64,000 bases of DNA from Nocardia lijiangensis NBRC 108240 (GTDB taxonomy: Bacteria; Actinomycetota; Actinomycetes; Mycobacteriales; Mycobacteriaceae), in assembly GCF_001613045.1 (NCBI RefSeq), contig NZ_BDBP01000013.1:1-64000 (forward strand), written 5' to 3'. Of this stretch, positions 1-64,000 are shown one piece after another. The notes below the pieces were generated by a model that saw only the letters and a program-made list of their open reading frames with translations, searched no databases and had not been told where the DNA came from. The position numbers and the translations under genes are program-made. Position 1 is the first letter of the stretch; each line of letters opens with the position of its first letter.

Positions 1-1365
1 CCGGACCAGTTCGGGCGCCGCGGTCTCCGGGACGTCCGTCGTCGCGCTCGCGGACCCGCGCCCGTTGCTGAAATCCGCCGAACCGGCCTCGCCGACCGGC
101 GCCGCGGCCGTGCCCGCGAGCACGACGGTGCCGAAGCCATGGCTGCGCAACAACATTGCGCCGCCAGCATCGATGCTGCCGGAATCCGGCAGGCTCACCC
201 CGCGCAGCGAGCGGGTCGCCAGGATCGAATCGACGAGTTCCGCGGGCGCGTCCAACGCGCGCGCGGACAGCTCGGGATCATCGACCGCCGCCAGCGCGGT
301 CACGTCCACCTGCGCGAACGGCAACGCCACCGTGCACGTCGACGAGGCGAGCGCGCGCAACCGGTCCAGCCAGACCCGCGCATGCTCGGATCCGGCGCCC
401 TCCCTGGTCGCGCCGTCCGGATCCGACGGGCTGGCGAGCACGCGGTAACCCTCTGTCATCGCCTGCACGGTGAGCAGCAGATCCGGGTCGATCACGACGC
501 ACACCGCCGAGGCCACTCCGCGATCCCGGTTCACCCCCGAGCCGAGCGCCGACTCCAGCGCGCCGAGCAGCTGCTCCAGCCGACCGCCCTTGCCCAGCGA
601 GGCCGCCAGCTCGTCGTCGGTCAGCTCGACATTGCCGTTCACCGAGCCCGGCACGCCCGCCACCATCCGCGGCCGGTCGGCCAACGGCCACAGCAACGTG
701 GTGCCCACCGGAGCGTCGGTCGGCGCGGGCACCGGCTCCGGAGCGTCCGGCCCTGCGGGCGGCACACCGAGCACCGGCAACAGGAACCGCGCGTCGTCGA
801 GCCGCGCCTGGCTGCCGTATGCGGGCTCGCCGTTGACGTTCAACAGCAGCGGGTACACGCCGGGCTCGGTGATCTGCAACGACGCATCATCGCCCGACCG
901 CAGCGGAATGCTCAGCGTGAACTGCTTGCGCTGCCCGGGGCTGAGCCGCTCGACCACGTCCTCGAACGGACCGGTCAGCTCGTAGTTGACCTGATCCAGC
1001 CGCAACGCCGAGCGCAACCCGCTCGGCGCCGACACCGCCGCCGCCCGTTGAATACGGACGCTGATGTCGTCGACCACGCGATCGCCGATGTTCGTCACCG
1101 TGCCCGACACCGTGAGCAGTGGATCACTGGTCGTGGTCACTGCCGAGGGCGTCACCGAATCCAGCGACAGCTTCACGAATTTGGGCGTCGTGGAATTGTT
1201 CGACCCGTTCGGCTGCGCACCCGACGGTGCGGCGAGCAGCACCGGCACGGCCGTCACCGAACCGAGTAAGGTCAGGACCGCCACGATGATCCGGAACAGG
1301 CCCACCCGTCGCCCGGCCACCACCCCCCACGGAATCGCTGCGCGATGCCGAAAAGTCTGGGTCAT
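1..1365 (-). CDS. DUF6049-type secreted/membrane protein, Rv3909-like (N-terminal part)
   Basis: The gene runs off the left edge, so only about 455 N-terminal residues are visible. It begins with a basic stretch and one hydrophobic segment (about residues 20-45, ending near APSGAQP), as expected for a signal peptide or anchor, followed by an Ig-like/beta-rich extracellular region. In mycobacteria a large protein of this kind (Rv3909, about 800 residues) follows mutT4 and precedes the MviN/MurJ-like flippase gene, so a cell-envelope role is likely, but no reaction is known. The ATG overlaps the stop of the upstream Nudix gene by 4 bp (ATGA), which implies translational coupling. Assignment rests on synteny and general composition. 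Confidence 0.8.
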
Positions 1366-1898
1366 CGCTTGCCGGTCTCCATCCGGTCGATCAACCGGTT
1401 CGCCACCTCGGCGAGTCTGCGCTCGTCGGCGTAGGCCAAACGAGAATCCAGCTCACTCAAGGGAACCCAGGCGACCTGGGTGACCTCCACGTCGGCGTCG
1501 GACAACTCGCCGCCGACGGAACGCAAAAGATAATGATGCACGGTCTTGTGTACCCGGCGGCCCTCGGTGACGAACCAGTAATCGATACTGCCCAACTCGG
1601 CCACCACCACGCCGTGAATGCCGGTCTCCTCGGCCACCTCACGGATCGCGGTCTGCTCCGCCGTCTCGCCTTCCTCGATATGACCCTTCGGCAACGACCA
1701 CAGCAACCGGCCGCGGCGATCGGTGCGACCGATCAAGGCAGCGCTGCGTTTATCGCTCGGTCCGTCCAGACCGTCCACGACCAATCCCCCCGCGGAAGTC
1801 TCCCGGACGGTACGCATGCGCGGTTTCGCCGCGTTGGCCGCCGAACCGCGGCGCCGAGGCTGGCGGCGTCGACTGTTCGCGCGATCGGCCGGAGACAC
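1362..1898 (-). CDS. mutT4: Nudix hydrolase, MutT4 type
   Basis: A 178-residue protein with an Arg-rich N-terminus (about 1-30) and a complete Nudix box at about residues 72-94 (GHIEEGET then REVAEETGI), which binds Mg2+ and hydrolyses nucleoside-diphosphate-linked substrates. The flanks [11 protein letters not shown] and [14 protein letters not shown] match the mycobacterial MutT4 family closely. The exact physiological substrate is unsettled; sanitation of oxidised or damaged nucleotides is the usual proposal. A TTG at 1901 is possible, but the GTG at 1898 has a better-spaced AGGA (7 nt). The gene diverges from pcnA across 490 bp and is coupled to the DUF6049 gene by ATGA, as in mycobacteria. 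Confidence 0.93.
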
Positions 1899-1944
1899 CA
1901 AGCAATCCTACTGTGTTCGATTTGCCGCGCTGGCGCGCGGCGGG

Positions 1945-2034
1945 TTCGCGGCCCTTATGTCTCGCTTCCCAGCGGTCGAGACTCGCGACTTCGTCGCATG
2001 CGCTTCGACCGCTGGGAAGCGAGACGGCCGCGAA
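1945..2034. repeat. Long imperfect palindrome between mutT4 and pcnA
   Basis: The 490-bp gap 1899-2391 has no credible gene. It contains a perfect 21-bp inverted repeat (1959-1979 and 2005-2025, core CTTCCCAGCGGTCGA). The stem extends outward by 9 bp (1945-1953 with 2026-2034) after a 5-nt bulge. Inside the 25-nt spacer is another small hairpin (GCGAC-TTC-GTCGC, 1985-1997). A looser dyad (GTTCGCG ... CGCGAAC) follows near 2155-2182. Both flanking genes read away from it, so it is not placed as a terminator for either. It could be a mobile palindromic repeat or a cruciform-forming regulatory element. Confidence 0.85.
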
Positions 2035-2391
2035 CGGTCGCTCGTCGGGCTCGCTCCGTGGTCGGCGGGTGGGGATGCGATGTGTTCTGTTCGTTTAAAT
2101 CTTTGCGACTGGCTGGCTCGGTCGAGATTCGCGACCGTGTTGTTGGCGCGCGTGTTCGCGGCCCCTTTTGTCGCGAACGGGCTCGTAAGGCTCTCCCCCG
2201 GGGGTGGTTGGGAATGTGGGGATGGCGGTTCGTTTCATGGGCTGCGCGGAGTGGTTGTGACCATCGGTTTGTCAGGTGGACCGGCATCTCTTCTCGTTCG
2301 ATCCGGGTGTTCGGTCGCGTGCCGGAAAATCGCTTTTCCCGGCTCGGTAAGCTGCTTGTTCGTGGTTTCGCCCAAGTCCGAGGATGCGCAA

Positions 2392-3849
2392 GTGACCGAT
2401 CCCGCCCAGCTGCCTTCCGACGATCGGCGTACCCGGTTGCTGGCGGCGGCCGCGGTCACGCTCGGCGGGCTCGCCGACGTGCTCACGCCACTCGGGGAAC
2501 TGTTCGCGGCGCGCGGGCACGAGCTGTATCTGGTCGGCGGCAGCGTGCGCGACGCGGTGCTCGGGCGGCTCGGCACGGATCTGGACTTCACCACCAGCGC
2601 GCGGCCGGAGCAGGTGCAGGACATCATGCGTGGGTGGGCCGACCACCTGTGGGACACCGGCGGCCTTGCGTTCGGCACGGTCAGCGCGGCAAAGGCCGAT
2701 CAGCAGCTGGAGATCACCACCTTCCGCAGCGACACCTACGACCGGGTCTCGCGCAATCCGGAGGTGACCTTCGGCGACACCCTCGAAGGCGACCTGGTGC
2801 GCCGCGACTTCACCGTCAACGCGATGGCCGTGAAGATCGCCGCGGACGGTTCGCTCGAGTTCGTCGATCCGCTCGGCGGGATGGACGCGCTGCTGGCCGG
2901 CGTGCTGGACACCCCTGCGGCGCCGGAGGATTCGTTCCACGACGATCCGCTGCGCATGCTGCGCGCCGCCCGCTTCGTCTCGCAGCTCGGGTTCGCACTC
3001 ACGCCCCGGGTGCGCACCGCCATCGAGGCGATGGCGGAGGAGATCGATCGCATCACCGCCGAGCGGGTGCGCGTCGAACTCGACAAGCTCATCGGCGGCG
3101 TGCACCCGATCGACGGCATCAACGTGATGTGTGAGACCGGTCTCGCCCAGCGCGTGCTGCCCGAGGTGCCCGCGATGAAGCTGGAGATCGACGAGCACCA
3201 CCAGCACAAGGACGTGTACTGGCATTCACTCACCGTGCTGCAGCAGGCCATCGACCTCGAGGAGGGCGATCCCGACCTGGTGCTGCGCTGGGCGGCGCTG
3301 CTGCACGACATCGGCAAGCCCGACACCAAGCGCAACGAGCCGGGCGGCGGCGTCAGCTTTCACCATCACGAGGTGGTCGGCGCCAAGATGGTGCGCAGGC
3401 GGATGCGGGCGCTGAAGTATCCGAAGCAGTTCACCGAGGACGTGGCGCGGCTGGTCTTCCTGCATCTGCGTTTCCACGGCTACGGCAAGGGGCAGTGGAC
3501 CGATTCCGCGGTGCGCCGCTACGTCACCGACGCTGCCGAGTTGCTGCCCCGGCTGCACAAGCTGGTGCGCGCGGACTGCACCACCCGCAACAAGCGCCGC
3601 GCCGCCGCCCTGCGCGCCACCTACGACGACCTCGAGGTGCGCATCGAGCGGATCCAGCAGGAGGAGGATCTGGCCAGGGTCCGCCCCGACCTGGACGGCA
3701 ACGCGATCATGGAGCTGCTCGGCCTGCCGCCCGGCCCCGCGGTCGGCAAGGCGTGGCGCTACCTCAAGGAGCTGCGCCTCGATCGCGGCCCGATGACGCG
3801 CGACGAGGCCGAGGCGGCGCTGATGGAATGGTGGAAGTCGCAGAGCTGA
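2392..3849 (+). CDS. pcnA: CCA tRNA nucleotidyltransferase
   Basis: This 485-residue class II nucleotidyltransferase adds or repairs the 3' CCA end of tRNAs. The head carries GGSVRD (about 49-54) and the metal-binding DLD (63-65), followed by the RRDFTVNAMA strand and the RMLRAARF helix. The C-terminal part has an HD-type domain with LLHDIGK (H305, D306). The sequence is close to mycobacterial PcnA along its whole length. The frame is open far upstream, but the GTG at 2392 follows GAGGA by 7 nt and gives the family's usual N-terminus; a GTG at 2362 is less likely. Despite the symbol, actinobacterial pcnA genes encode CCA-adding enzymes rather than the E. coli poly(A) polymerase. Confidence 0.95.
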   Translation: MTDPAQLPSDDRRTRLLAAAAVTLGGLADVLTPLGELFAARGHELYLVGGSVRDAVLGRLGTDLDFTTSARPEQVQDIMRGWADHLWDTGGLAFGTVSAAKADQQLEITTFRSDTYDRVSRNPEVTFGDTLEGDLVRRDFTVNAMAVKIAADGSLEFVDPLGGMDALLAGVLDTPAAPEDSFHDDPLRMLRAARFVSQLGFALTPRVRTAIEAMAEEIDRITAERVRVELDKLIGGVHPIDGINVMCETGLAQRVLPEVPAMKLEIDEHHQHKDVYWHSLTVLQQAIDLEEGDPDLVLRWAALLHDIGKPDTKRNEPGGGVSFHHHEVVGAKMVRRRMRALKYPKQFTEDVARLVFLHLRFHGYGKGQWTDSAVRRYVTDAAELLPRLHKLVRADCTTRNKRRAAALRATYDDLEVRIERIQQEEDLARVRPDLDGNAIMELLGLPPGPAVGKAWRYLKELRLDRGPMTRDEAEAALMEWWKSQS

Positions 3850-3870
3850 AAGGGCTTTCGCGACCCGGGC

Positions 3871-4686
3871 TCAGAAGACGATGAGCGTGGTTCCCGCGAC
3901 GATGGCGTTGCGGATCTGCACCAGGTCGAACGAGCCGGTCGTTTCCGGCAGGTCGACGTGGAACCGGACCAGGTCGTCCTCGCGGAAGGCGCGTGCGATG
4001 CGGGCGTGCTGCGGCAGGTTCTCCAGCAGCAGCGCGGGCGCGGTGATGATGCGCCGCGGTATCCGGAGGCCGAGCCAGTTGGCCCGGTGGATGTCGATGG
4101 TGAGCAGGTTGTTCTCGATCGCGGCGTCGACCAGCGCGGTCATCCTGCGTCTTCGGTGCCTGGCCCGGATCAGGCCGTTCTCGTGCACGCTCAGTTTCCA
4201 GTCCAGCGGCTGGGTGTTCAGCCAGCCGACCAGGGCCGCCGTGGTGACGGTGCCCTCCAGGTCCAGCTGGGACGCCCGCAACTTGGTCGGCACCCCGGGG
4301 ATCAGCCGGACGCCGTGCGCGATCACCGTGACCGCTTCGATCGGATGGTCGTCCCAGCTCATCCGCGACAGGACCGTCTTGGTCTGGAAGTGCGCTCCGC
4401 GCCTGCGCACCTTCAATACCTGCAGGGTCGCGCTCACCTCGTGGCCGAGCAGGGTGGCACTGACCTCTTGGCCGCCGAACCGGCTGAGGATGCCTTCGCT
4501 GAGCACCGTCATCAGAACGTCGGGCATCAGCGCGGTGACCGTGCCCGAGCCGAGGTCGACGACGGGATCCACCCACGAGGTGGTTGTCGTGATCCACTGC
4601 TCCAGCCAGGACTGATCGAACAGGCGCTTGCCGAAGTCGACGGCCCATAGCGGTGACCATGACTTCGGATCGAAATACGTGGCCAT
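3871..4686 (-). CDS. Hypothetical protein, 271 aa
   Basis: I do not recognise the family with certainty. The protein starts MATYFDPKSWSPLW, has no obvious signal peptide, and shows alternating beta-strand-like segments (for example EVSATLQVLKV, IEAVTVIAHGVRLI, ENNLLTIDIHRA) with a basic patch RARHRRRRM near the middle. The strand pattern, with paired short repeats such as QEVSATLLG and HEVSATLQV, recalls the lipid-binding DUF2993/LmeA fold, but this is a weak resemblance only. It is convergent with pcnA (21-bp gap) and divergent from the pxp operon. Codon use is normal for the window, which supports it as real. Confidence 0.75.
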   Translation of the reverse strand: MATYFDPKSWSPLWAVDFGKRLFDQSWLEQWITTTTSWVDPVVDLGSGTVTALMPDVLMTVLSEGILSRFGGQEVSATLLGHEVSATLQVLKVRRRGAHFQTKTVLSRMSWDDHPIEAVTVIAHGVRLIPGVPTKLRASQLDLEGTVTTAALVGWLNTQPLDWKLSVHENGLIRARHRRRRMTALVDAAIENNLLTIDIHRANWLGLRIPRRIITAPALLLENLPQHARIARAFREDDLVRFHVDLPETTGSFDLVQIRNAIVAGTTLIVF

Positions 4687-4853
4687 GATTGCACCGAGGG
4701 TACTTGCCGGAGCGCGGTGCGACCATCCGTGCGGAGGGCGATCATCGGTGCGGTTGCGATCAGCGGCGCCGGTCTGCCGATTCTTTGGCCGGTGCGGCGC
4801 GCGAGGACGACAATGTCACGGGCACGCGCAGAATCGACGGCGGGAGGACACCG

Positions 4854-5606
4854 ATGGCGCTGGATCTCAACAGCGATCTCGGCGAGGGCTTCGGCCCGTG
4901 GACGATGGGCGACGACGCGGCGATGCTCGACATCGTGACCAGCGCCAACATCGCCTGCGGCTTTCACGCCGGTGATCCGTCGATCATGCGCGCCACCTGC
5001 ACGACGGCGGTGCGCAAGGGAGTGCGGATCGGCGCCCACGTCGGGTACCGGGACCTGGCCGGTTTCGGCAGGCGCGCGATCGCCGTGCCGCCCGCCGAGC
5101 TGCGCGACGAGGTGCTGTATCAGATCGGAGCGCTCGACGCCTTCGCCAAGGCCGCGGGCGACCGGGTCCGCTATGTGAAGCCGCACGGCGCGCTCTACCA
5201 CGCCGCCGCGGCGGATCGGGAGCTGGCCGAGGCGCTGCTCACCGCGTTGGCCGAGTACGACGCCGAACTCGTGCTGCTCGGCCCGGCGGCCACGGAGCTC
5301 GAGACGGCTGCCGCCGAAGCGAAGATCCGGTTCGTCGGCGAGGGCTTCGCCGACCGCGCCTACACCCCGTCCGGCTCGCTCGCTCCGCGCGGGCTGCCCG
5401 GCGCGGTCCTGCACGCGGATGAGGCAGTGGCGCAGGCGATGTCGATCGCGGCGTCGCGCACGGCGCGCACGATCGAAGGCGGTGAGGTCGCGGTCTCCGC
5501 AGCCAGTCTGTGCGTGCACGGCGACACCCCGGCCGCGGTGGAGATGGCGCGGCGGATTCGCGCCGAACTCGCGGAGTCGGGTGTCCCGGTCGAGCCGTTC
5601 GCATAG
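4854..5606 (+). CDS. pxpA: 5-oxoprolinase subunit A (LamB/YcsF family)
   Basis: A 250-residue LamB/YcsF protein, the usual family length. Hallmarks are LNSDLGEGFG near the start, the IACGFHAGDP metal/substrate loop, GAHVGYRDLAGFGRR and VKPHGALYH. Together with PxpB and PxpC it forms the ATP-dependent prokaryotic 5-oxoprolinase, which opens the damaged metabolite 5-oxoproline to glutamate in the cytoplasm. The ATG at 4854 is preceded by GGGAGGA with 5-nt spacing, which rules out the longer upstream reading. It is the first gene of a pxpABC operon (14-bp gap to pxpB). Confidence 0.95.
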   Translation: MALDLNSDLGEGFGPWTMGDDAAMLDIVTSANIACGFHAGDPSIMRATCTTAVRKGVRIGAHVGYRDLAGFGRRAIAVPPAELRDEVLYQIGALDAFAKAAGDRVRYVKPHGALYHAAAADRELAEALLTALAEYDAELVLLGPAATELETAAAEAKIRFVGEGFADRAYTPSGSLAPRGLPGAVLHADEAVAQAMSIAASRTARTIEGGEVAVSAASLCVHGDTPAAVEMARRIRAELAESGVPVEPFA

Positions 5607-5620
5607 ACCGGAGAGCCGCG

Positions 5621-6343
5621 ATGAGAGACCCGAAATCGCCCTGGCAGAAGTACATTCGAGCGGCCGGGGATCGAGCGCTTCTGGTCGCCCCGAGCGACCC
5701 CGGCCTGGCCGCCGCATTGGCCGATGCGCTGCGCGGCAGCGCGCCCGCGGGCATCCAGGACGTATTGCCCGCTGCCGAAACCGTGCTGGTGACTCTGGTT
5801 TCCGCCGCCGACGCCGAATCGGTGCGCCGCGAGATCTGTGCTCTGCTGGAAGACGCACAGCTGGAAGGGACTCAGCTCGAAGATGCCCAGCTCGAAGACG
5901 CCCAGCGCACTGCTTACTCGCCGGATGTTTCCCGTGAAACAGTGCCGCACAACGATTCTCCCGAACCGATCGTCATCCCGGTGCGCTACGACGGGGCGGA
6001 CCTGGCCGATGTCGCCGACCTGCTCGGCATGACAGAGGACGAGGTGATCGCCGCGCATACCGGCACCGTATGGCGTTGCGCGTTCGTCGGATTCGCACCG
6101 GGCTTCGGCTATCTCGAGTCCCCCGACGGTCGCCTGACCGTGCCCCGCAGGGACACCGCGCGCACGTCGATACCCGAAGGCGCCGTCGCCCTCGCGGGCG
6201 GCTACTCGGCGGTGTATCCGCGCAGCACGCCGGGCGGCTGGCAGTTGATCGGCCGTACCGATCTGCCGATGTGGGACGTCGACCGCGATCCGCCCGCGCT
6301 GATCCGCGTGGGCGGTATGGTCCGTTTCGAGGTGGCCGGATGA
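5621..6343 (+). CDS. pxpB: 5-oxoprolinase subunit B (KipI-like)
   Basis: A 240-residue subunit of 5-oxoprolinase. The C-terminal half has the family motifs FVGFAPGFGYL, VPRRDTAR, IPEGAVALAGGY and TPGGWQLIGRT. The N-terminal RAAGDRALLV is also typical. Between them, residues 76-95 hold four tandem LEDAQ-like pentapeptides that are not part of the conserved fold, followed by a short linker whose DNA contains a parS-like palindrome. The ATG at 5621 has GGAGAG upstream. The stop overlaps the pxpC start by ATGA, so the two subunits are translationally coupled. Confidence 0.94.
   Translation: MRDPKSPWQKYIRAAGDRALLVAPSDPGLAAALADALRGSAPAGIQDVLPAAETVLVTLVSAADAESVRREICALLEDAQLEGTQLEDAQLEDAQRTAYSPDVSRETVPHNDSPEPIVIPVRYDGADLADVADLLGMTEDEVIAAHTGTVWRCAFVGFAPGFGYLESPDGRLTVPRRDTARTSIPEGAVALAGGYSAVYPRSTPGGWQLIGRTDLPMWDVDRDPPALIRVGGMVRFEVAG
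5846..5905 (+). repeat. Four tandem 15-bp units inside pxpB
   Basis: Four consecutive 15-bp units (5846, 5861, 5876, 5891) encode LEDAQ, LEGTQ, LEDAQ and LEDAQ. Copies 3 and 4 differ by one base, which suggests recent expansion by slippage in the inter-domain linker of PxpB. Confidence 0.9.
5926..5941. other. parS-like ParB-binding palindrome
   Basis: TGTTTCCCGTGAAACA differs at one of 16 positions from the classical bacterial parS sequence TGTTTCACGTGAAACA. It lies inside the pxpB coding sequence, in the linker just after the pentapeptide repeats, and encodes VSRET. pcnA and mutT4 suggest that oriC is nearby, where parS sites cluster in actinobacteria. Function is inferred from sequence only. 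Confidence 0.6.
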
Positions 6344-7197
6344 TGCTCGTCGAGTGGGTCGGCCCGCTGGCCACCATCCAGGATCTCGGCCGTCCCGGCT
6401 GGTTCGATTCCGGCGTCGGGCCGTCGGGCGCGGCCGATCGCGCGTCACTGCGCCTGGCGAATCGACTGGTCGGGAATCCGGAGGGCGCCGCGGCGATCGA
6501 GGTGTTGCTCGGCGGCCTGGTGCTGCGCGCCGAACGGCACCACACCGTCGCGGTGACCGGCGCACCCGCCCAGGCGGTGCTGGACGGCACTCCGGTCGGC
6601 CATGCCAGCGTGCTGGAACTCGAAGAGGGGCAGTCCCTTCGGCTCGGCTTCGCGTCGAGCGGGCTGCGCAGTTACGTCGCGGTGCGCGGCGGCATCGATG
6701 TCGCGCCGGTGCTCGGATCGCGCAGCCGCGACACGCTGTCCGGCATCGGACCGGAACCGCTGCGGGTGGGCGTTCGGCTGCCGATCGGGCCCGTTCCGCG
6801 CCAGCTTCCGCTCGTCGACTTCGCGCCCGTCGCGGGTCCGATCAACGGTGTCGTCACGGTGCGCGCGCTGCTCGGCCCGCGCGACGACTGGTTCGACGAC
6901 GCCGCAGCGCTTTTCGCGGGCGAATGGTCGGTGTCCAGCGACATCGACCGCGTCGGCGCCCGCATCGACCGCGTCAGCGGTCCGCCCCTGCGGCGGCGGA
7001 TCACCGGCGAATTGCGCACCGAGGGTATGGCGCTCGGCTCGGTTCAAGTGCCGCCGAGCGGCCAGCCGGTGATCTTCCTCGCCGATCACCCGATCACCGG
7101 CGGTTATCCGGTGATCGCGGTGGTACTCGACGCCGACGTCGACGCGGTGGCCCAGGCCAGACCCGGTCAGCGACTACGGTTTCTGCGCGTCAGCTGA
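6340..7197 (+). CDS. pxpC: 5-oxoprolinase subunit C (biotin-dependent carboxyltransferase-like family)
   Basis: This 285-residue protein completes the 5-oxoprolinase complex. Family motifs are GPLATIQDLGRPGW at the N-terminus, VGPSGAADR, LRSYVAVRGGIDV and, near the C-terminus, HPITGGYPVIAVV. The start is ATG 6340 (ATGATG), overlapping the pxpB stop by 4 bp; the second ATG at 6343 is equally readable. It ends one base before the convergent DUF4185 gene, with no room for a separate terminator. Confidence 0.94.
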   Translation: MMLVEWVGPLATIQDLGRPGWFDSGVGPSGAADRASLRLANRLVGNPEGAAAIEVLLGGLVLRAERHHTVAVTGAPAQAVLDGTPVGHASVLELEEGQSLRLGFASSGLRSYVAVRGGIDVAPVLGSRSRDTLSGIGPEPLRVGVRLPIGPVPRQLPLVDFAPVAGPINGVVTVRALLGPRDDWFDDAAALFAGEWSVSSDIDRVGARIDRVSGPPLRRRITGELRTEGMALGSVQVPPSGQPVIFLADHPITGGYPVIAVVLDADVDAVAQARPGQRLRFLRVS

Positions 7198-8859
7198 TCA
7201 TTTCGGCGTGCCGATGTCGGCGCGCATCAGATAGACGTTGTAGGTGTCCCAGGCCGAGATGGTGAAGTACAGGTCCCGTCCTGTGGACCACGGGTGGATG
7301 AAGCCGCCGTAGGACTTCGGGTAGTCCGAGGTGTTGACCAGCGTCGCCGTGTCGGTCCAGATACCCTGCGGCGCAGCGGCTTCCCTCAGCACGACGGCGC
7401 CCTGCGCCGAATCCAAGTACACCATCTGCCATTTGCCGGCGGCCTTGTCGTAGCGCACCGACACCTCGCTCGCGATGCCGAGAAACAGTGGCGTCGCGTG
7501 GTTCTCGGCGACGGGCGCCCAGCTGCCGTTCACCCAGTACTGGTACGCGGTCTTGTTGAGTACCTGATTCTTGGGCACCCTGGCCAACCCGACCACGCCG
7601 ACCCGGCCGTTGGGCGTGCCGAACATGTAGACGTAGTCGCCCTGCGGGACCATCGCGGCGACTTGGAAGCGCCCCATCCCGAAAAGGTTGTCCCACCTGG
7701 CGTACTGATCCTTGGTCCAGGTGCTGCCGTTGTCGTCGGAGTAGGCGATGCCGCCGTAGTTGGTCCACCACATGCCGGGGACGCGGCTCCACCTGTTCAC
7801 CGACATGTAGCTCAGGTACTGGCGCTTCCCGATCGCGAACCCGGAGGTCGGGATGACGGTGGTCTCCCAGTTCTTGATCTTGCGGCTGCTCAGGATCTCG
7901 GCCGCGTGGCAGCGGCTGTCCTGCACCATGGTGTCGAGGGTCAAGCCGTCGGAGAGGTCGCGGTCGGTGCTGTAGGCCAGCACGTTGCTGCGCCAGTCCG
8001 GTCCGCCCGCGCCGCCGGTCACCCAGCCCTCGCCGAAGGTGTCGCCGAAGACGACGGCGACCTCGCCCGGCTTGGTCTCCCACATCAGGCCGAGGTCGGT
8101 GCCGTCGACCTGCCAGCGCATATCGGTGCGGTTGTCCGAACCGTGCCCGGTGACCTGGCCGACCAGTTCGACCTCGTTCACCCGCGGCGTGCCGACGCCC
8201 TCGGCCACGGGCCCCGGTTCGATCGGGTGCACGACCAGAGGTGGCGCGGGCTGCGGCTCCTCGCCGGGGCCGCCCGGCACCGGAATGGGGATGGGCTCGA
8301 TCTCGGGGCGGAACTCGATGCGCGGCAACTGGATTCCAGCGCTGCCCGAGCCGGAGCCAGAGCCGCTGCCGGAGTCCGAACTGCCGGTGTCCGAGCTGCC
8401 GGTGTCCGAGCTGCCCGAGCCGGAACCGCTTCCGCTGCCCGAGCTCGATCCGGTGCCGCCGGGAGCCGGCGCCTCGGGCGTCTCCGGATCCGAGGCCGCC
8501 GTCTCCGGCTTCGGCGTGTCGCGGATATCGGGACACGGGTTGCGGCACGGATCTTCGGGCAGCGGCTCGGGAACGATGCGGGTCTTGTCCTGCGGCGGGT
8601 CCGGCACGGGCACCGGAGTGATCTCCGGGATCGGCACGGGAATGTCGATCTGCGGCGGGAGCACGATCGGCGGTGGCGGCGGCAGGCTCGGATCGGGCCG
8701 GCGGGCCAGCGGATCGAATCCCGTCTCGCCGCACAGATTGACCGGCGGAGGTGCCCACGGGTGGGGAGCGGCCTGCGCGGGAGCGGGGACCGACAGCGCT
8801 CCGGCGAGCAATACCCCGAAGAGCGCTGGCGATTCCAGCTTCCGCGGCAGCGCTCCCAT
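7198..8859 (-). CDS. Secreted DUF4185 protein, candidate endo-D-arabinanase (GH183-like)
   Basis: A 553-residue exported protein with a signal peptide (LFGVLLAGALSVPAPAQA), a long Pro-rich stretch (about 35-125), a Ser/Gly-rich linker (about 135-175, SGSGSGS and SSDTG repeats) and a C-terminal DUF4185 beta-propeller-like domain (about 225-553; VFGDTFGEGW, SNVLAYSTDRD, VNRWSRVPGMWW, WTKDQYARWDNLFG). DUF4185 proteins from mycobacteria and gut Bacteroidota have been shown to be endo-D-arabinanases (family GH183) that cut arabinogalactan or lipoarabinomannan. A role in remodelling the bacterium's own arabinan is inferred. The start is ATG with GGGAG about 10 nt upstream. Confidence 0.87.
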   Translation of the reverse strand: MGALPRKLESPALFGVLLAGALSVPAPAQAAPHPWAPPPVNLCGETGFDPLARRPDPSLPPPPPIVLPPQIDIPVPIPEITPVPVPDPPQDKTRIVPEPLPEDPCRNPCPDIRDTPKPETAASDPETPEAPAPGGTGSSSGSGSGSGSGSSDTGSSDTGSSDSGSGSGSGSGSAGIQLPRIEFRPEIEPIPIPVPGGPGEEPQPAPPLVVHPIEPGPVAEGVGTPRVNEVELVGQVTGHGSDNRTDMRWQVDGTDLGLMWETKPGEVAVVFGDTFGEGWVTGGAGGPDWRSNVLAYSTDRDLSDGLTLDTMVQDSRCHAAEILSSRKIKNWETTVIPTSGFAIGKRQYLSYMSVNRWSRVPGMWWTNYGGIAYSDDNGSTWTKDQYARWDNLFGMGRFQVAAMVPQGDYVYMFGTPNGRVGVVGLARVPKNQVLNKTAYQYWVNGSWAPVAENHATPLFLGIASEVSVRYDKAAGKWQMVYLDSAQGAVVLREAAAPQGIWTDTATLVNTSDYPKSYGGFIHPWSTGRDLYFTISAWDTYNVYLMRADIGTPK

Positions 8860-8993
8860 ATCTGTTGACTCCCTGGTCGAATCGGACGCAGCTTGATCAA
8901 CTTACCGGAACGGACGAGGTCGGGCCGGGCGCCGTGCGGAGCCGATCACAATCGTGAGGGAACCGGATCGGGGCCGGTCGCGTCCAACCAGAT

Positions 8994-9635
8994 ATGAACG
9001 ACATCGAGTACGGCTTCGGGACGGGCGACGGCACCGTCGAGGTCTGGTCGTCACCGGCCGATCTCGACCTGGCCAGCACCGGGACCGCCGACGCCATCCA
9101 GCTGGATTTCGACGACGACGGCCTTGCCGACGACGCACTGTGGGATTCGCACGGCACCGGCGTCGCCGACGTGGCCGCGCTAGACCTCGACGACGACGGC
9201 GTGCTCGACCACTTCTATACCGATCCCACCGGACTCGGCACCTGGAATCACCAGATCACCGGCGCGGCCGCCGACGCGGTCAGCGAACCGCTCGACTGGA
9301 TCGTGCGCACCGGCCCGGACCCGCTCGCCGCCCCGCAGCACGGCGCGGGCCCCGCCGTCACCGAAGCTCTCGCCGACTACCCGATCCATCCGGAACCGCC
9401 CGCGGGCGTCTTGCACCAGGTTCCCCCGTGGGACCACCCGACATCGCCGCGAGACCTGCCGCCCGCCGCGAATCATCCCGAACCGCCGCATCATTCGGCC
9501 CCGCTGGGATCGGAGCACCCGATCTGGTCCGCCCGCCCGGACGACGCGGCGCCCCTGCCGACGGAGACCGCGCGGATCGCCGAACCGCCCACGACGACAT
9601 CCGACCTGTTCGAGGATCCGCACTCGCGCTTCTGA
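8994..9635 (+). CDS. Acidic protein with calcium-binding-like DDDG repeats, hypothetical
   Basis: A 213-residue protein with no signal peptide. The N-terminal half (about 1-80) has repeated Asp-rich turns (DFDDDGLADDALWDSHGTG and DLDDDGVLDHFYTD) like FG-GAP or thrombospondin type-3 calcium sites. The C-terminal half is Pro/His-rich and probably disordered. Similar short DDDG proteins occur in Nocardia and mycobacteria without a known function. No clear ribosome-binding site precedes the ATG, and it is divergent from the DUF4185 gene. Real coding is supported by the structured N-terminal repeats and codon bias; function is unknown. Confidence 0.8.
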   Translation: MNDIEYGFGTGDGTVEVWSSPADLDLASTGTADAIQLDFDDDGLADDALWDSHGTGVADVAALDLDDDGVLDHFYTDPTGLGTWNHQITGAAADAVSEPLDWIVRTGPDPLAAPQHGAGPAVTEALADYPIHPEPPAGVLHQVPPWDHPTSPRDLPPAANHPEPPHHSAPLGSEHPIWSARPDDAAPLPTETARIAEPPTTTSDLFEDPHSRF

Positions 9636-9655
9636 TCCACGAGCGCTGCGGAGTA

Positions 9656-10999
9656 CTAACGTCCGGCCGTCCGCCGCCTGCTGTTGAGCGCGATCGCGAG
9701 AATCCCCAGCCCGTACCCGGCCGCGCCCGCCACGACCACCGGCAGCGAGCGCCCGTTGTCGGGGATCATCAGGGCGGCGAGCGCGATGGCCGAGACGAAC
9801 GCGATATTGAAGACGGTGTCCTGGAGGGCGAACACCTGTCCGCGCCTGGCGTCATCGATATCTATCTGCATGGTGGCGTCGCCGGTGAGTTTGATCGTCT
9901 GCCCGGCCAGCCCGAACAGGAAGGCGCCCGCCAGCAGCAGTTGATGCGCGCGCTGGGTCGCCGCGCCCGCCTCGGCCACGGCGATCGGCGTCACCAGGGT
10001 GAGCTGCACGATCATCGCCGCGACCAGCCCGCCGACCACCGTGCGCGCCCGGCCGAACCGCGGGATCACCAAGGGCGCGACGACGGCGGCGACCAGCATG
10101 CCGCCCGCCGTCGCGGCGATCGCCACGCCGAACCCGATCAGGCCGCTGCTCAGTCCCGAACCCGACTGCCGCAACACCAGCACCATGATCAGCGTGTTCG
10201 CCCCGAACACCACCCGATGCGTGCCGATGCCGACCATCGCCGTGGTCACCGACACCGACTGCCACACCGCCGTCGCGCCGGTGCGCAGCCCGGTGAGGAT
10301 CGCGTGCACGGTTCCCTCCCGCACCGCGCTGCCGTCCTCCGGACCGAGCACGCCGTGCCGGAAGCCCGCCGCGAACACCGCGCCGAGCACCGACCCGGCT
10401 CCGCTGATCGCGACGGCGACGGCGGAACCGAAATCACCCGCCCCGATCACCCCGATCACGGCCACCGCGATGGCCGCGCCCGCGGCAGCACAGCCCGAGG
10501 CCACCGTGGCCAGCACCGAATTCATCGGCACCAACCACTCCTGGGCGAGCACCTTCGGCAACGCCGCCGAGACGCCCGCCATCACGAATCTGCTGATGCC
10601 GACCACGGCCAGCGCGAGCAGCAGCAGCGGCGGCTCGGCGATTCCGAGGAGCAGGCAGACGCTCGTCACGCCGATCAGCACGCCGCGCAGCGCATTGGCC
10701 ACCAGCAGCACCGCGCGCCGGTCCCAGCGATCCAGCAGTGCGCCCGCGTAGGGCCCGATCAGCGAATACGGCAGGAGCAGGACGGCGAAGCCCGCGGCGA
10801 TGGCGAGCGGATCGGTCTCGCGTTCGGGGTTGAACAGGATCGCGCCGGACAGCGCCGCCTGGAACATCCCGTCGCCGAACTGTCCGGCGAAGCGCACGAT
10901 CGCCAAGCGCAGCACGCCGGGACTCTCGCGCAGCGCCGTGCGCAGCGGAACGCGCGGCGCGTCGGCGGGCGGGCTGGCTTCTGGGCGACCGATAGACAC
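9656..10999 (-). CDS. MFS transporter
   Basis: A 447-residue major facilitator with about 12 hydrophobic segments. It contains the loop 2-3 motif as YAGALLDRWDRRAVLL, and it resembles the MFS_3/EntS-like exporter group (LRLAIVRFAGQFGDGMFQAAL near the N-terminus). Substrate is unknown; exporters of this group move siderophores, drugs or metabolites. It lies 24 bp downstream of a Nudix gene on the same strand, so the two are probably cotranscribed. It converges on the Asp-rich protein gene. Confidence 0.9.
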   Translation of the reverse strand: MSIGRPEASPPADAPRVPLRTALRESPGVLRLAIVRFAGQFGDGMFQAALSGAILFNPERETDPLAIAAGFAVLLLPYSLIGPYAGALLDRWDRRAVLLVANALRGVLIGVTSVCLLLGIAEPPLLLLALAVVGISRFVMAGVSAALPKVLAQEWLVPMNSVLATVASGCAAAGAAIAVAVIGVIGAGDFGSAVAVAISGAGSVLGAVFAAGFRHGVLGPEDGSAVREGTVHAILTGLRTGATAVWQSVSVTTAMVGIGTHRVVFGANTLIMVLVLRQSGSGLSSGLIGFGVAIAATAGGMLVAAVVAPLVIPRFGRARTVVGGLVAAMIVQLTLVTPIAVAEAGAATQRAHQLLLAGAFLFGLAGQTIKLTGDATMQIDIDDARRGQVFALQDTVFNIAFVSAIALAALMIPDNGRSLPVVVAGAAGYGLGILAIALNSRRRTAGR

Positions 11000-11023
11000 C
11001 GCCCCGATTGTGCCCTGCCCGGG

Positions 11024-11497
11024 TCAGCCCGAGCTGACCAGGGAACTGACCGCCGCCCGCATATCGGGCGTCATCGGCAGTTCGTCGAGCGCGCTCGCGT
11101 CGATCCAGGCGAAGGCGTCGTGTTCGCCGGGAGCCAGCGCCACCTCGCCCGGCTCCACCTCCACGAGGAAGCTGAACTTGCGCACCTTCGGCCTGGTGCG
11201 GGTGGCGTAGTCGATGCCGCCGAGGAACTCGGTGATGGTGCGTACCCGCAGCCCGGTTTCCTCGAACAATTCCCGCGCCACGCACTCGGCGAAGGTCTCC
11301 CCCGATTCCACGCCGCCGCCGGGCAGTTCGTACATGCCGCCGTGATAGTCGTCGGGCACCCGCCGGACCATGAGGAGTTTCCGGTCGCGGAACACGGCGA
11401 CGCCGACCACGAAATCGCTGATGCCGTCGCGGCGCGCCTCGGTGCGGAGCTGCCGTTCGATGCGATCGAGCGCGTTACGCCGCAATTCGGCTCTCAC
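11024..11497 (-). CDS. Nudix hydrolase
   Basis: A 157-residue protein with a standard Nudix box (about 63-85: GGVESGET then RELFEETGL) preceded by GMYELPGG. It most resembles the small ADP-ribose or 8-oxo-dGTP type Nudix enzymes, and substrate cannot be fixed from sequence. It starts at a GTG directly preceded by GGAG, an unusually short spacing, so the real start may differ slightly. It is the first gene of a likely operon with the MFS transporter. Confidence 0.9.
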   Translation of the reverse strand: MRAELRRNALDRIERQLRTEARRDGISDFVVGVAVFRDRKLLMVRRVPDDYHGGMYELPGGGVESGETFAECVARELFEETGLRVRTITEFLGGIDYATRTRPKVRKFSFLVEVEPGEVALAPGEHDAFAWIDASALDELPMTPDMRAAVSSLVSSG

Positions 11498-11664
11498 CTC
11501 CGGTTCCGTTGGGGCGCATGGTGTTACGAACCCGGTGCCGTCGAGAAAGGGCTCCGTCGCGGGTTACCCTACGTGTCCTGTTCCCGCTGCGCCGCACCGG
11601 TCGGTACTGGTTGCCTGCCGTTCACCCGCTGGTCGCTCGCGTAAAATGCCGAGTGCAGGACAAT

Positions 11665-11674
11665 TTACTAGTAA
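11665..11674. promoter_or_regulatory. Palindrome upstream of the pirin gene
   Basis: TTACTAGTAA is a perfect 10-bp palindrome in a short AT-rich patch about 75 bp before the pirin ATG, in the divergent Nudix/pirin gap. Its position suits a repressor operator for redox-sensitive MarR/HxlR-type regulators, but no such regulator is adjacent. Confidence 0.4.
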
Positions 11675-11748
11675 TCAGGAGTACCGCGACCTCGAGTGCT
11701 CCTACCCTGAAAGGTGATCGGTGCACGGTCGGAGAGAGGAGGACCCCG

Positions 11749-12537
11749 ATGTCCACACTCACGACGCCTCACATCGATGTTCACCGTGGCGGCGACCGCA
11801 TGAAAACGCGGGTGTCCTGGCTGGATTCGAAGCATTCGTTCTCCTTCGGTGAGCACTACGACCCGGAGAACACCCATCACGGCCTGCTGCTGGTGAACAA
11901 CGAGGACATCGTGCTGCCCGGGCAGGGTTTCGACACCCATCCGCACCGGGACATGGAGATCGTCACCTGGGTCCTCGGCGGCAGCCTGGTGCACCAGGAT
12001 TCGCTCGGGCACAGCGGCGTCATCTACCCCGGCCTCGCCCAGCGGATGAGCGCGGGCACCGGCATCCTGCATTCGGAGAAGAACGACTCGTGGCGGCTGG
12101 ACAACAGCGCCGAGCACGAGGAGCCGGTGCATTTCGTGCAGATGTGGGTGGTGCCCGACGAGCCGGGCCTGACCCCCGGCTACCAGCAGCTGGAAATCGA
12201 TGACGAGCTGGCGGGCGGCGGCCTTGTCGCGGTGGCCTCGGGCCTGCCGCGCTACCGCGATCGCACCGCCATCGCGATCAACAGCAGCCATTCCGCGCTG
12301 CACGTGGCCCGCATGCCCGGTGTGGAGCCGGGCGCGGCGCCGCAGGTGATCGACCTGCCCGACGCGCCGTACCTGCACCTGTTCGTCGCCCGCGGCGAGG
12401 TGGAGATGGAGGGCGTCGGCCCGCTGTACGAGGGCGACGCCGTGCGCCTGACGCGCACCGGCGGTCAGCGCATCACCGCGCACGCTCCGGCGGAAATCCT
12501 GGTCTGGGAGATGCACGCGAGACTCGGCGGACAATGA
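11749..12537 (+). CDS. Pirin family bicupin
   Basis: A 262-residue pirin-like protein. The N-terminal cupin has the metal-binding FDTHPHRDMEIVTWV and later GTGILHSEKN, giving the His/His/Glu set typical of pirins with quercetin 2,3-dioxygenase-like activity. The C-terminal cupin is degenerate, as is usual. The biological substrate is unknown, and many actinobacterial pirins respond to oxidative or electrophile stress. The ATG at 11749 follows GAGAGGAGGA with ideal spacing, which excludes the longer open frame upstream. Confidence 0.93.
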   Translation: MSTLTTPHIDVHRGGDRMKTRVSWLDSKHSFSFGEHYDPENTHHGLLLVNNEDIVLPGQGFDTHPHRDMEIVTWVLGGSLVHQDSLGHSGVIYPGLAQRMSAGTGILHSEKNDSWRLDNSAEHEEPVHFVQMWVVPDEPGLTPGYQQLEIDDELAGGGLVAVASGLPRYRDRTAIAINSSHSALHVARMPGVEPGAAPQVIDLPDAPYLHLFVARGEVEMEGVGPLYEGDAVRLTRTGGQRITAHAPAEILVWEMHARLGGQ

Positions 12538-12675
12538 GCGGTCCATCGGTCGGTGCGCCCGATTAACATCCGAGCGTAGGGAGCGCGATCAGTAGGCGAC
12601 GGCCGCGCAGCGCACCCGCAGGACCCGCGAGACCCGCAGCGAGTTCGACCAGCGGCACCGACTGAGAGGAAGTCC

Positions 12676-13170
12676 ATGTCGCAATATCCCCCGCCCGGCC
12701 AATACCCTCCGCCACCCGGACAGTATCCGCCGCCGCCCGGCGGGTATCCCCCGCCCGGACAGGGCGGCTATTGGCAGGAGTCGCCGAAGGGCAAGGGCCT
12801 CGCCATCACCGCGTTGGTTCTCGGCATCCTGGCGCTGCTCAGCTTCTGGACGATCCTCGGCGGCGTCCTGTTCGGCCTGTTCGGTCTGATCTTCGGCATC
12901 ATCGCCTTCGTCAAGGCGCGCAAGGGCACCGCGGGCGGCACCGGGATGGCCGTCACCGGTTTGATCTTGAGCGTGCTCGCCCTGATCGGCTCGATCCTCA
13001 TCGCCATCGTCGGCTGGAGCTTCTTCGTCGATTCCGGCGGCAAGGACCTGATCGACTGCCTGGACAAGGCGGGCAACGATCAGTCCAAGATCGATGAGTG
13101 CGAGCGGAAGTGGAACCAGAACATCGAGGATCGCTTCAGCGTCACGCTGACGCCGCGGCCGACGCCGTAG
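12676..13170 (+). CDS. DUF4190 membrane protein
   Basis: A 164-residue protein with a Pro/Gln/Tyr-rich N-terminus (repeated QYPPPPG, about 1-35) followed by two hydrophobic segments (about 43-80 and 90-117), the arrangement of the DUF4190 family common in Mycobacteriales. The C-terminal 45 residues are polar and likely extracytoplasmic, with two Cys (CLDK and CERK) that could form a disulphide. Function unknown. The start has GAGAGGAAG just upstream. It abuts the convergent hypothetical gene at 13177. Confidence 0.9.
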   Translation: MSQYPPPGQYPPPPGQYPPPPGGYPPPGQGGYWQESPKGKGLAITALVLGILALLSFWTILGGVLFGLFGLIFGIIAFVKARKGTAGGTGMAVTGLILSVLALIGSILIAIVGWSFFVDSGGKDLIDCLDKAGNDQSKIDECERKWNQNIEDRFSVTLTPRPTP

Positions 13171-13176
13171 GCGAGC

Positions 13177-13737
13177 TCACTCGTGCTTCGACGGGATCGT
13201 CGCTGCCCTGGTAGCGGCGATCACCTCGGGCAGTTCCGGCCGGTAGTCCCGGTCCGGCGGCGCGACCCAGGTGCGGTAGCCGCTGTGTTCGTCGGCGGGC
13301 GAGGGCAACACGATGCGGCTGCCCGGCAGGGCGACCGAGGCGCAGACGCGGAACAGGTCGGCGAAAAGCGCCATGTCCAGGTAGGAGTTGTCGGTCGGAC
13401 CGGTCAGGAACGTCCAGCGCCCTGAACGCGGATGCGCGATGATCGGGCCGCCGCGGCGTCCGCCCGCGGTGAGCAGCGCACGCACCTTGGCGCCGAGGGA
13501 GGCGGGCATGACGACCGCGCCGACGGCCCCGACCTCGAGCACGATGCGGCCGAGCGCAGGGTCGACCACGGCATATAGCCCGTTGTCCTTGCGGTAGTGG
13601 CGACATCGGGCGAACGCGTCCTGGGCGGCTGTGTACTCCTGAGCGGCCGCGAACTCCGGGGCGGCCGCGTGCGATGGCGAGGCGTCCGGTGCTTCGAGCG
13701 GGCCGTGACTGCCTGATTCAGTGCGGAACGTGCTCAT
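13177..13737 (-). CDS. Hypothetical protein of an XRE/DUF397 module, 186 aa
   Basis: The family is not named with confidence. The N-terminal 45 residues are low-complexity (Ala/Ser/Glu). The rest is a compact domain with YAVVDPALGRIVLEVG, VVMPASLGAKVRALL, RSGRWTFLTGPTD and RIVLPSPADEHSG. The ATG at 13737 has GCGAGG upstream, and the longer frame to 13857 would cross the divergent promoter. Proteins of this kind are often found divergently next to XRE-DUF5753 regulators in Nocardia and Streptomyces, so it is probably a target or partner of the XRE protein at 13866; this is inferred from position. Confidence 0.8.
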   Translation of the reverse strand: MSTFRTESGSHGPLEAPDASPSHAAAPEFAAAQEYTAAQDAFARCRHYRKDNGLYAVVDPALGRIVLEVGAVGAVVMPASLGAKVRALLTAGGRRGGPIIAHPRSGRWTFLTGPTDNSYLDMALFADLFRVCASVALPGSRIVLPSPADEHSGYRTWVAPPDRDYRPELPEVIAATRAATIPSKHE

Positions 13738-13865
13738 GACGTACCTCGCCTCGATGCGGAGTGAACGTGACGGGTGAATCGGCCGCTGTGTCGACCCTAG
13801 CCCTGCGCAACTAGGTTGACAATAGTCACGCGCTGGCGTGTTGCCGAGGCGTAGCATCGCGTGTC

Positions 13866-14717
13866 ATGGCACCCGTCTCGCCTACTGTCGCGCGTTGGGA
13901 ACTGGTGCTGCGCCTTCGCGAGCTGCGCGAACAGCGCGGCTTCGATTCCGCGACCTTCGCCAAGCGGGTCGGTTTCACCCCGGCGAACTGGTCGCACGTG
14001 GAAAAGGGCAGGCGCGTGCTCACCGGCAACACCATCGGTCCCGTGCTCGAACTGCTCGAGGTGACCGCCGAGGAGCGCACCGAGTTGCTCGCCCTGCTGG
14101 ACGCCAGTAAACAGCGCGGCTGGTGGGCGAAGTCCTCCGCGCTGATCGGTCCCGAACTCCAGCGGCTCTACGGCATGGAGCACGGCGCGCAGAGCATCCG
14201 CAGTTACGACAGCCTGATCGTTCCCGGTTTGCTGCAGACCGAGGCCTATGCCCGCGCTCTCATCAGCGCCGACGTGATGATCCGTCCCGTGCAGGTGGAA
14301 CAGCTGGTGGCCATTCGCATGCGCCGCCAGGACCGGTTGCGCGGCCCGGAGCGCGTCGAGCTCACCGCCGTCGTCGGCGAGGCCGCGCTGTTGCAGCAGA
14401 CCGGTGGCCCGACCGTGCTGCACGGCCAGCTCGAGCACTTGGCCAAGCTGATCGACGAGCTGGACACGGTCGAGGTGCGCGTCATCCCGTTCGCCGCGAC
14501 AGCGGGCGCGACCCTGGGCGGTTGCAGTTTCCACCTGATCGATTTCGCCGGCGTGCAGCTGCCGACCTTCGGCTGGGCCGAGAGCGCGGTCTTCGGCGGC
14601 GCGGTCGACGACCCCGAGCTGGTGCGCGATCTGAGCTTCGCCTACCTGCGCGCGCTGGAGCAATCGCTGACCCGTGACGAATCATTGGCCCTGATCAGAC
14701 GGCACGCGCTCGGGTAA
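13866..14717 (+). CDS. XRE-family regulator with DUF5753 domain
   Basis: A 283-residue DNA-binding regulator. The helix-turn-helix lies at about residues 13-65 (LRELREQRGFDSATFAKRVG, NWSHVEKGRR), and a DUF5753 domain fills about 100-275 (YDSLIVPGLLQTEAYAR, MRRQDRL, VRVIPF). This is the WhiJ-like class, which in Streptomyces is paired with small DUF397 proteins and affects development and antibiotic production. Upstream, TAGCAT lies 8 nt before the ATG and no Shine-Dalgarno is seen, so the mRNA may be nearly leaderless. It is followed after 10 bp by a DUF397 gene. Confidence 0.92.
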   Translation: MAPVSPTVARWELVLRLRELREQRGFDSATFAKRVGFTPANWSHVEKGRRVLTGNTIGPVLELLEVTAEERTELLALLDASKQRGWWAKSSALIGPELQRLYGMEHGAQSIRSYDSLIVPGLLQTEAYARALISADVMIRPVQVEQLVAIRMRRQDRLRGPERVELTAVVGEAALLQQTGGPTVLHGQLEHLAKLIDELDTVEVRVIPFAATAGATLGGCSFHLIDFAGVQLPTFGWAESAVFGGAVDDPELVRDLSFAYLRALEQSLTRDESLALIRRHALG

Positions 14718-14720
14718 AAT
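14715..14720 (+). promoter_or_regulatory. Candidate leaderless -10 box for the DUF397 gene
   Basis: TAAAAT overlaps the XRE stop codon and ends 7 nt before the DUF397 ATG at 14728, with no Shine-Dalgarno between. This is the spacing of an actinobacterial leaderless promoter, so the DUF397 gene may also be transcribed on its own. Confidence 0.5.
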
Positions 14721-14727
14721 CCTGCCC

Positions 14728-15102
14728 ATGGCCACCACCGCTAGCCCGCCGGGCTCCACCGGCTGGTTCACGTCGACCCGATCGAACAATGGCAACCAAT
14801 GCGTCGAGGTTCGGTTCGATGGTGATGCGGTGCTCATCCGTGACAGCAAATACCGCCGCAACCCGGCCAACCGCCCCGCCGACGAGCCCATCATCACCGT
14901 CACCGCGAGCGCATGGACCACGTTCCTGACCATGCTCAACAGCGGGCGATCGCACACCGACCTGATCGTCCACACCGCCGCGGACGGCACCACCACGCTC
15001 CGCCGCGGCGACATCGCCCTCGTCTACACCCCCGAAGAGTGGGAAGCCTTCCTCGCCGGCGCGTACGACGGCGAGTTCGACCGCATCATCCTGCCCGCCT
15101 GA
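14728..15102 (+). CDS. Two-part DUF397 protein
   Basis: A 124-residue protein, about twice the length of a single DUF397 domain. The first half has WFTSTRSNNGNQCVEVRF and VLIRDSKY; the second half ends TPEEWEAFLAGAYDGEFD, the usual DUF397 C-terminus, so it looks like two DUF397 modules or an expanded one. DUF397 proteins are small actinobacterial partners of XRE-DUF5753 regulators; the molecular role is unsettled (co-regulator or antitoxin-like antagonism has been proposed). It follows the XRE gene by 10 bp and has its own candidate leaderless promoter. Confidence 0.88.
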   Translation: MATTASPPGSTGWFTSTRSNNGNQCVEVRFDGDAVLIRDSKYRRNPANRPADEPIITVTASAWTTFLTMLNSGRSHTDLIVHTAADGTTTLRRGDIALVYTPEEWEAFLAGAYDGEFDRIILPA

Positions 15103-15210
15103 CCGCCCGCCCCGGCCGCCCGCGCGGCCGGGGTTCACTCTGCGTGAACGGGCCGCCTCCGCGGCGGCTATCACCCTGCGCGCTCGCGTCCACTGGGCAT
15201 ACTGGAGATC

Positions 15211-17229
15211 GTGACTTCCGAACCGATCAGCCTCTCCGGCCTCGACCTGTCCCATCTCGACGACTCCGTCCGGGTGCAGGACGACCTGTTCGTGCATGTC
15301 AACGGCAAATGGCTGGACGACTATCAGATACCGGCCGATCGCGCGGTCGACGGCGCCTTCCGCGCGCTGTACGACCAGGCCGAGCTGGACGTGCAGGTCA
15401 TCATCCAGAACGCCGCGGAGGCGGCGGCCGAGCCGGGTAGCGACGCGCGCAAGATCGGCGATCTGTACTCGAGCTTCATGGACACCGACACCGTCACCGC
15501 CGCCGGGCTCGCGCCGATCTCCGCCGAGCTCGCCGCCGTGCGCGAGGTTGCCGATCGCGGCGCCTTCGCCGCGCTGATCGGGCGGCTCCAGCGCACCGGG
15601 GTCGGCGGCGCGGTCGGCGTCTACGTCGACACCGACGACAAGGACTCCAGCCGCTACCTGGTGCACGCGGGCCAGTCCGGTATCGGCCTGCCCGACGAGT
15701 CCTACTACCGCCAGGACGAATTCGCCGAGATCCGCACGAAGTACATCGCGCACATCGGTCGCATGTTCGCGCTCGCCGCGGCCGATCCGCGCGTCGCCGC
15801 GCTGCTGCCGGAGGACCTGGACTCGGTCGGGCAGCGGGTGTTCGAGCTGGAGCGCAAGCTGGCCGCAGGCCACTGGGACGTGGTCCGCCGCCGCGACGCC
15901 GAACGCAGCTACAACCTCACCACCTTCGACGCGCTGACCGCCGAGAACCCCGAATTCGACTGGGCCGCCTGGGTTTCGGCGCTCGCCGAGGGCACCGGCA
16001 AATCGGTCGACGAGCTTTTCGCCGAAGTGGTGGTGCGCCAGCCTTCGTACCTGCGCACCTTCGCGCAGACCTGGGCCGCGGAGGATCCGGCGGACTGGCG
16101 GGCCTGGGCCGCGTGGCGCGTCCTGCGTTCGCGCGCACCGTATCTCACCGACGAGATCGTCGAGGAGAACTTCGACTTCTACGGCCGCACGCTCACCGGC
16201 GCCCAGGAGAACCGGGAGCGCTGGAAGCGCGGCGTCTCGGTGGTGCAGGAGCTGCTCGGCGAGTCGGTCGGCAAACTGTATGTGGCCGAGCACTTTCCGC
16301 CGGAGGCGAAGGCCAAGATGGTGGAGCTCGTCGTCAATCTCCAAGAGGCGTACCGCCGCAACATCTCCGAGCTGGAGTGGATGGGTCCGGACACCAGGAA
16401 GGCGGCGCTGGCCAAGCTGGAGAAGTTCACCCCGAAGATCGGTTACCCGGAGCGCTGGCGCGACTACACCGCCGTGGTGATCGATCCCGCCGATCTGATC
16501 GGCAACTATCGCAGCGGCTATGCGGCAGAGCACGATCGCGACCTGAAGAAGCTCGGCGGGCCGGTCGATCGCGACGAATGGTTCATGACCCCGCAGACGG
16601 TGAACGCCTACTACAACCCGGGCATGAACGAGATCGTCTTCCCCGCAGCGATTCTGCAACCGCCGTTCTTCGACATGAACGCCGATGACGCGGCCAACTA
16701 CGGCGGCATCGGCGCGGTGATCGGTCACGAGATCGGTCATGGCTTCGACGATCAGGGCGCCAAGTACGACGGCGACGGCAACATGATCGACTGGTGGACC
16801 GACGCCGACCGCGCCGAATTCGCCAAGCGCACCAAGGCGTTGATCGACCAGTACAGCGTGCTCTCCCCGCAGGACCTTTCCGACGAGCACACCGTCAACG
16901 GCGAATTCACCATCGGCGAGAACATCGGCGATCTGGGCGGGCTCTCCATCGCCTTGGAGGCGTACAAGATCTCGATGAACGGCGCCGAGCCCCCGGTCAT
17001 CGACGGTCTCACCGGTTTGCAGCGCGTCTTCTACGGCTGGGCCCAGGTCTGGCGCACCAAGGCGCGTATCGAGGAAGCCATCCGCCGCCTCGCCGTCGAC
17101 CCGCACTCCCCGCCCGAATTCCGTTGCAACGCCGTCGTCCGCAATATCGACAGCTTCCACGAAGCCTTCGACGTCCACCCCGGCGACGCCCTCTACCTGG
17201 AGCCCGCCGAACGCGTGAAGATCTGGTAA
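15211..17229 (+). CDS. zmp1: M13-family zinc metallopeptidase, Zmp1-like
   Basis: A 672-residue neprilysin-type endopeptidase, close in length to mycobacterial Zmp1 (Rv0198c). The zinc site is HEIGH (506-510) within GHEIGHGFDDQGAKYD, the third ligand is E570 in GENIGDLGG, and substrate-binding NAYYNPGMNEIVFPA lies upstream. The N-terminal lobe begins with VHVNGKWLDDYQIP. The C-terminus ends VKIW, as the family requires. There is no classical signal peptide, as in mycobacterial Zmp1, which nevertheless acts outside the cytoplasm. The GTG start follows GGAG closely. It converges on the ABC ATPase gene with a 17-bp gap. Confidence 0.93.
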   Translation: MTSEPISLSGLDLSHLDDSVRVQDDLFVHVNGKWLDDYQIPADRAVDGAFRALYDQAELDVQVIIQNAAEAAAEPGSDARKIGDLYSSFMDTDTVTAAGLAPISAELAAVREVADRGAFAALIGRLQRTGVGGAVGVYVDTDDKDSSRYLVHAGQSGIGLPDESYYRQDEFAEIRTKYIAHIGRMFALAAADPRVAALLPEDLDSVGQRVFELERKLAAGHWDVVRRRDAERSYNLTTFDALTAENPEFDWAAWVSALAEGTGKSVDELFAEVVVRQPSYLRTFAQTWAAEDPADWRAWAAWRVLRSRAPYLTDEIVEENFDFYGRTLTGAQENRERWKRGVSVVQELLGESVGKLYVAEHFPPEAKAKMVELVVNLQEAYRRNISELEWMGPDTRKAALAKLEKFTPKIGYPERWRDYTAVVIDPADLIGNYRSGYAAEHDRDLKKLGGPVDRDEWFMTPQTVNAYYNPGMNEIVFPAAILQPPFFDMNADDAANYGGIGAVIGHEIGHGFDDQGAKYDGDGNMIDWWTDADRAEFAKRTKALIDQYSVLSPQDLSDEHTVNGEFTIGENIGDLGGLSIALEAYKISMNGAEPPVIDGLTGLQRVFYGWAQVWRTKARIEEAIRRLAVDPHSPPEFRCNAVVRNIDSFHEAFDVHPGDALYLEPAERVKIW

Positions 17230-17246
17230 TCACCGGCGAAACCGCT

Positions 17247-18329
17247 TCAGCGGAGCCGGGATTCGGTTTCGGAGTGGAAGAAGAAGACTTCGTCGGGTCT
17301 GGGGCGTAGGTGGAGCGGGGCGCCGGAGGCCACCTGGAAGCCGCGGTCGACGCGAACCACCACCTTGCCGGTGCGGCTGTGCCAGTCCTCGGACGCGCCG
17401 TGGCTGTGGACGAAGGATTCGGCGCCGAGTTCTTCGACGAGTTCGGCGGAGACGGTGAGGCTCCCGGCGTGGTCGGCGGTGACTTCCCAGGATTCGGGGC
17501 GGATGCCGACGATGACGCGCGTGCCTTTCTTCGCGGTGCGGGGCAGTGGGATTCGGATGTCGTCGAGCACCGCCGCGCCGTTGCGTACGGGCGCGTCGAG
17601 GAGATTCATGCCGGGTGAGCCGAGGAAACCGGCGACGAAGGTGTTGACCGGATCGTCGTAGAGCTCGCGCGGGGCGGCGAGCTGCTGGAGCCCGCCTTCG
17701 CGGAGCACGGCGATCCGGTCGCCCATGGTCATAGCCTCCACCTGGTCGTGGGTGACGTAGACGGTGGTGGTGCCGAGCTGCTTCTGCAGCGTGGCGATCT
17801 GGGATCGGGCGCTCACGCGCAGTTCGGCGTCCAGCGCGGCCAGCGGTTCGTCCATGCAGAACACCTGTGGCCTGCGCACGATGGCCCGGCCCATGGAAAC
17901 GCGCTGGCGTTCCCCGCCGGAGAGCTTCGCAGGCTTGCGATCGAGCAGATCCTCCAGCTCGAGCAGCTTCGCCGCCTCGCGAACCCGAACGGTGGCCTCG
18001 GCCTCGTTCACTCCCGTGTTGCGCAGTGCGAAGCCCATGTTCTGCGCGACGGTCAGGTTCGGGTAGAGCGCGGAGCTCTGGAACACCATGGCCACGTCGC
18101 GGGCCCGCGGCGGCAAGTCGGTGACGTCCCTGCCGCCGATCAGGATGCGGCCGCTCGCCACCGGTTCCAACCCGGCCAGCATGCGCAGAATGGTGGACTT
18201 TCCGCACCCCCGGGGCCCGACGAGCACGAGGAACTCCCCGTCGGCGATGTCGAGCTCCAGGTCGTCGACAGCGGCCGCTGACGCACCGGAGTACCGGTGG
18301 GTCACCCGGTCGAAACGCACGGTCGCCAT
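17247..18329 (-). CDS. ABC transporter ATP-binding protein, UgpC/MsiK (sugar importer) type
   Basis: A 360-residue ATPase with Walker A GPRGCGKST (38-46), Q-loop VFQSSALYPN, signature LSGGERQRVSMGRA, Walker B VFCMDEPLAALD, the VTHDQVEAMTMGDRI switch and a C-terminal TOBE/regulatory domain (about 240-360; GIRPESWEV). It belongs to the CUT1 sugar-importer group. No permease or binding protein is adjacent, so it may be a shared ATPase like Streptomyces MsiK. Arg40 replaces the usual Ser in the GPSGCGKST motif. ATG 18329 is chosen because GAGGAGA sits 7 nt before it. Confidence 0.92.
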   Translation of the reverse strand: MATVRFDRVTHRYSGASAAAVDDLELDIADGEFLVLVGPRGCGKSTILRMLAGLEPVASGRILIGGRDVTDLPPRARDVAMVFQSSALYPNLTVAQNMGFALRNTGVNEAEATVRVREAAKLLELEDLLDRKPAKLSGGERQRVSMGRAIVRRPQVFCMDEPLAALDAELRVSARSQIATLQKQLGTTTVYVTHDQVEAMTMGDRIAVLREGGLQQLAAPRELYDDPVNTFVAGFLGSPGMNLLDAPVRNGAAVLDDIRIPLPRTAKKGTRVIVGIRPESWEVTADHAGSLTVSAELVEELGAESFVHSHGASEDWHSRTGKVVVRVDRGFQVASGAPLHLRPRPDEVFFFHSETESRLR

Positions 18330-18525
18330 GCTGTCGTCTCCTCGTGTCGGCTGCGGTAGCACTCGCTCCGGCCGTGTACACACCCTTGGAGACTTTACGA
18401 CGCGCACAGCAAATCTTCGGTGAACATCGCCCGGCGGCGCGCTGAGCATCCGACCAGTTCGTGTGAGACGGCGGAACCGCGAACCGTATGCGGATATTTC
18501 ACCGCGAAGATCGCCGAATGCGCGA

Positions 18526-18561
18526 AAACGCCGACCGCGCGGGAGTGCGCGATCGGCGTTT
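18526..18561 (-). terminator. Terminator of the L,D-transpeptidase gene
   Basis: A 15-bp stem with one mismatch pair (left arm 18526-18540, 6-nt loop, right arm 18547-18561) containing AAACGCCG and CGGCGTTT. It lies 20 bp past the ldt stop on the minus strand. Confidence 0.8.
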
Positions 18562-18581
18562 CGGTGGCTAACGCCCGGAAA

Positions 18582-19526
18582 TCAGTTCCAGTCGCCCAGG
18601 CCGTCGCGCGAGTTCAGCGTCCCGCCCGAGGTGTTCTGCACGATGACCGGGTCGCCCTTCTGCGCGTTCTCGAAGAACCAGCGGGCGTTCTCGGTGCTCA
18701 CGTTCAGGCAGCCGTGGCTGGCGTTCGACACGCCCTGCTGACCCACCGACCACGGGGCGGCGTGCACGAAGATGCCGCTGTTGGAGAGGCGGGTGGCGTA
18801 CTCGACCTCGAGCTTGTAGCCCTCGGGAGCGTCGATCGGGACGCCGTAGGTCGAGGAGTCCATGATCATCTTGCGCTGGCGCTCGCCGACGATGTAGATG
18901 CCGTTCGGGGTCTCGTACTTGGGCTTGCCCATCGAGGTCGGCATCTCCATCACCACCTCGCCGTTGCGGGTGACGGTGATGGTCTTGGTGTTGTCGTCGG
19001 CGGTGGTGATCAGCGCGTCGCCGATGCGGAACGAGCTGGTCGTGCCGCCCGCCACCACCTTCACGTCGGTGTTGTCCGGCCAGAAGTCGTACGGCCGCCA
19101 GCGCACCTGCTTGTCGCTGAACCAGTAGAAGTGGCCGGGCGCTTCCTTGGAGGAGGTGATCTTGATTGCCTTCTCGGCGGTGGCGTGATCGGTCACCGGC
19201 TCTTGGAAGGTGATGATGATCGGCTGCGCGACGCCGACCGTCTCGCCATCATCGATGTTGATGGCCGGCGGTGCGAAGTTGGCCTCCGGCGCGGGATCGG
19301 TGCTCACGGCTGCCGAGCCCGGACCGAATCCGGGAATACCCGGACCGAATCCAGGAATACCCGGACCGAATCCGGGAATACCCGGCTCGGCCTGCGCGGG
19401 AGCGACGATCATGGCACCGGCCGCCGCGATCGCCGCGGACAAGAGGACGCCCCGCCGAATCCGGCGGGCTAGCCTTCCTTCCTCGCGGAAAGTCGACAGC
19501 GACCTGTTGTTCGAAGCGGCTTGCAT
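18582..19526 (-). CDS. L,D-transpeptidase (YkuD) with Ig-like domain
   Basis: This 314-residue exported protein forms 3-3 cross-links in peptidoglycan. It has a signal peptide (GVLLSAAIAAAGAMIVAPAQA), then three GIPGFGP heptapeptides, an Ig-like domain (about 95-175) and the catalytic YkuD domain (about 180-300) with HAAPWSVGQQGVSNASHGC; the nucleophile is C273, followed by LNVS. Domain order matches mycobacterial Ldt enzymes. The ATG at 19526 gives a normal signal peptide, although its Shine-Dalgarno is weak. The 370-bp gap upstream holds CRP-like palindromes. Confidence 0.93.
   Translation of the reverse strand: MQAASNNRSLSTFREEGRLARRIRRGVLLSAAIAAAGAMIVAPAQAEPGIPGFGPGIPGFGPGIPGFGPGSAAVSTDPAPEANFAPPAINIDDGETVGVAQPIIITFQEPVTDHATAEKAIKITSSKEAPGHFYWFSDKQVRWRPYDFWPDNTDVKVVAGGTTSSFRIGDALITTADDNTKTITVTRNGEVVMEMPTSMGKPKYETPNGIYIVGERQRKMIMDSSTYGVPIDAPEGYKLEVEYATRLSNSGIFVHAAPWSVGQQGVSNASHGCLNVSTENARWFFENAQKGDPVIVQNTSGGTLNSRDGLGDWN
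19318..19380 (-). repeat. Three 21-bp tandem units encoding GIPGFGP
   Basis: Three 21-bp units start at 19318, 19339 and 19360 and differ by a single base. They encode the GIPGFGP heptapeptide just after the signal-peptide cleavage region of the L,D-transpeptidase. Confidence 0.95.
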
Positions 19527-19757
19527 AGGTTTCGTCCATTCCAGCTCTCGCGCGCGCGTACGCGAGCGAGATGTCTCATCGGTTTGGTGCTCGAGCGTTC
19601 GCGAGCGATGTCGCGAGTCCATCGGGGCTGCCACGGGTACTGCCGGAGGCCTGCGAAGCGCCCCACGGGCATCTGACGGCCCGACCTCATTCATTCCTAC
19701 CGTCCCGACGGGGCAGGAAGCCAGTGCCGTTATTCGGTTATTCGTCCATTCGGTCAG

Positions 19758-19775
19758 ATGTGGCCTAGGACACAT
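19758..19775. promoter_or_regulatory. 18-bp near-palindrome upstream of ldt
   Basis: An 18-bp dyad reading ATGTG-G-CCTAGG-A-CACAT, with one mismatched pair, sits about 230 bp before the ldt start in a gene-free stretch (19527-19896). TGTG and CACA are spaced as in a CRP site. Confidence 0.45.
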
Positions 19776-19886
19776 AAGCCATTGACAGTCAGTGCCTTTG
19801 GGCAAACGAGCCGGTCAGGTCGCCAAGTCCGGCGCAAGTGCGGCAACCTGCGGCCCGTCCGATTTTGTGCAAGATCAAACAAATTC

Positions 19887-19900
19887 GTGACGGAAATCAC
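19887..19900. promoter_or_regulatory. CRP-like half-site pair GTGA-N6-TCAC
   Basis: GTGA, six bases, TCAC is the core of the CRP/Crp(Rv3676)-type consensus. It overlaps the stop of the P450 gene and lies about 360 bp before ldt. Distance makes a direct role uncertain. Confidence 0.35.
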
Positions 19901-21240
19901 CCGATGACGTCGAAGGGGATCGACCGATGCGGCCCGGTCGCGATGTTGTGCGGCACCGAGAGCGGAGTCCGCCCGCGCGCGTAGCGCGGCGGCAGAGCGA
20001 GCCGGACGCGGCCGAGCAGCGTGGCGAGCACGATGCGCAGCTCGTAGTCGGCGAGGCTGGCGCCGACGCAGCGTCGATGGCCGCCGCCGTACGGCGCGAA
20101 CTCGAACGGACCGTAGCGACGGTCCAGGAAGCGTTCGGGTCGGAACCGCGCGGCGTCGTCCCAGGTGTCCGGGTCGGAATGCAGCAGAGGCAGCGCGAGC
20201 CCCATCGTGTCGCCCGCGGCCACGCGGACGCCGCGCAGCGCGATGGGCTCGGTCACCCGGCGCAGCACGATCGGCACCGGCGGATGCAGCCGCAAGGTCT
20301 CCTGGCAGACGGCGTCGAGATAAGGCAACCCCGCGAGATCGGCGGGCGAATCACCCGGCTCGCGCAGCTCGGCGCGCAGGCTGCGCAGGGGTTCCGGTGT
20401 GCGGTGCAGGTGGTAGAGCGCCCAGACCAGGCTGGTCGCGGTGGTCTCGTGCCCGGCGACGAGCAGGGTGCGCAGCTGATCGCCGAGTTCGGCATCGGTG
20501 GGGGCGCTTCCGTCGTCGTATCGGGTGCTCAGCAGCAGGCCGAGGATGTCGGAGTCGTCTTGGCGCGCAGTGCTTTTGCGCTCGGCGATATCGGCTTGGA
20601 GCAGCCGGTCCAAGCGGTCGCGCGCGGCGACGAACCGATCCCACGGCGCTCGGCCGAACGCGCCGCGCCGCAGCGCGGGCACCATTAGTAGCGGGCCGGA
20701 GAAGGCGGCGAGGAACTCGGTGATCGCCGCGGTGTAGGCGGCCCGGCGCTCGCGGGCGCGCACGCCGAAGACCGCCTCCAAGATCACCCGCAGCGTGATC
20801 GAGCGTGCCGCGGCGCGCGAATCGATCCGGGTGCCGGGGCGCCACTCCCCTGGGCCTCCCTCGATCTCGTCCAGCGTCGCGGCGCGGATCAGCTCGCCGT
20901 AGGCGCGAATCCGCGCACCGTGGAAGGCGGGCGCGAGCAGCGTCCGATCACGCCGGTGCCGCACGCCCGAGGTCAGGATCAGCGAGGCCGGTCCCACCAG
21001 CGGCTCGATCGGATTCGGCCGGGGCGGTTCGAGCAGATCCGCAGGCGCGCGGAACAGCTCCCGCGCACCCGCCGGTGTTCCGGTGAACAGCACCGCGCCG
21101 AAGCCGGGGAACCGTACGTAGAACGGATCGCCCTCGCGCGCTCGCCGCCAGCGGAAATACCGCTCGAAGTCCAGCCCGGCCGCGAGCGCGTGCAAGGGGA
21201 ATAGCCGCGGCGAGGCCGGGGCGGCGGTCTCGATCGCCAT
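19897..21240 (-). CDS. Cytochrome P450, CYP110/CYP135/CYP138-like
   Basis: A 447-residue P450 with the I-helix AGHETT, the K-helix ETLR, the PERFLD region and the heme loop FAPYGGGHRRCVG with the thiolate C391. There is no membrane anchor, and the protein is soluble like other bacterial P450s. It resembles the mycobacterial CYP135/137/138 group, whose substrates are unknown. No ferredoxin or reductase gene is adjacent, so electrons must come from elsewhere. It lies 60 bp downstream of the small secreted-protein gene on the same strand. Confidence 0.93.
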   Translation of the reverse strand: MAIETAAPASPRLFPLHALAAGLDFERYFRWRRAREGDPFYVRFPGFGAVLFTGTPAGARELFRAPADLLEPPRPNPIEPLVGPASLILTSGVRHRRDRTLLAPAFHGARIRAYGELIRAATLDEIEGGPGEWRPGTRIDSRAAARSITLRVILEAVFGVRARERRAAYTAAITEFLAAFSGPLLMVPALRRGAFGRAPWDRFVAARDRLDRLLQADIAERKSTARQDDSDILGLLLSTRYDDGSAPTDAELGDQLRTLLVAGHETTATSLVWALYHLHRTPEPLRSLRAELREPGDSPADLAGLPYLDAVCQETLRLHPPVPIVLRRVTEPIALRGVRVAAGDTMGLALPLLHSDPDTWDDAARFRPERFLDRRYGPFEFAPYGGGHRRCVGASLADYELRIVLATLLGRVRLALPPRYARGRTPLSVPHNIATGPHRSIPFDVIG

Positions 21241-21300
21241 GCTCTTATCTACGAGTTGCCCGCGGTGGCGGTTCGACCGGACGGATCGGCACCGGACGGA

Positions 21301-21819
21301 TCAGCGCAGCGCTGCCCAGCGCCCGAACGGCGTCGCGAGGCAGGACCTGCCGGTGGCGGCGTTCCAGGCGAAGGCCGCCGAGCCCAGGCACACCACGGTG
21401 CCCTCCTCGCTGCTGACCTGCGCGCGCGACCCTTCGAAGGCGATGGACACCGCGATGGTCCTGCCGTCCTCGGCGCCGGGATCGGTGATCGAGGTGAGGG
21501 CCAGCGCGTCGGGGCCGACGCCGATCGCGACCGGAATCCCGCCCGCGCCCTCGCTCGCGCCGACACCGCCCGCCGCGCCGATGCCGAGCGCGGTGGCTCC
21601 GAAGGTTGCGCGGGCATAACCGACACCGTCGAAACCGGCCGAACGCGCCTGCCCGAGCGTGTCGCTGGCGGCTCGGCAACCGGTGTGACCATCGATGACG
21701 GTCATATCGATGCCCTGCTCCGAATGGCATTGCACGTCGGTTGCCGATGCCAGGGCCGGGAGTGTTAACGAGGTCCCCACCGCGGCGGTCGAGCAAATGA
21801 TTGCGCTGATCAGCTTCAC
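21301..21819 (-). CDS. Small secreted protein, hypothetical
   Basis: A 172-residue exported protein with a signal peptide (MKLISAIICSTAAVGTSLTLPALASA). The mature part is Gly/Ala-rich with four Cys (DVQCHSEQG, HTGCRA, TVVCLGS, RSCLATP) that could make two disulphides. Family not recognised with confidence; proteins like it are found in Nocardia and Rhodococcus without a function. It may be cotranscribed with the P450 gene and is divergent from the lipoprotein gene across a 209-bp gap containing a CGACTCG/CGAGTCG dyad (21909-21927). Confidence 0.82.
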   Translation of the reverse strand: MKLISAIICSTAAVGTSLTLPALASATDVQCHSEQGIDMTVIDGHTGCRAASDTLGQARSAGFDGVGYARATFGATALGIGAAGGVGASEGAGGIPVAIGVGPDALALTSITDPGAEDGRTIAVSIAFEGSRAQVSSEEGTVVCLGSAAFAWNAATGRSCLATPFGRWAALR

Positions 21820-22028
21820 GGTTTACCCCTTTCGCACCGTAGCGCTCACCATACCCAGAGGGTTGCTGGCGGCGCCGTGCCGAGGTATGCCCTGTGCGGT
21901 GCGTCTTCCGACTCGACTACCGAGTCGCTGATGGTGTATGCATGGCGTGATATTTGAAGCTCAGGTCGTCAACTTCGGATTCTTACGGGGGTGTGAGTTC
22001 GGAGCGTTACAGCTCGGGAGGACTGTAC

Positions 22029-22646
22029 GTGTCTCGTCAACTGCTATCCGGTCTCGCGCTCGCGGTCGGAACCGCCGCCGCAGTATTCGCCCTGGTGGCG
22101 TGTAGCTCCACCATCAGCGGCACCGCGCAGCCAGCGGTGGACGGCGGGACCATCGACGCAGTCACCACCAGCACTCCGAAGACCTCCGTACCCAAGTCCA
22201 GCGCCAGGCCCACCTCGGGCAGGCCGACGCCGACGGGCGGCAGCACCGATTTCGAGGCTTCCATCGGTGATTGCGTCACCCTGGGCGGCACCATGAGCAA
22301 CGCCACCATCTCGAAGGCCTCCTGCGGAAGCCGGGCATCGAACTACAAGGTCATCGGCAAGACCGCGACCAGCTCGGCCTGCCCGTCGGACCGCGACAAC
22401 TACTACGCCGAGACCATCAACGGCGTGCAGCAGGGCGCGATCTGCCTGGACATCGACTGGGTGGTCGGCGGCTGCATGGACGTCGGCGGCGATGACCCGA
22501 AGCGGATCGACTGCACCGAGCGCGGCACCCAAGGTGTGCGGGTGACCAATATCCAGAACGGCGCCACCGACGCGAGCGCCTGCGACAGCGGCATCGGGTT
22601 CGAGTACCCCGAGCGCCGGTTCGTCGTCTGCGTCGAGGAGCTGTAA
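22029..22646 (+). CDS. lppU: LppU-like lipoprotein
   Basis: A 205-residue lipoprotein. The signal sequence ends in the lipobox FALVAC, with the modified Cys near residue 25. A Ser/Thr/Pro-rich linker (about 30-75) leads to a domain with IGDCVTLGG, ASCGSRASNYKVIGK, ICLDIDWVVGGCMDV and FVVCVEEL, matching the LppU/SCO3897 family of Cys-rich extracytoplasmic proteins of unknown function. The GTG at 22029 is fixed by GGGAGGA with 6-nt spacing. The DHA2 exporter gene begins 20 bp downstream. Confidence 0.88.
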   Translation: MSRQLLSGLALAVGTAAAVFALVACSSTISGTAQPAVDGGTIDAVTTSTPKTSVPKSSARPTSGRPTPTGGSTDFEASIGDCVTLGGTMSNATISKASCGSRASNYKVIGKTATSSACPSDRDNYYAETINGVQQGAICLDIDWVVGGCMDVGGDDPKRIDCTERGTQGVRVTNIQNGATDASACDSGIGFEYPERRFVVCVEEL

Positions 22647-22666
22647 GTCCGCACTAGGTTGGACCG

Positions 22667-24139
22667 GTGAGCACCGCCTCGGAGCTACCCCGGCTGCATT
22701 CGGCGACCGGGCGGTGGATCCTGCTGGCGACCATCCTCGGTTCCTCGGTCGCCTCGCTGGACGCCACCGTCGTCAACATCGCGCTGCCGCGCATCGGGGA
22801 ATCCCTGGACACCGACGTGGCCGGTCTGCAGTGGACACTCAACGGCTACACCCTGACGCTGGCCTCGTTCATCCTGCTCGGCGGCTCGCTCGGCGACAAG
22901 CTCGGTAGGCGCAAGGTCTTCGTCTGGGGCACCGTCGGTTTCGCGGTCGCCTCGGTGCTGTGCGGCGCGGCCGTGACCATCGAGATGCTGGTGGCGGCGC
23001 GGGTGCTGCAGGGCGTGGCGGGCGCGATGCTGACGCCGGGCAGTCTGGCGCTGATCTCCTCGTCGCTCGACGAACGCGATCAGGGTGCGGCGATCGGGCT
23101 GTGGTCCGGTTTCGGCGGGGTGGCAGGCGCGCTCGGGCCGTTCCTCGGCGGCTGGCTGATCGACTGGGTGGGCTGGCAGTCCATCTTCTTCATCAACGTG
23201 CCGCTGGCCGCGGTGGTCGTTGTCGTCGCGCTGCGTCATGTTCCGGAGAGCGTCGACCCGAACGCCGTCGCGCGGCTCGACGTCCCCGGCGCGGTGGTGG
23301 TGGCGCTGGCGCTCGGCGCGCTGACCTTCGGGCTGATCGACGCGATGCCCCTGCTCGCCGTGTCCGGCGCGCTGCTGCTCGCGCTGTTCGCGGTGATCGA
23401 GTTGCGCAGCGACCATCCGCTGGTGCCGCCCGCGCTCTTCCGGTCGCGGGTGTTCACCGCGGCCAATCTGGTGACGCTGGCCGTCTACGCGGCGCTCGGC
23501 GGCGTCTTCTTCCTGCTCGTGCTGGAGCTTCAGCTGGTGGCGGGCTACTCGCCGTTGCTGTCCGGGCTGGCCACGGTGCCGATCACACTGATCATGCTGG
23601 CGCTGTCCGCGCCTGCGGGGCGGTGGGCCCAGGTGCACGGGCCGCGCATTCCCATGACACTCGGACCGCTGCTGGCCGCCGCGGGATCGGTGCTGCTGCT
23701 ACGCATCGGACCGGACGCCGGATACGTGAGCGCCGTGCTGCCCGGGGTGGTGGTCTTCGGGCTCGGTCTCGCGGTGCTCGTCGCCCCGCTCACCGGAGCC
23801 GTGCTCGGCGCGGTGCCCGCGTCCGAGGCCGGGATCGCCTCCGGCGTGAACAACGCCGTGGCCAGGACCGCCCAGCTGCTCGCGGTCGCCGCGCTGCCCG
23901 GGCTTGCGGGGATCTCCGGTTCCCTCACCGACCCGGCCGCGTTCGACGACGGGTTCGAGACCGCGATGTGGATCTGCGTCGGGCTGCTGGCGACCGGCGC
24001 GCTGATCGCCGCCGTGCTGCTGCGCGCGCCGCGCCGGGCGCCGGATCTGGCGAGCGTCGAGTGCAGGCCGCAGTGCGCGGTAGCGGGACCCGCGGTCGCG
24101 CCACGGCATCGAGTCCTCGGCGACGCATCGCGCGGCTAG
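22667..24139 (+). CDS. MFS drug exporter, DHA2 (EmrB/QacA) family
   Basis: A 490-residue transporter with about 14 hydrophobic segments. Family motifs are LDATVVNIALPRIGESL, LQWTLNGYTLTLASFILLGG, the loop motif GDKLGRRKVFVWG and the antiporter motif in helix 5 (GPFLGGWLIDWVGWQSIFF). It is predicted to export hydrophobic drugs or metabolites using the proton gradient; substrate unknown. The GTG start lacks a Shine-Dalgarno, and TAGGTT (22655-22660) ends 6 nt before it, so a separate leaderless promoter is possible within the 20-bp gap after lppU. A strong hairpin follows. Confidence 0.92.
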   Translation: MSTASELPRLHSATGRWILLATILGSSVASLDATVVNIALPRIGESLDTDVAGLQWTLNGYTLTLASFILLGGSLGDKLGRRKVFVWGTVGFAVASVLCGAAVTIEMLVAARVLQGVAGAMLTPGSLALISSSLDERDQGAAIGLWSGFGGVAGALGPFLGGWLIDWVGWQSIFFINVPLAAVVVVVALRHVPESVDPNAVARLDVPGAVVVALALGALTFGLIDAMPLLAVSGALLLALFAVIELRSDHPLVPPALFRSRVFTAANLVTLAVYAALGGVFFLLVLELQLVAGYSPLLSGLATVPITLIMLALSAPAGRWAQVHGPRIPMTLGPLLAAAGSVLLLRIGPDAGYVSAVLPGVVVFGLGLAVLVAPLTGAVLGAVPASEAGIASGVNNAVARTAQLLAVAALPGLAGISGSLTDPAAFDDGFETAMWICVGLLATGALIAAVLLRAPRRAPDLASVECRPQCAVAGPAVAPRHRVLGDASRG

Positions 24140-24150
24140 GGACGAAAGAA

Positions 24151-24178
24151 AAGGAGCGGGCGATGTCGCCCGCTCCTT
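24151..24178. terminator. Bidirectional terminator between exporter and protease genes
   Basis: A perfect 12-bp stem (AAGGAGCGGGCG and its complement) with a 4-nt loop ATGT lies between two convergent stops (24139 and 24200). It can serve both strands. Confidence 0.88.
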
Positions 24179-24199
24179 CGCAGTCTGCGTCGTGACCGA

Positions 24200-24874
24200 T
24201 CAGATCGGCACGTAGCCCGCGCCGGGACCGCCGCGCGCGTTGAGGTCGTTCATGATCGCGCTCATGTTGGTTCCCACTTCGGGACCGAAGCAGGCGATGG
24301 CCAGGTAGGCGTTCACCATGCCGACCAGGGTCGTGCCCGCCACGACGGGAGCGCCGGAGTCACCCTCCACGACGCACATCTGGCTCCAGGTCTCGACATT
24401 GGTGCCGAACAGGTCGCCATAGGCGACGCCGCAGGTGTTGCCGGTGGTGCGGCCTTCCTTGCAGACGATCATCGGGAACTGAGCGGGTCCGCCGATGCCG
24501 GTGATGGTGACGTTGCCGATCCGGTTGACCGGGGTGATCGCGCCCGGATCGAACTGGATGACGGCGTAGTCCAGCTCCGAGTTGGAGTAGACGAAGCGAC
24601 CGATCACACCCGCGCCGCGATCGGACTCGGCGTACACCTGCGCGCCCGCGTCGCCGCAGTGTCCTGCCGTGAGCCCGACCAGTCTGCCCGCGCTGTCGTG
24701 GCCCACCGTGGTCACGGTGCACTCGAACATGTTGTCGATGATGATGCCGGATCCGCCCCCGATGACCGGCGGTCCTGGCGCGGCAGCCGCAGGGCCCGCG
24801 CCCGTCCCGAGCAGCGCCGCGCCGAGGGCGACGGCGAAGACGGCGTTGGCCGCCTTGGCGAGTTTGCTGAACAT
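24200..24874 (-). CDS. Secreted S1-family (chymotrypsin-like) serine protease
   Basis: A 224-residue exported protein. The signal peptide ends near AAAAPGPP (residues 28-36). The catalytic triad is visible as H72 (LTAGHCGD), D102 (SELDYAVIQFD) and S173 (VEGDSGAPV), with Cys pairs at C52/C73 and C138/C148. It resembles the small actinobacterial S1 proteases of the alpha-lytic/streptogrisin fold but without a long pro-region. ATG 24874 is chosen because GGAGGG sits just upstream and a proper signal peptide follows. Its targets are unknown. It is divergent from the mce operon. Confidence 0.9.
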   Translation of the reverse strand: MFSKLAKAANAVFAVALGAALLGTGAGPAAAAPGPPVIGGGSGIIIDNMFECTVTTVGHDSAGRLVGLTAGHCGDAGAQVYAESDRGAGVIGRFVYSNSELDYAVIQFDPGAITPVNRIGNVTITGIGGPAQFPMIVCKEGRTTGNTCGVAYGDLFGTNVETWSQMCVVEGDSGAPVVAGTTLVGMVNAYLAIACFGPEVGTNMSAIMNDLNARGGPGAGYVPI

Positions 24875-25365
24875 GTCCCTCCAGACGTCGGAAGTCCGCA
24901 CGATATCAATCTGTCGCATACATCGTGTCAGTATTCGGTCTCGGGCGCGTCTCGTACCGCCGGTGCTGCGGCGGGTGCCGCCGAATCGTAATCGCGATAG
25001 CAAGTCTCTATTACTGAGGTGTCTGGACGACACGCCCAATACGTTTCCGAGTGGAGTAGAACTCATTTTGCAGGCATTCGAAATGGCGAAAGTTTTTAGA
25101 TGAACGATTTCCGCGTAATTGATCGGTGATAGGAGACGCCGCCCATATAGGAGCAGCTCAACTGTAACTAGTTCTAAAATTTTGGTGCTTAATTTTGGCG
25201 TCGACAACAAGGTGCGGGCGGTGCTCTCGTGAGGTTTCCACGACAGTGACTCATATCTATGACTGCCATCACATGATGATGGTGTGCTCTGCACTACTCC
25301 GTAGTAAGGTGCGTCAAGCAAACAAGTCGTCGGGGTGAGCAACCGGCGTCGAGAGGGGTTAGGCA
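24875..25365. promoter_or_regulatory. Gene-free control region between protease and mce operon
   Basis: These 490 bp hold no credible gene and are AT-rich in the middle (25090-25200). Two dyads lie near the mce start: CCATCA-N5-TGATGG (25266-25282) and ACTAC-N3-GTAGT (25293-25305), the latter about 60 bp before the yrbEA GTG. They are candidate operators for an mce regulator of the GntR/FadR or TetR type, though none is encoded here. Confidence 0.5.
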
Positions 25366-26220
25366 GTGCAGTCGACCAAGAGTCCTCCCACGGGATCACG
25401 GCTAAGTGAAGCGGTCGATTGGACGAGGTCGTACTGGGAAGACCATCCCAAGCGCTCACTGGAGACCTTCGGCCGTCAGATCACGATGGGTATCGCCGCG
25501 GTGGCGGAACTGTTCATCGCCATCTTCCGTCGGCGGTTCCCCTTCGGTGAATTCGTGCGCCAGTGCGCCTTCATGGCGAATGTGGCCGCCGCACCCACTC
25601 TGCTCGTTGCGATTCCCATCGGCGTCATCGTCTCGATTCAGGTCGGCGCGGTCGCCGGGCAGGTCGGCGCCACGTCGTTCATCGGCGCGGCCAACGGCCT
25701 CGGCATCATCCAGCAGGGCGCCCCGCTCGTCACGTCGATCATGATCGCGGGCGCGGTCGGCTCCGCCATCTGCGCCGATCTCGGCTCGCGCACCATCCGC
25801 GAGGAGATCGACGCCATGAAGGTGATGGGCGTCGATCCGCTGCGCCGCCTCGTCGCGCCGCGCCTCGGCGCCGCGATGCTGGTCAGCGTCCTGCTCTGCG
25901 GCTTCGTCGTCTTCGTCGGCTTCCTGACCGGCTATATCTTCAACATCTTCGCCCAGGGCGGCACGCCGGGTTCGTACGTCAGTACCTTCTCGTCGTTCGC
26001 CGTGACCCGCGACCTGTTCGTCGCGCTGGTGAAGTCGCTGATCTTCGGTCTGCTCGCCGCCATCATCGCCTGCGATACCGGACTCAACACCCGCGGCGGC
26101 CCCGGCGGTGTCGCCAACTCCGTGAACTCGGCGGTGGTGAGCTCCGCGCTGATGCTCTTCGGCGTGAACCTCATCATCACGCAGGTCTACAACGCACTCT
26201 TCCCCCCACAGGTGGTCTGA
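25366..26220 (+). CDS. yrbEA: Mce-linked permease YrbEA (MlaE family)
   Basis: A 284-residue integral membrane protein with about 5-6 hydrophobic segments and the MlaE-family loop GSRTIREEIDAMKVMGVDPLRRLVAPR. It is one half of the permease pair of the Mce lipid importer in the inner membrane, powered by an MceG-type ATPase encoded elsewhere. The start is GTG 25366, preceded by GAGAGGGG. It is the first gene of the mce operon and is separated from yrbEB by only 4 bp. Confidence 0.95.
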   Translation: MQSTKSPPTGSRLSEAVDWTRSYWEDHPKRSLETFGRQITMGIAAVAELFIAIFRRRFPFGEFVRQCAFMANVAAAPTLLVAIPIGVIVSIQVGAVAGQVGATSFIGAANGLGIIQQGAPLVTSIMIAGAVGSAICADLGSRTIREEIDAMKVMGVDPLRRLVAPRLGAAMLVSVLLCGFVVFVGFLTGYIFNIFAQGGTPGSYVSTFSSFAVTRDLFVALVKSLIFGLLAAIIACDTGLNTRGGPGGVANSVNSAVVSSALMLFGVNLIITQVYNALFPPQVV

Positions 26221-26224
26221 GCCG

Positions 26225-27088
26225 GTGTCATCAACCTATGTACCGCCGCTGCTGCGGCCACTCCAGGGCCTCAAGCGTTCGGCGCAGGCGCCGGTCGATC
26301 TCGTCGCCCGGCTCGGCCATCAGGTGTTCTTCTTCCTGCGGTCCATCGGCTCCATTCCGCTGGCGCTCAAGCAGTACCCCAAGGAAGTGTGGCGGCTGCT
26401 CTCCGACGTCACCTGGGGCAACGGCAATCTCGTCGTCGGCGGCGGCACCATCGGCGTCATCGTGATCCTGAGCGCGTTCGGCGGCATGACCGTCGGCATC
26501 CAGGGCTACACCTCGCTGAACCTGCTCGGCCTCAGCCCGATCACCGGCGCGATCTCCGCGTTCGCGACCACCCGTGAACTCGGCCCGCTGCTCGCCTCAC
26601 TGGCCTTCGCCGCGCAGGCGGGCTGTCGATTCACCGCGCAACTCGGCGCGATGCGTATTTCCGAGGAAATCGACGCGCTCGAGTCCGTGGCCATCCGGCC
26701 GCTGCCGTACCTGGTCAGCACCAGGATGTTCGCGGCGATCATCGCGATCGTCCCGCTGTACTGCCTCGGTCTGGCGACCGCATACCTCTCCTGCTCGCTG
26801 ACCGTGCAGTTGGTCGGCGGCACCGCAAGCGGCACCTACGCGCACTACTTCTATCAGTTCCTGATACCGACCGACGTTCTGTATTCGCTGCTCAAAGCGA
26901 TTATTTTCGTCGCGATCACCACCTTCATCCAGTGCTACTACGGCTTCTTCGCCTCCGGTGGCCCGGAGGGTGTCGGTGTCGCGGCGGGGCGTGCGATCAA
27001 GATGTGCATCATCCTGGTCGTCTTCGCGGACCTCTTCATGACGTTGGCGATCTGGGGGGTCAACCCCGGAATCCGGATCTCGGGGTAA
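26225..27088 (+). CDS. yrbEB: Mce-linked permease YrbEB (MlaE family)
   Basis: A 287-residue partner of YrbEA with the same fold; the signature loop is QLGAMRISEEIDALESVAIRPL. It has a longer N-terminal cytoplasmic stretch (about 1-60) before the first membrane segment (about 65-95). Together with YrbEA it is predicted to form the transmembrane channel that receives lipids from the MceA-F assembly. The start is GTG 26225; the gap to mceA is 7 bp. Confidence 0.95.
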   Translation: MSSTYVPPLLRPLQGLKRSAQAPVDLVARLGHQVFFFLRSIGSIPLALKQYPKEVWRLLSDVTWGNGNLVVGGGTIGVIVILSAFGGMTVGIQGYTSLNLLGLSPITGAISAFATTRELGPLLASLAFAAQAGCRFTAQLGAMRISEEIDALESVAIRPLPYLVSTRMFAAIIAIVPLYCLGLATAYLSCSLTVQLVGGTASGTYAHYFYQFLIPTDVLYSLLKAIIFVAITTFIQCYYGFFASGGPEGVGVAAGRAIKMCIILVVFADLFMTLAIWGVNPGIRISG

Positions 27089-27095
27089 GGGCCAG

Positions 27096-28574
27096 ATGAT
27101 CATCGATCCCAGTGGGCGCGGGCCCACGATGCGGCAGTTGCTGATCGCGGGCGTGTGCGGACTGATCGTCTTCGCGCTGGTGCTCGGCTTCCTCATGGCG
27201 CGCTACACCGGCTACTTCGTGCCCAAGGTGAACGTCGTCGCCAGTCTGACCACCACCGGTGACGGCCTGCCGTCGGAAGCCGACGTGAAGTTCCGCGGCG
27301 TCCTGGTCGGCGTGGTGGACGAGGTCGAGGTCGCGGCGAAGGGCGAACTGCAGAAGGTGCAGATCGAACTGAAGCCGGAGTACGCGGGCGACATCCCGTC
27401 CAACGTCACCGCGCGCGTGGTGCCGAGCAACCTGTTCGCCGTCACCTCCATCGAACTCGTCTTCAACGGGCCGGCCGACACCTACCTGAAGGAAGGGTCG
27501 GTCATCGAGGAGGACCGCAGCAAGGGCACGATCGCGCTGCAGGACACGCTGACCACGGTCCGCAACATCCTGGACAAGATCGACCCGGTGCAGTTCGGCC
27601 GCGTCGTCGGCACCCTCTCGCAGGCACTGGACGGCAGCGGCCGGATGCCGGGCTCGACCATCGAGCGGCTGGACCGCTGGGTGCTGGCCGTCGACGAGTC
27701 CATTCCGGATCTCGGCGTGCTGCTCGACGACTTCTCCGGCTCGTTCCGCGCGCTGAACCAGTCGGCGCCCGAATTGCTCGACGTGCTCGGCAGCTCGGTG
27801 CAGACCGCGAGCACCATCGCCGATCGCCGCGAGGAGCTCGTCGCGCTGATCACCGGGACCAGCGCCACGGTGGACACGGTGAACGCCCTGTTCGCCCGCA
27901 ACCCCGATGTCGGCAAGCAGGTCACCGTCGGCACCGCCGACATGTTCGGCGCGCTGACGGCCGACCCCGACGCGATCACCAGGACACTGCTGAACCTGAG
28001 CGAGTCGACCAGGGCGATGAGTACCACCTTCCACTGGGGTCCGCAGCAGCAACAGGTCTGGAACGCCGGTATCACGCTGACGCCGTACACCCCGTACACC
28101 GTCGCGGACTGCCCGCACTACGGCGAGATGGCAGGTCCGAGCTGCGCCACCGCTCCCGAGGTGAACGAACTGCCGCCGCTGCCGGAGAACCTGCGGCCGC
28201 GCGCGCTGGAATCGGCCGCCGGACTGCCGCCGGTGGTGCCGACGCCCGGTCTGCCGCTGATCCCCGGCGTCACCATGCCGGACCCGGGTCGCATCGTCTC
28301 CGACCTCCAGGAGAACGCGCAGCAGCCGTTTGCTGGCACGCCACTCGAGGGACTGTTCCCGGTGCTCCCCGGTCTGCCCGGCCTGATGCCGCCTGCCCCC
28401 GCGCCCGCGGCGGCTCCGGCGGACGCCCCCGCGGCCCGGCCGATCTCCTACCAGGGTGACGCCGCGATCGAGCAGCTGCTCGGCCGCAAGCCGACCACCG
28501 CGGAGTACCTGCTGCTGAGCTCGATCCTGAAGGGCGGAACGATGCAAGTGTCGGAGAGGGGTGCTGTCCGATGA
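27096..28574 (+). CDS. mceA: MceA, substrate-binding/tunnel subunit
   Basis: A 492-residue Mce-family protein. An N-terminal transmembrane helix (about 15-38) precedes the MCE/MlaD domain (about 45-125, VKFRGVLVGVVDEVEV), a helical central region and a Pro-rich C-terminal tail (about 360-460). It is predicted to contribute to the heteromeric periplasmic tunnel that moves sterols or fatty acids across the cell wall. Its stop overlaps by ATGA a 26-codon mini-ORF that bridges to mceB, the only large gap between the mce subunit genes. Confidence 0.94.
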   Translation: MIIDPSGRGPTMRQLLIAGVCGLIVFALVLGFLMARYTGYFVPKVNVVASLTTTGDGLPSEADVKFRGVLVGVVDEVEVAAKGELQKVQIELKPEYAGDIPSNVTARVVPSNLFAVTSIELVFNGPADTYLKEGSVIEEDRSKGTIALQDTLTTVRNILDKIDPVQFGRVVGTLSQALDGSGRMPGSTIERLDRWVLAVDESIPDLGVLLDDFSGSFRALNQSAPELLDVLGSSVQTASTIADRREELVALITGTSATVDTVNALFARNPDVGKQVTVGTADMFGALTADPDAITRTLLNLSESTRAMSTTFHWGPQQQQVWNAGITLTPYTPYTVADCPHYGEMAGPSCATAPEVNELPPLPENLRPRALESAAGLPPVVPTPGLPLIPGVTMPDPGRIVSDLQENAQQPFAGTPLEGLFPVLPGLPGLMPPAPAPAAAPADAPAARPISYQGDAAIEQLLGRKPTTAEYLLLSSILKGGTMQVSERGAVR

Positions 28575-28651
28575 GCGAACGCAGTGAGCGAATCATGTGC
28601 CAGCGTGCAATGCACATGCCGGAGCCGAGCGCTAGCGAGGCGCAGGCATGA
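28571..28651 (+). CDS. 26-residue coupling mini-ORF (MIRU-like element) between mceA and mceB
   Basis: The 77-bp insert between the mceA and mceB ATGA junctions holds an open frame of 26 codons. It starts MSERSERIMCQR and ends PEPSASEAQA. Its ATG overlaps the mceA stop and its TGA overlaps the mceB start, so ribosomes could pass through without a break. The DNA carries a 7-bp inverted repeat CATGTGC/GCACATG (28594-28618) and GAGCG-rich ends. This matches the published layout of mycobacterial MIRUs (short repeated elements with an ORF fitted into ATGA overlaps). Whether a peptide is made is unknown. Confidence 0.65.
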   Translation: MSERSERIMCQRAMHMPEPSASEAQA

Positions 28652-29691
28652 GCATTCGTAAGCCGCTGATCGGGTTCGGACTCTTCGCGATCGTCTCGAT
28701 CCTGGTGACGGTGGTCGTCTGGAACACGCTCGCGCGCGTGGTCCCCGGCGACACCAAGACCTACTCCGCGACGTTCACCGATGTGCTCGGCCTCCGCGAA
28801 GGCGACGACGTGCGCATGGCCGGTGTCCGGGTCGGCAAGGTCGAGAAGATCGAGCTGGCTCGCGACGATCGGACCAAGGAGTCGGTCGCGAACGTGTCGT
28901 TCATCGTCGAGAGCGACCAGACCCTCTTCGACGACACCAAGGCGCTGGTCCGCTACCAGAACCTGATCGGCCAGCGCTACGTGGCGCTGGCCCCCGGCGA
29001 GGCGTCCAACCCCGCGCCGCTGAAGAACAACGCGTCGATTCCGCTGGAGCGGACCGAGCCGTCGTTCGACGTGTCGGGTCTGCTCAACGGATTCCAGCCG
29101 CTGTTCCAGGTACTGCAGCCCGAGCAGGTGAACCGCCTCTCGGAGACGTTCATCCAGGCGCTGCAGGGCGACAACGTCTCGCTGAGCTCGTTCATCGTGC
29201 AGGCCGCCCAGCTGGCCACCGATTTCCAGCGCCGCGACGCGATCCTGTCCGACGTGATCACCAACCTGTCCGGTGTGATGGCGGGCTTGGCCAAACGAGG
29301 TGATGAATTGGAGACCCTGGTGACGCAAACCCGGGCCTTGATCGGCGGACTCTACGAGCAGGGCCAGACCCTGCTGCATTCCACCGAGCAGATCGCGAGC
29401 GCCACCACGTCGCTGGTCGGCATGGTCGGCAACATCCAGCCCAAGCTGCAGGCCGCGCAGAACTCCACGAGCGCCGCACTCACGCTGCTGCTGGACAACG
29501 GCGCCAAGCTGGACCAGGCCGCGATCGACGTGCCGAACATCCTCTCGGCGGCGGGCAGGCACACCTCCGAGGGCGGCTACGCCAACGCCTACCTGTGCGG
29601 CCTCGACATCTCGCTGTACGGTGTGCTCTTCCCCCGCGGTCTGTTCTCGCAGATCGGCGGCAACGAGCACTCGGCGGTGTGCCGCCCATGA
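28648..29691 (+). CDS. mceB: MceB, Mce-family subunit
   Basis: A 347-residue Mce protein with an N-terminal membrane helix (about 8-30), the MCE domain (about 38-118; VLGLREGDDVRMAGVRVGKVEKIEL) and a long helical region. The C-terminal YLCGLDISLYGVLFPRGL is typical of MceB proteins. It is the second component of the Mce tunnel. The start is ATG 28648, overlapping the stop of the mini-ORF; its own stop overlaps the mceC ATG (ATGA). Confidence 0.94.
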   Translation: MSIRKPLIGFGLFAIVSILVTVVVWNTLARVVPGDTKTYSATFTDVLGLREGDDVRMAGVRVGKVEKIELARDDRTKESVANVSFIVESDQTLFDDTKALVRYQNLIGQRYVALAPGEASNPAPLKNNASIPLERTEPSFDVSGLLNGFQPLFQVLQPEQVNRLSETFIQALQGDNVSLSSFIVQAAQLATDFQRRDAILSDVITNLSGVMAGLAKRGDELETLVTQTRALIGGLYEQGQTLLHSTEQIASATTSLVGMVGNIQPKLQAAQNSTSAALTLLLDNGAKLDQAAIDVPNILSAAGRHTSEGGYANAYLCGLDISLYGVLFPRGLFSQIGGNEHSAVCRP

Positions 29692-30686
29692 TCGCGAAGA
29701 TGAAGAACCGCTTCGACAGCAACCGCTACTTCTGGCTCGGCCTCATCGGCGCCGCCCTGATCGTGGTGCTGCTGATGGCCTCCGGCATCATCCGGATGCT
29801 CGGCGTCGGCGATCAGACCGTCAAGGCCGAGTTCGTGCAGGCGGCCGGTATCAAGGTCGGCGACAAGGTCAACGCCGCAGGCGTTCCGGTCGGCACGGTG
29901 ACCGGCGCGAAGCTCGAGGGCGGCCACGTGCTGATCACGATGAACGTCGACGAGAACGTCGAACTCGGCCCCGACGCGCGCGCCTCGATCAAGATGGCCA
30001 CCCTGCTCGGCGCCAGGTACGTCGACCTCGATCCCGGCAACGGCTCCGGACTGAAGGACGGCCGGATCCCGTTGTCCAACACCGCGGTTCCGTACAACCT
30101 GGCCGACGTGGTGCAGATCGGCACCCCGAAGTTCGAGGCGCTCGATACCGCCAAACTGGCCGAATCGCTGAACGTCATCAACCAGTCGATGGGCAGCTCG
30201 CCGGAGCTGACGGCGCAGGCGCTGGACAGCGTCGGCGCGCTGGCCAAGGTGATCGACACCCGCCGGGGCGAGGTCGACAGGCTGCTCAAAGACTTGGACC
30301 GGGTCACTCAGATCCTCGGCGACAACCGCAACAGCGTGCTGCTGGTGATCACCCAGGGCGAGGCCATCGCCAACCGGGTGATGGAGCGGCAGGACCTGCT
30401 GCGTCAGCTGCTCGACAACATCGCCGCCCTGACCAAGCAGCTGCAGGAGATCGGCGCGCAGAACGAGGGTCAGCTCGGCCCGACCATCCAGCAGCTGAAC
30501 ACCATGGCCGAGGGCCTGCAGAAGAACAAGGACAACCTGGATCGGCTGCTGTCGATCATGCCGCCCACGGTGCGCTACCTGGCGAACTCGTGGGGTGGCA
30601 GCGGCCCGTACGGCGACGTCGGTCTGCCGTGGCTGTTCCCGGACAACTGGTTGTGCTTCGCACAAGCCATCGAGGGGTGCCAGTGA
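29688..30686 (+). CDS. mceC: MceC, Mce-family subunit
   Basis: A 332-residue Mce protein with an N-terminal helix (about 14-36), the MCE domain (about 40-120; AAGIKVGDKVNAAGVPVGTV) and a helical C-terminal half. It ends WLFPDNWLCFAQAIEGCQ, with two Cys. The ATG at 29688 is fixed by the ATGA overlap with mceB, although the frame is open upstream. It contributes to the heterohexameric lipid tunnel. Confidence 0.94.
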   Translation: MIAKMKNRFDSNRYFWLGLIGAALIVVLLMASGIIRMLGVGDQTVKAEFVQAAGIKVGDKVNAAGVPVGTVTGAKLEGGHVLITMNVDENVELGPDARASIKMATLLGARYVDLDPGNGSGLKDGRIPLSNTAVPYNLADVVQIGTPKFEALDTAKLAESLNVINQSMGSSPELTAQALDSVGALAKVIDTRRGEVDRLLKDLDRVTQILGDNRNSVLLVITQGEAIANRVMERQDLLRQLLDNIAALTKQLQEIGAQNEGQLGPTIQQLNTMAEGLQKNKDNLDRLLSIMPPTVRYLANSWGGSGPYGDVGLPWLFPDNWLCFAQAIEGCQ

Positions 30687-31795
30687 TGAAATCCGCCACC
30701 ACAGGCAAAATCAAGGCCGTCGCAAAGCTTTTCGCGGTCAGCGCCGCCGCGCTGACGGTCGGCAGCTGCTCGCTGTTGCCCACCTCGGTGAACGACGCGC
30801 TCGGCGGCACCATGCACATCACCGCCGACTTCGAGAACATCGCGGGCATCTACGAGGGCAACCCGGTCACGGTGCTCGGGCTCCAGGTCGGCAAGGTCGA
30901 CAAGATCGTGCCGAAGGGCACCCTCGTCGAGGTGCATCTGTCGGTCGATTCCGGGGTGAAGATCCCGAAGAACGCGGAGGCGGCGATCGTTTCGCCGTCG
31001 ATCGTCACCGATCGGCACATCGAGCTCACCCCCGCCTACACCGAGGGCGAGGCGATGAGCGAAGGCACGCATCTGCCCAAGGCGCGCACCAGAACCCCGG
31101 TCGAGCTGGACACGATGATCAAGACCATCGATCAGTTCGCCGCCGCGCTCGCGCCGCAGGAGGGCACCGAAGGACTCGGCCCGCTCTCCGGCCGGGTGCT
31201 CTACCCGATGCTGGACGGCAACGGCGCGAAGATGCGGGACACCCTCAACGCCCTCTCCGGCGCGCTGAAGGTGGGTGTCGACAACAAGGACGCGATCTCC
31301 AACATCATCGTCCAGCTCAACGAGCTGACCACGATGCTGGCCGAAAACGACCAGTCCGTGCGCGATTTCAGCAACAAGGTGACCCAGATGACCGGTCTGC
31401 TCGCCGAGCAGGCGCCGGGCCTGCAGGCCACGCTCGACCAGCTCAACGACTTCCTGGCCAATACGAGCACCACGCTCGTCGATTACCAGGATCAACTGTC
31501 GGGCAGCCTGACCGGGCTGACAAACGTCACCCAGCAGCTCAGGGACAACGCCTACGGCCTCACCGAGGTCACCGACGTGGCGCCGATGGCACTGCAGAAC
31601 GTCGACCGGATCGTGAACCGCGAGGGCCGCTACGTGCGCCTGCACGCCATCATCGGCACCGCGCTCAACGGCGAGATCGTCGCGCTGTTCTGCGAGCGGA
31701 TCCAGATGAAGGCCGACGGGTGCCGCACCGGAAATATGCAGGACTTCGGACCCGACTACGGGCTCACCGCCGCACTGCTCGGACTGACGAAATGA
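30686..31795 (+). CDS. mceD: MceD, Mce-family subunit with a lipobox
   Basis: A 369-residue Mce protein. The N-terminus is a signal peptide ending in LTVGSC, a plausible lipobox, instead of a plain membrane anchor; the MCE domain follows (about 45-120, FENIAGIYEGNPVTVLG). If the Cys is lipidated, this operon has two lipoprotein Mce subunits, since MceE also has a lipobox. The start is ATG 30686, or GTG 30683, which would give the GTGA overlap; GAGGGG at 30672 suits both. Its stop overlaps mceE by ATGA. Confidence 0.93.
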   Translation: MKSATTGKIKAVAKLFAVSAAALTVGSCSLLPTSVNDALGGTMHITADFENIAGIYEGNPVTVLGLQVGKVDKIVPKGTLVEVHLSVDSGVKIPKNAEAAIVSPSIVTDRHIELTPAYTEGEAMSEGTHLPKARTRTPVELDTMIKTIDQFAAALAPQEGTEGLGPLSGRVLYPMLDGNGAKMRDTLNALSGALKVGVDNKDAISNIIVQLNELTTMLAENDQSVRDFSNKVTQMTGLLAEQAPGLQATLDQLNDFLANTSTTLVDYQDQLSGSLTGLTNVTQQLRDNAYGLTEVTDVAPMALQNVDRIVNREGRYVRLHAIIGTALNGEIVALFCERIQMKADGCRTGNMQDFGPDYGLTAALLGLTK

Positions 31796-32895
31796 CGTAC
31801 CGCATGACGATCAAGGCACGCAGGGCGCTCGTCGCCATCGCGGCGGTGGCCGGGGTGGGCATCACCTCCGGCTGCGGTCTCACCGTCGAGGATCTGCCGC
31901 TGCCCAAGCCGGGGCAGGCGGGCGAGACCTACACCGTGCACGCCGTGTTCGAGAACGCGCTGAACCTGCCCGACCAGGCGAAGGTGAAGATCGGCGGTTC
32001 GGATGTCGGTGTGGTCACCGACATCAAGACCAAGAACTTCCAGGCGGTCGTCGACCTGAGCATCCGCAGCGACATCGAGCTGCCCAAGGGCAGCACCGCC
32101 GAGCTGCGCCAGGCCACCCCGCTCGGTGACGTGTTCGTCGCGCTGTCCAAGCCGAAGGTCGAACCGGGCGCGCCGATGATGCACGACGGCGACACCCTCA
32201 CCCTCGAGCAGACCTCGGCGGGCGCCACCGTCGAACAGCTGCTCATCTCGGTGTCCATGCTGTTCAACGGCGGTGGCATCGCCTCGCTCACCAAGCTGAC
32301 CTCGGAACTGGATTCCATCGTCGGCGGGCGCGGGCCGCAGGTCGCGCACCTGATCACCGAATTGACCGGCGTGGTCGGCAGTTTGAACGACAACACCGCC
32401 CGGGTCGACGCGGTGCTGAACCAGTTCGGCACGCTGGCGAACACGCTCGAATCGCGGCGCTCGGAGCTGGGTCAGGTGGCCGACACGCTGCCCCAGATGA
32501 TCGGCGCCATCGCCGAGAACAACCGGGCCATCGGCGAACTGCTGACCAAGGTGTCGGTCGCCAGCGCCGCGCTCGGCGATTACGCCGACACCACCGGCGA
32601 TCAGCTGGGTGACCTGCTGGTCAATACGCAGGCGCTGATGGACGCGCTCTCGCGAACGGGCGACGACTTCGGCCTCCTGATGGACCGTCTGCACGAGATC
32701 CGCCCCAAGGTGGACGCCACCTTCCGCGGCCGCAGCTTCGCCGTCTACGCCACCGCCACCAACCTCGATCTCAGCGCACTGACCGACCCGCAGCACGGCA
32801 GGCTCCCGAATCTGGAGGACCTGCAGGACTTCGCGGGCAGCCTGATCCAGGTGCTGCAACTCGTGCAGCAGCGGGTGGAAGGCGGCCACCGATGA
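31792..32895 (+). CDS. mceE: MceE, lipoprotein Mce subunit (LprK-like)
   Basis: A 367-residue Mce protein whose signal peptide ends in the lipobox GITSGC, as in the LprK/MceE class that anchors one subunit by a lipid. The MCE domain lies at about 45-120 (FENALNLPDQAKVKIGGSDV), followed by a long helical region with heptad-like Leu/Val spacing. It overlaps mceD and mceF by ATGA at both ends. Confidence 0.94.
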   Translation: MTYRMTIKARRALVAIAAVAGVGITSGCGLTVEDLPLPKPGQAGETYTVHAVFENALNLPDQAKVKIGGSDVGVVTDIKTKNFQAVVDLSIRSDIELPKGSTAELRQATPLGDVFVALSKPKVEPGAPMMHDGDTLTLEQTSAGATVEQLLISVSMLFNGGGIASLTKLTSELDSIVGGRGPQVAHLITELTGVVGSLNDNTARVDAVLNQFGTLANTLESRRSELGQVADTLPQMIGAIAENNRAIGELLTKVSVASAALGDYADTTGDQLGDLLVNTQALMDALSRTGDDFGLLMDRLHEIRPKVDATFRGRSFAVYATATNLDLSALTDPQHGRLPNLEDLQDFAGSLIQVLQLVQQRVEGGHR

Positions 32896-34070
32896 GCGCG
32901 CTGTCGAAGATCTGGACGAACAAGCTGATCCTCTCGGCGATCGGCCTGGTGCTCGTGCTGCTCGTCGGCGCGTCGTACCTGCTGGTGAGCGTCATGCGGA
33001 TCAACCCGCTCCGGTCGAGTTACACCGTGACGGTGAACCTGGACCGCTCCGGCGGTCTGCAGCCGGGCAACGACGTGACACTGCGCGGCTACCGCGTCGG
33101 CAAGGTCTCCTCGATCGAGCTGACCGATCGCGGGCAGGCCATCGCGGCCAAGGCCGAGATCGACAGCCGGTACAAGATCCCGGTCGACACCGACGTGGCG
33201 GTGCAGGCGCTGTCCGCCGCCGGTGAGCAGTACATCGACTTCCGTCCCGGCACCGAGGACGGCCCGTTCCTCGCCGACGGCGCGGTGGTCCAGTTCGATC
33301 CGGAGACGGTCAAGACGCCGACCCCGGTGTGGTCGGTGCTGGACAACACCAGCGAGCTGATCGCGCAGGTCGATCCGGACAAGTTCAGCGTCATCCTCGC
33401 CGAGCTGGACATCGCGCTCAGCGGCGGTCCGGATCAGCTGCGCGGCCTGGTCAACGGCATCAGCCTGGCCACGTCGGGTCTGGATTCGCTGCTGCCGCAG
33501 ACGACCAGCCTGATCACCAACCTGCGGACCATCGCCGACACCACGTCGCAGGCGCAGCCGGATCTCGCCACCCTCACCGCCAACTCCGGGGAGCTGTTCG
33601 CGCAGTTCAACGCGGCCAACGCGGAGCTGCAGAGCGTCCTGGACTCGGGCCCGGGGCAGCTGCAGAGCTTGGGCGCGGTGCTGGACAAGACGTCGGATCC
33701 GATCACCAGCCTCGCCACCAACTTCGTCGCCACCACCAAGGCCGCGCAGCTGCGCCTGCCCGCGCTGCGGGCGCTGTTCCCCTCGCTCGCGGTGGGCGTC
33801 GAGGCGCTCGGCATCCCGGCGCACGACGGCGAGTTCCACGCGATCATCGACATCTGGCCGCGGCCGTACTGCACGTACAACACCCCGCAGATCCGCAACG
33901 AGGTGGTGCAGGACGGCTCCATCCCGAAGTGGAACTACTGCGTGAATCCGCCTCCGGGCCAGCAGATCCGCGGTGCGGCGAACGCCCCGCGGCCGGATGT
34001 GCCGAACAACGGCGCCCAGATGCCGCCGGGCGTGGATCCGAACGAGCGGACCCTCCCCCCGGTGCGGTGA
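32892..34070 (+). CDS. mceF: MceF, Mce-family subunit
   Basis: A 392-residue Mce protein with an N-terminal membrane helix (about 14-36), the MCE domain (about 42-120, LDRSGGLQPGNDVTLRGYRV) and a helical region. It ends in a Pro-rich tail with the family-typical WPRPYCTYNTPQIRNEVVQ, which contains a conserved Cys. It is the last subunit of the six; the Mce-associated protein gene follows after about 100 bp. Confidence 0.94.
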   Translation: MSALSKIWTNKLILSAIGLVLVLLVGASYLLVSVMRINPLRSSYTVTVNLDRSGGLQPGNDVTLRGYRVGKVSSIELTDRGQAIAAKAEIDSRYKIPVDTDVAVQALSAAGEQYIDFRPGTEDGPFLADGAVVQFDPETVKTPTPVWSVLDNTSELIAQVDPDKFSVILAELDIALSGGPDQLRGLVNGISLATSGLDSLLPQTTSLITNLRTIADTTSQAQPDLATLTANSGELFAQFNAANAELQSVLDSGPGQLQSLGAVLDKTSDPITSLATNFVATTKAAQLRLPALRALFPSLAVGVEALGIPAHDGEFHAIIDIWPRPYCTYNTPQIRNEVVQDGSIPKWNYCVNPPPGQQIRGAANAPRPDVPNNGAQMPPGVDPNERTLPPVR

Positions 34071-34172
34071 GTGTGCCCGGCATACTCGCTGGTAGAACGC
34101 GTACGGTTCGCCCATGCGGACCGGCCAGCCGATACGGTGCGTCCGCGCGCCGGGAAAGTGCAGGATTTATCG

Positions 34173-34931
34173 ATGTCCACCGACGACGCCGACACCAATA
34201 AAGACGCCGAGACCACGAAGAACGTCGAGCCCGCCGAGAAAAGCGCAGAAAGCGCCGCCGCGGCCGAGAAGAGCGACGCGGAGACGGCCAAGCTTGACCT
34301 GGGGAAGGCGGGCGAGAAGCAGAGCGAACCGAAGCCGAAGCCTGCTCCCGCGGCGGCCCAGGACCGGTCGAATCTGCTGCCGGTGATCGCGGCATTCGTG
34401 GCGGGCATCCTGCTCGTCGCGGCCGTCACCGCGGTGGTGGTCTTCTATCTGCAGGCCCAGAAGAAGTCCGACGAACTGGAGGCCGTCAACAACGCCACGC
34501 GCGCGGCCTGCGATTTCGGTCGCGACGTCTCGGTCTACGACTACTCCAAGGACCTGGAGGGCTACTTCACGAAGGTCAAGGAGGGCTCCACCGGCGAGTT
34601 CCTGAAGGAATTCGACGACGCGACCAAGGCGCTCACCGACGCCATGGTGCAGGCGCAGGTCAAGTCCTGGGCCGACGACGTGCAGTGCGGGTACCAGGGC
34701 GGTGACACCAGCGAGGCCAAGGTGCTCGTGACGCTGACCCAGTTCCGCACCAATTTCACCCAGCAGCAGCCGGATCGGCAGTTCGTGGTGATCGTCGCGG
34801 ATCTGGAGAACGAGGGCGGCAAGTGGAAGGTGAGCAAGCTCGACTCGCCGATGCTGAAGGGCCAGGGCTCCGGCCTGCCCGGTGGCGCTCCCGCGCCTGC
34901 TCCCGCACCGGCGCCGCAGCCCGGCAACTGA
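34173..34931 (+). CDS. Mce-associated membrane protein
   Basis: A 252-residue protein. The N-terminal 65 residues are charged and probably disordered (rich in Lys, Glu, Ala), one membrane helix follows (about 70-95, PVIAAFVAGILLVAAVTAVVV), and a small extracytoplasmic domain ends in a Pro/Ala tail. This is the layout of the Mce-associated (Mas/Mam) proteins that stabilise Mce complexes, as LucA and OmamA do in mycobacteria. ATG 34173 is preferred; a GTG right after the mceF stop (34071) would add an atypical leader. It is the last gene before a strong terminator. Confidence 0.88.
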   Translation: MSTDDADTNKDAETTKNVEPAEKSAESAAAAEKSDAETAKLDLGKAGEKQSEPKPKPAPAAAQDRSNLLPVIAAFVAGILLVAAVTAVVVFYLQAQKKSDELEAVNNATRAACDFGRDVSVYDYSKDLEGYFTKVKEGSTGEFLKEFDDATKALTDAMVQAQVKSWADDVQCGYQGGDTSEAKVLVTLTQFRTNFTQQQPDRQFVVIVADLENEGGKWKVSKLDSPMLKGQGSGLPGGAPAPAPAPAPQPGN

Positions 34932-34944
34932 TCGTTCGATAGTT

Positions 34945-34998
34945 CCCGAAAGCGCCCCCGGCGGTGGGCCCAGTCACCACCGCCGGAGGTCTTTCGGG
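34945..34998 (+). terminator. Terminator of the mce operon
   Basis: A nested hairpin: outer stem CCCGAAAG/CTTTCGGG (34945-34952, 34991-34998) and inner 10-bp stem CCGGCGGTGG/CCACCGCCGG (34958-34967, 34977-34986). It follows the last mce gene by 13 bp and lies between convergent genes, so it may serve rnhA too. Confidence 0.85.
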
Positions 34999-35025
34999 CG
35001 GTCCTGCTTGCGGTCGCGGAGCTGA

Positions 35026-35631
35026 TCAGAACAGGGTCAAGGTCTGAGGAGCCGCCGCGACCGCCTTCCCCGAGGCCCGCGGCCCGGTGGTCTGTTGCGG
35101 TGCAGAGTTTTTCGCCACGGTCTTCTTGGTGAGCGGAACCGTGCTCTCGGTTGCGCTCACGGCGGTCAGTTCGGGGGTTTCGCCTTCGGCGGCGGCCGAA
35201 GCAGCGGCCTTCCGGGCCGCCTCACCGGCCAGCGTGTCCGCCATCTCGTTGAAATAGTTGCCGACATGGCCACGCACCCAACGGAATCGAACCGGGCCCG
35301 GTCTGCTCGCGATGGCACGGTCGATCTGCTTGATGACCTCCACGTTCTTGACCGCACCGCCGGTGGAGGTACGCCAGCCGTTCAGCCGCCAGCTCGAGAT
35401 CCATTCCGACGCGCACTTGATCGCGTAGAGCGAATCGCTTTCTATCAGAAGGGGTTCGGCACCAGGGTGCGCGTCGATGGCTTCCAGTATCGCGCGTAGC
35501 TCGGCGATCTGATTCGTCCCGGTAGCGGCTCCCCCGCTGCGCGAAGTGCCCCCCTGATGATTGACCCAAGCCCAGCCGATAGCGCCGCCGGGGTTTCGGA
35601 GGCAGGATCCGTCGGTGCTCACGATGATCAT
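35026..35631 (-). CDS. rnhA: Ribonuclease HI with C-terminal extension
   Basis: A 201-residue RNase HI that cuts RNA in RNA-DNA hybrids. The four catalytic acids are visible as D7 (STDGSC), E44 (QIAELRAI), D66 (IESDSLYAIK) and D132 (NEMADTLA), with H122 in VRGHVGN. The domain fills about 1-140. The last 60 residues are Ala/Thr/Lys-rich with no recognisable domain. ATG 35631 starts MIIVSTDGS; a TTG at 35661 would overlap the upstream gene. It lies downstream of the SRPBCC gene on the same strand and probably shares its transcript. Confidence 0.94.
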   Translation of the reverse strand: MIIVSTDGSCLRNPGGAIGWAWVNHQGGTSRSGGAATGTNQIAELRAILEAIDAHPGAEPLLIESDSLYAIKCASEWISSWRLNGWRTSTGGAVKNVEVIKQIDRAIASRPGPVRFRWVRGHVGNYFNEMADTLAGEAARKAAASAAAEGETPELTAVSATESTVPLTKKTVAKNSAPQQTTGPRASGKAVAAAPQTLTLF

Positions 35632-35641
35632 GGGTGGCACC

Positions 35642-36112
35642 CTACGCAATCCGACCGACAAGATCGGTACCGTGGAATTCCTCTATCTCCCTTCGCAATT
35701 GGGACTCGGTACGACGTAGCGCCGATCGCACGGCACTGTCGACCAAGCGTGCGCACATGCGACCGAGGACGCCGCGAGGTGCAGCGTACTCCGCTTCGGA
35801 GGTCAGCACCGACCGTCCATAGCCGAGCGGATCGAATCGCAGCGTCAGGGTCCCCGACAGCCGCCCACGCAGCGTATACCCGATCACCACATTGCGGCGA
35901 TATTGGGTGATCTCGCAGGGAATCGTGGGGTGCCACAGTCCGAGTCGTGCCGTGGTCGCGAAATGGGCGCCCAGACCTTGGTCCAGGTCGCCGGTCGGTT
36001 CGAAGGAGGCGACGCCGAACATCCAGTCCGGCACGAACAGGTGGTTGTCCGTGTACGTGAACGCCACTTCTACCGGTGCACCGACGTCACTCGCGTACTT
36101 GATGTGGCCCAT
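35642..36112 (-). CDS. SRPBCC (START-like) family protein
   Basis: A 156-residue protein of the polyketide cyclase/START fold: an N-terminal strand-helix IKYASDVGAPVEVAFTYTDN, a sheet with YRRNVVIGYTLRGRLSGTLTLRF and a long C-terminal helix. Such proteins bind hydrophobic ligands in a cavity; the ligand is unknown. ATG 36112 is chosen because AGGGAGGG lies 4 nt upstream. It is followed by rnhA with a 10-bp gap. Confidence 0.86.
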   Translation of the reverse strand: MGHIKYASDVGAPVEVAFTYTDNHLFVPDWMFGVASFEPTGDLDQGLGAHFATTARLGLWHPTIPCEITQYRRNVVIGYTLRGRLSGTLTLRFDPLGYGRSVLTSEAEYAAPRGVLGRMCARLVDSAVRSALRRTESQLRREIEEFHGTDLVGRIA

Positions 36113-36235
36113 AGGCCCTCCCTGATCCACGGCTGCGGACAAAAGTACTACAACTCTCCTCTTTATTCGAGGGGTTGGGAGGAATTCAGGGGAGCAGCCT
36201 TTCCAGATTTGCGACCGGCCGGTTGCTTGGTCGAT

Positions 36236-37414
36236 TCAGATTCGATCGACGATGTACTCCGCGATCGGCATGGCCGAAGTCGCCGCGGGCGAGGGCGCGT
36301 TGAGGACGTGCACCGAGCGTGCGGTGCGTTCGATCATGAAGTCGTGCACCAGGGTTCCGTCGCGCAGCACGGCTTGGGCGCGGATGCCCGCAGGCCGCGG
36401 GCGCAGGTCGGCCGCGGTGAGTTCCGGGCAGTAGCGGCGGCATTCGGCCAGGTACCCGCGCTTGAACAGAGAATTGCGCAGTTCGCGCAGCCCGGTCTCG
36501 AGGTGCGCGCGGGCGACCCGGTGCATACCGGGAAAGCCGATGATTTCCTTGGCGTCGCGCAGATCGATGCTGCCTTTGCGGTAGCCCTCCCGCGCCAAGC
36601 CGAGCACCGCGTTCGGGCCGACGGTGAGTTCGCCGTCGATGGTCGGGCTCAGGTGCACGCCGAGGAACGGCAGCTTCGGGTCGGGCACCGGATAGATCAG
36701 CGTGCGCACCAAGCCTGCGCGCTCCGGCGGCAGCCGGTAGTACTCGCCGCGGAACGGAACGATGCGAAAGTCGATCGGCAAGCCCGCAAGCCGCGCCATC
36801 CGATCGGCCTGCAGGCCTGCGCAGACCACGAGGGTGCGCGCCGTCCATGCGCCGGCCGGACCGGAGACCGTCACCGCCGTATCGCTCTCCTCGATCGCGG
36901 TGATCTCGGCGCCGAGCACGATCTCGCCGCCCGCCGCGCGAACCTGCTCGGCCAGCGCCGCGGTGATCTTCCGATAGTCGACGATGCCGGTGCCCGGCAC
37001 GAACAGCGCACCGACGCCGGTGATCCGCGGCTCACGCCGGACCAGTTCGGCGGCATCGAGCAGCTCGACCTCCACCCCGTTGGTGACCGACCGGTCGTAC
37101 AGCGCAAGCATCCGCTCGTACTCCGCGGCATCGGTGGCCACCAGCAGTTTTCCGCACACTTCGTACGGAATCCCGTGCACCGCAGCGAAATCCTTCGTCC
37201 ACTGCGCCCCCCGCCGGCACAACTCGGCCTTCAGGCTCCCCGGCTCGTAATAGATCCCGGAATGAATCACCCCGCTGTTGTGCCCCGTCTGATGCACCCC
37301 CAGCCCCCCGGCCTTCTCCACCAACACCAGCCGAGCCCCCGGATACCGCTCCACCAGCCGCCGAGCCGTCGCCACCCCGACGATCCCGCCCCCGACCACG
37401 CAAAAGTCGTACAC
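36236..37414 (-). CDS. lhgO: L-2-hydroxyglutarate oxidase/dehydrogenase
   Basis: A 392-residue FAD-dependent oxidoreductase of the DAO family. It has the N-terminal dinucleotide fold VVGGGIVGVATARRL, the family motifs GHNSGVIHSGIYYEPGSLKA, FVPGTGIVDYRK and PFRGEYYRL, and a C-terminal GIRAQAV with NAPSPAATSAMPIAEYI. It oxidises L-2-hydroxyglutarate to 2-oxoglutarate, passing electrons to the quinone pool or oxygen. The start is GTG 37414. It stands alone; a D-hydroxyacid oxidase-like protein is encoded 13 kb away. Confidence 0.93.
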   Translation of the reverse strand: MYDFCVVGGGIVGVATARRLVERYPGARLVLVEKAGGLGVHQTGHNSGVIHSGIYYEPGSLKAELCRRGAQWTKDFAAVHGIPYEVCGKLLVATDAAEYERMLALYDRSVTNGVEVELLDAAELVRREPRITGVGALFVPGTGIVDYRKITAALAEQVRAAGGEIVLGAEITAIEESDTAVTVSGPAGAWTARTLVVCAGLQADRMARLAGLPIDFRIVPFRGEYYRLPPERAGLVRTLIYPVPDPKLPFLGVHLSPTIDGELTVGPNAVLGLAREGYRKGSIDLRDAKEIIGFPGMHRVARAHLETGLRELRNSLFKRGYLAECRRYCPELTAADLRPRPAGIRAQAVLRDGTLVHDFMIERTARSVHVLNAPSPAATSAMPIAEYIVDRI

Positions 37415-37504
37415 GCCACCCGACAGTACTTCCCTGTCGCCGCGGCGCGCGCTATGGACCGGTGCGGCGACGAAGATATCCGGGCTCGAGCCCGGTGATT
37501 CGGG

Positions 37505-38182
37505 TCAGATGGTGAGGGTGGAGGTGGGGTCTTGGCCGGTGGGGGCGTCCGGGGTGGTGGGCTTGCTGTCGGACGGGGTGGGGTGGGGATGGATGTGGAT
37601 CGTGTGTTCGCCGAGGTTGGCGTCGGAGAAGATGAGGGCGATTTCGCCGGTGTGGGTGTCGAATTCGGTGCGGAGCTGGGTGATTCCGGCCGGGTCGAGG
37701 TCGATGCCGAGGTGGTCGCGGACGGGTTCGGACAGCACGAGGCCGGTGAGGGCCGACAAGGCGTTGGTGTCCACGGTGAATGCGACGGTGTTGGTGCGGA
37801 CCGGGGTGACTTGTGCGCCGACATAGGCGGTGCCGAGGCCCAATCGGCCGCCGAGTTCGGTGGTCCGCGACGGGGCGTCGGCCGGATCCGATTGCGGCAC
37901 AATGATTCCGGCCGGGAAGACGGCGGCCTGGTAGGTCGGCGGCAGCGTGTGCGACTCGCCGGTCAGCACCGTGTCGGCGGTCCTGGGGCCGGGGCGCGGC
38001 GTGAAGGGTTCGACGATGGGCGCGGCAGGCGGCGGTGCGGCTTGTGCCGCGTCGGAGCGCTGGGCGTCGGCCATCTGGTTCACGATGTACGCGCCGGAGA
38101 CGACGGTGAGGCTGAGGCTGGCCGCTGCGGCCAGCACGATCGCGGTATGACGCACGATCTGAGCAGGTTTGTGTGCCGTCAC
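37505..38182 (-). CDS. Membrane-anchored hypothetical protein
   Basis: A 225-residue protein with one N-terminal membrane helix (about 11-33, TAIVLAAAASLSLTVVSGAYI), a Pro/Ala linker and an extracytoplasmic domain of about 130 residues (TVLTGESHTLPPTYQAAVF, GRLGLGTAYVGAQVTPVRT, LSALTGLVL). It ends in a His/Pro/Thr-rich tail. Family not recognised. GTG 38182 is chosen because an AGGGAAAGGAA ribosome-binding stretch precedes it and the helix then starts at a normal distance. Confidence 0.78.
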   Translation of the reverse strand: MTAHKPAQIVRHTAIVLAAAASLSLTVVSGAYIVNQMADAQRSDAAQAAPPPAAPIVEPFTPRPGPRTADTVLTGESHTLPPTYQAAVFPAGIIVPQSDPADAPSRTTELGGRLGLGTAYVGAQVTPVRTNTVAFTVDTNALSALTGLVLSEPVRDHLGIDLDPAGITQLRTEFDTHTGEIALIFSDANLGEHTIHIHPHPTPSDSKPTTPDAPTGQDPTSTLTI

Positions 38183-38488
38183 GATGCGTTCCTTTCCCTC
38201 CGCCCCGACTCCCCTCGCGTCGTCGGCCCGCATCGTTGAAAGCCGAACGCATGTCCAGGTTACGGGCCCGTACGATCGGGTGCCGCATTCGTGCGAGCAG
38301 GATCACAATGGGCGACGTTACCGATGTTTCCACCCGCTGAAGAAGGGGTAAAAAGCCGGTAGCTGGCGAGCGTCATTCTCGACTGCCACTCTTAGACACC
38401 CGGCCAACGGCGTCCGGCCGTCGACGCGAACGGCGCACCCAAGTATGGCGCTCGCCCGCTCCCGAGCTTTCGGATCGGGTCGGGTGGA
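38183..38488. other. Gene-free stretch
   Basis: Apart from the terminator that follows it, I see no gene, repeat or convincing promoter in these 306 bp between the membrane-protein gene and the TIGR03084 gene, both on the minus strand. Confidence 0.6.
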
Positions 38489-38517
38489 AGCCCGGTCGGA
38501 CGGTGTCCGGCCGGGCT
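38489..38517 (-). terminator. Terminator of the TIGR03084 gene
   Basis: A 12-bp stem with one mismatched pair (AGCCCGGTCGGA with TCCGGCCGGGCT) and a 5-nt loop, 20 bp past the stop at 38538 on the minus strand. Confidence 0.75.
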
Positions 38518-38537
38518 GCTCGCCATTCAGGGCTGTT

Positions 38538-39323
38538 TCAGGCGAACTGTCCCGCGGCTCGTCCCTCCCCGGACGGTCCCGCGAAGGCCTGGGCGATCGT
38601 CAACCACTCCTGCGCATCCGCACCGACGGCGCGTACCGCCAGGTCTTCGGGGTGCCTGCGCTGCGTGACGAGCAGGCAGAAGTCCAGCGCGGGCCCGGTC
38701 ACCCGCTGCGCCGCGTGCTGCGGCCCCCAGGTCCAGATCGTGCCATCGGGCGCGGTCAGTTCGACGCCGAATTCCTCGGCGGGAGCCGCCTTGCCCTGGA
38801 CCGAGTAGGCGAAATTCCTGGTCCGCACACCGAGGTGAGCCACGCTGCGCAGCCGCGCGGTCGGCTCGCGGGTCACGCCAAGCGCGTCGGCCACGTCTTG
38901 ACCGTGCGCCCAGGTCTCCATGAGCCGGGCGGTGATCATCGAGGCCGGACTCATGGGCGGGCCGAACCAAGGCAGCTTGGTGCCCGCGGGCACCGCGCGC
39001 AGCGCCTCGATCAGCGTCTTGCGCCCGGCGCGCCAGCGCTCGAGCAGTTCGGCGGGCGGCATGGCGGCGGCTTCCTCGGCCGCCTCGTCGACGAAGGTCA
39101 GCACCCTCGGCGCGGCCGCGGCCACCTGCTTGGCGAACTCCTCGGCGTCCGACGCCGAGATAGTCGCGATCTCGTCGGTCCAGGTCAGGTGCCCGATCTG
39201 ATGGGCGATGCTCCAGCCGGGCGCGGGCGTCGGCAGGGTCCAGTCCGCCAGCGGGGCGACCAGTCGTTCCAGGTCCGCGCATTCGTCGGCGAAATCGCCG
39301 AGCAGCGCCTCGAGGTCAGCCAT
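38538..39323 (-). CDS. TIGR03084-family protein (DinB/maleylpyruvate-isomerase superfamily)
   Basis: A 261-residue protein of the mycothiol-dependent maleylpyruvate isomerase/DinB-like fold. The metal-site helix pattern is seen in [18 protein letters not shown] and [15 protein letters not shown], which supply the His ligands; the C-terminal part has [11 protein letters not shown] and [14 protein letters not shown]. Members are thought to be metal- and thiol-dependent transferases or isomerases, and no specific reaction is known. ATG 39323 has AAGGGAA upstream. A long inverted repeat sits 66-102 bp before the start. Confidence 0.88.
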
Positions 39324-39388
39324 GAGTTCCCTTGCCGATCGCGGGCACACCGCCGCGTGTGCCAGGTGTGACCCAGCATCGCAGCGAG

Positions 39389-39425
39389 CCAGAAAAAATG
39401 CAAGCATGCGTGCTTGTATTTCTGG
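39389..39425. promoter_or_regulatory. Long inverted repeat, operator or terminator
   Basis: The two arms (CCAGAAA plus TGCAAGCA, and TGCTTGTA plus TTTCTGG) form a stem of about 15 bp with a 3-nt bulge around a TGCG loop. It starts 8 nt past the DUF445 stop and 66 bp before the TIGR03084 start, both on the minus strand. The inner TGCAAGCA...TGCTTGTA resembles TetR-type operators. Confidence 0.6.
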
Positions 39426-39432
39426 AAGGCCG

Positions 39433-40788
39433 TCACCAACCGAAAATCAGCAGGTGGGCCGCGCCGACGGCCAATCCGAGCACCGCGCCGTGCAGGTACA
39501 GCAGCCAGGCGTCCTGCTCCACCGAGGCATAGAACATCTCCATGAACTCGCCCGGGCTGAGCTGCTGGAGCTTGCGCGCAGCGAACTCGTCGATCTTCTT
39601 CGCCTGCTCGCGCGCGAACTCCTCGTCCTCGACCATGCTCGGCGCCAATGCCACCGCTGCGCCTGCCGCGCCGACCTTCAGGTTGTCGAACTGCCGCCTG
39701 CCGAACGCGGCGCGCACCATCGAATGCGTCGGCCCGAGCTGACGGTGAATCTCCTCGGAGATCAGGTGCTCGATCAGCTGACGGGTCTTGTCGCCGTTCG
39801 GCCCCTCCAGCAGCTCCGCGGACAGGTTGGGCAGGGTGAGCACCTGGTAGGCCAGGATGCGCGCGAGGTCGGTGGCGGCCTGCGGCTGACGCTTGGCAAG
39901 CAGAGCTTGGCGCCACAGGTACTTGTACCGCGGCTGCGGATCGCCCGGCTCGAAGACCATCTTCACCGCGATGACGTTCACGATCACGCCGATCGCCGCC
40001 GCGCTGAGCAGCACGATCACCCAGGCGGGCACCCAGCCGAGCACCGGAATGCTGTCGTGCACATGCAGATACAGCGCCATCAGCAGGCCGAACGGCGCGC
40101 CGAGCAGGCCGATGCGGACCATGAACCGCAGCTCGGGGGCCGCGATCGTGGTGGTGAGGTCTTTGAGGATGTACGGGTTCTCGCGCAGGTAGCGGATGAC
40201 GAAGCTCTTGATATCGATGAGCTGATCGATGTTGTCGCCGAGGGAGTCGAAGGCCCGGCGGCAAAGCTTCGGCAGCTGCCGGTCGACCCGCTGGTAGATG
40301 ACCTGCCGCATCTGTCGCGGCACCGAGCGCCACAGGTCCGGGTTCTCCCGGTACATCACTTCGTCGACGAGCGGCTGCACCTGCGTGCGCGCCAGTTCGG
40401 CGATGTAGTCGGCGATGCCGTGCAGATCGAGTTCGTGAATGAAGTCCTTGGGGCTGCCGATCCGCATCAGCGCCTTGTCGACGCAGATACTGGCCATCTT
40501 CTCCGCGCGCGCCGGAATGAAACCTTGGAAGCCGAGCCTGCGGCCGTCACCGGAAAACGTCGGCAGCACCTGCACCCGCCGCGGCAGGTACGGGTACAGC
40601 ACCTGCAGGCCCGGCACGTGGAAACCGCGGAACTGTACCGGCCAGAAGAGCATCAGCACGCCGGTCCAGTTGGTCAGCCAGCCCGCGAGGGCGCTGAAGA
40701 TCGGGAAAGTGACCAGGTCGACCACGAACTTCGTCTGGCCGGTGAGCTCTTCCCAGTCGATGAACACCCCGGACGCGAGAGTGGTCAT
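39433..40788 (-). CDS. DUF445 membrane protein
   Basis: A 451-residue protein of the DUF445/YheB-like family. Hydrophobic segments lie near the N-terminus (about 22-50, [21 protein letters not shown]), in the middle (about 238-292, with [21 protein letters not shown]) and at the extreme C-terminus (about 430-450). Long soluble helical regions lie between, with the paired family motifs [14 protein letters not shown] and [12 protein letters not shown]. Function unknown; the family is widespread in envelope contexts. No good ribosome-binding site precedes ATG 40788. Confidence 0.88.
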
Positions 40789-40945
40789 CCTGGGATCCCC
40801 CTAGTGCCGTGAGCTGTAGAGGCCCCCACATTCTCATTGTGTTCGCGAGGGTGTCAACGCGGGGGCGGGCACTGTCACAGACGGCCGCACCGAACCGGCA
40901 TCGTGCGATTGGGCTGGTCGGTGCCCGGCTGATCGGCCCGGCGAG

Positions 40946-41572
40946 CTACTCGGCGGACGCTCGAGTTTCGCGGGGCCTGAGCAGGTTCTCGACGAGGGTG
41001 TCCACCAGTCCGCGCGGGATCTTCGACCCGGTCAGGGCGCAGTAGACGATCGGGCCGACAAGAGCGTCGATCGCGGCGATGGGGTCGAGGCTTGGCGAGA
41101 TCTCGCCCGCGTCGATTGCGCGCGTGAGCATGTCGCGTTCCTGGTCACGGCGTGGACCGAGATAGCGCGTGTGAAAGCTTTCGGCTGTTCCGGGATCGTG
41201 CTGCGCCTCGGCGATGAGCGCGAGCAGGACCTTGCCCGCGGGGTCGTGGGTGAGGAATCGCGCGAAGCGGCGTAGGTAGCCGCGGATGCTTTCTGCCGTG
41301 GGCTCTTCCGCCGGGACGGAAAGGCGCTTGTTGCTGTCTTCGATGAGCGTGTCGAGCAGGATCTCGACCTTCGAGGGCCACCAGCGGTAGATCGTCTGCT
41401 TGGCGACGCCGGCGCGACGCGCGATCGCCTCGATGGTGAGAGCCCCGAATCCGTGCTCGACCAGCAGATCGTCTGCGGCATGAAGCACAGCCAGACGCGC
41501 AGCCTCGTCGCGCCGAGGGCCGGAGTGCGCCCTGCGGGGCTGGGAGTTCGCGGCAGGCATGCGAGACACCAT
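40946..41572 (-). CDS. TetR-family repressor
   Basis: A 208-residue regulator with an N-terminal HTH (AVLHAADDLLVEHGFGALTI and IARRAGVAKQTIYRWWPSK) and a C-terminal ligand domain of the TetR_C type (LARFLTH-like helix, LVGPIVYCAL). It is divergent from an SDR gene, and a 30-bp dyad lies between them, so it probably represses itself and the SDR. The start is uncertain among ATGs at 41578, 41572 and 41560; none has a strong ribosome-binding site. The inducer is unknown. Confidence 0.9.
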   Translation of the reverse strand: MVSRMPAANSQPRRAHSGPRRDEAARLAVLHAADDLLVEHGFGALTIEAIARRAGVAKQTIYRWWPSKVEILLDTLIEDSNKRLSVPAEEPTAESIRGYLRRFARFLTHDPAGKVLLALIAEAQHDPGTAESFHTRYLGPRRDQERDMLTRAIDAGEISPSLDPIAAIDALVGPIVYCALTGSKIPRGLVDTLVENLLRPRETRASAE

Positions 41573-41594
41573 ACCCATCGGCGGTGCCGGGATG

Positions 41595-41624
41595 TAGTCT
41601 AGTCGCAACGTCTCGTCTAGGCTA
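41595..41624. promoter_or_regulatory. 30-bp dyad, candidate TetR operator
   Basis: Arms TAGTCTAGTCG (41595-41605) and CGTCTAGGCTA (41614-41624) are inverted copies matching at 9 of 11 positions, with an 8-bp spacer. It sits between the divergent TetR and SDR genes, 23 bp before the SDR start. Confidence 0.65.
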
Positions 41625-41647
41625 AGAATCACCACGTAGGAGTGAAT

Positions 41648-42343
41648 GTGTCCGCCACATCCGGTCGTCAAGCGCTCATCATCGGTGCCTCTCGCGGGCT
41701 GGGGCTCGTCCTCGCCAACGAGCTCGCTCGACGCGGCTGGCGAGTCATCGCCACGACGCGCCGCAGCGGCGGCCGGCTACAGGCGGATGCCGATGCCTCG
41801 CACGGACGGCTGGAGGTCGAATCGCTGGAGATGACAAGCTCGGTCCAGCTGGCCGAGCTGTCCGAGCGCCTGGCCGACCGTCGGTTCGATCTGCTCTTCG
41901 TCAACGCTGCGATCGACCGAGGCGATCTGCCAATCGGCGAGGTATCGACCGACATGTTCAGCGAGGTGATGATCACCAACGCGTTGAGCCCGCTGCGCAC
42001 CCTCGAGGCCCTCCGCGGACTCGTCGCGCCCGGCGGGACCGTCGCGGTCATGTCCTCCGAGCAGGGCAGCATCTCGCGAAACACCGAGCACGGCTTCGAG
42101 CTCTACAAGGCCAGCAAGGCCGCGCTCAACCAGCTGATGCGCAGTTATGCCACCCGCTATGTCGACGACGGGCAGACCAAGCTGCTCATCGACCCCGGCC
42201 ACAATCAGACCCAGCTCGGCGGACCCGACGCGCCTCTCACACCCCGCGAGAGCATCCCTGCCGTCGCCGACGTCCTCGAAGCGCAGGCAGGCGCCCCCGG
42301 CCTGCAGTTCCTGGATCGCCACGGCGAGACCGTCCCGTGGTAG
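41648..42343 (+). CDS. Short-chain dehydrogenase/reductase
   Basis: A 231-residue SDR with the cofactor motif GASRGLG (13-19), the NAAIDRG strand, a catalytic Ser in VAVMSSEQG and the YKASK active site. TTRR after the second strand suggests NADP(H) preference. Substrate unknown; by position it is the target of the divergent TetR regulator. GTG 41648 is preferred over GTG 41642 because AGGAG is then 5 nt upstream. Confidence 0.9.
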   Translation: MSATSGRQALIIGASRGLGLVLANELARRGWRVIATTRRSGGRLQADADASHGRLEVESLEMTSSVQLAELSERLADRRFDLLFVNAAIDRGDLPIGEVSTDMFSEVMITNALSPLRTLEALRGLVAPGGTVAVMSSEQGSISRNTEHGFELYKASKAALNQLMRSYATRYVDDGQTKLLIDPGHNQTQLGGPDAPLTPRESIPAVADVLEAQAGAPGLQFLDRHGETVPW

Positions 42344-42405
42344 GGCGCACTTCTTCGCCCTGAGCGAACGTCCGTGGACGGGTGGAACAAACCCGGAAGA
42401 GGTGG

Positions 42406-42428
42406 GGTTGAGTAGGCATCGCTCAACC
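42406..42428. promoter_or_regulatory. HAIR-like inverted repeat upstream of lon
   Basis: GGTTGAGT, seven bases, GCTCAACC forms an inverted repeat 19 bp before the lon start. It matches the HspR-binding HAIR layout (CTTGAGT-N7-ACTCAAG) in spacing and core (TTGAGT ... CTCAA). HspR controls lon in Streptomyces lividans. Confidence 0.6.
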
Positions 42429-42446
42429 TTTGGAAGGGTCGAACAC

Positions 42447-44873
<2,427 letters not shown>

Positions 44874-44884
44874 GGTGATCGATG

Positions 44885-44914
44885 GGGCCGGGTGCGGGAA
44901 ACCGCGCCCGGCCC
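44885..44914. terminator. Bidirectional terminator after lon
   Basis: A 13-bp stem with one mismatched pair (GGGCCGGGTGCGG and CCGCGCCCGGCCC) and a GAAA loop between the convergent lon and thioesterase stops. Confidence 0.9.
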
Positions 44915-44918
44915 TTGG

Positions 44919-45356
44919 TCATCCGAGCTCACGTTCGACGCTGCGCGTCGTCCCCTGCGCCACCGCGCACAGCACCGCCTCCCCGTCCTCGGACTCCGCG
45001 TAGATCTCGCACCGCACCACTGCCTGCCGCCGCGTCGATCCCGTCACCGACGCCTCCGCGCGCAACCGGACCCCCGCGGCCGGACGCAGATAGGTGATGG
45101 TGAACCCGCCGGTCAGCACGTTCGCGCCGAGCACGGTGCCCGCCGCGAAGGTGAGCGCGTTGTCGGCGGTGTAGGCGAGCACCCCGCCGTGCACGAACCC
45201 GAACTGCTGGCCGAGTTCCGGCCGGATCGGGATGACGAGCGTGGCGGCGCCGTCGCCGAATCGGGTGAGTTCGGTGCCGACCAGACCCGCGAAGGGTTGC
45301 GCGTCCAGTACCTGTCTTGCCTGGTCGAGATCGAGTGCTGACGTGCCGACGGTCAT
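44919..45356 (-). CDS. PaaI-type hotdog thioesterase
   Basis: A 145-residue hotdog-fold thioesterase with the helix motif GQQFGFVHGGVLAYTADNAL and the GFTITYLRPA strand, the arrangement of acyl-CoA thioesterases of the PaaI/YigI group. It is likely to hydrolyse acyl-CoA; chain preference is unknown. ATG 45356 overlaps the stop of the TetR gene (ATGA) and has GGAG 5 nt upstream, so the regulator and enzyme are one operon. Confidence 0.9.
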   Translation of the reverse strand: MTVGTSALDLDQARQVLDAQPFAGLVGTELTRFGDGAATLVIPIRPELGQQFGFVHGGVLAYTADNALTFAAGTVLGANVLTGGFTITYLRPAAGVRLRAEASVTGSTRRQAVVRCEIYAESEDGEAVLCAVAQGTTRSVERELG

Positions 45357-45934
45357 TGCCGCTCCGTTCTTTTCGGTGTCGATCGGGCTTCGAGGGCCAG
45401 CCAGGCTGCCTCGGCCAGTTCCGCGCCGACCTGTGTCGGAGCGGTGCGGATGTCGCCGCCCAGCCACTGCCGCGAATACTCCTGCGCGGGGCCGAGCCAG
45501 AGTGCGTAGACGAGATCCAGATCCAGCGAGCGCACCGCGCCGTACGCGGCGTGCGTGCGATACCAGCGCGCGATATCGGTCATGAAGGTGCGGTTGCTTT
45601 CGCTCTCGCGGACGCCCGGCGGCCGCGCCGAGATGAGAACCTTTGCCCGGTGCTGGTTTTCGGTTACCCAGCGCAGGTGTTCCCGCACGCCCTCGGTGAT
45701 GCCCTCGCGCGCGTCGGTGCTCTGGCCGACCACCACCCAGAAGTGCTGCTGATAATCGGTCAGCGCGTGTGCCCACACCTGCCGGTACAGATCCGCCTTG
45801 TCCGGAAAGTGGTGGTAGAGCGCGCCGACGCTCGCGCCTGCCGCCTCGCGGATCTGCGCGAGCGTCGCATCCAAGGCTCCGTGCTCGGCGAACTGGCGTT
45901 CGGCCGCCAGCAACAACCGATCTCGGATCTTCAT
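45353..45934 (-). CDS. TetR-family regulator of the thioesterase operon
   Basis: A 193-residue TetR protein with the HTH LAQIREAAGASVGALYHHFP and a helical ligand domain (TFMTDIARWYRTHAAYGAV). It lies upstream of and overlaps the thioesterase gene, which is presumably its target together with its own promoter. No Shine-Dalgarno precedes the ATG; instead TAAATT ends 6 nt before it and an inverted repeat overlaps this box. A leaderless, autoregulated transcript is likely. Confidence 0.9.
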   Translation of the reverse strand: MKIRDRLLLAAERQFAEHGALDATLAQIREAAGASVGALYHHFPDKADLYRQVWAHALTDYQQHFWVVVGQSTDAREGITEGVREHLRWVTENQHRAKVLISARPPGVRESESNRTFMTDIARWYRTHAAYGAVRSLDLDLVYALWLGPAQEYSRQWLGGDIRTAPTQVGAELAEAAWLALEARSTPKRTERQ

Positions 45935-45937
45935 AAC

Positions 45938-45952
45938 CAGAATTTAGTTCTG
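45938..45952. promoter_or_regulatory. Operator/-10 overlap of the leaderless tetR
   Basis: The repeat CAGAA-N5-TTCTG (centre 45945) covers the candidate -10 box TAAATT (45946-45941 on the minus strand), 6 nt before the TetR ATG. A bound repressor would block the promoter directly. Confidence 0.55.
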
Positions 45953-46045
45953 TTTTTCGACCGGCGCAACGTCACTCGGCCGCCGCACCGCTCGTGGTCC
46001 GGCGAATCGTGCCTGGTTGTCACACGCGTGCGGTATGACGGACAG

Positions 46046-47113
46046 GTGGCCAGGTGGCTGTTGCACGTCGATCTCGACCAGTTCCAGGCGGCGGTGGAGT
46101 TCCGTCGCCATCCGGAACTGCGCGGCAAGCCGGTCATCGTCGGCGGCCACGGCGACCCGAACGAACCGCGCAAGGTGGTGACCTGCGCGTCGTATCCCGC
46201 TCGCGCCTACGGCGTCCGAGCGGGCATGGCGCTGCGTAGCGCACTGCGCAAATGCCCGGAGGGCGTCTTCCTGCCGCTCGACATGGCCGCCTACGAGGAA
46301 GCCTCCGACGAGGTCATGGCGCTGCTGCGCACCTTTCCCGGCCGGGTCGAGGTGTGGGGCTGGGACGAGGCGTTCCTGGCCGCCGACACCGACGATCCCG
46401 AACTGCTCGCACGCGAAATCCGCGGCGCCATCGCGGAATTGGACCTGACCTGCTCGATCGGCATCGGCGACAACAAGCTCACCGCCAAGCTCGCCACCGG
46501 CTTCGCCAAGTCCGCGGGCAAATCCTCGGATGTCCCCGGCGCGGGCGCCGCCGCGGGCATGTACCGGCTGACCGCCGCCAACTGGACCGAGGTCATGGCC
46601 GACCGGCCCACCGACGCGCTGTGGGGCATCGGCAGCCGCATCGCCGCCCGCCTCGCCGAACTCGGCATCCGCACCGTCGCCGACCTGATGGCGGCCGACC
46701 GGCACCGCCTCGCCGCGGTGTTCGGCCCGTCCACCGGCCCCTACCTGTGGGTGCTCGGCCACGGCAAGGGCGACACCGAAGTGACCACCGAACCGCGGAT
46801 CCCGGTGGGCCGCAGCAAATCCGAGACCTTCCCGCACGATCTCACCGACCCCGCCGAGATCCGCGCGCAGGTGGCGCGGATCGCCACCGAGGTCGCCGAG
46901 GAAATGGCCGAAGCGGGCCGGATCAGCATCCGGGTCTCCGTCACCGTGCGGACCAACACCTTCTACACCCGCAGCAAACAGGCCAAACTCCCCGAGCCGA
47001 CCGCCGACGTCGCCACCATCACCGAGACGGCCCTGCACATCATCGACCGCTTCGACCTGGACCGCCCCGTGCGCCTGCTCGGCGTGCGGTTGGAGTTCGT
47101 GCCCGAGAAGTAG
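46046..47113 (+). CDS. dinB2: Y-family DNA polymerase IV, DinB2 type
   Basis: A 355-residue translesion polymerase closely related to mycobacterial DinP/DinB2 (Rv3056): LLHVDLDQF (metal ligands D9 and D11), KVVTCASYPARAYGVRAGM, VWGWDEAF (catalytic Asp-Glu), SIGIGDNKLTAKLATGFAK and a C-terminal little-finger domain ending RPVRLLGVRLEFV. The residue after DLDQF, the steric-gate position, is Gln14, where typical DinB proteins have an aromatic residue and DinB2 has Leu. A short insert (SSDVPGAGA) follows KSAGK. The GTG at 46046 gives the family's N-terminus. There is no beta-clamp motif that I can place with confidence. Confidence 0.93.
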   Translation: MARWLLHVDLDQFQAAVEFRRHPELRGKPVIVGGHGDPNEPRKVVTCASYPARAYGVRAGMALRSALRKCPEGVFLPLDMAAYEEASDEVMALLRTFPGRVEVWGWDEAFLAADTDDPELLAREIRGAIAELDLTCSIGIGDNKLTAKLATGFAKSAGKSSDVPGAGAAAGMYRLTAANWTEVMADRPTDALWGIGSRIAARLAELGIRTVADLMAADRHRLAAVFGPSTGPYLWVLGHGKGDTEVTTEPRIPVGRSKSETFPHDLTDPAEIRAQVARIATEVAEEMAEAGRISIRVSVTVRTNTFYTRSKQAKLPEPTADVATITETALHIIDRFDLDRPVRLLGVRLEFVPEK

Positions 47114-47202
47114 TCGGTTCGCGCCGGGGACGTAGCCGCGGTGCCGCCCGCGCGATGACGGGCGGGCCGCGCCGGAGCGCCTCGAGCCGTGGCCGATCCT
47201 CG

Positions 47203-47208
47203 TATGCT
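47203..47208 (+). promoter_or_regulatory. Candidate leaderless -10 box TATGCT
   Basis: TATGCT ends 7 nt before ATG 47216, with no Shine-Dalgarno between, which is the spacing of a leaderless promoter. No clear -35 is visible. Confidence 0.5.
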
Positions 47209-47215
47209 CGACCGC

Positions 47216-48211
47216 ATGGAGTTCTGGGCGATGGTGGCACAGGAATCGGACAGCGGGATCGTGTTGACGCGGCAGCGGGTCGACGAGGAATTCCTCGGCC
47301 GGGGCACCGTGACGATCAAGGTGCACTACTCGAGCGCCAACTTCAAGGACGGACTCGCCATCACGCCGGGCGGCGGTGTGGTCCGCAACTACCCGATCGT
47401 GCCCGGTATCGATATCACCGGCGAGGTCGTCGCCTCCGAGTCCGACGATTTCGCGCCCGGTGATCAGGTCGTCGCGCACGGCTACGAGATCGGCGTCTCG
47501 CGCAACGGCGGCTTCGCCGAATACGCGAGGGTGCCGGACGAGTGGGTGGTGAAGCTGGACGGGCTGGACACCCGCGACGCCGCCGCCCTCGGCACCGCCG
47601 GTTTCACCGCGGCGATGAGCGTGCAGGCCCTGCTCGAACGCGGCCTCACCCCCGACGACGGCGCGATCCTGGTGACCGGCGCGACGGGCGGCGTCGGCAC
47701 CGTGGCCGTCGACCTCCTGTCCCGCCTCGGGTTCGAGGTCATCGCGTCCACGGGCAAGAAGGACGCGGGCGATCTGCTCGCCGAACTCGGTGCCAACGAG
47801 GTGATCGGCCGCCTGCCGGAGGATCCCGGGGCGAAGCTGCGCCCGCTGTCCAAGGCGCGGTGGGCGGGCGCGGTCGACAGCGTCGGCGGCAAGTCGCTGG
47901 CTTATGTGCTCAGCTGCATCGGCTACGGCGGTGCGGTCGCGGTCAGCGGCCTCACCGGCGGCCACGATCTGCCCACCACGGTCATGCCGTTCATCCTGCG
48001 CGGCGTCGCGCTGCTCGGTATCGACTCGGTCAACATGCCGATCGAGAAGCGCCGCGAGCTCTGGTCTCAGCTCGGCAAAGAGTTCCGCCCGCAGCACCTT
48101 TCGACGCTGGAGAGCTACGCCCCTGTCACCGAGGCGGCGGCCGTGCTCGCCCATATCAAGAGCGGGAAGCACTCCGGCCGCACGGTGCTGGGCGTCGCGG
48201 GCGAGTTCTGA
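47216..48211 (+). CDS. YhdH/AcuI-type quinone oxidoreductase (acryloyl-CoA reductase-like)
   Basis: A 331-residue zinc-independent MDR-family reductase. The N-terminal SSANFKDGLAITPGGGVVR and PGIDITGEV, the NADPH-binding VTGATGGVGTVAVDLL and GKKDAGDLLAELGANEVI, and the C-terminal MPFILRGVALLGIDSVN are typical of the YhdH/YhfP family; E. coli and Rhodobacter members reduce acryloyl-CoA to propionyl-CoA. ATG 47216 is preferred over ATG 47204 because of the leaderless promoter spacing. A strong terminator follows. Confidence 0.92.
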   Translation: MEFWAMVAQESDSGIVLTRQRVDEEFLGRGTVTIKVHYSSANFKDGLAITPGGGVVRNYPIVPGIDITGEVVASESDDFAPGDQVVAHGYEIGVSRNGGFAEYARVPDEWVVKLDGLDTRDAAALGTAGFTAAMSVQALLERGLTPDDGAILVTGATGGVGTVAVDLLSRLGFEVIASTGKKDAGDLLAELGANEVIGRLPEDPGAKLRPLSKARWAGAVDSVGGKSLAYVLSCIGYGGAVAVSGLTGGHDLPTTVMPFILRGVALLGIDSVNMPIEKRRELWSQLGKEFRPQHLSTLESYAPVTEAAAVLAHIKSGKHSGRTVLGVAGEF

Positions 48212-48220
48212 ACCCGCGGT

Positions 48221-48257
48221 GAAAGGCCGCACCGGTCGAGCGCCGGTGCGGCCTTTC
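48221..48257. terminator. Bidirectional terminator, 15-bp perfect stem
   Basis: GAAAGGCCGCACCGG (48221-48235), a 7-nt loop and its perfect complement (48243-48257) lie between the convergent reductase and ABC exporter genes. Confidence 0.93.
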
Positions 48258-48268
48258 CCGCGCTTCCC

Positions 48269-50149
48269 TCAGGCCGCGATCGTGACCGGGTCGTCCGCGA
48301 ACTGCGTGCGATACAGCTCGGCGTAGCGGCCTTCGGCGGCGAGCAACTGGGTGTGGGTGCCGCGCTCGACGACGCGACCGTCCTCCAGCACCAGGATCTG
48401 ATCGGCGGCGCGGATCGTGGAAAGGCGGTGCGCGATGACCAGCGCGGTGCGGCCCTCCAGTGCCTCCGAAAGCGCTTCCTGCACTGCGGCTTCCGAGGTC
48501 GAGTCGAGCGACGCCGTCGCCTCGTCCAGGATCACCACGCGCGGCTGCTTGAGCAGCAACCTGGCGATGGTGAGGCGCTGACGTTCCCCGCCCGAGAGGC
48601 GGTAACCGCGCTCGCCGACCACGGTGTCCAGTCCGTCCGGTAGCCCGGCGATCAGCTCGTGCAGGCGGGCCCGCCGCAGCGCGTCCCACAGCTCGGGCTC
48701 GGCCGCCTCCGGGCGGGCCAGCAGCAGGTTGGCGCGGATCGTGTCGTGGAACAGGTGCCCGTCCTGGGTGACGAGGCCGACCGTCTCGCGCAGCGAGCGC
48801 GCACCGATCTGCCGCACGTCGGCGCCATTGAGCCGCACCGCGCCGCCGTCCACGTCGTACAGGCGGGAAACCAGTTGGGCGATGGTCGATTTCCCGGCTC
48901 CCGAGGAGCCGACCAGCGCGACCAGCTGACCGGGTTCGGCGCGCAGCGACACATTGTGCAGCACGTCCACCCCGCCCCTGGTGTCCAGCGTCGCGACCTC
49001 CTCCAGCGAAGCCAGCGACACCTTGTCCGCCGACGGGTAGGCGAAGGTCACGTCGTCCAGCTCCACCGCGACGGGGCCCTCCGGCACCGCGATCGCGTCG
49101 GGCGCGTCCTCGATCAGCGGCCGCAGATCGAGCACCTCGAAGACGCGCTCGAAGCTCACCAGCGCGGCCATGATCTCCATCCTGGCGCTGGCCAGCGCGG
49201 TCAGCGGCGTGTACAGCCTGGTCAGCAGCAGCGACAGCGCGACGACCGCACCCGCGTCCAACTGCTCGCGCAGGGCGTACCAGCCGCCGAGTCCGTAGAC
49301 CAGCGCGACCGCAAGGGCCGAGACCAGTGTCAGCGAGGTGACGAACACTGTTTGCAGCATCGCGGTGCGCACACCGATGTCGCGCACCCGTCGCGCCCGC
49401 AGCGCGAACTCGTCGGACTCCTGTTCGGGGCGGCCGAACAACTTCACCAGCGTGGCCCCCGGCGCCGAGAACCGTTCGGTCATCTGCGTGCTCATGGCCG
49501 CGTTCAACCGCGCGGCCTCGCGCTGAAGCCCGGCCAGCCGGTTGCCCATTCGCCGCGCCGGAATCACGAACACCGGGAGCAGCACCAGCGCGAGCAGGGT
49601 GATCTGCCAGGAGATGCCGAGCATCACGGCGAGCGTGAGCACCAGCGTCACCAGGTTCGCGACGACACCGGACAGCGTGTCGCTGAAGGCGCGCTGCGCG
49701 CCGATCACGTCGTTGTTCAGCCTGCTCACCAGCGCGCCGGTCCTGGTGCGGGTGAAGAACGCGATCGGCATCCGCTGCACGTGGTCGAACACCGCTCGGC
49801 GCAGGTCGAGGATCAGACCCTCGCCGATCCGCGAGGACAGCCACCGGATGCCGAGCCCGAGCGTCGCGTCCAGTACCGCGAGCACGCCGATGATCACCGC
49901 GAGCGTCACCACCACGCGCGGCGCGGCCCCGCCGACGATGTCGTTCACGACGCGCCCCGCAAGCACCGGCGTCGCCACCGCGAGCAGCGCGGAGATCACG
50001 CTGAACACGAGAAACACCCCGATCCGCCGCCGATGCGGCGCGGCGAACCGGAGAATGCGCTGCGCGGTGGCGAGGCTGAACGGACGCTGCTCGTCGGGCG
50101 CGTTCATCCGTCGATACATCTGGCTCCACGCCACCGATTCGATACTCAC
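48269..50149 (-). CDS. ABC exporter, fused membrane and ATPase domains
   Basis: A 626-residue half-transporter. Six membrane helices span about 45-330, with the intracellular-loop motif MPIAFFTRTRTGALVSRL. The ATPase domain (about 365-620) has Walker A VGSSGAGKSTI, Q-loop VTQDGHLFHDTI, signature YRLSGGERQRLTIARLLL, Walker B VVILDEATASLD and the H-loop VIAHRLSTI. It works as a homodimer exporting lipids or drugs; substrate unknown. A 16-residue insert (KVSLASLEEVATLDTR) after FAYPSAD lengthens the start of the ATPase domain. Its promoter has a MerR-type structure. Confidence 0.92.
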   Translation of the reverse strand: MSIESVAWSQMYRRMNAPDEQRPFSLATAQRILRFAAPHRRRIGVFLVFSVISALLAVATPVLAGRVVNDIVGGAAPRVVVTLAVIIGVLAVLDATLGLGIRWLSSRIGEGLILDLRRAVFDHVQRMPIAFFTRTRTGALVSRLNNDVIGAQRAFSDTLSGVVANLVTLVLTLAVMLGISWQITLLALVLLPVFVIPARRMGNRLAGLQREAARLNAAMSTQMTERFSAPGATLVKLFGRPEQESDEFALRARRVRDIGVRTAMLQTVFVTSLTLVSALAVALVYGLGGWYALREQLDAGAVVALSLLLTRLYTPLTALASARMEIMAALVSFERVFEVLDLRPLIEDAPDAIAVPEGPVAVELDDVTFAYPSADKVSLASLEEVATLDTRGGVDVLHNVSLRAEPGQLVALVGSSGAGKSTIAQLVSRLYDVDGGAVRLNGADVRQIGARSLRETVGLVTQDGHLFHDTIRANLLLARPEAAEPELWDALRRARLHELIAGLPDGLDTVVGERGYRLSGGERQRLTIARLLLKQPRVVILDEATASLDSTSEAAVQEALSEALEGRTALVIAHRLSTIRAADQILVLEDGRVVERGTHTQLLAAEGRYAELYRTQFADDPVTIAA

Positions 50150-50191
50150 GATCGTTCCCTCTCGACCCCGCCATCCAACTACTGGTCACCG

Positions 50192-50222
50192 ACAGTAGGA
50201 CCTCAACAAAGGTTGAGGGCAA
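50192..50222 (-). promoter_or_regulatory. MerR/SoxR-type promoter of the ABC exporter
   Basis: On the minus strand, -35 TTGCCC (50222-50217) and -10 TACTGT (50197-50192) are separated by 19 bp, too long for normal sigma-70 contact but usual for MerR-controlled promoters. The dyad CCTCAAC-AAAG-GTTGAGG (50201-50218) fills the spacer. The predicted transcript start is about 35 nt before the exporter ATG. Confidence 0.65.
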
Positions 50223-50369
50223 GTCGATTCCCGCGCCGTCGCGAATTCCGCGTTCGGCGAACGCACAGCCCGCCGGTCGGAGCGAATCCCCTGCTCGACG
50301 ACCGCGGCTTATCCCCGGCCGCCTGGCGCGCCCCGTCGGCCGAGATCGCCCCGCGCCTAGGCTGACAGG

Positions 50370-53300
50370 GTGACCGAGGAGCGGATGGTGGCGGCGCTGC
50401 GCGGGCGGATCGACGGCGAGGTGGACGCCTCCCCGAGGCGGCGAGCGGAGTACTCCACCGACGCGTCGAACTATCGCGTGCCGCCGACCGCGGTGGTGTT
50501 CCCCCGCTCCGACTCCGATGTCGCCGAAACCCTCGGCTTCGCTCGCGAACACGGCCTGCCGGTCACCGCGCGCGGCGCCGGAACATCGGTGGCGGGCAAC
50601 GCGATCGGCTCCGGCCTCGTGCTCGACTTCAGCAGGCACATGAACCGGATCGTGCGCATCGACCCGGACCGGCGAACCGCCGAGGTACAGCCGGGTGTGG
50701 TGCTGTCCGCATTGCAGAGCGCGGCCCGCCCGCACGGGCTGCGGCTCGGCCCCGATCCCTCCACCCAGAATCGCTGCACCCTCGGCGGCATGATCGGCAA
50801 CAATGCCTGCGGGCCGCGCGCCGTCGCGTGGGGCCGCACCTCCGACACCGTGCGTGAGCTGCGCATCCTGGACGGAACCGGAACCGAGCGCGTCCTCGGG
50901 AACGACCCGGCCGCGGTGCCCGGGCTTGCCGAATTCACCAGGTCCGCTCTCGCGGTATTGCGCACCGATCTCGGCCGCTTCGACCGGCAGGCCTCCGGCT
51001 ACGGCCTGGAACACCTACTGCCGGAACGCGGTTCGGCGCTGGCCAAATCGTTCGTCGGCAGCGAGGGCACCTGCGGGCTGCTGCTGGACGCGGAGGTCGA
51101 ACTGGTCGAGCTGCCGCGCGCCACCGTGCTCACGGTGCTCGGCTACCCCGACATCGCCACCGCCGCGGACGATGTCGCCGCGGTCATGGCGTGTGCGCCG
51201 ATCGCGGTCGAGGGCATCGACGCCCGCCTCGTCGACGTGGTGCGCGTGCATCGTGGCGCGGTACCCGAACTGCCGCGCGGCGGCGGGTGGCTGTTCGTGG
51301 AGACCGCGGGCGCGAGCGCGGCGGAGGCGCTCGCGACGGCCGAGCGGCTGTGCCGGACGACGCACGCGCTGGACACCCGCATCGTCACCGACCCCGCGGC
51401 GGCCGCGGCACTGTGGCGGATCCGCGCCGACGGCGCCGGTCTGGCCGGACGCACCGCCGACGGCCGACCGGCCTGGCCCGGCTGGGAGGACTCCGCCGTC
51501 CCGCCCGAGCACCTCGGCGCCTACCTGCGCGAATTCGCCGAGCTCACCGCGCAGCACGGTGTGGACGGCCTGCTCTACGGCCATCTCGGCGACGGCTGCA
51601 TCCACGTGCGTCTCGACCTGCCGATCACCGAAGCGCCGCAACGCTTCCGCGCCTTCCTGTTCGACGCGGCCGAGCTCGTGGTGCGCTACGGCGGTTCGCT
51701 GTCCGGCGAGCACGGCGACGGCCGGGCCCGCTCGGAACTGCTCTCGGTGATGTACTCCCCCGACGTGCTCGCGGCCTTCGCCGGATACAAGGCGCTGTTC
51801 GATCCGGATGCCGTGCTCAACCCCGGGGTGCTCGTCGAACCGCGCCCGGTCGACGCCGACCTGCGCGTCGCGGGCTTGGCCTCGGTGCCGTCCACGGGCG
51901 GCTTCGCCTTCCCGCACGACGACGGTGACATCGGCGCCGCGGTGCACCGGTGCGTCGGAGTCGGGAAATGCCGCGCCGACAGCTCCGCCGCCGGCGGCTT
52001 CATGTGCCCCTCGTACCTGGCCACCGCCGACGAGAAGGACAGCACCCGCGGCCGCGCCCGCGTCCTGCAAGAAGTGGTGCGCGGCGCGCTGCCCTGGTCC
52101 GCGCCCGCCGTCGCGGAATCGCTGGATCTGTGCCTTTCGTGCAAGGCCTGCCGCTCCGACTGCCCGGCGGGCGTCGACATGGCGACCTACAAGGCCGAGG
52201 CCATGTATCGCCGCTACCGTGGCAGGCCGCGCCCGCTGGATCACTACGCACTGGGCTGGCTGCCCCGCTGGCTCGGACCCGCGAGCCGAATCCCCCGCAC
52301 CGCCAACGCGATCGCCGGTATCGGCTGGTTGCGCCGGATCGGCCTGCGCGCGGCGGGCATCGACCCGCGCCGCGACGTACCCCGGCTGGCCGACCGTCCG
52401 TTCCGCCGCACCGAACGCGCCCGAGCGCTGTTGTCGGCCGAACCGCCGACCCCCGCACTCGGCAATCCCCCGAGCGCCACACCAGCTGATGCCCCGAGCG
52501 GCGACGCCGTTCCGCGCGACACCGCGACGACAGCCGTACCCTTCGATGTCCGGAGCGGCGACGCCGTTGCACGCGACACCGCGACGACTGCCACCGCCGC
52601 CGATGCCCCGAGCGGCAACGCCGCTCCGACCGGCGCCGCGGCCATCGAGGTCGTAGGCGACGATGCGGCGAGTACCCAACCCCCAGCCGACGTACTGCTC
52701 TGGATCGACACCTTCACCGACGCCTTCGATCCCGAGATCGCGCAGGCGGCGGTGACCCTGATCGAATCGCTCGGCCACCGCGTGCGAATCCCCCGGCGAC
52801 GGCTGTGCTGCGGGCTGACCTGGCTCAGCACCGGACAGCTCGACAGCGCGCGCGCCAAGCTGCGCGCGACGCTCGCCGAACTGGACGAACACGTCCGCGG
52901 CGGTGGCATCGTCGTCGGGCTGGAGCCTTCGTGCACCGCCGTGCTGCGCGCCGACCTGCCCGAACTGCTCGCCGACGACCCGCGCGCCGCCCCGGCCGCG
53001 GCAGCCGTCCGGACGCTGGCCGAGTTCCTGGTCGAACACCCGGACTGGCGCCCGCCGCACCGAGCCGACGCGGTGGTGGTGCAGCCGCACTGTCACCAGC
53101 ATGCGGTGCTCGGCTTCGAGGCGGATCGCCGGATATTGACCGGCATGGGTGCGAAGGTAACGGAAATCGCCGGATGCTGTGGTCTAGCAGGAAATTTCGG
53201 TATGCAGAAGGGCCACTACGACATTTCGGTCGCGGTAGCCGGTAATGGATTGCTGCCCGCGCTCCGCGATGCCGCCGAAGACGCGATATTCGTCGCGGAT

Positions 53301-53381
53301 GGATTCTCGTGCCGCACCCAAAGCGCCCAACTCACCGGCCGACGCGGTCGGCATCTGGTGCAATTCCTCCTGGGAGAGTGA
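50370..53381 (+). CDS. FAD-linked/Fe-S oxidoreductase, YdiJ-like (D-2-hydroxyacid dehydrogenase type)
   Basis: A 1003-residue fused enzyme: FAD_binding_4 domain (about 35-230; GAGTSVAGNAIGSGL, GPDPSTQNRCTLGGMIGNN), FAD-linked oxidase C domain (to about 490; GHLGDGCIHVRLD, GEHGDGRARSELL), Fe-S part with CVGVGKC...MCPSY and CLSCKACRSDCP, and a C-terminal CCG-type domain (CCGLTW, CHQH, CCGLAGNFGM). This order is that of YdiJ/Dld-like enzymes that oxidise D-lactate or D-2-hydroxyglutarate. A low-complexity 19-residue repeat lies between the Fe-S and CCG parts. The GTG start lacks a clear ribosome-binding site. It stands alone and diverges from the ABC exporter. Confidence 0.9.
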   Translation: MTEERMVAALRGRIDGEVDASPRRRAEYSTDASNYRVPPTAVVFPRSDSDVAETLGFAREHGLPVTARGAGTSVAGNAIGSGLVLDFSRHMNRIVRIDPDRRTAEVQPGVVLSALQSAARPHGLRLGPDPSTQNRCTLGGMIGNNACGPRAVAWGRTSDTVRELRILDGTGTERVLGNDPAAVPGLAEFTRSALAVLRTDLGRFDRQASGYGLEHLLPERGSALAKSFVGSEGTCGLLLDAEVELVELPRATVLTVLGYPDIATAADDVAAVMACAPIAVEGIDARLVDVVRVHRGAVPELPRGGGWLFVETAGASAAEALATAERLCRTTHALDTRIVTDPAAAAALWRIRADGAGLAGRTADGRPAWPGWEDSAVPPEHLGAYLREFAELTAQHGVDGLLYGHLGDGCIHVRLDLPITEAPQRFRAFLFDAAELVVRYGGSLSGEHGDGRARSELLSVMYSPDVLAAFAGYKALFDPDAVLNPGVLVEPRPVDADLRVAGLASVPSTGGFAFPHDDGDIGAAVHRCVGVGKCRADSSAAGGFMCPSYLATADEKDSTRGRARVLQEVVRGALPWSAPAVAESLDLCLSCKACRSDCPAGVDMATYKAEAMYRRYRGRPRPLDHYALGWLPRWLGPASRIPRTANAIAGIGWLRRIGLRAAGIDPRRDVPRLADRPFRRTERARALLSAEPPTPALGNPPSATPADAPSGDAVPRDTATTAVPFDVRSGDAVARDTATTATAADAPSGNAAPTGAAAIEVVGDDAASTQPPADVLLWIDTFTDAFDPEIAQAAVTLIESLGHRVRIPRRRLCCGLTWLSTGQLDSARAKLRATLAELDEHVRGGGIVVGLEPSCTAVLRADLPELLADDPRAAPAAAAVRTLAEFLVEHPDWRPPHRADAVVVQPHCHQHAVLGFEADRRILTGMGAKVTEIAGCCGLAGNFGMQKGHYDISVAVAGNGLLPALRDAAEDAIFVADGFSCRTQSAQLTGRRGRHLVQFLLGE
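52488..52630 (+). repeat. 57-bp tandem repeat in the FAD/Fe-S gene
   Basis: Units start at 52488, 52545 and 52602 (57-bp period; two full copies and a partial third). They encode 19-residue units beginning DAPSGDAV, DVRSGDAV and DAPSGNAA and containing RDTATTA, in the linker between the Fe-S and CCG domains. Confidence 0.92.
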
Positions 53382-53420
53382 GGAATTCGAGCGCGCGCTG
53401 TGGACCGTGCGCCAGCTTCC

Positions 53421-53525
53421 TCAGCTGCCGAAAGGCAGCGTGCCAGGGGGAATATGGTAGCCAGAGCTACCCGCGAAGATGCTGCCCCAAGCGTCGAGCA
53501 ACCAGTTCAGCACGTTGGTGATCAT
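53421..53525 (-). CDS. Candidate 34-residue amphipathic small protein
   Basis: An open frame of 34 codons with an excellent GGAGG 5 nt before its ATG (53525). The peptide starts MITNVLNWLLDAWGSIF, has AGSSGYHIPPGTLPFGS as its second half, and no signal peptide. The first half forms a clearly amphipathic helix (L, W, I and F on one face); the second is Gly/Pro/Ser-rich. It is too short for standard gene calling. It lies convergently to the FAD/Fe-S gene (39-bp gap) and divergently to the glycosylase gene. Function unknown; tiny helical mycomembrane proteins such as corynebacterial PorA/PorH are a possible analogy only. Confidence 0.6.
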   Translation of the reverse strand: MITNVLNWLLDAWGSIFAGSSGYHIPPGTLPFGS

Positions 53526-53700
53526 TCAATCCTCCATGGTGGTTCGACTGCCAGCTGTTTTCTGATCGGACAATCTATCGCACGGAAATTTCGTCACATT
53601 ACAAATCCGGGGCCCGCGTTTCACGGCCGTGACCGGGCCGATGTGCGCGAAACGACCGGCCGGGTGCGTCCGGCGCATCGGACACACGGACAATGGGTCC

Positions 53701-54642
53701 GTGCGCGAACAGATGGCAACGGCCGCGCGGTCCGGCCTGGCTCGAACGGTGACGTCCGACCGGCCGATCGATCTCGCGCACACCATCGCGCCGCTGCGCC
53801 GCGGTACCGGCGACCCGTGTCACCAGGTGACCGCCGACGGCGCGCACTGGCACGCTTCCCGGATGCCGAGCGGTCCGGTGACCTACCGGCTCGTCCAGGG
53901 CGATCAGTGTTCGGTGCAAGGACAGGCCTGGGGTCCCGGAGCAGGTGAATTCCTCGACCGGCTCGACGACATGCTCTGTCTCGACGAGGACCTGTCCGAT
54001 TTCATCCCCGACCACCCCAAGGTCGCCGAGGCGCACCGCCGCTTCCCCGGCCTGCGCATGCTTCGCACCGGCCTCGTCCTCGAATCACTGGTGCCCTCCG
54101 TGCTCGAGCAGAAGGTGCACACCATCTCCGCGCGCGCCTCGTGGCGAAAGCTGGTGCGCCAATTCGGCGAACCCGCGCCGGGCCCCGCGCCCGAGGGACT
54201 CCGCCTGCCCCCGGATGCCGAGACCTGGCGGCGCATTCCGTCCTGGACCTTCCACCGCGCGAACGTCGGACCCGAGCGCGCGCAGACCATCGTGCGCGCG
54301 GCCCGGCTCGCGGAATCCTTGGAGCGCACCGCAGACCAGGACCCGGCCGAGGCGGCGCGCCGGCTGTGCTCGGTGCCGGGCATCGGCATCTGGACGGCCG
54401 CCGAGACCGCCCAGCGCGTCTACGGTGACGCCGACGCGCTCTCGGTCGGCGACTACCACCTGGCCGCCATCGTTGGCTGGACCCTGCTCGGACGCCCGAT
54501 CGATGACGAGGCGATGGTCGAGTACCTCGAACCTCTTCGCCCGCATCGCTATCGGGCCGTCCGTCTGCTGGAGATCAGCGGCCAAGCCCACAAGCCGAAA
54601 TTCGGTCCGCGCACCCCGCTCACCGATCACACCTGGCACTGA
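53701..54642 (+). CDS. DNA-3-methyladenine glycosylase 2-like (HhH-GPD) protein
   Basis: A 313-residue base-excision repair glycosylase. The N-terminal domain (about 15-120) resembles the AlkA N-domain. The HhH-GPD fold includes SLVPSVLEQKVHTISARASW, the hairpin LCSVPGIGIWTAAETAQ and the catalytic Asp region ALSVGDYHLAAIVGW. It is predicted to remove alkylated purines from DNA. The GTG at 53701 or the ATG at 53713 could start it; the longer upstream frame has an atypical sequence. It ends one base before the minus-strand small gene at 54644. Confidence 0.88.
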   Translation: MREQMATAARSGLARTVTSDRPIDLAHTIAPLRRGTGDPCHQVTADGAHWHASRMPSGPVTYRLVQGDQCSVQGQAWGPGAGEFLDRLDDMLCLDEDLSDFIPDHPKVAEAHRRFPGLRMLRTGLVLESLVPSVLEQKVHTISARASWRKLVRQFGEPAPGPAPEGLRLPPDAETWRRIPSWTFHRANVGPERAQTIVRAARLAESLERTADQDPAEAARRLCSVPGIGIWTAAETAQRVYGDADALSVGDYHLAAIVGWTLLGRPIDDEAMVEYLEPLRPHRYRAVRLLEISGQAHKPKFGPRTPLTDHTWH

Positions 54643-54643
54643 C

Positions 54644-54850
54644 TCATAGTTGCAGCGCCCGCTCGTCCAAGACGCATTTGCCCGATTCGACCAGCGTGGT
54701 CCTGGCGCGGCGGCGCACCAGGCAGCGGTCGACGGTGCAGTCGATGTGTAACTGCATTGCCGCGTGGGCTTGTTCGTCGGTCATCACACCGGGGTCGCGT
54801 CCGCAGACCAGCAGCCCGGCGACATGCATGTTCAGATTCGTCAGTTGCAT
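54644..54850 (-). CDS. Small hypothetical protein, 68 aa
   Basis: A 68-residue protein starting MQLTNLNMHVAGLLVCG, with a helical DEQAHAAMQLHIDCTVDRC and a basic RRRARTTLVESG near the end. It has three or four Cys. Family not recognised. The ATG overlaps the stop of the 106-residue gene (ATGA) and has GGGAG 7 nt upstream, so the two form a coupled pair. Position opposite the XRE/DUF397 operon suggests it belongs to that module. Confidence 0.78.
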   Translation of the reverse strand: MQLTNLNMHVAGLLVCGRDPGVMTDEQAHAAMQLHIDCTVDRCLVRRRARTTLVESGKCVLDERALQL

Positions 54851-55170
54851 CAGGCGACTCCCACCCGCTCGCGGGCGGCGCCGAATAGTCGGGAGCGCCG
54901 GGGCGTGGGATGCTCGTCCCACGGCGCCTGGTGTACCGCCATGCCGAGCGCCTCGAGCGCGGTGAGCCCCACCTCGTCGGCGAGCTCGCCGACGGTGTCG
55001 AGCAGGGTTGGCACCACTTCGGCAACCCGAAGCGCGGCAACCGCTTGCGCGCAGGTGAGGGTGCGCCCGGGAAGGTAAGAGACCACCCAGCCCTCCTGCC
55101 CTACGCTGCGCGCTCGATGCGGGGTCAGGTCGCTGGTCATCAACGACGACCCTATGACGTGTACGGTCAT
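54850..55170 (-). CDS. Hypothetical protein of the second XRE module, 106 aa
   Basis: A 106-residue protein. The segment GWVVSYLPGRTLTCAQAVAALRV and the helical PTLLDTVGELADEVGLTALEALGM look structured; the C-terminus is basic. Family not recognised. ATG 55170 is chosen because GAGGAG precedes it. It diverges from the XRE regulator across a 320-bp control region carrying a perfect inverted repeat, and it is translationally coupled to the 68-residue gene. Confidence 0.78.
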   Translation of the reverse strand: MTVHVIGSSLMTSDLTPHRARSVGQEGWVVSYLPGRTLTCAQAVAALRVAEVVPTLLDTVGELADEVGLTALEALGMAVHQAPWDEHPTPRRSRLFGAARERVGVA

Positions 55171-55275
55171 GACTCCTCGTTCCTCGTTCCGTTTCCCGGG
55201 CCGCGCTCGATCCGAGCACACTTCCAGCACACCACCGGAGTCGTCGCGACACGGCGTTGTTCGGGGATCTCCGAA

Positions 55276-55304
55276 GATTTCGTGCGAATTCCCAGCACGA
55301 AATC
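55276..55304. promoter_or_regulatory. Perfect 10-bp inverted repeat in the XRE divergent region
   Basis: GATTTCGTGC (55276-55285), 9-nt spacer, GCACGAAATC (55295-55304). It lies between the divergent 106-aa gene and the XRE cassette. The core TTTCGTG/CACGAAA recurs in the repeat at 56941-56975. Confidence 0.65.
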
Positions 55305-55330
55305 CAAACGGGAGGGGAGGATTCTCCATA

Positions 55331-55462
55331 GTGGACGAGGAGGTCCGCTACCGACGTTGGACAATGCCACAGCAGAGCCACACGAAGCCCCATTGCCCTT
55401 ATTGCCCAAGCGAAGTCACGGGGAACCGAGCTTGTGGGTGCGCCCCGGACCGCCTCGGGTGA
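55331..55462 (+). CDS. Candidate 43-residue Cys-rich protein upstream of XRE
   Basis: A 43-codon frame from GTG 55331, with GGGAGGGGAGG about 10 nt upstream. The peptide has a basic N-terminus (VRYRRWTMPQQ) and four Cys in HCPYCPSEV and RACGCAP, spaced like a small zinc knuckle (CPYC-x10-CGC). It ends 27 bp before the XRE start, so it could be the first gene of the cassette. Third-position GC is only moderate, so coding is plausible rather than certain. Confidence 0.5.
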   Translation: MDEEVRYRRWTMPQQSHTKPHCPYCPSEVTGNRACGCAPDRLG

Positions 55463-55489
55463 GGATCCGAGCACAGAACGGAGCGTACT

Positions 55490-56446
55490 GTGTCAGCGAG
55501 TTCGGCAAGAGCAGCAGCGAATTCGGAGTGCACGGCCTCGGAGACCCACCGCACGACCGCGGCCTCCGACAACGGCTCGTCTACCCTACCGCGCCGCCAA
55601 TTGGGCAGATACCTCAGGGACTGGCGTACCCAGGCCGGGCTCACCATCGCCGATGCCGCCCGCCTGATGGAGTGGGGCGCCAGCACGCTGCAGCGGCTGG
55701 AAAAGGGGCAGGCCGACCGCATCCGCACCATCGACGTCCAGGAGCTGTGCCGCATCTACGGCATCCCCGACGAGCTCTGTGACGGACTCAAGGGCCTGGC
55801 GCAACAGGCTGCGGTGAAGAGCTGGTGGCACGCCTTCGGCGATCTGATCCCCGAAAACTTCGACGTGTATGTCGGTTTGGAGGCCTCGGCGCGCGAGCTG
55901 CGCTCCTATCAACCCGAGCTGGTGCTCGGGCTGCTACAGACCCCTGACTACGCGCGAGCCTTGAACCGGCTCTGCTACCCCGACGACACCGAGGACGAGC
56001 TCGAGCGGCGCGTCCAGCTGCGCACACAGCGCCAAGCGCTGGTCACCAGGAAGGTCTCACCCGCTACGGTGGACGTGGTGCTGCACGAGTCGGTGTTGCA
56101 CCGCGCGGTGGGTGGCGCGAAAGTGATGGCGGCGCAGCTACGTCATCTTGCCGATTTCAGCACCAGACCCAATGTCTCCCTGCGTATCCTGCCGTTCGCG
56201 GCCGGCGTCCCACTCGGCGATTCCACGGGTCCGTTCACCGTTCTAGGGTTCGGCACCGACAGCAAGGGACATCAGGTCGAGCCTGCGGTGGTGTACGTAG
56301 AAGGCTTCACCGGAGACCTCTACCTCGAAAGACCGGCCGATGTTCAGCGTTACAACCTGGCACACGAGTGCCTCCAGCGCTCTGCGCTGGACATCCAACC
56401 CAGTAGACATCTGCTTCGGCAGCTAGCGAAGGAGTGTGCGGTATGA
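55490..56446 (+). CDS. XRE-family regulator with DUF5753 domain
   Basis: A 318-residue regulator with a Ser/Ala-rich leader (about 1-33), HTH (about 36-95; LGRYLRDWRTQAGLTIADAA, STLQRLEKGQADRIR) and a DUF5753 domain (about 120-310; YQPELVLGLLQTPDYARALN, RRVQLRTQRQALVTR, LRILPFAAGVP). It is the same class as the protein at 13866 but clearly diverged. The GTG start has GGAG 6 nt upstream. Its stop overlaps the first DUF397 gene by ATGA, so regulator and partner are coupled. Confidence 0.92.
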   Translation: MSASSARAAANSECTASETHRTTAASDNGSSTLPRRQLGRYLRDWRTQAGLTIADAARLMEWGASTLQRLEKGQADRIRTIDVQELCRIYGIPDELCDGLKGLAQQAAVKSWWHAFGDLIPENFDVYVGLEASARELRSYQPELVLGLLQTPDYARALNRLCYPDDTEDELERRVQLRTQRQALVTRKVSPATVDVVLHESVLHRAVGGAKVMAAQLRHLADFSTRPNVSLRILPFAAGVPLGDSTGPFTVLGFGTDSKGHQVEPAVVYVEGFTGDLYLERPADVQRYNLAHECLQRSALDIQPSRHLLRQLAKECAV

Positions 56447-56646
56447 GCAGCGAACTCGTCGGCGCGACTTGGATCAAGAGCACCAGGTCCGGCAGCAGGG
56501 ACTGCGTGGAAGTGGCCTTTCTGCCCGGCGGGCAGGTCGGTGTTCGCGACAGCAAGAATCCGCAGGGTCCGGCATTGATCTTCACGCCGAGCGAGTGGGA
56601 CGCCTTCTCGGCAGGCGTCGTCGACGGCGAATTCGCCCGCCCGTGA
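56443..56646 (+). CDS. DUF397 protein
   Basis: A 67-residue DUF397 protein with all family marks: WIKSTRSGSRDCVEVAF, VGVRDSKNPQGPALIFTP and EWDAFSAGVVDGEF. It is the likely partner of the XRE-DUF5753 regulator just upstream (4-bp ATGA overlap) and overlaps the next DUF397 gene by GTGA. Confidence 0.93.
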   Translation: MSSELVGATWIKSTRSGSRDCVEVAFLPGGQVGVRDSKNPQGPALIFTPSEWDAFSAGVVDGEFARP

Positions 56647-56882
56647 ACGTTTCCGGGAACCCCGTCCACGGAAAGCTCGGCGCCGAGGTGGATCTGACCG
56701 ACGCCGAGTGGCGCGGGGCGGGCGGCGCGGGATCCGAGGGCGTGGAAGTGGCGCTGCTCGCGGCGGGCTACGTCGCCCTGCGCAGCGCCCAGGACCCGGA
56801 CGGTCACGTGCTGGTGTTCACCCCGGGGGAATGGGCTGCGTTCACCGCGGGGGTGCACGACGGCGAGTTCGACCTAGCCTGA
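56643..56882 (+). CDS. Second DUF397 protein (diverged)
   Basis: A 79-residue DUF397-like protein. The C-terminal half fits well (YVALRSAQDPDGHVLVFTP, EWAAFTAGVHDGEFD), while the N-terminal half is diverged: the WxKS motif is replaced by AEWRGAGGAG and the conserved Cys-Val-Glu by GVEVAL. It starts at GTG 56643, overlapping the previous stop. Tandem DUF397 genes after one XRE suggest duplication and possible specialisation. Confidence 0.88.
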   Translation: MNVSGNPVHGKLGAEVDLTDAEWRGAGGAGSEGVEVALLAAGYVALRSAQDPDGHVLVFTPGEWAAFTAGVHDGEFDLA

Positions 56883-56940
56883 CGTTCGACGGCCCGGTCC
56901 GGCGGTGCGAAAGCCCGCGGGCCGGGCCGTGGTGTACCCG

Positions 56941-56975
56941 GTTTCGTGATCATCTCTGCGCGAAGATCACGAAAC
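56941..56975. promoter_or_regulatory. Perfect 11-bp inverted repeat after the DUF397 pair
   Basis: GTTTCGTGATC (56941-56951), 13-nt spacer, GATCACGAAAC (56965-56975). It could terminate the XRE/DUF397 transcript or act as an operator for the small membrane gene at 57035. It shares TTTCGTG/CACGAAA with the repeat upstream of XRE. Confidence 0.65.
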
Positions 56976-57034
56976 AGAGCAGATTCGACAACGAATCACG
57001 TTTACCCCGAACAGGATCGGGTAGCCCAGAGGTT

Positions 57035-57232
57035 GTGGACCGTGGGTTGAAGAACTCCCCACCCCGGTACAAGAAGCTGCGGCCGGGCGATTGGGTGGAA
57101 TGGCTGATCGTCGCGCTGCTCTTTGCGGTGTCATCGGTGGGCGTGTATGTACTCACCAGCTCAGCGCTGTCGGCCTTGTCGGTCGGTGCGCTGGTGTGGC
57201 TGGTCGCCATCGGCGTCGTCGCGATTCTGTGA
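57035..57232 (+). CDS. Small two-helix membrane protein
   Basis: A 65-residue protein with a basic N-terminus (PPRYKKLRPGDW) and two hydrophobic helices (WLIVALLFAVSSVGVYVL and ALSVGALVWLVAIGVVAIL). Function unknown. The GTG at 57035 has AGAGG just upstream at short spacing, so the exact start is uncertain. It follows the XRE/DUF397 cassette on the same strand and is closed by a strong hairpin. Confidence 0.7.
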   Translation: MDRGLKNSPPRYKKLRPGDWVEWLIVALLFAVSSVGVYVLTSSALSALSVGALVWLVAIGVVAIL

Positions 57233-57238
57233 ACGGGT

Positions 57239-57282
57239 GCGCCGACCGGCCGGGCCGGAACCCGGCCGGTTGCGATCGGCGC
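57239..57282. terminator. Bidirectional terminator before sdh
   Basis: Nested stems GCGCCGA/TCGGCGC and CCGGCCGGG/CCCGGCCGG with a 6-nt loop, between the small membrane gene and the convergent sdh operon. Confidence 0.85.
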
Positions 57283-57345
57283 CTCCGCGTCTACGAGCTC
57301 GGCGTCCTCGAACTCAGCGATTGACAAGCTCGGCGATCGACGAGC

Positions 57346-58092
57346 TCAGCGTCGAAAGAGCTTGTTCCCCAACCAGACCAGCGGATCGTATTTGCGGTCT
57401 ACCACCCGCTCCTTGAGCGGGATCAGCGCGTTGTCGGTGATCTGAATGTGCTCCGGGCACACCTCGGTGCAGCACTTGGTGATGTTGCACATGCCGAGAC
57501 CCTGGTCCTGCTGGGCCAATTCACGGCGATCGGCGACGTCCAGCGGATGCATCTCCAGCTCGGCGATGCGCATCAGGAAGCGCGGCCCGGCGAAGGCCTC
57601 CTTGTTCTCCTCGTGGTCGCGCACCACGTGGCAGGTGTTCTGACACAGGAAGCACTCGATGCACTTGCGGAACTCCTGCGAGCGTTCCACGTCCACCTGC
57701 CGCATCCGGTAATCACCGGGCTTCAGATCCGGCGCGGGGGTGAACGACGGGATCTCCCTGGCCTTCTCGTAGTTGAACGACACGTCCGTCACCAGATCGC
57801 GGATCACCGGGAAGGTGCGCATCGGCGTCACGGTGATCAGCTCGTCGGGCTCGAAGGTCGACATGCGGGTCATGCACAGCAGCCGCGGACGGCCGTTGAC
57901 CTCCGCGGAGCACGAACCGCACTTGCCCGCCTTGCAGTTCCACCGCACGGCTAGGTCGGGCGCCTGAGTGGCCTGTAGCCGGTGGATGATGTCGAGCACC
58001 ACCTCGCCCTCCTTCACCTCGACGGTGAAGTCCTCCAGCGCGCCGCCGTCCTGATCACCGCGCCACACGCGGAATTTGGCGTCGTAACCCAT
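57346..58092 (-). CDS. sdhB: Succinate dehydrogenase/fumarate reductase iron-sulphur subunit (Sdh1 type)
   Basis: A 248-residue Fe-S subunit. The 2Fe-2S ligands are in CKAGKCGSCS and the later Cys of RLLCM; the 4Fe-4S and 3Fe-4S clusters use CIECFLCQNTC and CNITKCCTEVC with nearby Cys. It carries electrons from the flavoprotein to the membrane anchor. Sequence and gene order match Rv0247c of the mycobacterial Sdh1 operon. It starts 2 bp after the flavoprotein stop and is the last gene of the operon. Confidence 0.95.
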   Translation of the reverse strand: MGYDAKFRVWRGDQDGGALEDFTVEVKEGEVVLDIIHRLQATQAPDLAVRWNCKAGKCGSCSAEVNGRPRLLCMTRMSTFEPDELITVTPMRTFPVIRDLVTDVSFNYEKAREIPSFTPAPDLKPGDYRMRQVDVERSQEFRKCIECFLCQNTCHVVRDHEENKEAFAGPRFLMRIAELEMHPLDVADRRELAQQDQGLGMCNITKCCTEVCPEHIQITDNALIPLKERVVDRKYDPLVWLGNKLFRR

Positions 58093-58094
58093 GG

Positions 58095-60035
58095 CTACGC
58101 CTCACCTTCCGTGGCCAAGGCCGCACCGGCCGGGTGCCCGGCGAGTTCGGCGGAGTTGTAATACTTTTCGAGCTCGGTGAGCTCGAACAGCGCCAGCAGG
58201 TCGGCGCGCATCGGCTTCTGGTCCTCCGGCGTCACTCGCACCCGCGGCACGTCGGCCCCGGCGTCGGCCGGGTCGATCGCGCAGACGAGCAGCTTGTTGC
58301 GCCAGGCCGGATCCATCGTGGGGAAGTCGTCGCGGGTGTGCCCGCCCCGGCTCTCGGTGCGCAGCAACGCGGCTTGCGCCACGCATTCGCTGACCAGCAG
58401 CATGTTGCGCAGATCGATGGCCAGGTGCCAGCCGGGGTTGAACTGCCGATGCCCCTCCACGGTGACGTGCGCGAAGCGCTCCCGCAGCCTGTCCAGGTGC
58501 TGGATGGCCTGCTCCAGCTCGTGCTCCTTGCGGATGATGCCGACCAGGTCGTTCATCGCCTGCTGCAGATCGGTGTGCAGGGTGTACGGGTTCTCGCCGG
58601 AGCCCGCGTCGGGTGGATCGAACGGCGCGACAGCCGCTTTCGCCGCCGCCGCGATGTCGTCGTCGTGCACCTCCGGGTGTTCCTTCAGCATTTCCACGTA
58701 GGTCGCCGCGCCCAGTCCGGCCCGGCGACCGAAGACCAGCAGGTCCGACAGCGAGTTGCCGCCGAGGCGGTTCGAGCCGTGCATGCCGCCGGAACATTCA
58801 CCCGCGGCGAACAGCCCGGGCACCGTCGCCGCTCCGGTGTCGGGGTCGACCTCGATGCCGCCCATCACGTAGTGGCAGGTCGGGCCGACCTCCATCGGTT
58901 CCTTGGTGATGTCGACATCGGCCAGCTCCTTGAACTGGTGGTACATCGAGGGCAGGCGCCGCCGGATCTCCTCGGCGGGCAGCCGGGAGGCGATGTCGAG
59001 GTAGACGCCGCCGTGCTCGGTGCCGCGCCCGGCCTTGACCTCCGAGTTGATGGCGCGGGCCACTTCGTCGCGCGGCAGCAGGTCCGGCGTGCGGCGTGCG
59101 GAGTCGTTGTCCTTCAGCCACTGATCGGCCTCGGTCTCGGTCTCGGCGTACTGGCCCTTGAACACCGAGGGGATGTAGTCGAACATGAACCGCTTGTCGT
59201 CGGTGTTCTTCAGCACGCCGCCGTCGCCGCGCACGCCCTCGGTGACCAAAATGCCCTTCACGCTGGGCGGCCACACCATGCCGGTCGGGTGGAACTGCAG
59301 GAACTCCATGTTGATCAGCGTCGCCCCGGCGCGCAGCGCCAGCGCGTGGCCGTCGCCGGTGTACTCCCAGGAGTTCGAGGTCGTCTTGTACGACTTGCCG
59401 ATACCGCCGGTCGCCAGCACCACCGCGGGCGACTCGAAGAGCACGAACTTGCCCGATTCGCGCCAGTAGCCGAACGCGCCGGAGATCCGGTCGCCGTCCT
59501 TGAGTAACTCGGTGATGGTGCACTCGGCGAACACCTTGATGCGCGACTCGTAGTCGCCTGTCTCCGCGTGATCCTCCTGCTGCAGCGAGACGATCTTCTG
59601 CTGCATGGTGCGGATGATCTCGAGACCGGTGCGGTCGCCGACGTGCGCGAGCCGCGGGTAGGTGTGGCCGCCGAAGTTGCGCTGGCTGATCCGGCCGTCC
59701 GCCGTCCGGTCGAACAGCGCCCCATAGGTTTCCAGCTCCCAGACCCGGTCCGGGGCCTCCTGGGCGTGCAGTTCGGCCATGCGCCAGTTGTTGAGGAACT
59801 TGCCTCCGCGCATGGTGTCCCTGAAATGGGTTTGCCAACTGTCCTTTTCGTTGGCGTTGCCCATCGAGGCGGCGCAGCCGCCCTCGGCCATCACGGTGTG
59901 CGCCTTACCGAACAGGGACTTGCACACCACCGCGACGGAGAGCCCGTGTTCCCGGGCCTCGATCACCGCGCGCAGTCCGGCGCCACCGGCACCGATAACG
60001 ACGACGTCGTACTTGTGCCGTTCCACTTCTGGCAT
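58095..60035 (-). CDS. sdhA: Succinate dehydrogenase/fumarate reductase flavoprotein subunit (Sdh1 type)
   Basis: A 646-residue flavoprotein with the FAD fold VVIGAGGAGLRAVIEA, the covalent-FAD region around KAHTVMAEGGCAAS, the substrate motifs LQFHPTGMVWPP and HGSNRLGGNSLSDLLVFG, and a C-terminal helical domain. It oxidises succinate in the citric acid cycle and matches Rv0248c in length and order. It is coupled to the Fe-S gene (2-bp gap) and lies 27 bp after the membrane anchor gene. Confidence 0.95.
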   Translation of the reverse strand: MPEVERHKYDVVVIGAGGAGLRAVIEAREHGLSVAVVCKSLFGKAHTVMAEGGCAASMGNANEKDSWQTHFRDTMRGGKFLNNWRMAELHAQEAPDRVWELETYGALFDRTADGRISQRNFGGHTYPRLAHVGDRTGLEIIRTMQQKIVSLQQEDHAETGDYESRIKVFAECTITELLKDGDRISGAFGYWRESGKFVLFESPAVVLATGGIGKSYKTTSNSWEYTGDGHALALRAGATLINMEFLQFHPTGMVWPPSVKGILVTEGVRGDGGVLKNTDDKRFMFDYIPSVFKGQYAETETEADQWLKDNDSARRTPDLLPRDEVARAINSEVKAGRGTEHGGVYLDIASRLPAEEIRRRLPSMYHQFKELADVDITKEPMEVGPTCHYVMGGIEVDPDTGAATVPGLFAAGECSGGMHGSNRLGGNSLSDLLVFGRRAGLGAATYVEMLKEHPEVHDDDIAAAAKAAVAPFDPPDAGSGENPYTLHTDLQQAMNDLVGIIRKEHELEQAIQHLDRLRERFAHVTVEGHRQFNPGWHLAIDLRNMLLVSECVAQAALLRTESRGGHTRDDFPTMDPAWRNKLLVCAIDPADAGADVPRVRVTPEDQKPMRADLLALFELTELEKYYNSAELAGHPAGAALATEGEA

Positions 60036-60062
60036 TGCCGCGTGTACTCCTGAGTCGAGCGG

Positions 60063-60893
60063 TCAGTTGATGAACCGCAGGTCCGAAATGGTGTTGCTGG
60101 CAACCAACATCACGTAGAAGTCGGTCAGCACGAGGGTGCCGAGCGTGGTCCACGCCAGCGTCATATGACGGGTGTTCAACTTGGACACCTGGGTCCAGAA
60201 CCAGTACCGCACCGGGTGGGCCGAGAAGTTCTTCAACCTGCCGCCCGCGATGTGCCTGCAGGAATGGCACGACAACGTGTAGGCCCACAGCAGGATCACG
60301 TTGCCGAGCAGGACGATGTTGCCGAGGCCGAAGCCGAACCCGCCGTCCTTGCCGTGGAAGGCGACCATCGCGTCGTAGGTGTTGATCACCGAAACCACCA
60401 GCGCCACATAGAAGAAGTAGCGGTGCGCGTTCTGGATGATCAGTGGCAGCCTGGTCTCGCCGGTGTACTTGGCGTGCGGTTCGGCCACGGCGCAGGCCGG
60501 CGGGGAGAACCACACCGAGCGGTAGTAGGCCTTGCGGTAGTAGTAGCAGGTGAGGCGGAACCCGAGCAGGAAGGGCAGCGCCACGAAACCCAGCGGCAGG
60601 ATGGCTGGCAGCTCGCCGAGGGGCGTGCCGAAGTGGCTGGAGCCGGGCTCGCACGAGGTGCTCAGGCACGGGGAGTAGAACGGTGTCAGATAGTGATAGT
60701 CCGGCACCCAATATGCCGTTCGCACATACGATCTGATCGTCGCGTAGATGACGAAGGCGGCCAGCCCGAGCACGGTGAACAGCGGCGGCACCCACCAACG
60801 GTCGGTGCGTAGCGTGCGCTCGGAGATACGGGCCCTGGTCTTGCTGAAAACGCCGGTCCCTTGGTCAGGGGTGGCTGTCGGTGCGGCACTCAC
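60063..60893 (-). CDS. sdhC: Succinate dehydrogenase membrane anchor (Sdh1 type, Rv0249c-like)
   Basis: A 276-residue integral membrane protein with about five hydrophobic segments (for example PLFTVLGLAAFVIYATI, LGFVALPFLLGFRLTCYYYR) and His residues in AHRYFFYVALV and LSCHSCRHIAGG that could bind heme. It is the single-subunit anchor of the mycobacterial Sdh1 complex and passes electrons to menaquinone. The start is GTG 60893 with a weak GAGG upstream. It is the first gene of the sdhC-sdhA-sdhB operon. Confidence 0.92.
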   Translation of the reverse strand: MSAAPTATPDQGTGVFSKTRARISERTLRTDRWWVPPLFTVLGLAAFVIYATIRSYVRTAYWVPDYHYLTPFYSPCLSTSCEPGSSHFGTPLGELPAILPLGFVALPFLLGFRLTCYYYRKAYYRSVWFSPPACAVAEPHAKYTGETRLPLIIQNAHRYFFYVALVVSVINTYDAMVAFHGKDGGFGFGLGNIVLLGNVILLWAYTLSCHSCRHIAGGRLKNFSAHPVRYWFWTQVSKLNTRHMTLAWTTLGTLVLTDFYVMLVASNTISDLRFIN

Positions 60894-61195
60894 AGGTGGA
60901 TGCCTCGCTGATCTGCTCTGCGGACGACAATCGATACCGCCCGCGATCCGATGTGATGCTGAGCACCATACGACACGTCAGCTATGGCTCGAGCATGGTC
61001 CTGGCAATACCGGGCCGGGTTGCCACCTATGATTTGCGCCACACATCGCCCGCCGTCGGGGGGTGAGTCGACGCGGGAGTTTCGGGTATTGCCCTGGTCA
61101 GGGCGTTGCGGCGAGGCGAAATCGCTGGGGCGCAACGACTTTGCGCTCGGCGACTTCGATGCCGTCGGGGTGAGCGCGCGCGACCGACGCGCAAC
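60894..61195. other. Gene-free stretch upstream of sdh
   Basis: About 300 bp that should hold the sdh promoter. I see a TATGGT-like hexamer on the minus strand near 60965 but no clear -35, and no gene: the short open frames here have skewed Arg/Pro composition. Confidence 0.5.
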
Positions 61196-61225
61196 GGTGC
61201 TCGCCCGAATCGACGGGCGAGCACC
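61196..61225 (-). terminator. Terminator of the Rv0250c-like gene
   Basis: A perfect 12-bp stem (GGTGCTCGCCCG and its complement) with a 6-nt loop, 12 bp past the stop at 61238. Confidence 0.88.
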
Positions 61226-61237
61226 GCGTTCGAGTCG

Positions 61238-61528
61238 CTACTTCGTGCGTGGCCGGGAGTGGAAACCTAGGCCCTCGTCCTGCGCCCCCATCCAGGCGGC
61301 CTCGTCGGATTTGCTGTCCGGGACGTAGATGGTTTCCTGGGGACGGCGGCGAATCACCTCGGGCGGCGGCGACTGCTCGAATTCATCAGCGTCGATGACC
61401 AGCCGTTCGAGGTCGTTCTCCAGCCGTCGCACCGTGCTCGCGTCGCCATAGTGGGAACGCAGTGCGCCGATGGATTGCCGGAGCTGGTTGACCGCGTAGC
61501 GCAGTTCCGCGATATCGCTGCGTGTCAT
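61238..61528 (-). CDS. Small conserved protein, Rv0250c-like
   Basis: A 96-residue protein: an N-terminal coiled helix (about 1-45, AELRYAVNQLRQSIGALRSHY and RRLENDLERLVIDADEF) and an extended C-terminal part with VPDSKSDEAAW. Mycobacteria have a similar small gene just upstream of the Sdh1 operon. Function unknown. ATG 61528 has AGGAGGT at ideal spacing. The upstream gap (61529-61789) has dyads GTGTG-N6-CACAC (61617-61632) and TCCCGAA/TTCGGGA (61663-61689) that may be control sites. Confidence 0.88.
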   Translation of the reverse strand: MTRSDIAELRYAVNQLRQSIGALRSHYGDASTVRRLENDLERLVIDADEFEQSPPPEVIRRRPQETIYVPDSKSDEAAWMGAQDEGLGFHSRPRTK

Positions 61529-61789
61529 CGTTACCTCCTGTGTTCCTCGGTGGCCGTTCGAGCCCGGCCGGACGGGCGGTTCCGGGGATCTCCCCAGGGC
61601 CGCGGCCCACCGAGTCGTGTGACTCACCACACAACGTGATCTACAACACAGTACAGAAAGATTCCCGAACAAGCTCGTGCGATTCGGGATTCTCAGATTT
61701 GCGGATAGATTGCCCGCATCAATGGGGGATGTATCGAGGGTGCGTGACCCCGCGGCGGTTCGCAACCGCAGGGGCGAAGTTCGGGTCGA

Positions 61790-62752
61790 TCAGCTCGCGG
61801 CGGCGTACTCCGGGCCCGGGTTGGTCATCGCGGCCGACACCCTGTTCACCAGCGCGACGAGCGACAGCGCGACCTCCTCGGCCCGCTCCAGGATGACGCT
61901 GTGGCCCGCGCCCTCGATCCGCACCAGCTCGGAACTGGTCAGCTGCGAGGCGAGCACCACCGAGTGCGCGAACGGCACCACGATGTCGGCCGAGCCCGCC
62001 AGCACCAGCGCCGGGATGGTGCCGAGCCGGTGCAGGGTCGCGGTCTCGTCGAAGGCGATCAGCGAGCCGAGGAAGCCCGCCATGGTCAGCAGCGGAGTCT
62101 CGTTGAGCATGGCCGTCGCGACGGCGATCATCCTCGGGTTGATCTTCCTGGTGCCGAAGCTGGCCTCGCGCATGATCGGCTCGAAGATGCGCCGGGAGAA
62201 CTGCTTCGACGCCTGCATCACCCGCGGCGCGCGCAGCACCGCGACCTGGAGCGAGACGACGGCGTACCGGTGCAGCAGCCTGCCGATGCCGACCTCGGTG
62301 AGCCCGGTGGCGATGCCCGCGATCAGGCCGACGCCCACCACGCGCGTTCCGATGGACTCCGGAAACAGCCGGGCGTAGGCGAGCAGCACCATCGCGCCCA
62401 TGGAGTGTCCGACCAGCACCAGCGGGCCGGTCGGCGTCACCGTGCGCAGCACCGCGTCGAGATCGTGGCCGAGCTGGTCGATGGTGTAGGTCGACGGGTC
62501 GGCGGCGCCGGACTCGCCGTGGCCGCGGTGATCGTAGAAGACCATCCTGACCCCGTCGCCCCACTGTCGCGTCAGCTGGTCCCGCAGGAAGGACCACGAT
62601 TCGGTGTGCAGGCAGTGCCCGTGCACGAACACCACGGTGAGCGGCGCGTCGTCGGCGCCGAAGGTGCGGACCGAGATCGGGACACCGTCATCGGCCGACA
62701 CCGTGACACGATGGCCGTCGTAATCGGCGGCGCGGCGGGCGATCGTCGACAT
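61790..62752 (-). CDS. Alpha/beta-hydrolase
   Basis: A 320-residue alpha/beta-hydrolase. The oxyanion region is VFVHGHCLH, the nucleophile S117 lies in LVGHSMGAM, the acid is the Asp of LAGSADIVVP and the His is in GAGHSVI. A cap domain (about 155-235) lies between. Substrate unknown; an ester or lipid is typical. ATG 62752 has AGGAGA 7 nt upstream. It stands alone, downstream of a highly structured intergenic region. Confidence 0.91.
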   Translation of the reverse strand: MSTIARRAADYDGHRVTVSADDGVPISVRTFGADDAPLTVVFVHGHCLHTESWSFLRDQLTRQWGDGVRMVFYDHRGHGESGAADPSTYTIDQLGHDLDAVLRTVTPTGPLVLVGHSMGAMVLLAYARLFPESIGTRVVGVGLIAGIATGLTEVGIGRLLHRYAVVSLQVAVLRAPRVMQASKQFSRRIFEPIMREASFGTRKINPRMIAVATAMLNETPLLTMAGFLGSLIAFDETATLHRLGTIPALVLAGSADIVVPFAHSVVLASQLTSSELVRIEGAGHSVILERAEEVALSLVALVNRVSAAMTNPGPEYAAAS

Positions 62753-62910
62753 TGGCTTTCTCCTGCGGCGGGGCACCTGTGCTGAGCGTCTGTGACAGGT
62801 TGTCGATATCAATTTCCGCACCGTTAACCGGTCATACCGGACGTTATGGACACGTTGTCCAACCGACGCCGCCGGTCGATCATTTTCGGTTGACCCACCT
62901 CCTCGCAGAA

Positions 62911-63059
62911 GAATCTACGAAAACCTAGCCAGATCGCTAGAGAGAAGTAGATTTCGCTCGGCCGTCCGCGGTAGACCCTCCTATCCGACGGTCTACCGAA
63001 CGTTCTAGAGGTCCGTAGATTTCGTAATCCCGGGCTGCCGCGAGTATCGAAAATCTACG
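62911..63059. repeat. Cluster of TCTAC/GTAGA inverted repeats
   Basis: The 390-bp gap 62753-63142 has no gene but carries GAATCTACGA (62911), GTAGATTTCG (62947), GGTAGACC/GGTCTACC (62970-62977 and 62990-62997, perfect), CGTAGATTTCG (63014) and CGAAAATCTACG (63048). Several pair with each other. It lies downstream of the acyl-CoA dehydrogenase gene and upstream of the hydrolase gene, both on the minus strand. Confidence 0.75.
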
Positions 63060-63142
63060 TCTCTCTATCGAATTGGCAAGACTCACGCAGATTCCCATGA
63101 CGCCCGGTGGGAACCGGCCCACCGGGCGCATGGCGCCGACTC

Positions 63143-64000
63143 CTACGTGGCGTGGGTTCGCGTCGAAGGCAGGAACGGCCGCAGCAGATTGGCCTCGGTG
63201 GACGGTCCTGTCTGCCATTCGGCGATCCACGGCCCGGTGCCCTCGCTCGGGTCGAAGACGCCGTCCTCCAGCCACTGGTACCGCCCGTCGAGCACGCCCC
63301 TGGTGAGGGTGCGGTCCTCGTCGTCGGTGTTCTCCCACAGCGCGTCGAAGAGCCTGCGCACCCGGATGCGCGACTGACGGCAGAAGGTGTCGGCGAGTTC
63401 GACGGCCGCGTGCCCCTCGGGTTCACCGGACGCGCGCTGCGCTTCGGCCCGTACGCAGGCCGCGGACATGGCGAACAGCTCGGCGCCGATATCGACGATG
63501 CGCCCGAGGAAGTTCTGCCGGTACTCGAGGCCGGCCTGCCAGCGTGCCATGGCGTACATCAGCGAACGCGCCTGCTTGCGCGAGTTGCGTTCGACGAACC
63601 GCAGATGCCGTGCCAGCGAGCCGAATTCGGCATAGGTGCCGGTGACGGTGCCCGCGCCGACGGCCAGCTGCGGGAACCACTTGGCGTAGAAGCCGGTGGC
63701 GCCGACGGCGGCCTTGGCCTTGTCCTTGAGCTCGGCGTTGCGGTCGACGAGCGCGCCCGCGGCGGCCATGTGCGCGTCGGCCATCTCGCGGGCGACCAGC
63801 AGCCGCATGATCTCGCTGGAACCCTCGAAGATCCGGTTGATGCGCAGGTCGCGCAGCAGCTGCTCGGCGCCGACTGCTCGCTCGCCACGGGCGGCGAGCG
63901 AGGCGGCCGTTTCGTAGCCGCGTCCGCCGCGGATCTGCACCAGTTCGTCGGCGATCTGGCAGCTCATCTCGCTGGCCCACAGCTTGGCGAGCGCGGCCTC
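63143..64000 (-). CDS. Acyl-CoA dehydrogenase, C-terminal part (FadE, long type)
   Basis: Only the last 285 residues are in the window; the start lies beyond the right edge. The visible part begins in the family's C-terminal helical domain: QIRGGRGYETAASL, then LLRDLRINRIFEGSSEIMRLLVAREM, the canonical acyl-CoA dehydrogenase motif. It continues into a long extra C-terminal region (about 190 residues; RRLFDALWENTDDEDR, WLEDGVFDPSEGTG) found in long FadE proteins such as mycobacterial FadE5 or FadE10. It is predicted to perform the first oxidation of fatty acyl-CoA; chain length cannot be told. The catalytic base lies outside the visible part. Confidence 0.9.
   Translation of the reverse strand, partial: EAALAKLWASEMSCQIADELVQIRGGRGYETAASLAARGERAVGAEQLLRDLRINRIFEGSSEIMRLLVAREMADAHMAAAGALVDRNAELKDKAKAAVGATGFYAKWFPQLAVGAGTVTGTYAEFGSLARHLRFVERNSRKQARSLMYAMARWQAGLEYRQNFLGRIVDIGAELFAMSAACVRAEAQRASGEPEGHAAVELADTFCRQSRIRVRRLFDALWENTDDEDRTLTRGVLDGRYQWLEDGVFDPSEGTGPWIAEWQTGPSTEANLLRPFLPSTRTHAT

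Follow-up and report, generated by a model that had tools for sequence, protein, structure and literature searches.

A dispersed repeat of Nocardia that appears to insert at start codons and to relay translation through a mini-ORF

Introduction

In the window analysed here, i.e., the whole stretch of 64,000 nucleotides from Nocardia lijiangensis NBRC 108240, two neighbouring Mce-family genes on the plus strand, 27096..28574 (Pfam Mce4_CUP1 and MlaD) and 28648..29691 (Pfam MlaD and Mce4_CUP1), are linked by a short open frame, which raises the question of whether this link is an ordinary part of the operon or a repeat that has been inserted into it. The operon is assigned to the mce type, since both neighbours contain Mce4_CUP1 and MlaD and two MlaE permeases lie upstream of the pair (Pfam). 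From the sequence, the TGA at 28572-28574 is read as the stop of the upstream ORF 27096-28574, lying within an ATGA (28571..28574, plus strand) that holds both this stop and the start of a 26-codon mini-ORF (28571..28651, plus strand); in most copies an RTGA stands at this position. The mini-ORF runs from the ATG at 28571 to the TGA at 28649-28651, and the latter is part of a second ATGA (28648..28651, plus strand), whose ATG at 28648 opens the downstream ORF 28648-29691. The first-pass annotation had described exactly such a 26-codon frame, tied by ATGA overlaps to an Mce stop and an Mce start, and the sequence bears this out. It had also placed a gap of 77 bp between the genes, a length that is correct for the repeat unit counted from ATGA to ATGA (28571..28647, plus strand) and incorrect for the stop-to-start gap, which is 73 bp. 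A frame of 466 aa on the minus strand (window 28270-29670) spans the element together with portions of the two mce genes; long antisense frames are common in GC-rich genomes. An Rfam search has given no match up to E 1 within 28400-28800.

A Dispersed Family in the Genome and the Genus

At E ≤ 10, BLAST with 101 bp around the feature has returned 53 own-genome matches, among them the window copy itself; for 50 of the 53, E is below 4e-4, and the best other copies reach 92% identity with E values from 8e-29 to 1e-27. The 25-bp left end, with three mismatches allowed, has one match in the window and none in 100 shuffles, and the element is far above chance expectation. A profile search of the own-genome stretches fetched has yielded 57 copies in 39 arrays (26 with a single unit, nine with two, three with three and one with four), in which tandem neighbours have one RTGA in common. 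The search for further host copies, which had been proposed as a check, has therefore revealed a short unit dispersed over tens of loci, as is characteristic for the mycobacterial repeats known as MIRUs, and the spacer is by no means unique. The same holds for the proposed search of other Nocardia genomes, 116 of 148 of which contain a match at E ≤ 1e-3, with copy numbers that are lower bounds as few candidates per genome have been scored. An exact 38-base pattern of the element has been found in 17 stretches of the genome collection, all of them Nocardia records. A plasmid search with the element has given only enterobacterial matches of 26-31 bases (E 0.2-0.8), a plasmid search with the 65-bp type described below and a phage search with a two-unit array have given no match, and carriage by plasmids or phages has been rejected on these results. 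Among the matches listed from the open-licence literature, no description of such repeats in Nocardia has been found.

Filled and Empty Sites

Orthologous mce junctions have been compared in 30 genomes, the window included, chosen as the best among the 147 genomes that gave a match. Empty junctions with a single ATGA, located where the 3' ATGA of the element stands in the window, have been observed in 27 of the 30, and only three are filled, namely the window, L069 (genome G066) and L070 (genome G041). With the window excluded, 27 of 29 junctions are without the element, so the comparison that had been suggested for this junction speaks against a spacer conserved in all orthologous operons. 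The earlier claim of an insertion that keeps reading continuity agrees with these empty junctions and with the intact frame of the mini-ORF, and by this comparison the window copy is an insertion into the mce junction. The L070 copy is decayed, but its junction is filled; directly 5' of ATGAGCATCAAGAAG, part of its interior is duplicated and its left end is shortened. As L069 and L070 have AAATGA in common, a single older insertion followed by losses is possible for these two. In a tree of the mce flanks (2009 columns), the sister of the window (L071) is empty, and at least three state changes are needed, a count that is blind to gain versus loss.

The pattern extends to other loci. The 20 of the 38 other own arrays that have clean ends have been compared with three relatives (G083, G084 and G113), and 53 of these 60 comparisons have been resolved, 31 with an insert and 22 without the element. 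A clean zero-gap join at RTGA is seen in 16 of the 22 element-free comparisons (L031, L034, L036, L044, L046, L056, L058, L059), and the flank alignments are shifted in the remaining six (L037 twice, L038 twice, L044 in G113, L047 in G084). Gaps of 65, 79, 80 and 81 in filled rows of G083 (L037, L047, L038, L059) are likewise offsets and have been reread as 77, 77, 77 and 80, respectively. Because of their decay, L154 and L157, two of the 31 inserts, escape the profile. Units per orthologous site vary from 1 to 8 among relatives, which is tandem variation of the MIRU type. Strong copy-number polymorphism is found at the site of L055, with three units in the own genome, five in G083, eight in G084 and two in G113; the G084 orthologue (L147, G084:C67:5020-5920) contains a 539-bp insert scored as 8 units.

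The Target Site and the Reading Frame

A 3' RTGA is present in 34 of the 39 own arrays, and in 30 of these 34 a coding-like frame begins there, judged by ad hoc thresholds. An upstream gene overlaps the array, as in the window, in only 10 of the 39 (ad hoc criteria), a generality of start-codon targeting that the first-pass annotation had missed. Among the 29 non-overlap arrays, 14 have an SD-like motif 5' of the 5' start, a count obtained with ad hoc thresholds and no control; such motifs lie a few bases 5' of some sites, e.g., GGAGGAGAGACT before L058 and AAGGAGGTCCGCGGTC before L065. The clean joins at RTGA together with these nearby motifs point to a start codon followed by A as the target, and we conclude from the sequences that start codons of the form (A/G)TGA are targeted in general. 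A strict 4-bp target duplication is not proven, since the two ends differ in L047 and L058, with GTGA on the 5' side and ATGA on the 3' side.

Like MIRUs, the element sits at the start codon and has an internal ORF that overlaps the gene by ATGA (-4 nt). Among the 75 distinct arrays whose 3' end is complete, 69 contain a mini-ORF or a chain of mini-ORFs that ends on the recreated downstream start; this count is generous, because several start candidates have been tried per array and arrays lacking a complete 3' end have been excluded. The six arrays that are not relayed are L049, L054 and L060 (67 bp) in the own genome and L121, L141 (internal stop) and L161 (78 bp) elsewhere, whereas the own array L034 rescues a 78-bp unit by the fusion of two units into one frame of 52 codons. 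Single inserts of relatives with lengths other than 77 or 80 bp measure 59, 62, 68 (five times), 71 and 107 bp, and all nine are 2 mod 3; these lengths have been taken from the flanks, and some of the inserts have a common ancestry, so that they do not represent nine independent events. The profile has no match to two of the nine, the 107-bp insert and one of 68 bp.

Hairpins and Internal Signals

Three hairpins can be placed on the window copy. The 5' hairpin (28571..28593, plus strand) consists of Watson-Crick doublets alternating with GA/GA mismatches and displays covariation (helix 1), the central variable hairpin (28605..28615, plus strand) reads GTGC-AAT-GCAC, and the 3' hairpin (28615..28650, plus strand) encloses the downstream start codon and an SD-like GAGG (28637..28640, plus strand), located 7 nt 5' of the downstream ATG; of 98 distinct copies, 86 have this motif at the corresponding model position. 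In folding energy, the window copy does not stand out (z -0.94 as RNA, 0.05 as DNA), and since this measure is not significant, we rely on covariation.

In 54 chosen full-length copies, 94.6% of the cells of the three hairpins are paired vs 87.8% after shuffling, and 74 double changes contrast with 19 in shuffles, counts that have to be read with a structure derived partly from the same alignment and with shuffles that ignore relatedness. Two of five structure measures are not clearly above the shuffles, namely double-change pairs (47/500) and further pair types (113/500). In the variable centre, the longest stem has a mean of 4.7 bp vs 3.8 bp in shuffles, the highest shuffle mean being 4.1. 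At both ends, the first base of the RTGA, which is also the start codon, covaries with an internal hairpin partner: A-U in 40 copies, G-C in 13 and other in 1 at the 5' end, U-A in 42, C-G in 10 and other in 2 at the 3' end. Most GTG starts consequently have a matching internal change. The SD-like GAGG and the hairpins, including both start codons, are thus conserved, with compensatory changes.

Distribution Beyond the Genus

According to the first-pass annotation, a MIRU here would extend the element type beyond mycobacteria, and with Nocardia as host genus the design does lie outside them. A covariance model has matched 54 of 401 genomes of the family at E ≤ 1e-3, 46 in the genus and eight in four other genus labels; the single g9 match has no RTGA ends, leaving three other genera of the family. 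In a sample of the order, matches have been obtained in 129 of 298 genomes, which belong to 31 of the 76 genus labels and to eight family labels; some labels are represented by one weak match only. Copies have been read in four of seven other families (f12, f14, f15 and f16).

For the other genera, 35 matches at 30 loci have been collected, of which 26 loci have been used (L207, L211, L213 and L215 were left out); for the other families, 26 matches in regions picked among the best have been taken, 25 of them for the frame, with the weakest left out. The mini-ORF ends on the next RTGA in 23 of 26 copies in other genera, if any RTGA in the second half is accepted (22 of 26 otherwise), and in 24 of 25 copies in other families, a corrected value that is 17 of 25 if a later RTGA in ATGAGTGA is taken. 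A one-base deletion in silico lowers the relay to 2/26 and 9/25, respectively, and in our opinion the latter value is high because ATGAGTGA supplies another frame. Relayed units in these genera and families measure 56, 65, 68, 74, 77 and 80 bp, which is no separate evidence, as a relayed copy is necessarily 2 mod 3.

In the 26 other-family copies, 94.8% of the cells are paired vs 84.9% in shuffles, with 40 double changes vs 10, in an alignment that was fitted to the model and favours the structure. Every cell of the 5' helix is paired, and the 3' start-codon base is unpaired in 5 of the 26 copies. For the initial base of RTGA, the pairs counted are A-U 21, G-C 5 and other 0 at the 5' end and U-A 15, C-G 6 and other 5 at the 3' end. 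Several local variants have been noticed. In seven f15 genomes (L244, L246, L247, L261, L262, L263, L266) the 14 bases to the left of the unit are identical, which suggests a single insertion that has been kept, and one copy of this set is 6 bp shorter and still in frame. Genus label g13 (G159; within L187-L216) has 15 matches of an 80-bp type whose 3' stem letters change in pairs, e.g., CATGC/GCATG, CATCC/GGATG and CATGG/CCATG. Several genomes of genus label g29 (L189-L209), a very large genus that, judged by its size (396 genomes drawn), is probably Mycobacterium, contain a 65-bp version (ATGAGCGACGCTTGCGAGCG...) at start codons. PE proteins (PF00934) have been of no help as a marker for this genus, as all nine genomes tested have a match.

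Proposed Mechanism and Alternatives

Taken together, we consider it likely that the feature in the window is one copy of a dispersed, non-autonomous, start-codon-targeting mobile repeat that preserves translation by a mini-ORF relay. The repeat would insert in one orientation at (A/G)TGA start codons and leave this tetranucleotide at both ends. The length of the unit is usually 3n+2 bases and its frame is open, and in this way the former start codon becomes that of the mini-ORF, which ribosomes might enter from the ribosome-binding site of the gene itself or, as suggested for the window copy, from an overlapping upstream gene. The TGA of the mini-ORF overlaps the recreated start codon, and ribosomes reaching the end of the mini-ORF would unfold the 3' hairpin, in which GAGG and this start codon lie, so that re-initiation on the downstream gene, aided by GAGG, could follow; translational coupling across the window element is one of the steps that we infer here. 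Re-initiation at the overlapping start would imply that an insertion costs little expression and is perhaps near-neutral, tandem duplication would leave the relay intact, and the spread would resemble transposition into RTGA.

The most serious competitor of this relay, in our judgement unlikely, assumes that the hairpins are kept for DNA mobility, i.e., that a single-strand transposase in the style of REP/IS200-605 reads the hairpins and the RTGA foot by base pairing, while selection eliminates those insertions at start codons that are out of frame. Such a recognition would account for the covariation of the first base of each flanking RTGA with its internal partner in the 54 copies and in the other families, as well as for the retained target tetranucleotide, but mobility alone would not need the conserved SD-like GAGG. 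Moreover, a search for the Y1 transposase family (PF01797, E ≤ 1e-5) has found no match in the own genome, despite its lineage-specific insertions, and none in 121 of 148 genus genomes, the other 27 having one. A Y1 transposase as mobiliser has been rejected on the missing match in the own genome, as far as the Y1 family is concerned.

Rather doubtful is a role of the array in tuning expression, in which each unit would add a termination/re-initiation step, an RNA-processing hairpin or a promoter and the copy number would set the output. The 1 to 8 units at the same site among relatives would suit such a role, and according to passages of PMC4213456 the MIRU-containing senX3-regX3 spacer of M. 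tuberculosis drives separate regX3 expression. A more far-reaching scheme, to which we give equally little credence, regards the elements as ancient, order-wide mobile cassettes in which guide bases of the hairpins pair with the target RTG and choose the site, with MIRUs as one branch and insertion leading to a coupled two-step initiation that is tunable by copy number. That recombination or gene conversion among units already present, instead of a transposition-like process, has distributed the copies is very improbable: such exchange would agree with tandem arrays of near-identical adjoining units, but not with single copies found at unrelated genes for which the relatives have an exactly empty start region. 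Finally, the intact frame and a plausible SD would also suit a conserved leader ORF that is an ordinary part of the mce operon, a reading that is scarcely credible and is refuted by the empty orthologous sites, the nearest junction among them, and by the presence of the element at many unrelated sites.

Significance

Repeats that are used for strain typing in tuberculosis and have been described as restricted to two mycobacterial lineages resemble elements read here in Nocardia, in three further genera of its family and in four further families of the order, and the hairpins of these elements covary around the start codons. The question of a harmless insertion is directly testable, as many filled and empty natural sites, predicted base pairs and the 3n+2 length rule are available. 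The copy number at Nocardia sites could cause strain-to-strain differences in expression and could be a typing marker for Nocardia.

Comparison with Known Systems

REP sequences with RAYT and elements derived from IS200-IS605 resemble the present repeats in being short and dispersed, in having hairpins and in retaining a tetranucleotide; in contrast, the present repeats sit on start codons with an open frame, in a genome without a PF01797 match. MITEs are short, non-autonomous and responsible for lineage-specific insertions, which equally applies here, but a terminal inverted repeat pairing both ends is not seen in the predicted structure, in which each end has its own local hairpin.

The closest likeness is to the MIRUs of Mycobacterium tuberculosis and M. 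leprae (Supply et al., 1997, as cited in PMC12548453 and PMC3914561). A 2025 review describes MIRUs as apparently mobile repeats that are inserted at start codons with an ORF coupled at -4 nt, an arrangement by which insertion is likely to have minimal impact (PMC12548453), so the logic of insertion and coupling is in print already for mycobacteria. A size of 46-101 bp and 41 loci in H37Rv are given in a part of PMC3914561, and units of 77 bp and 53 bp, both 2 mod 3, for the senX3-regX3 MIRUs in a part of PMC4213456. The latter paper restricts MIRUs to M. leprae and the M. tuberculosis complex, whereas the present element occurs in Nocardia, with look-alikes in other genera and families. Covarying hairpins have been demonstrated here for the Nocardia-type elements. 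A published M. tuberculosis primer has matched none of 396 genomes searched, and the likeness is drawn from design features and not from a MIRU sequence. The MIRU-like design claimed by the first-pass annotation, a short repeat with an ORF tied in by ATGA at both ends, has been found as described, and tandem copies and the kept reading continuity add to it: short repeats with tandem copy-number variation, thought to be mobile, placed at start codons and coupled by an internal ORF at -4 nt, which suggests that the element works like the MIRUs of mycobacteria.
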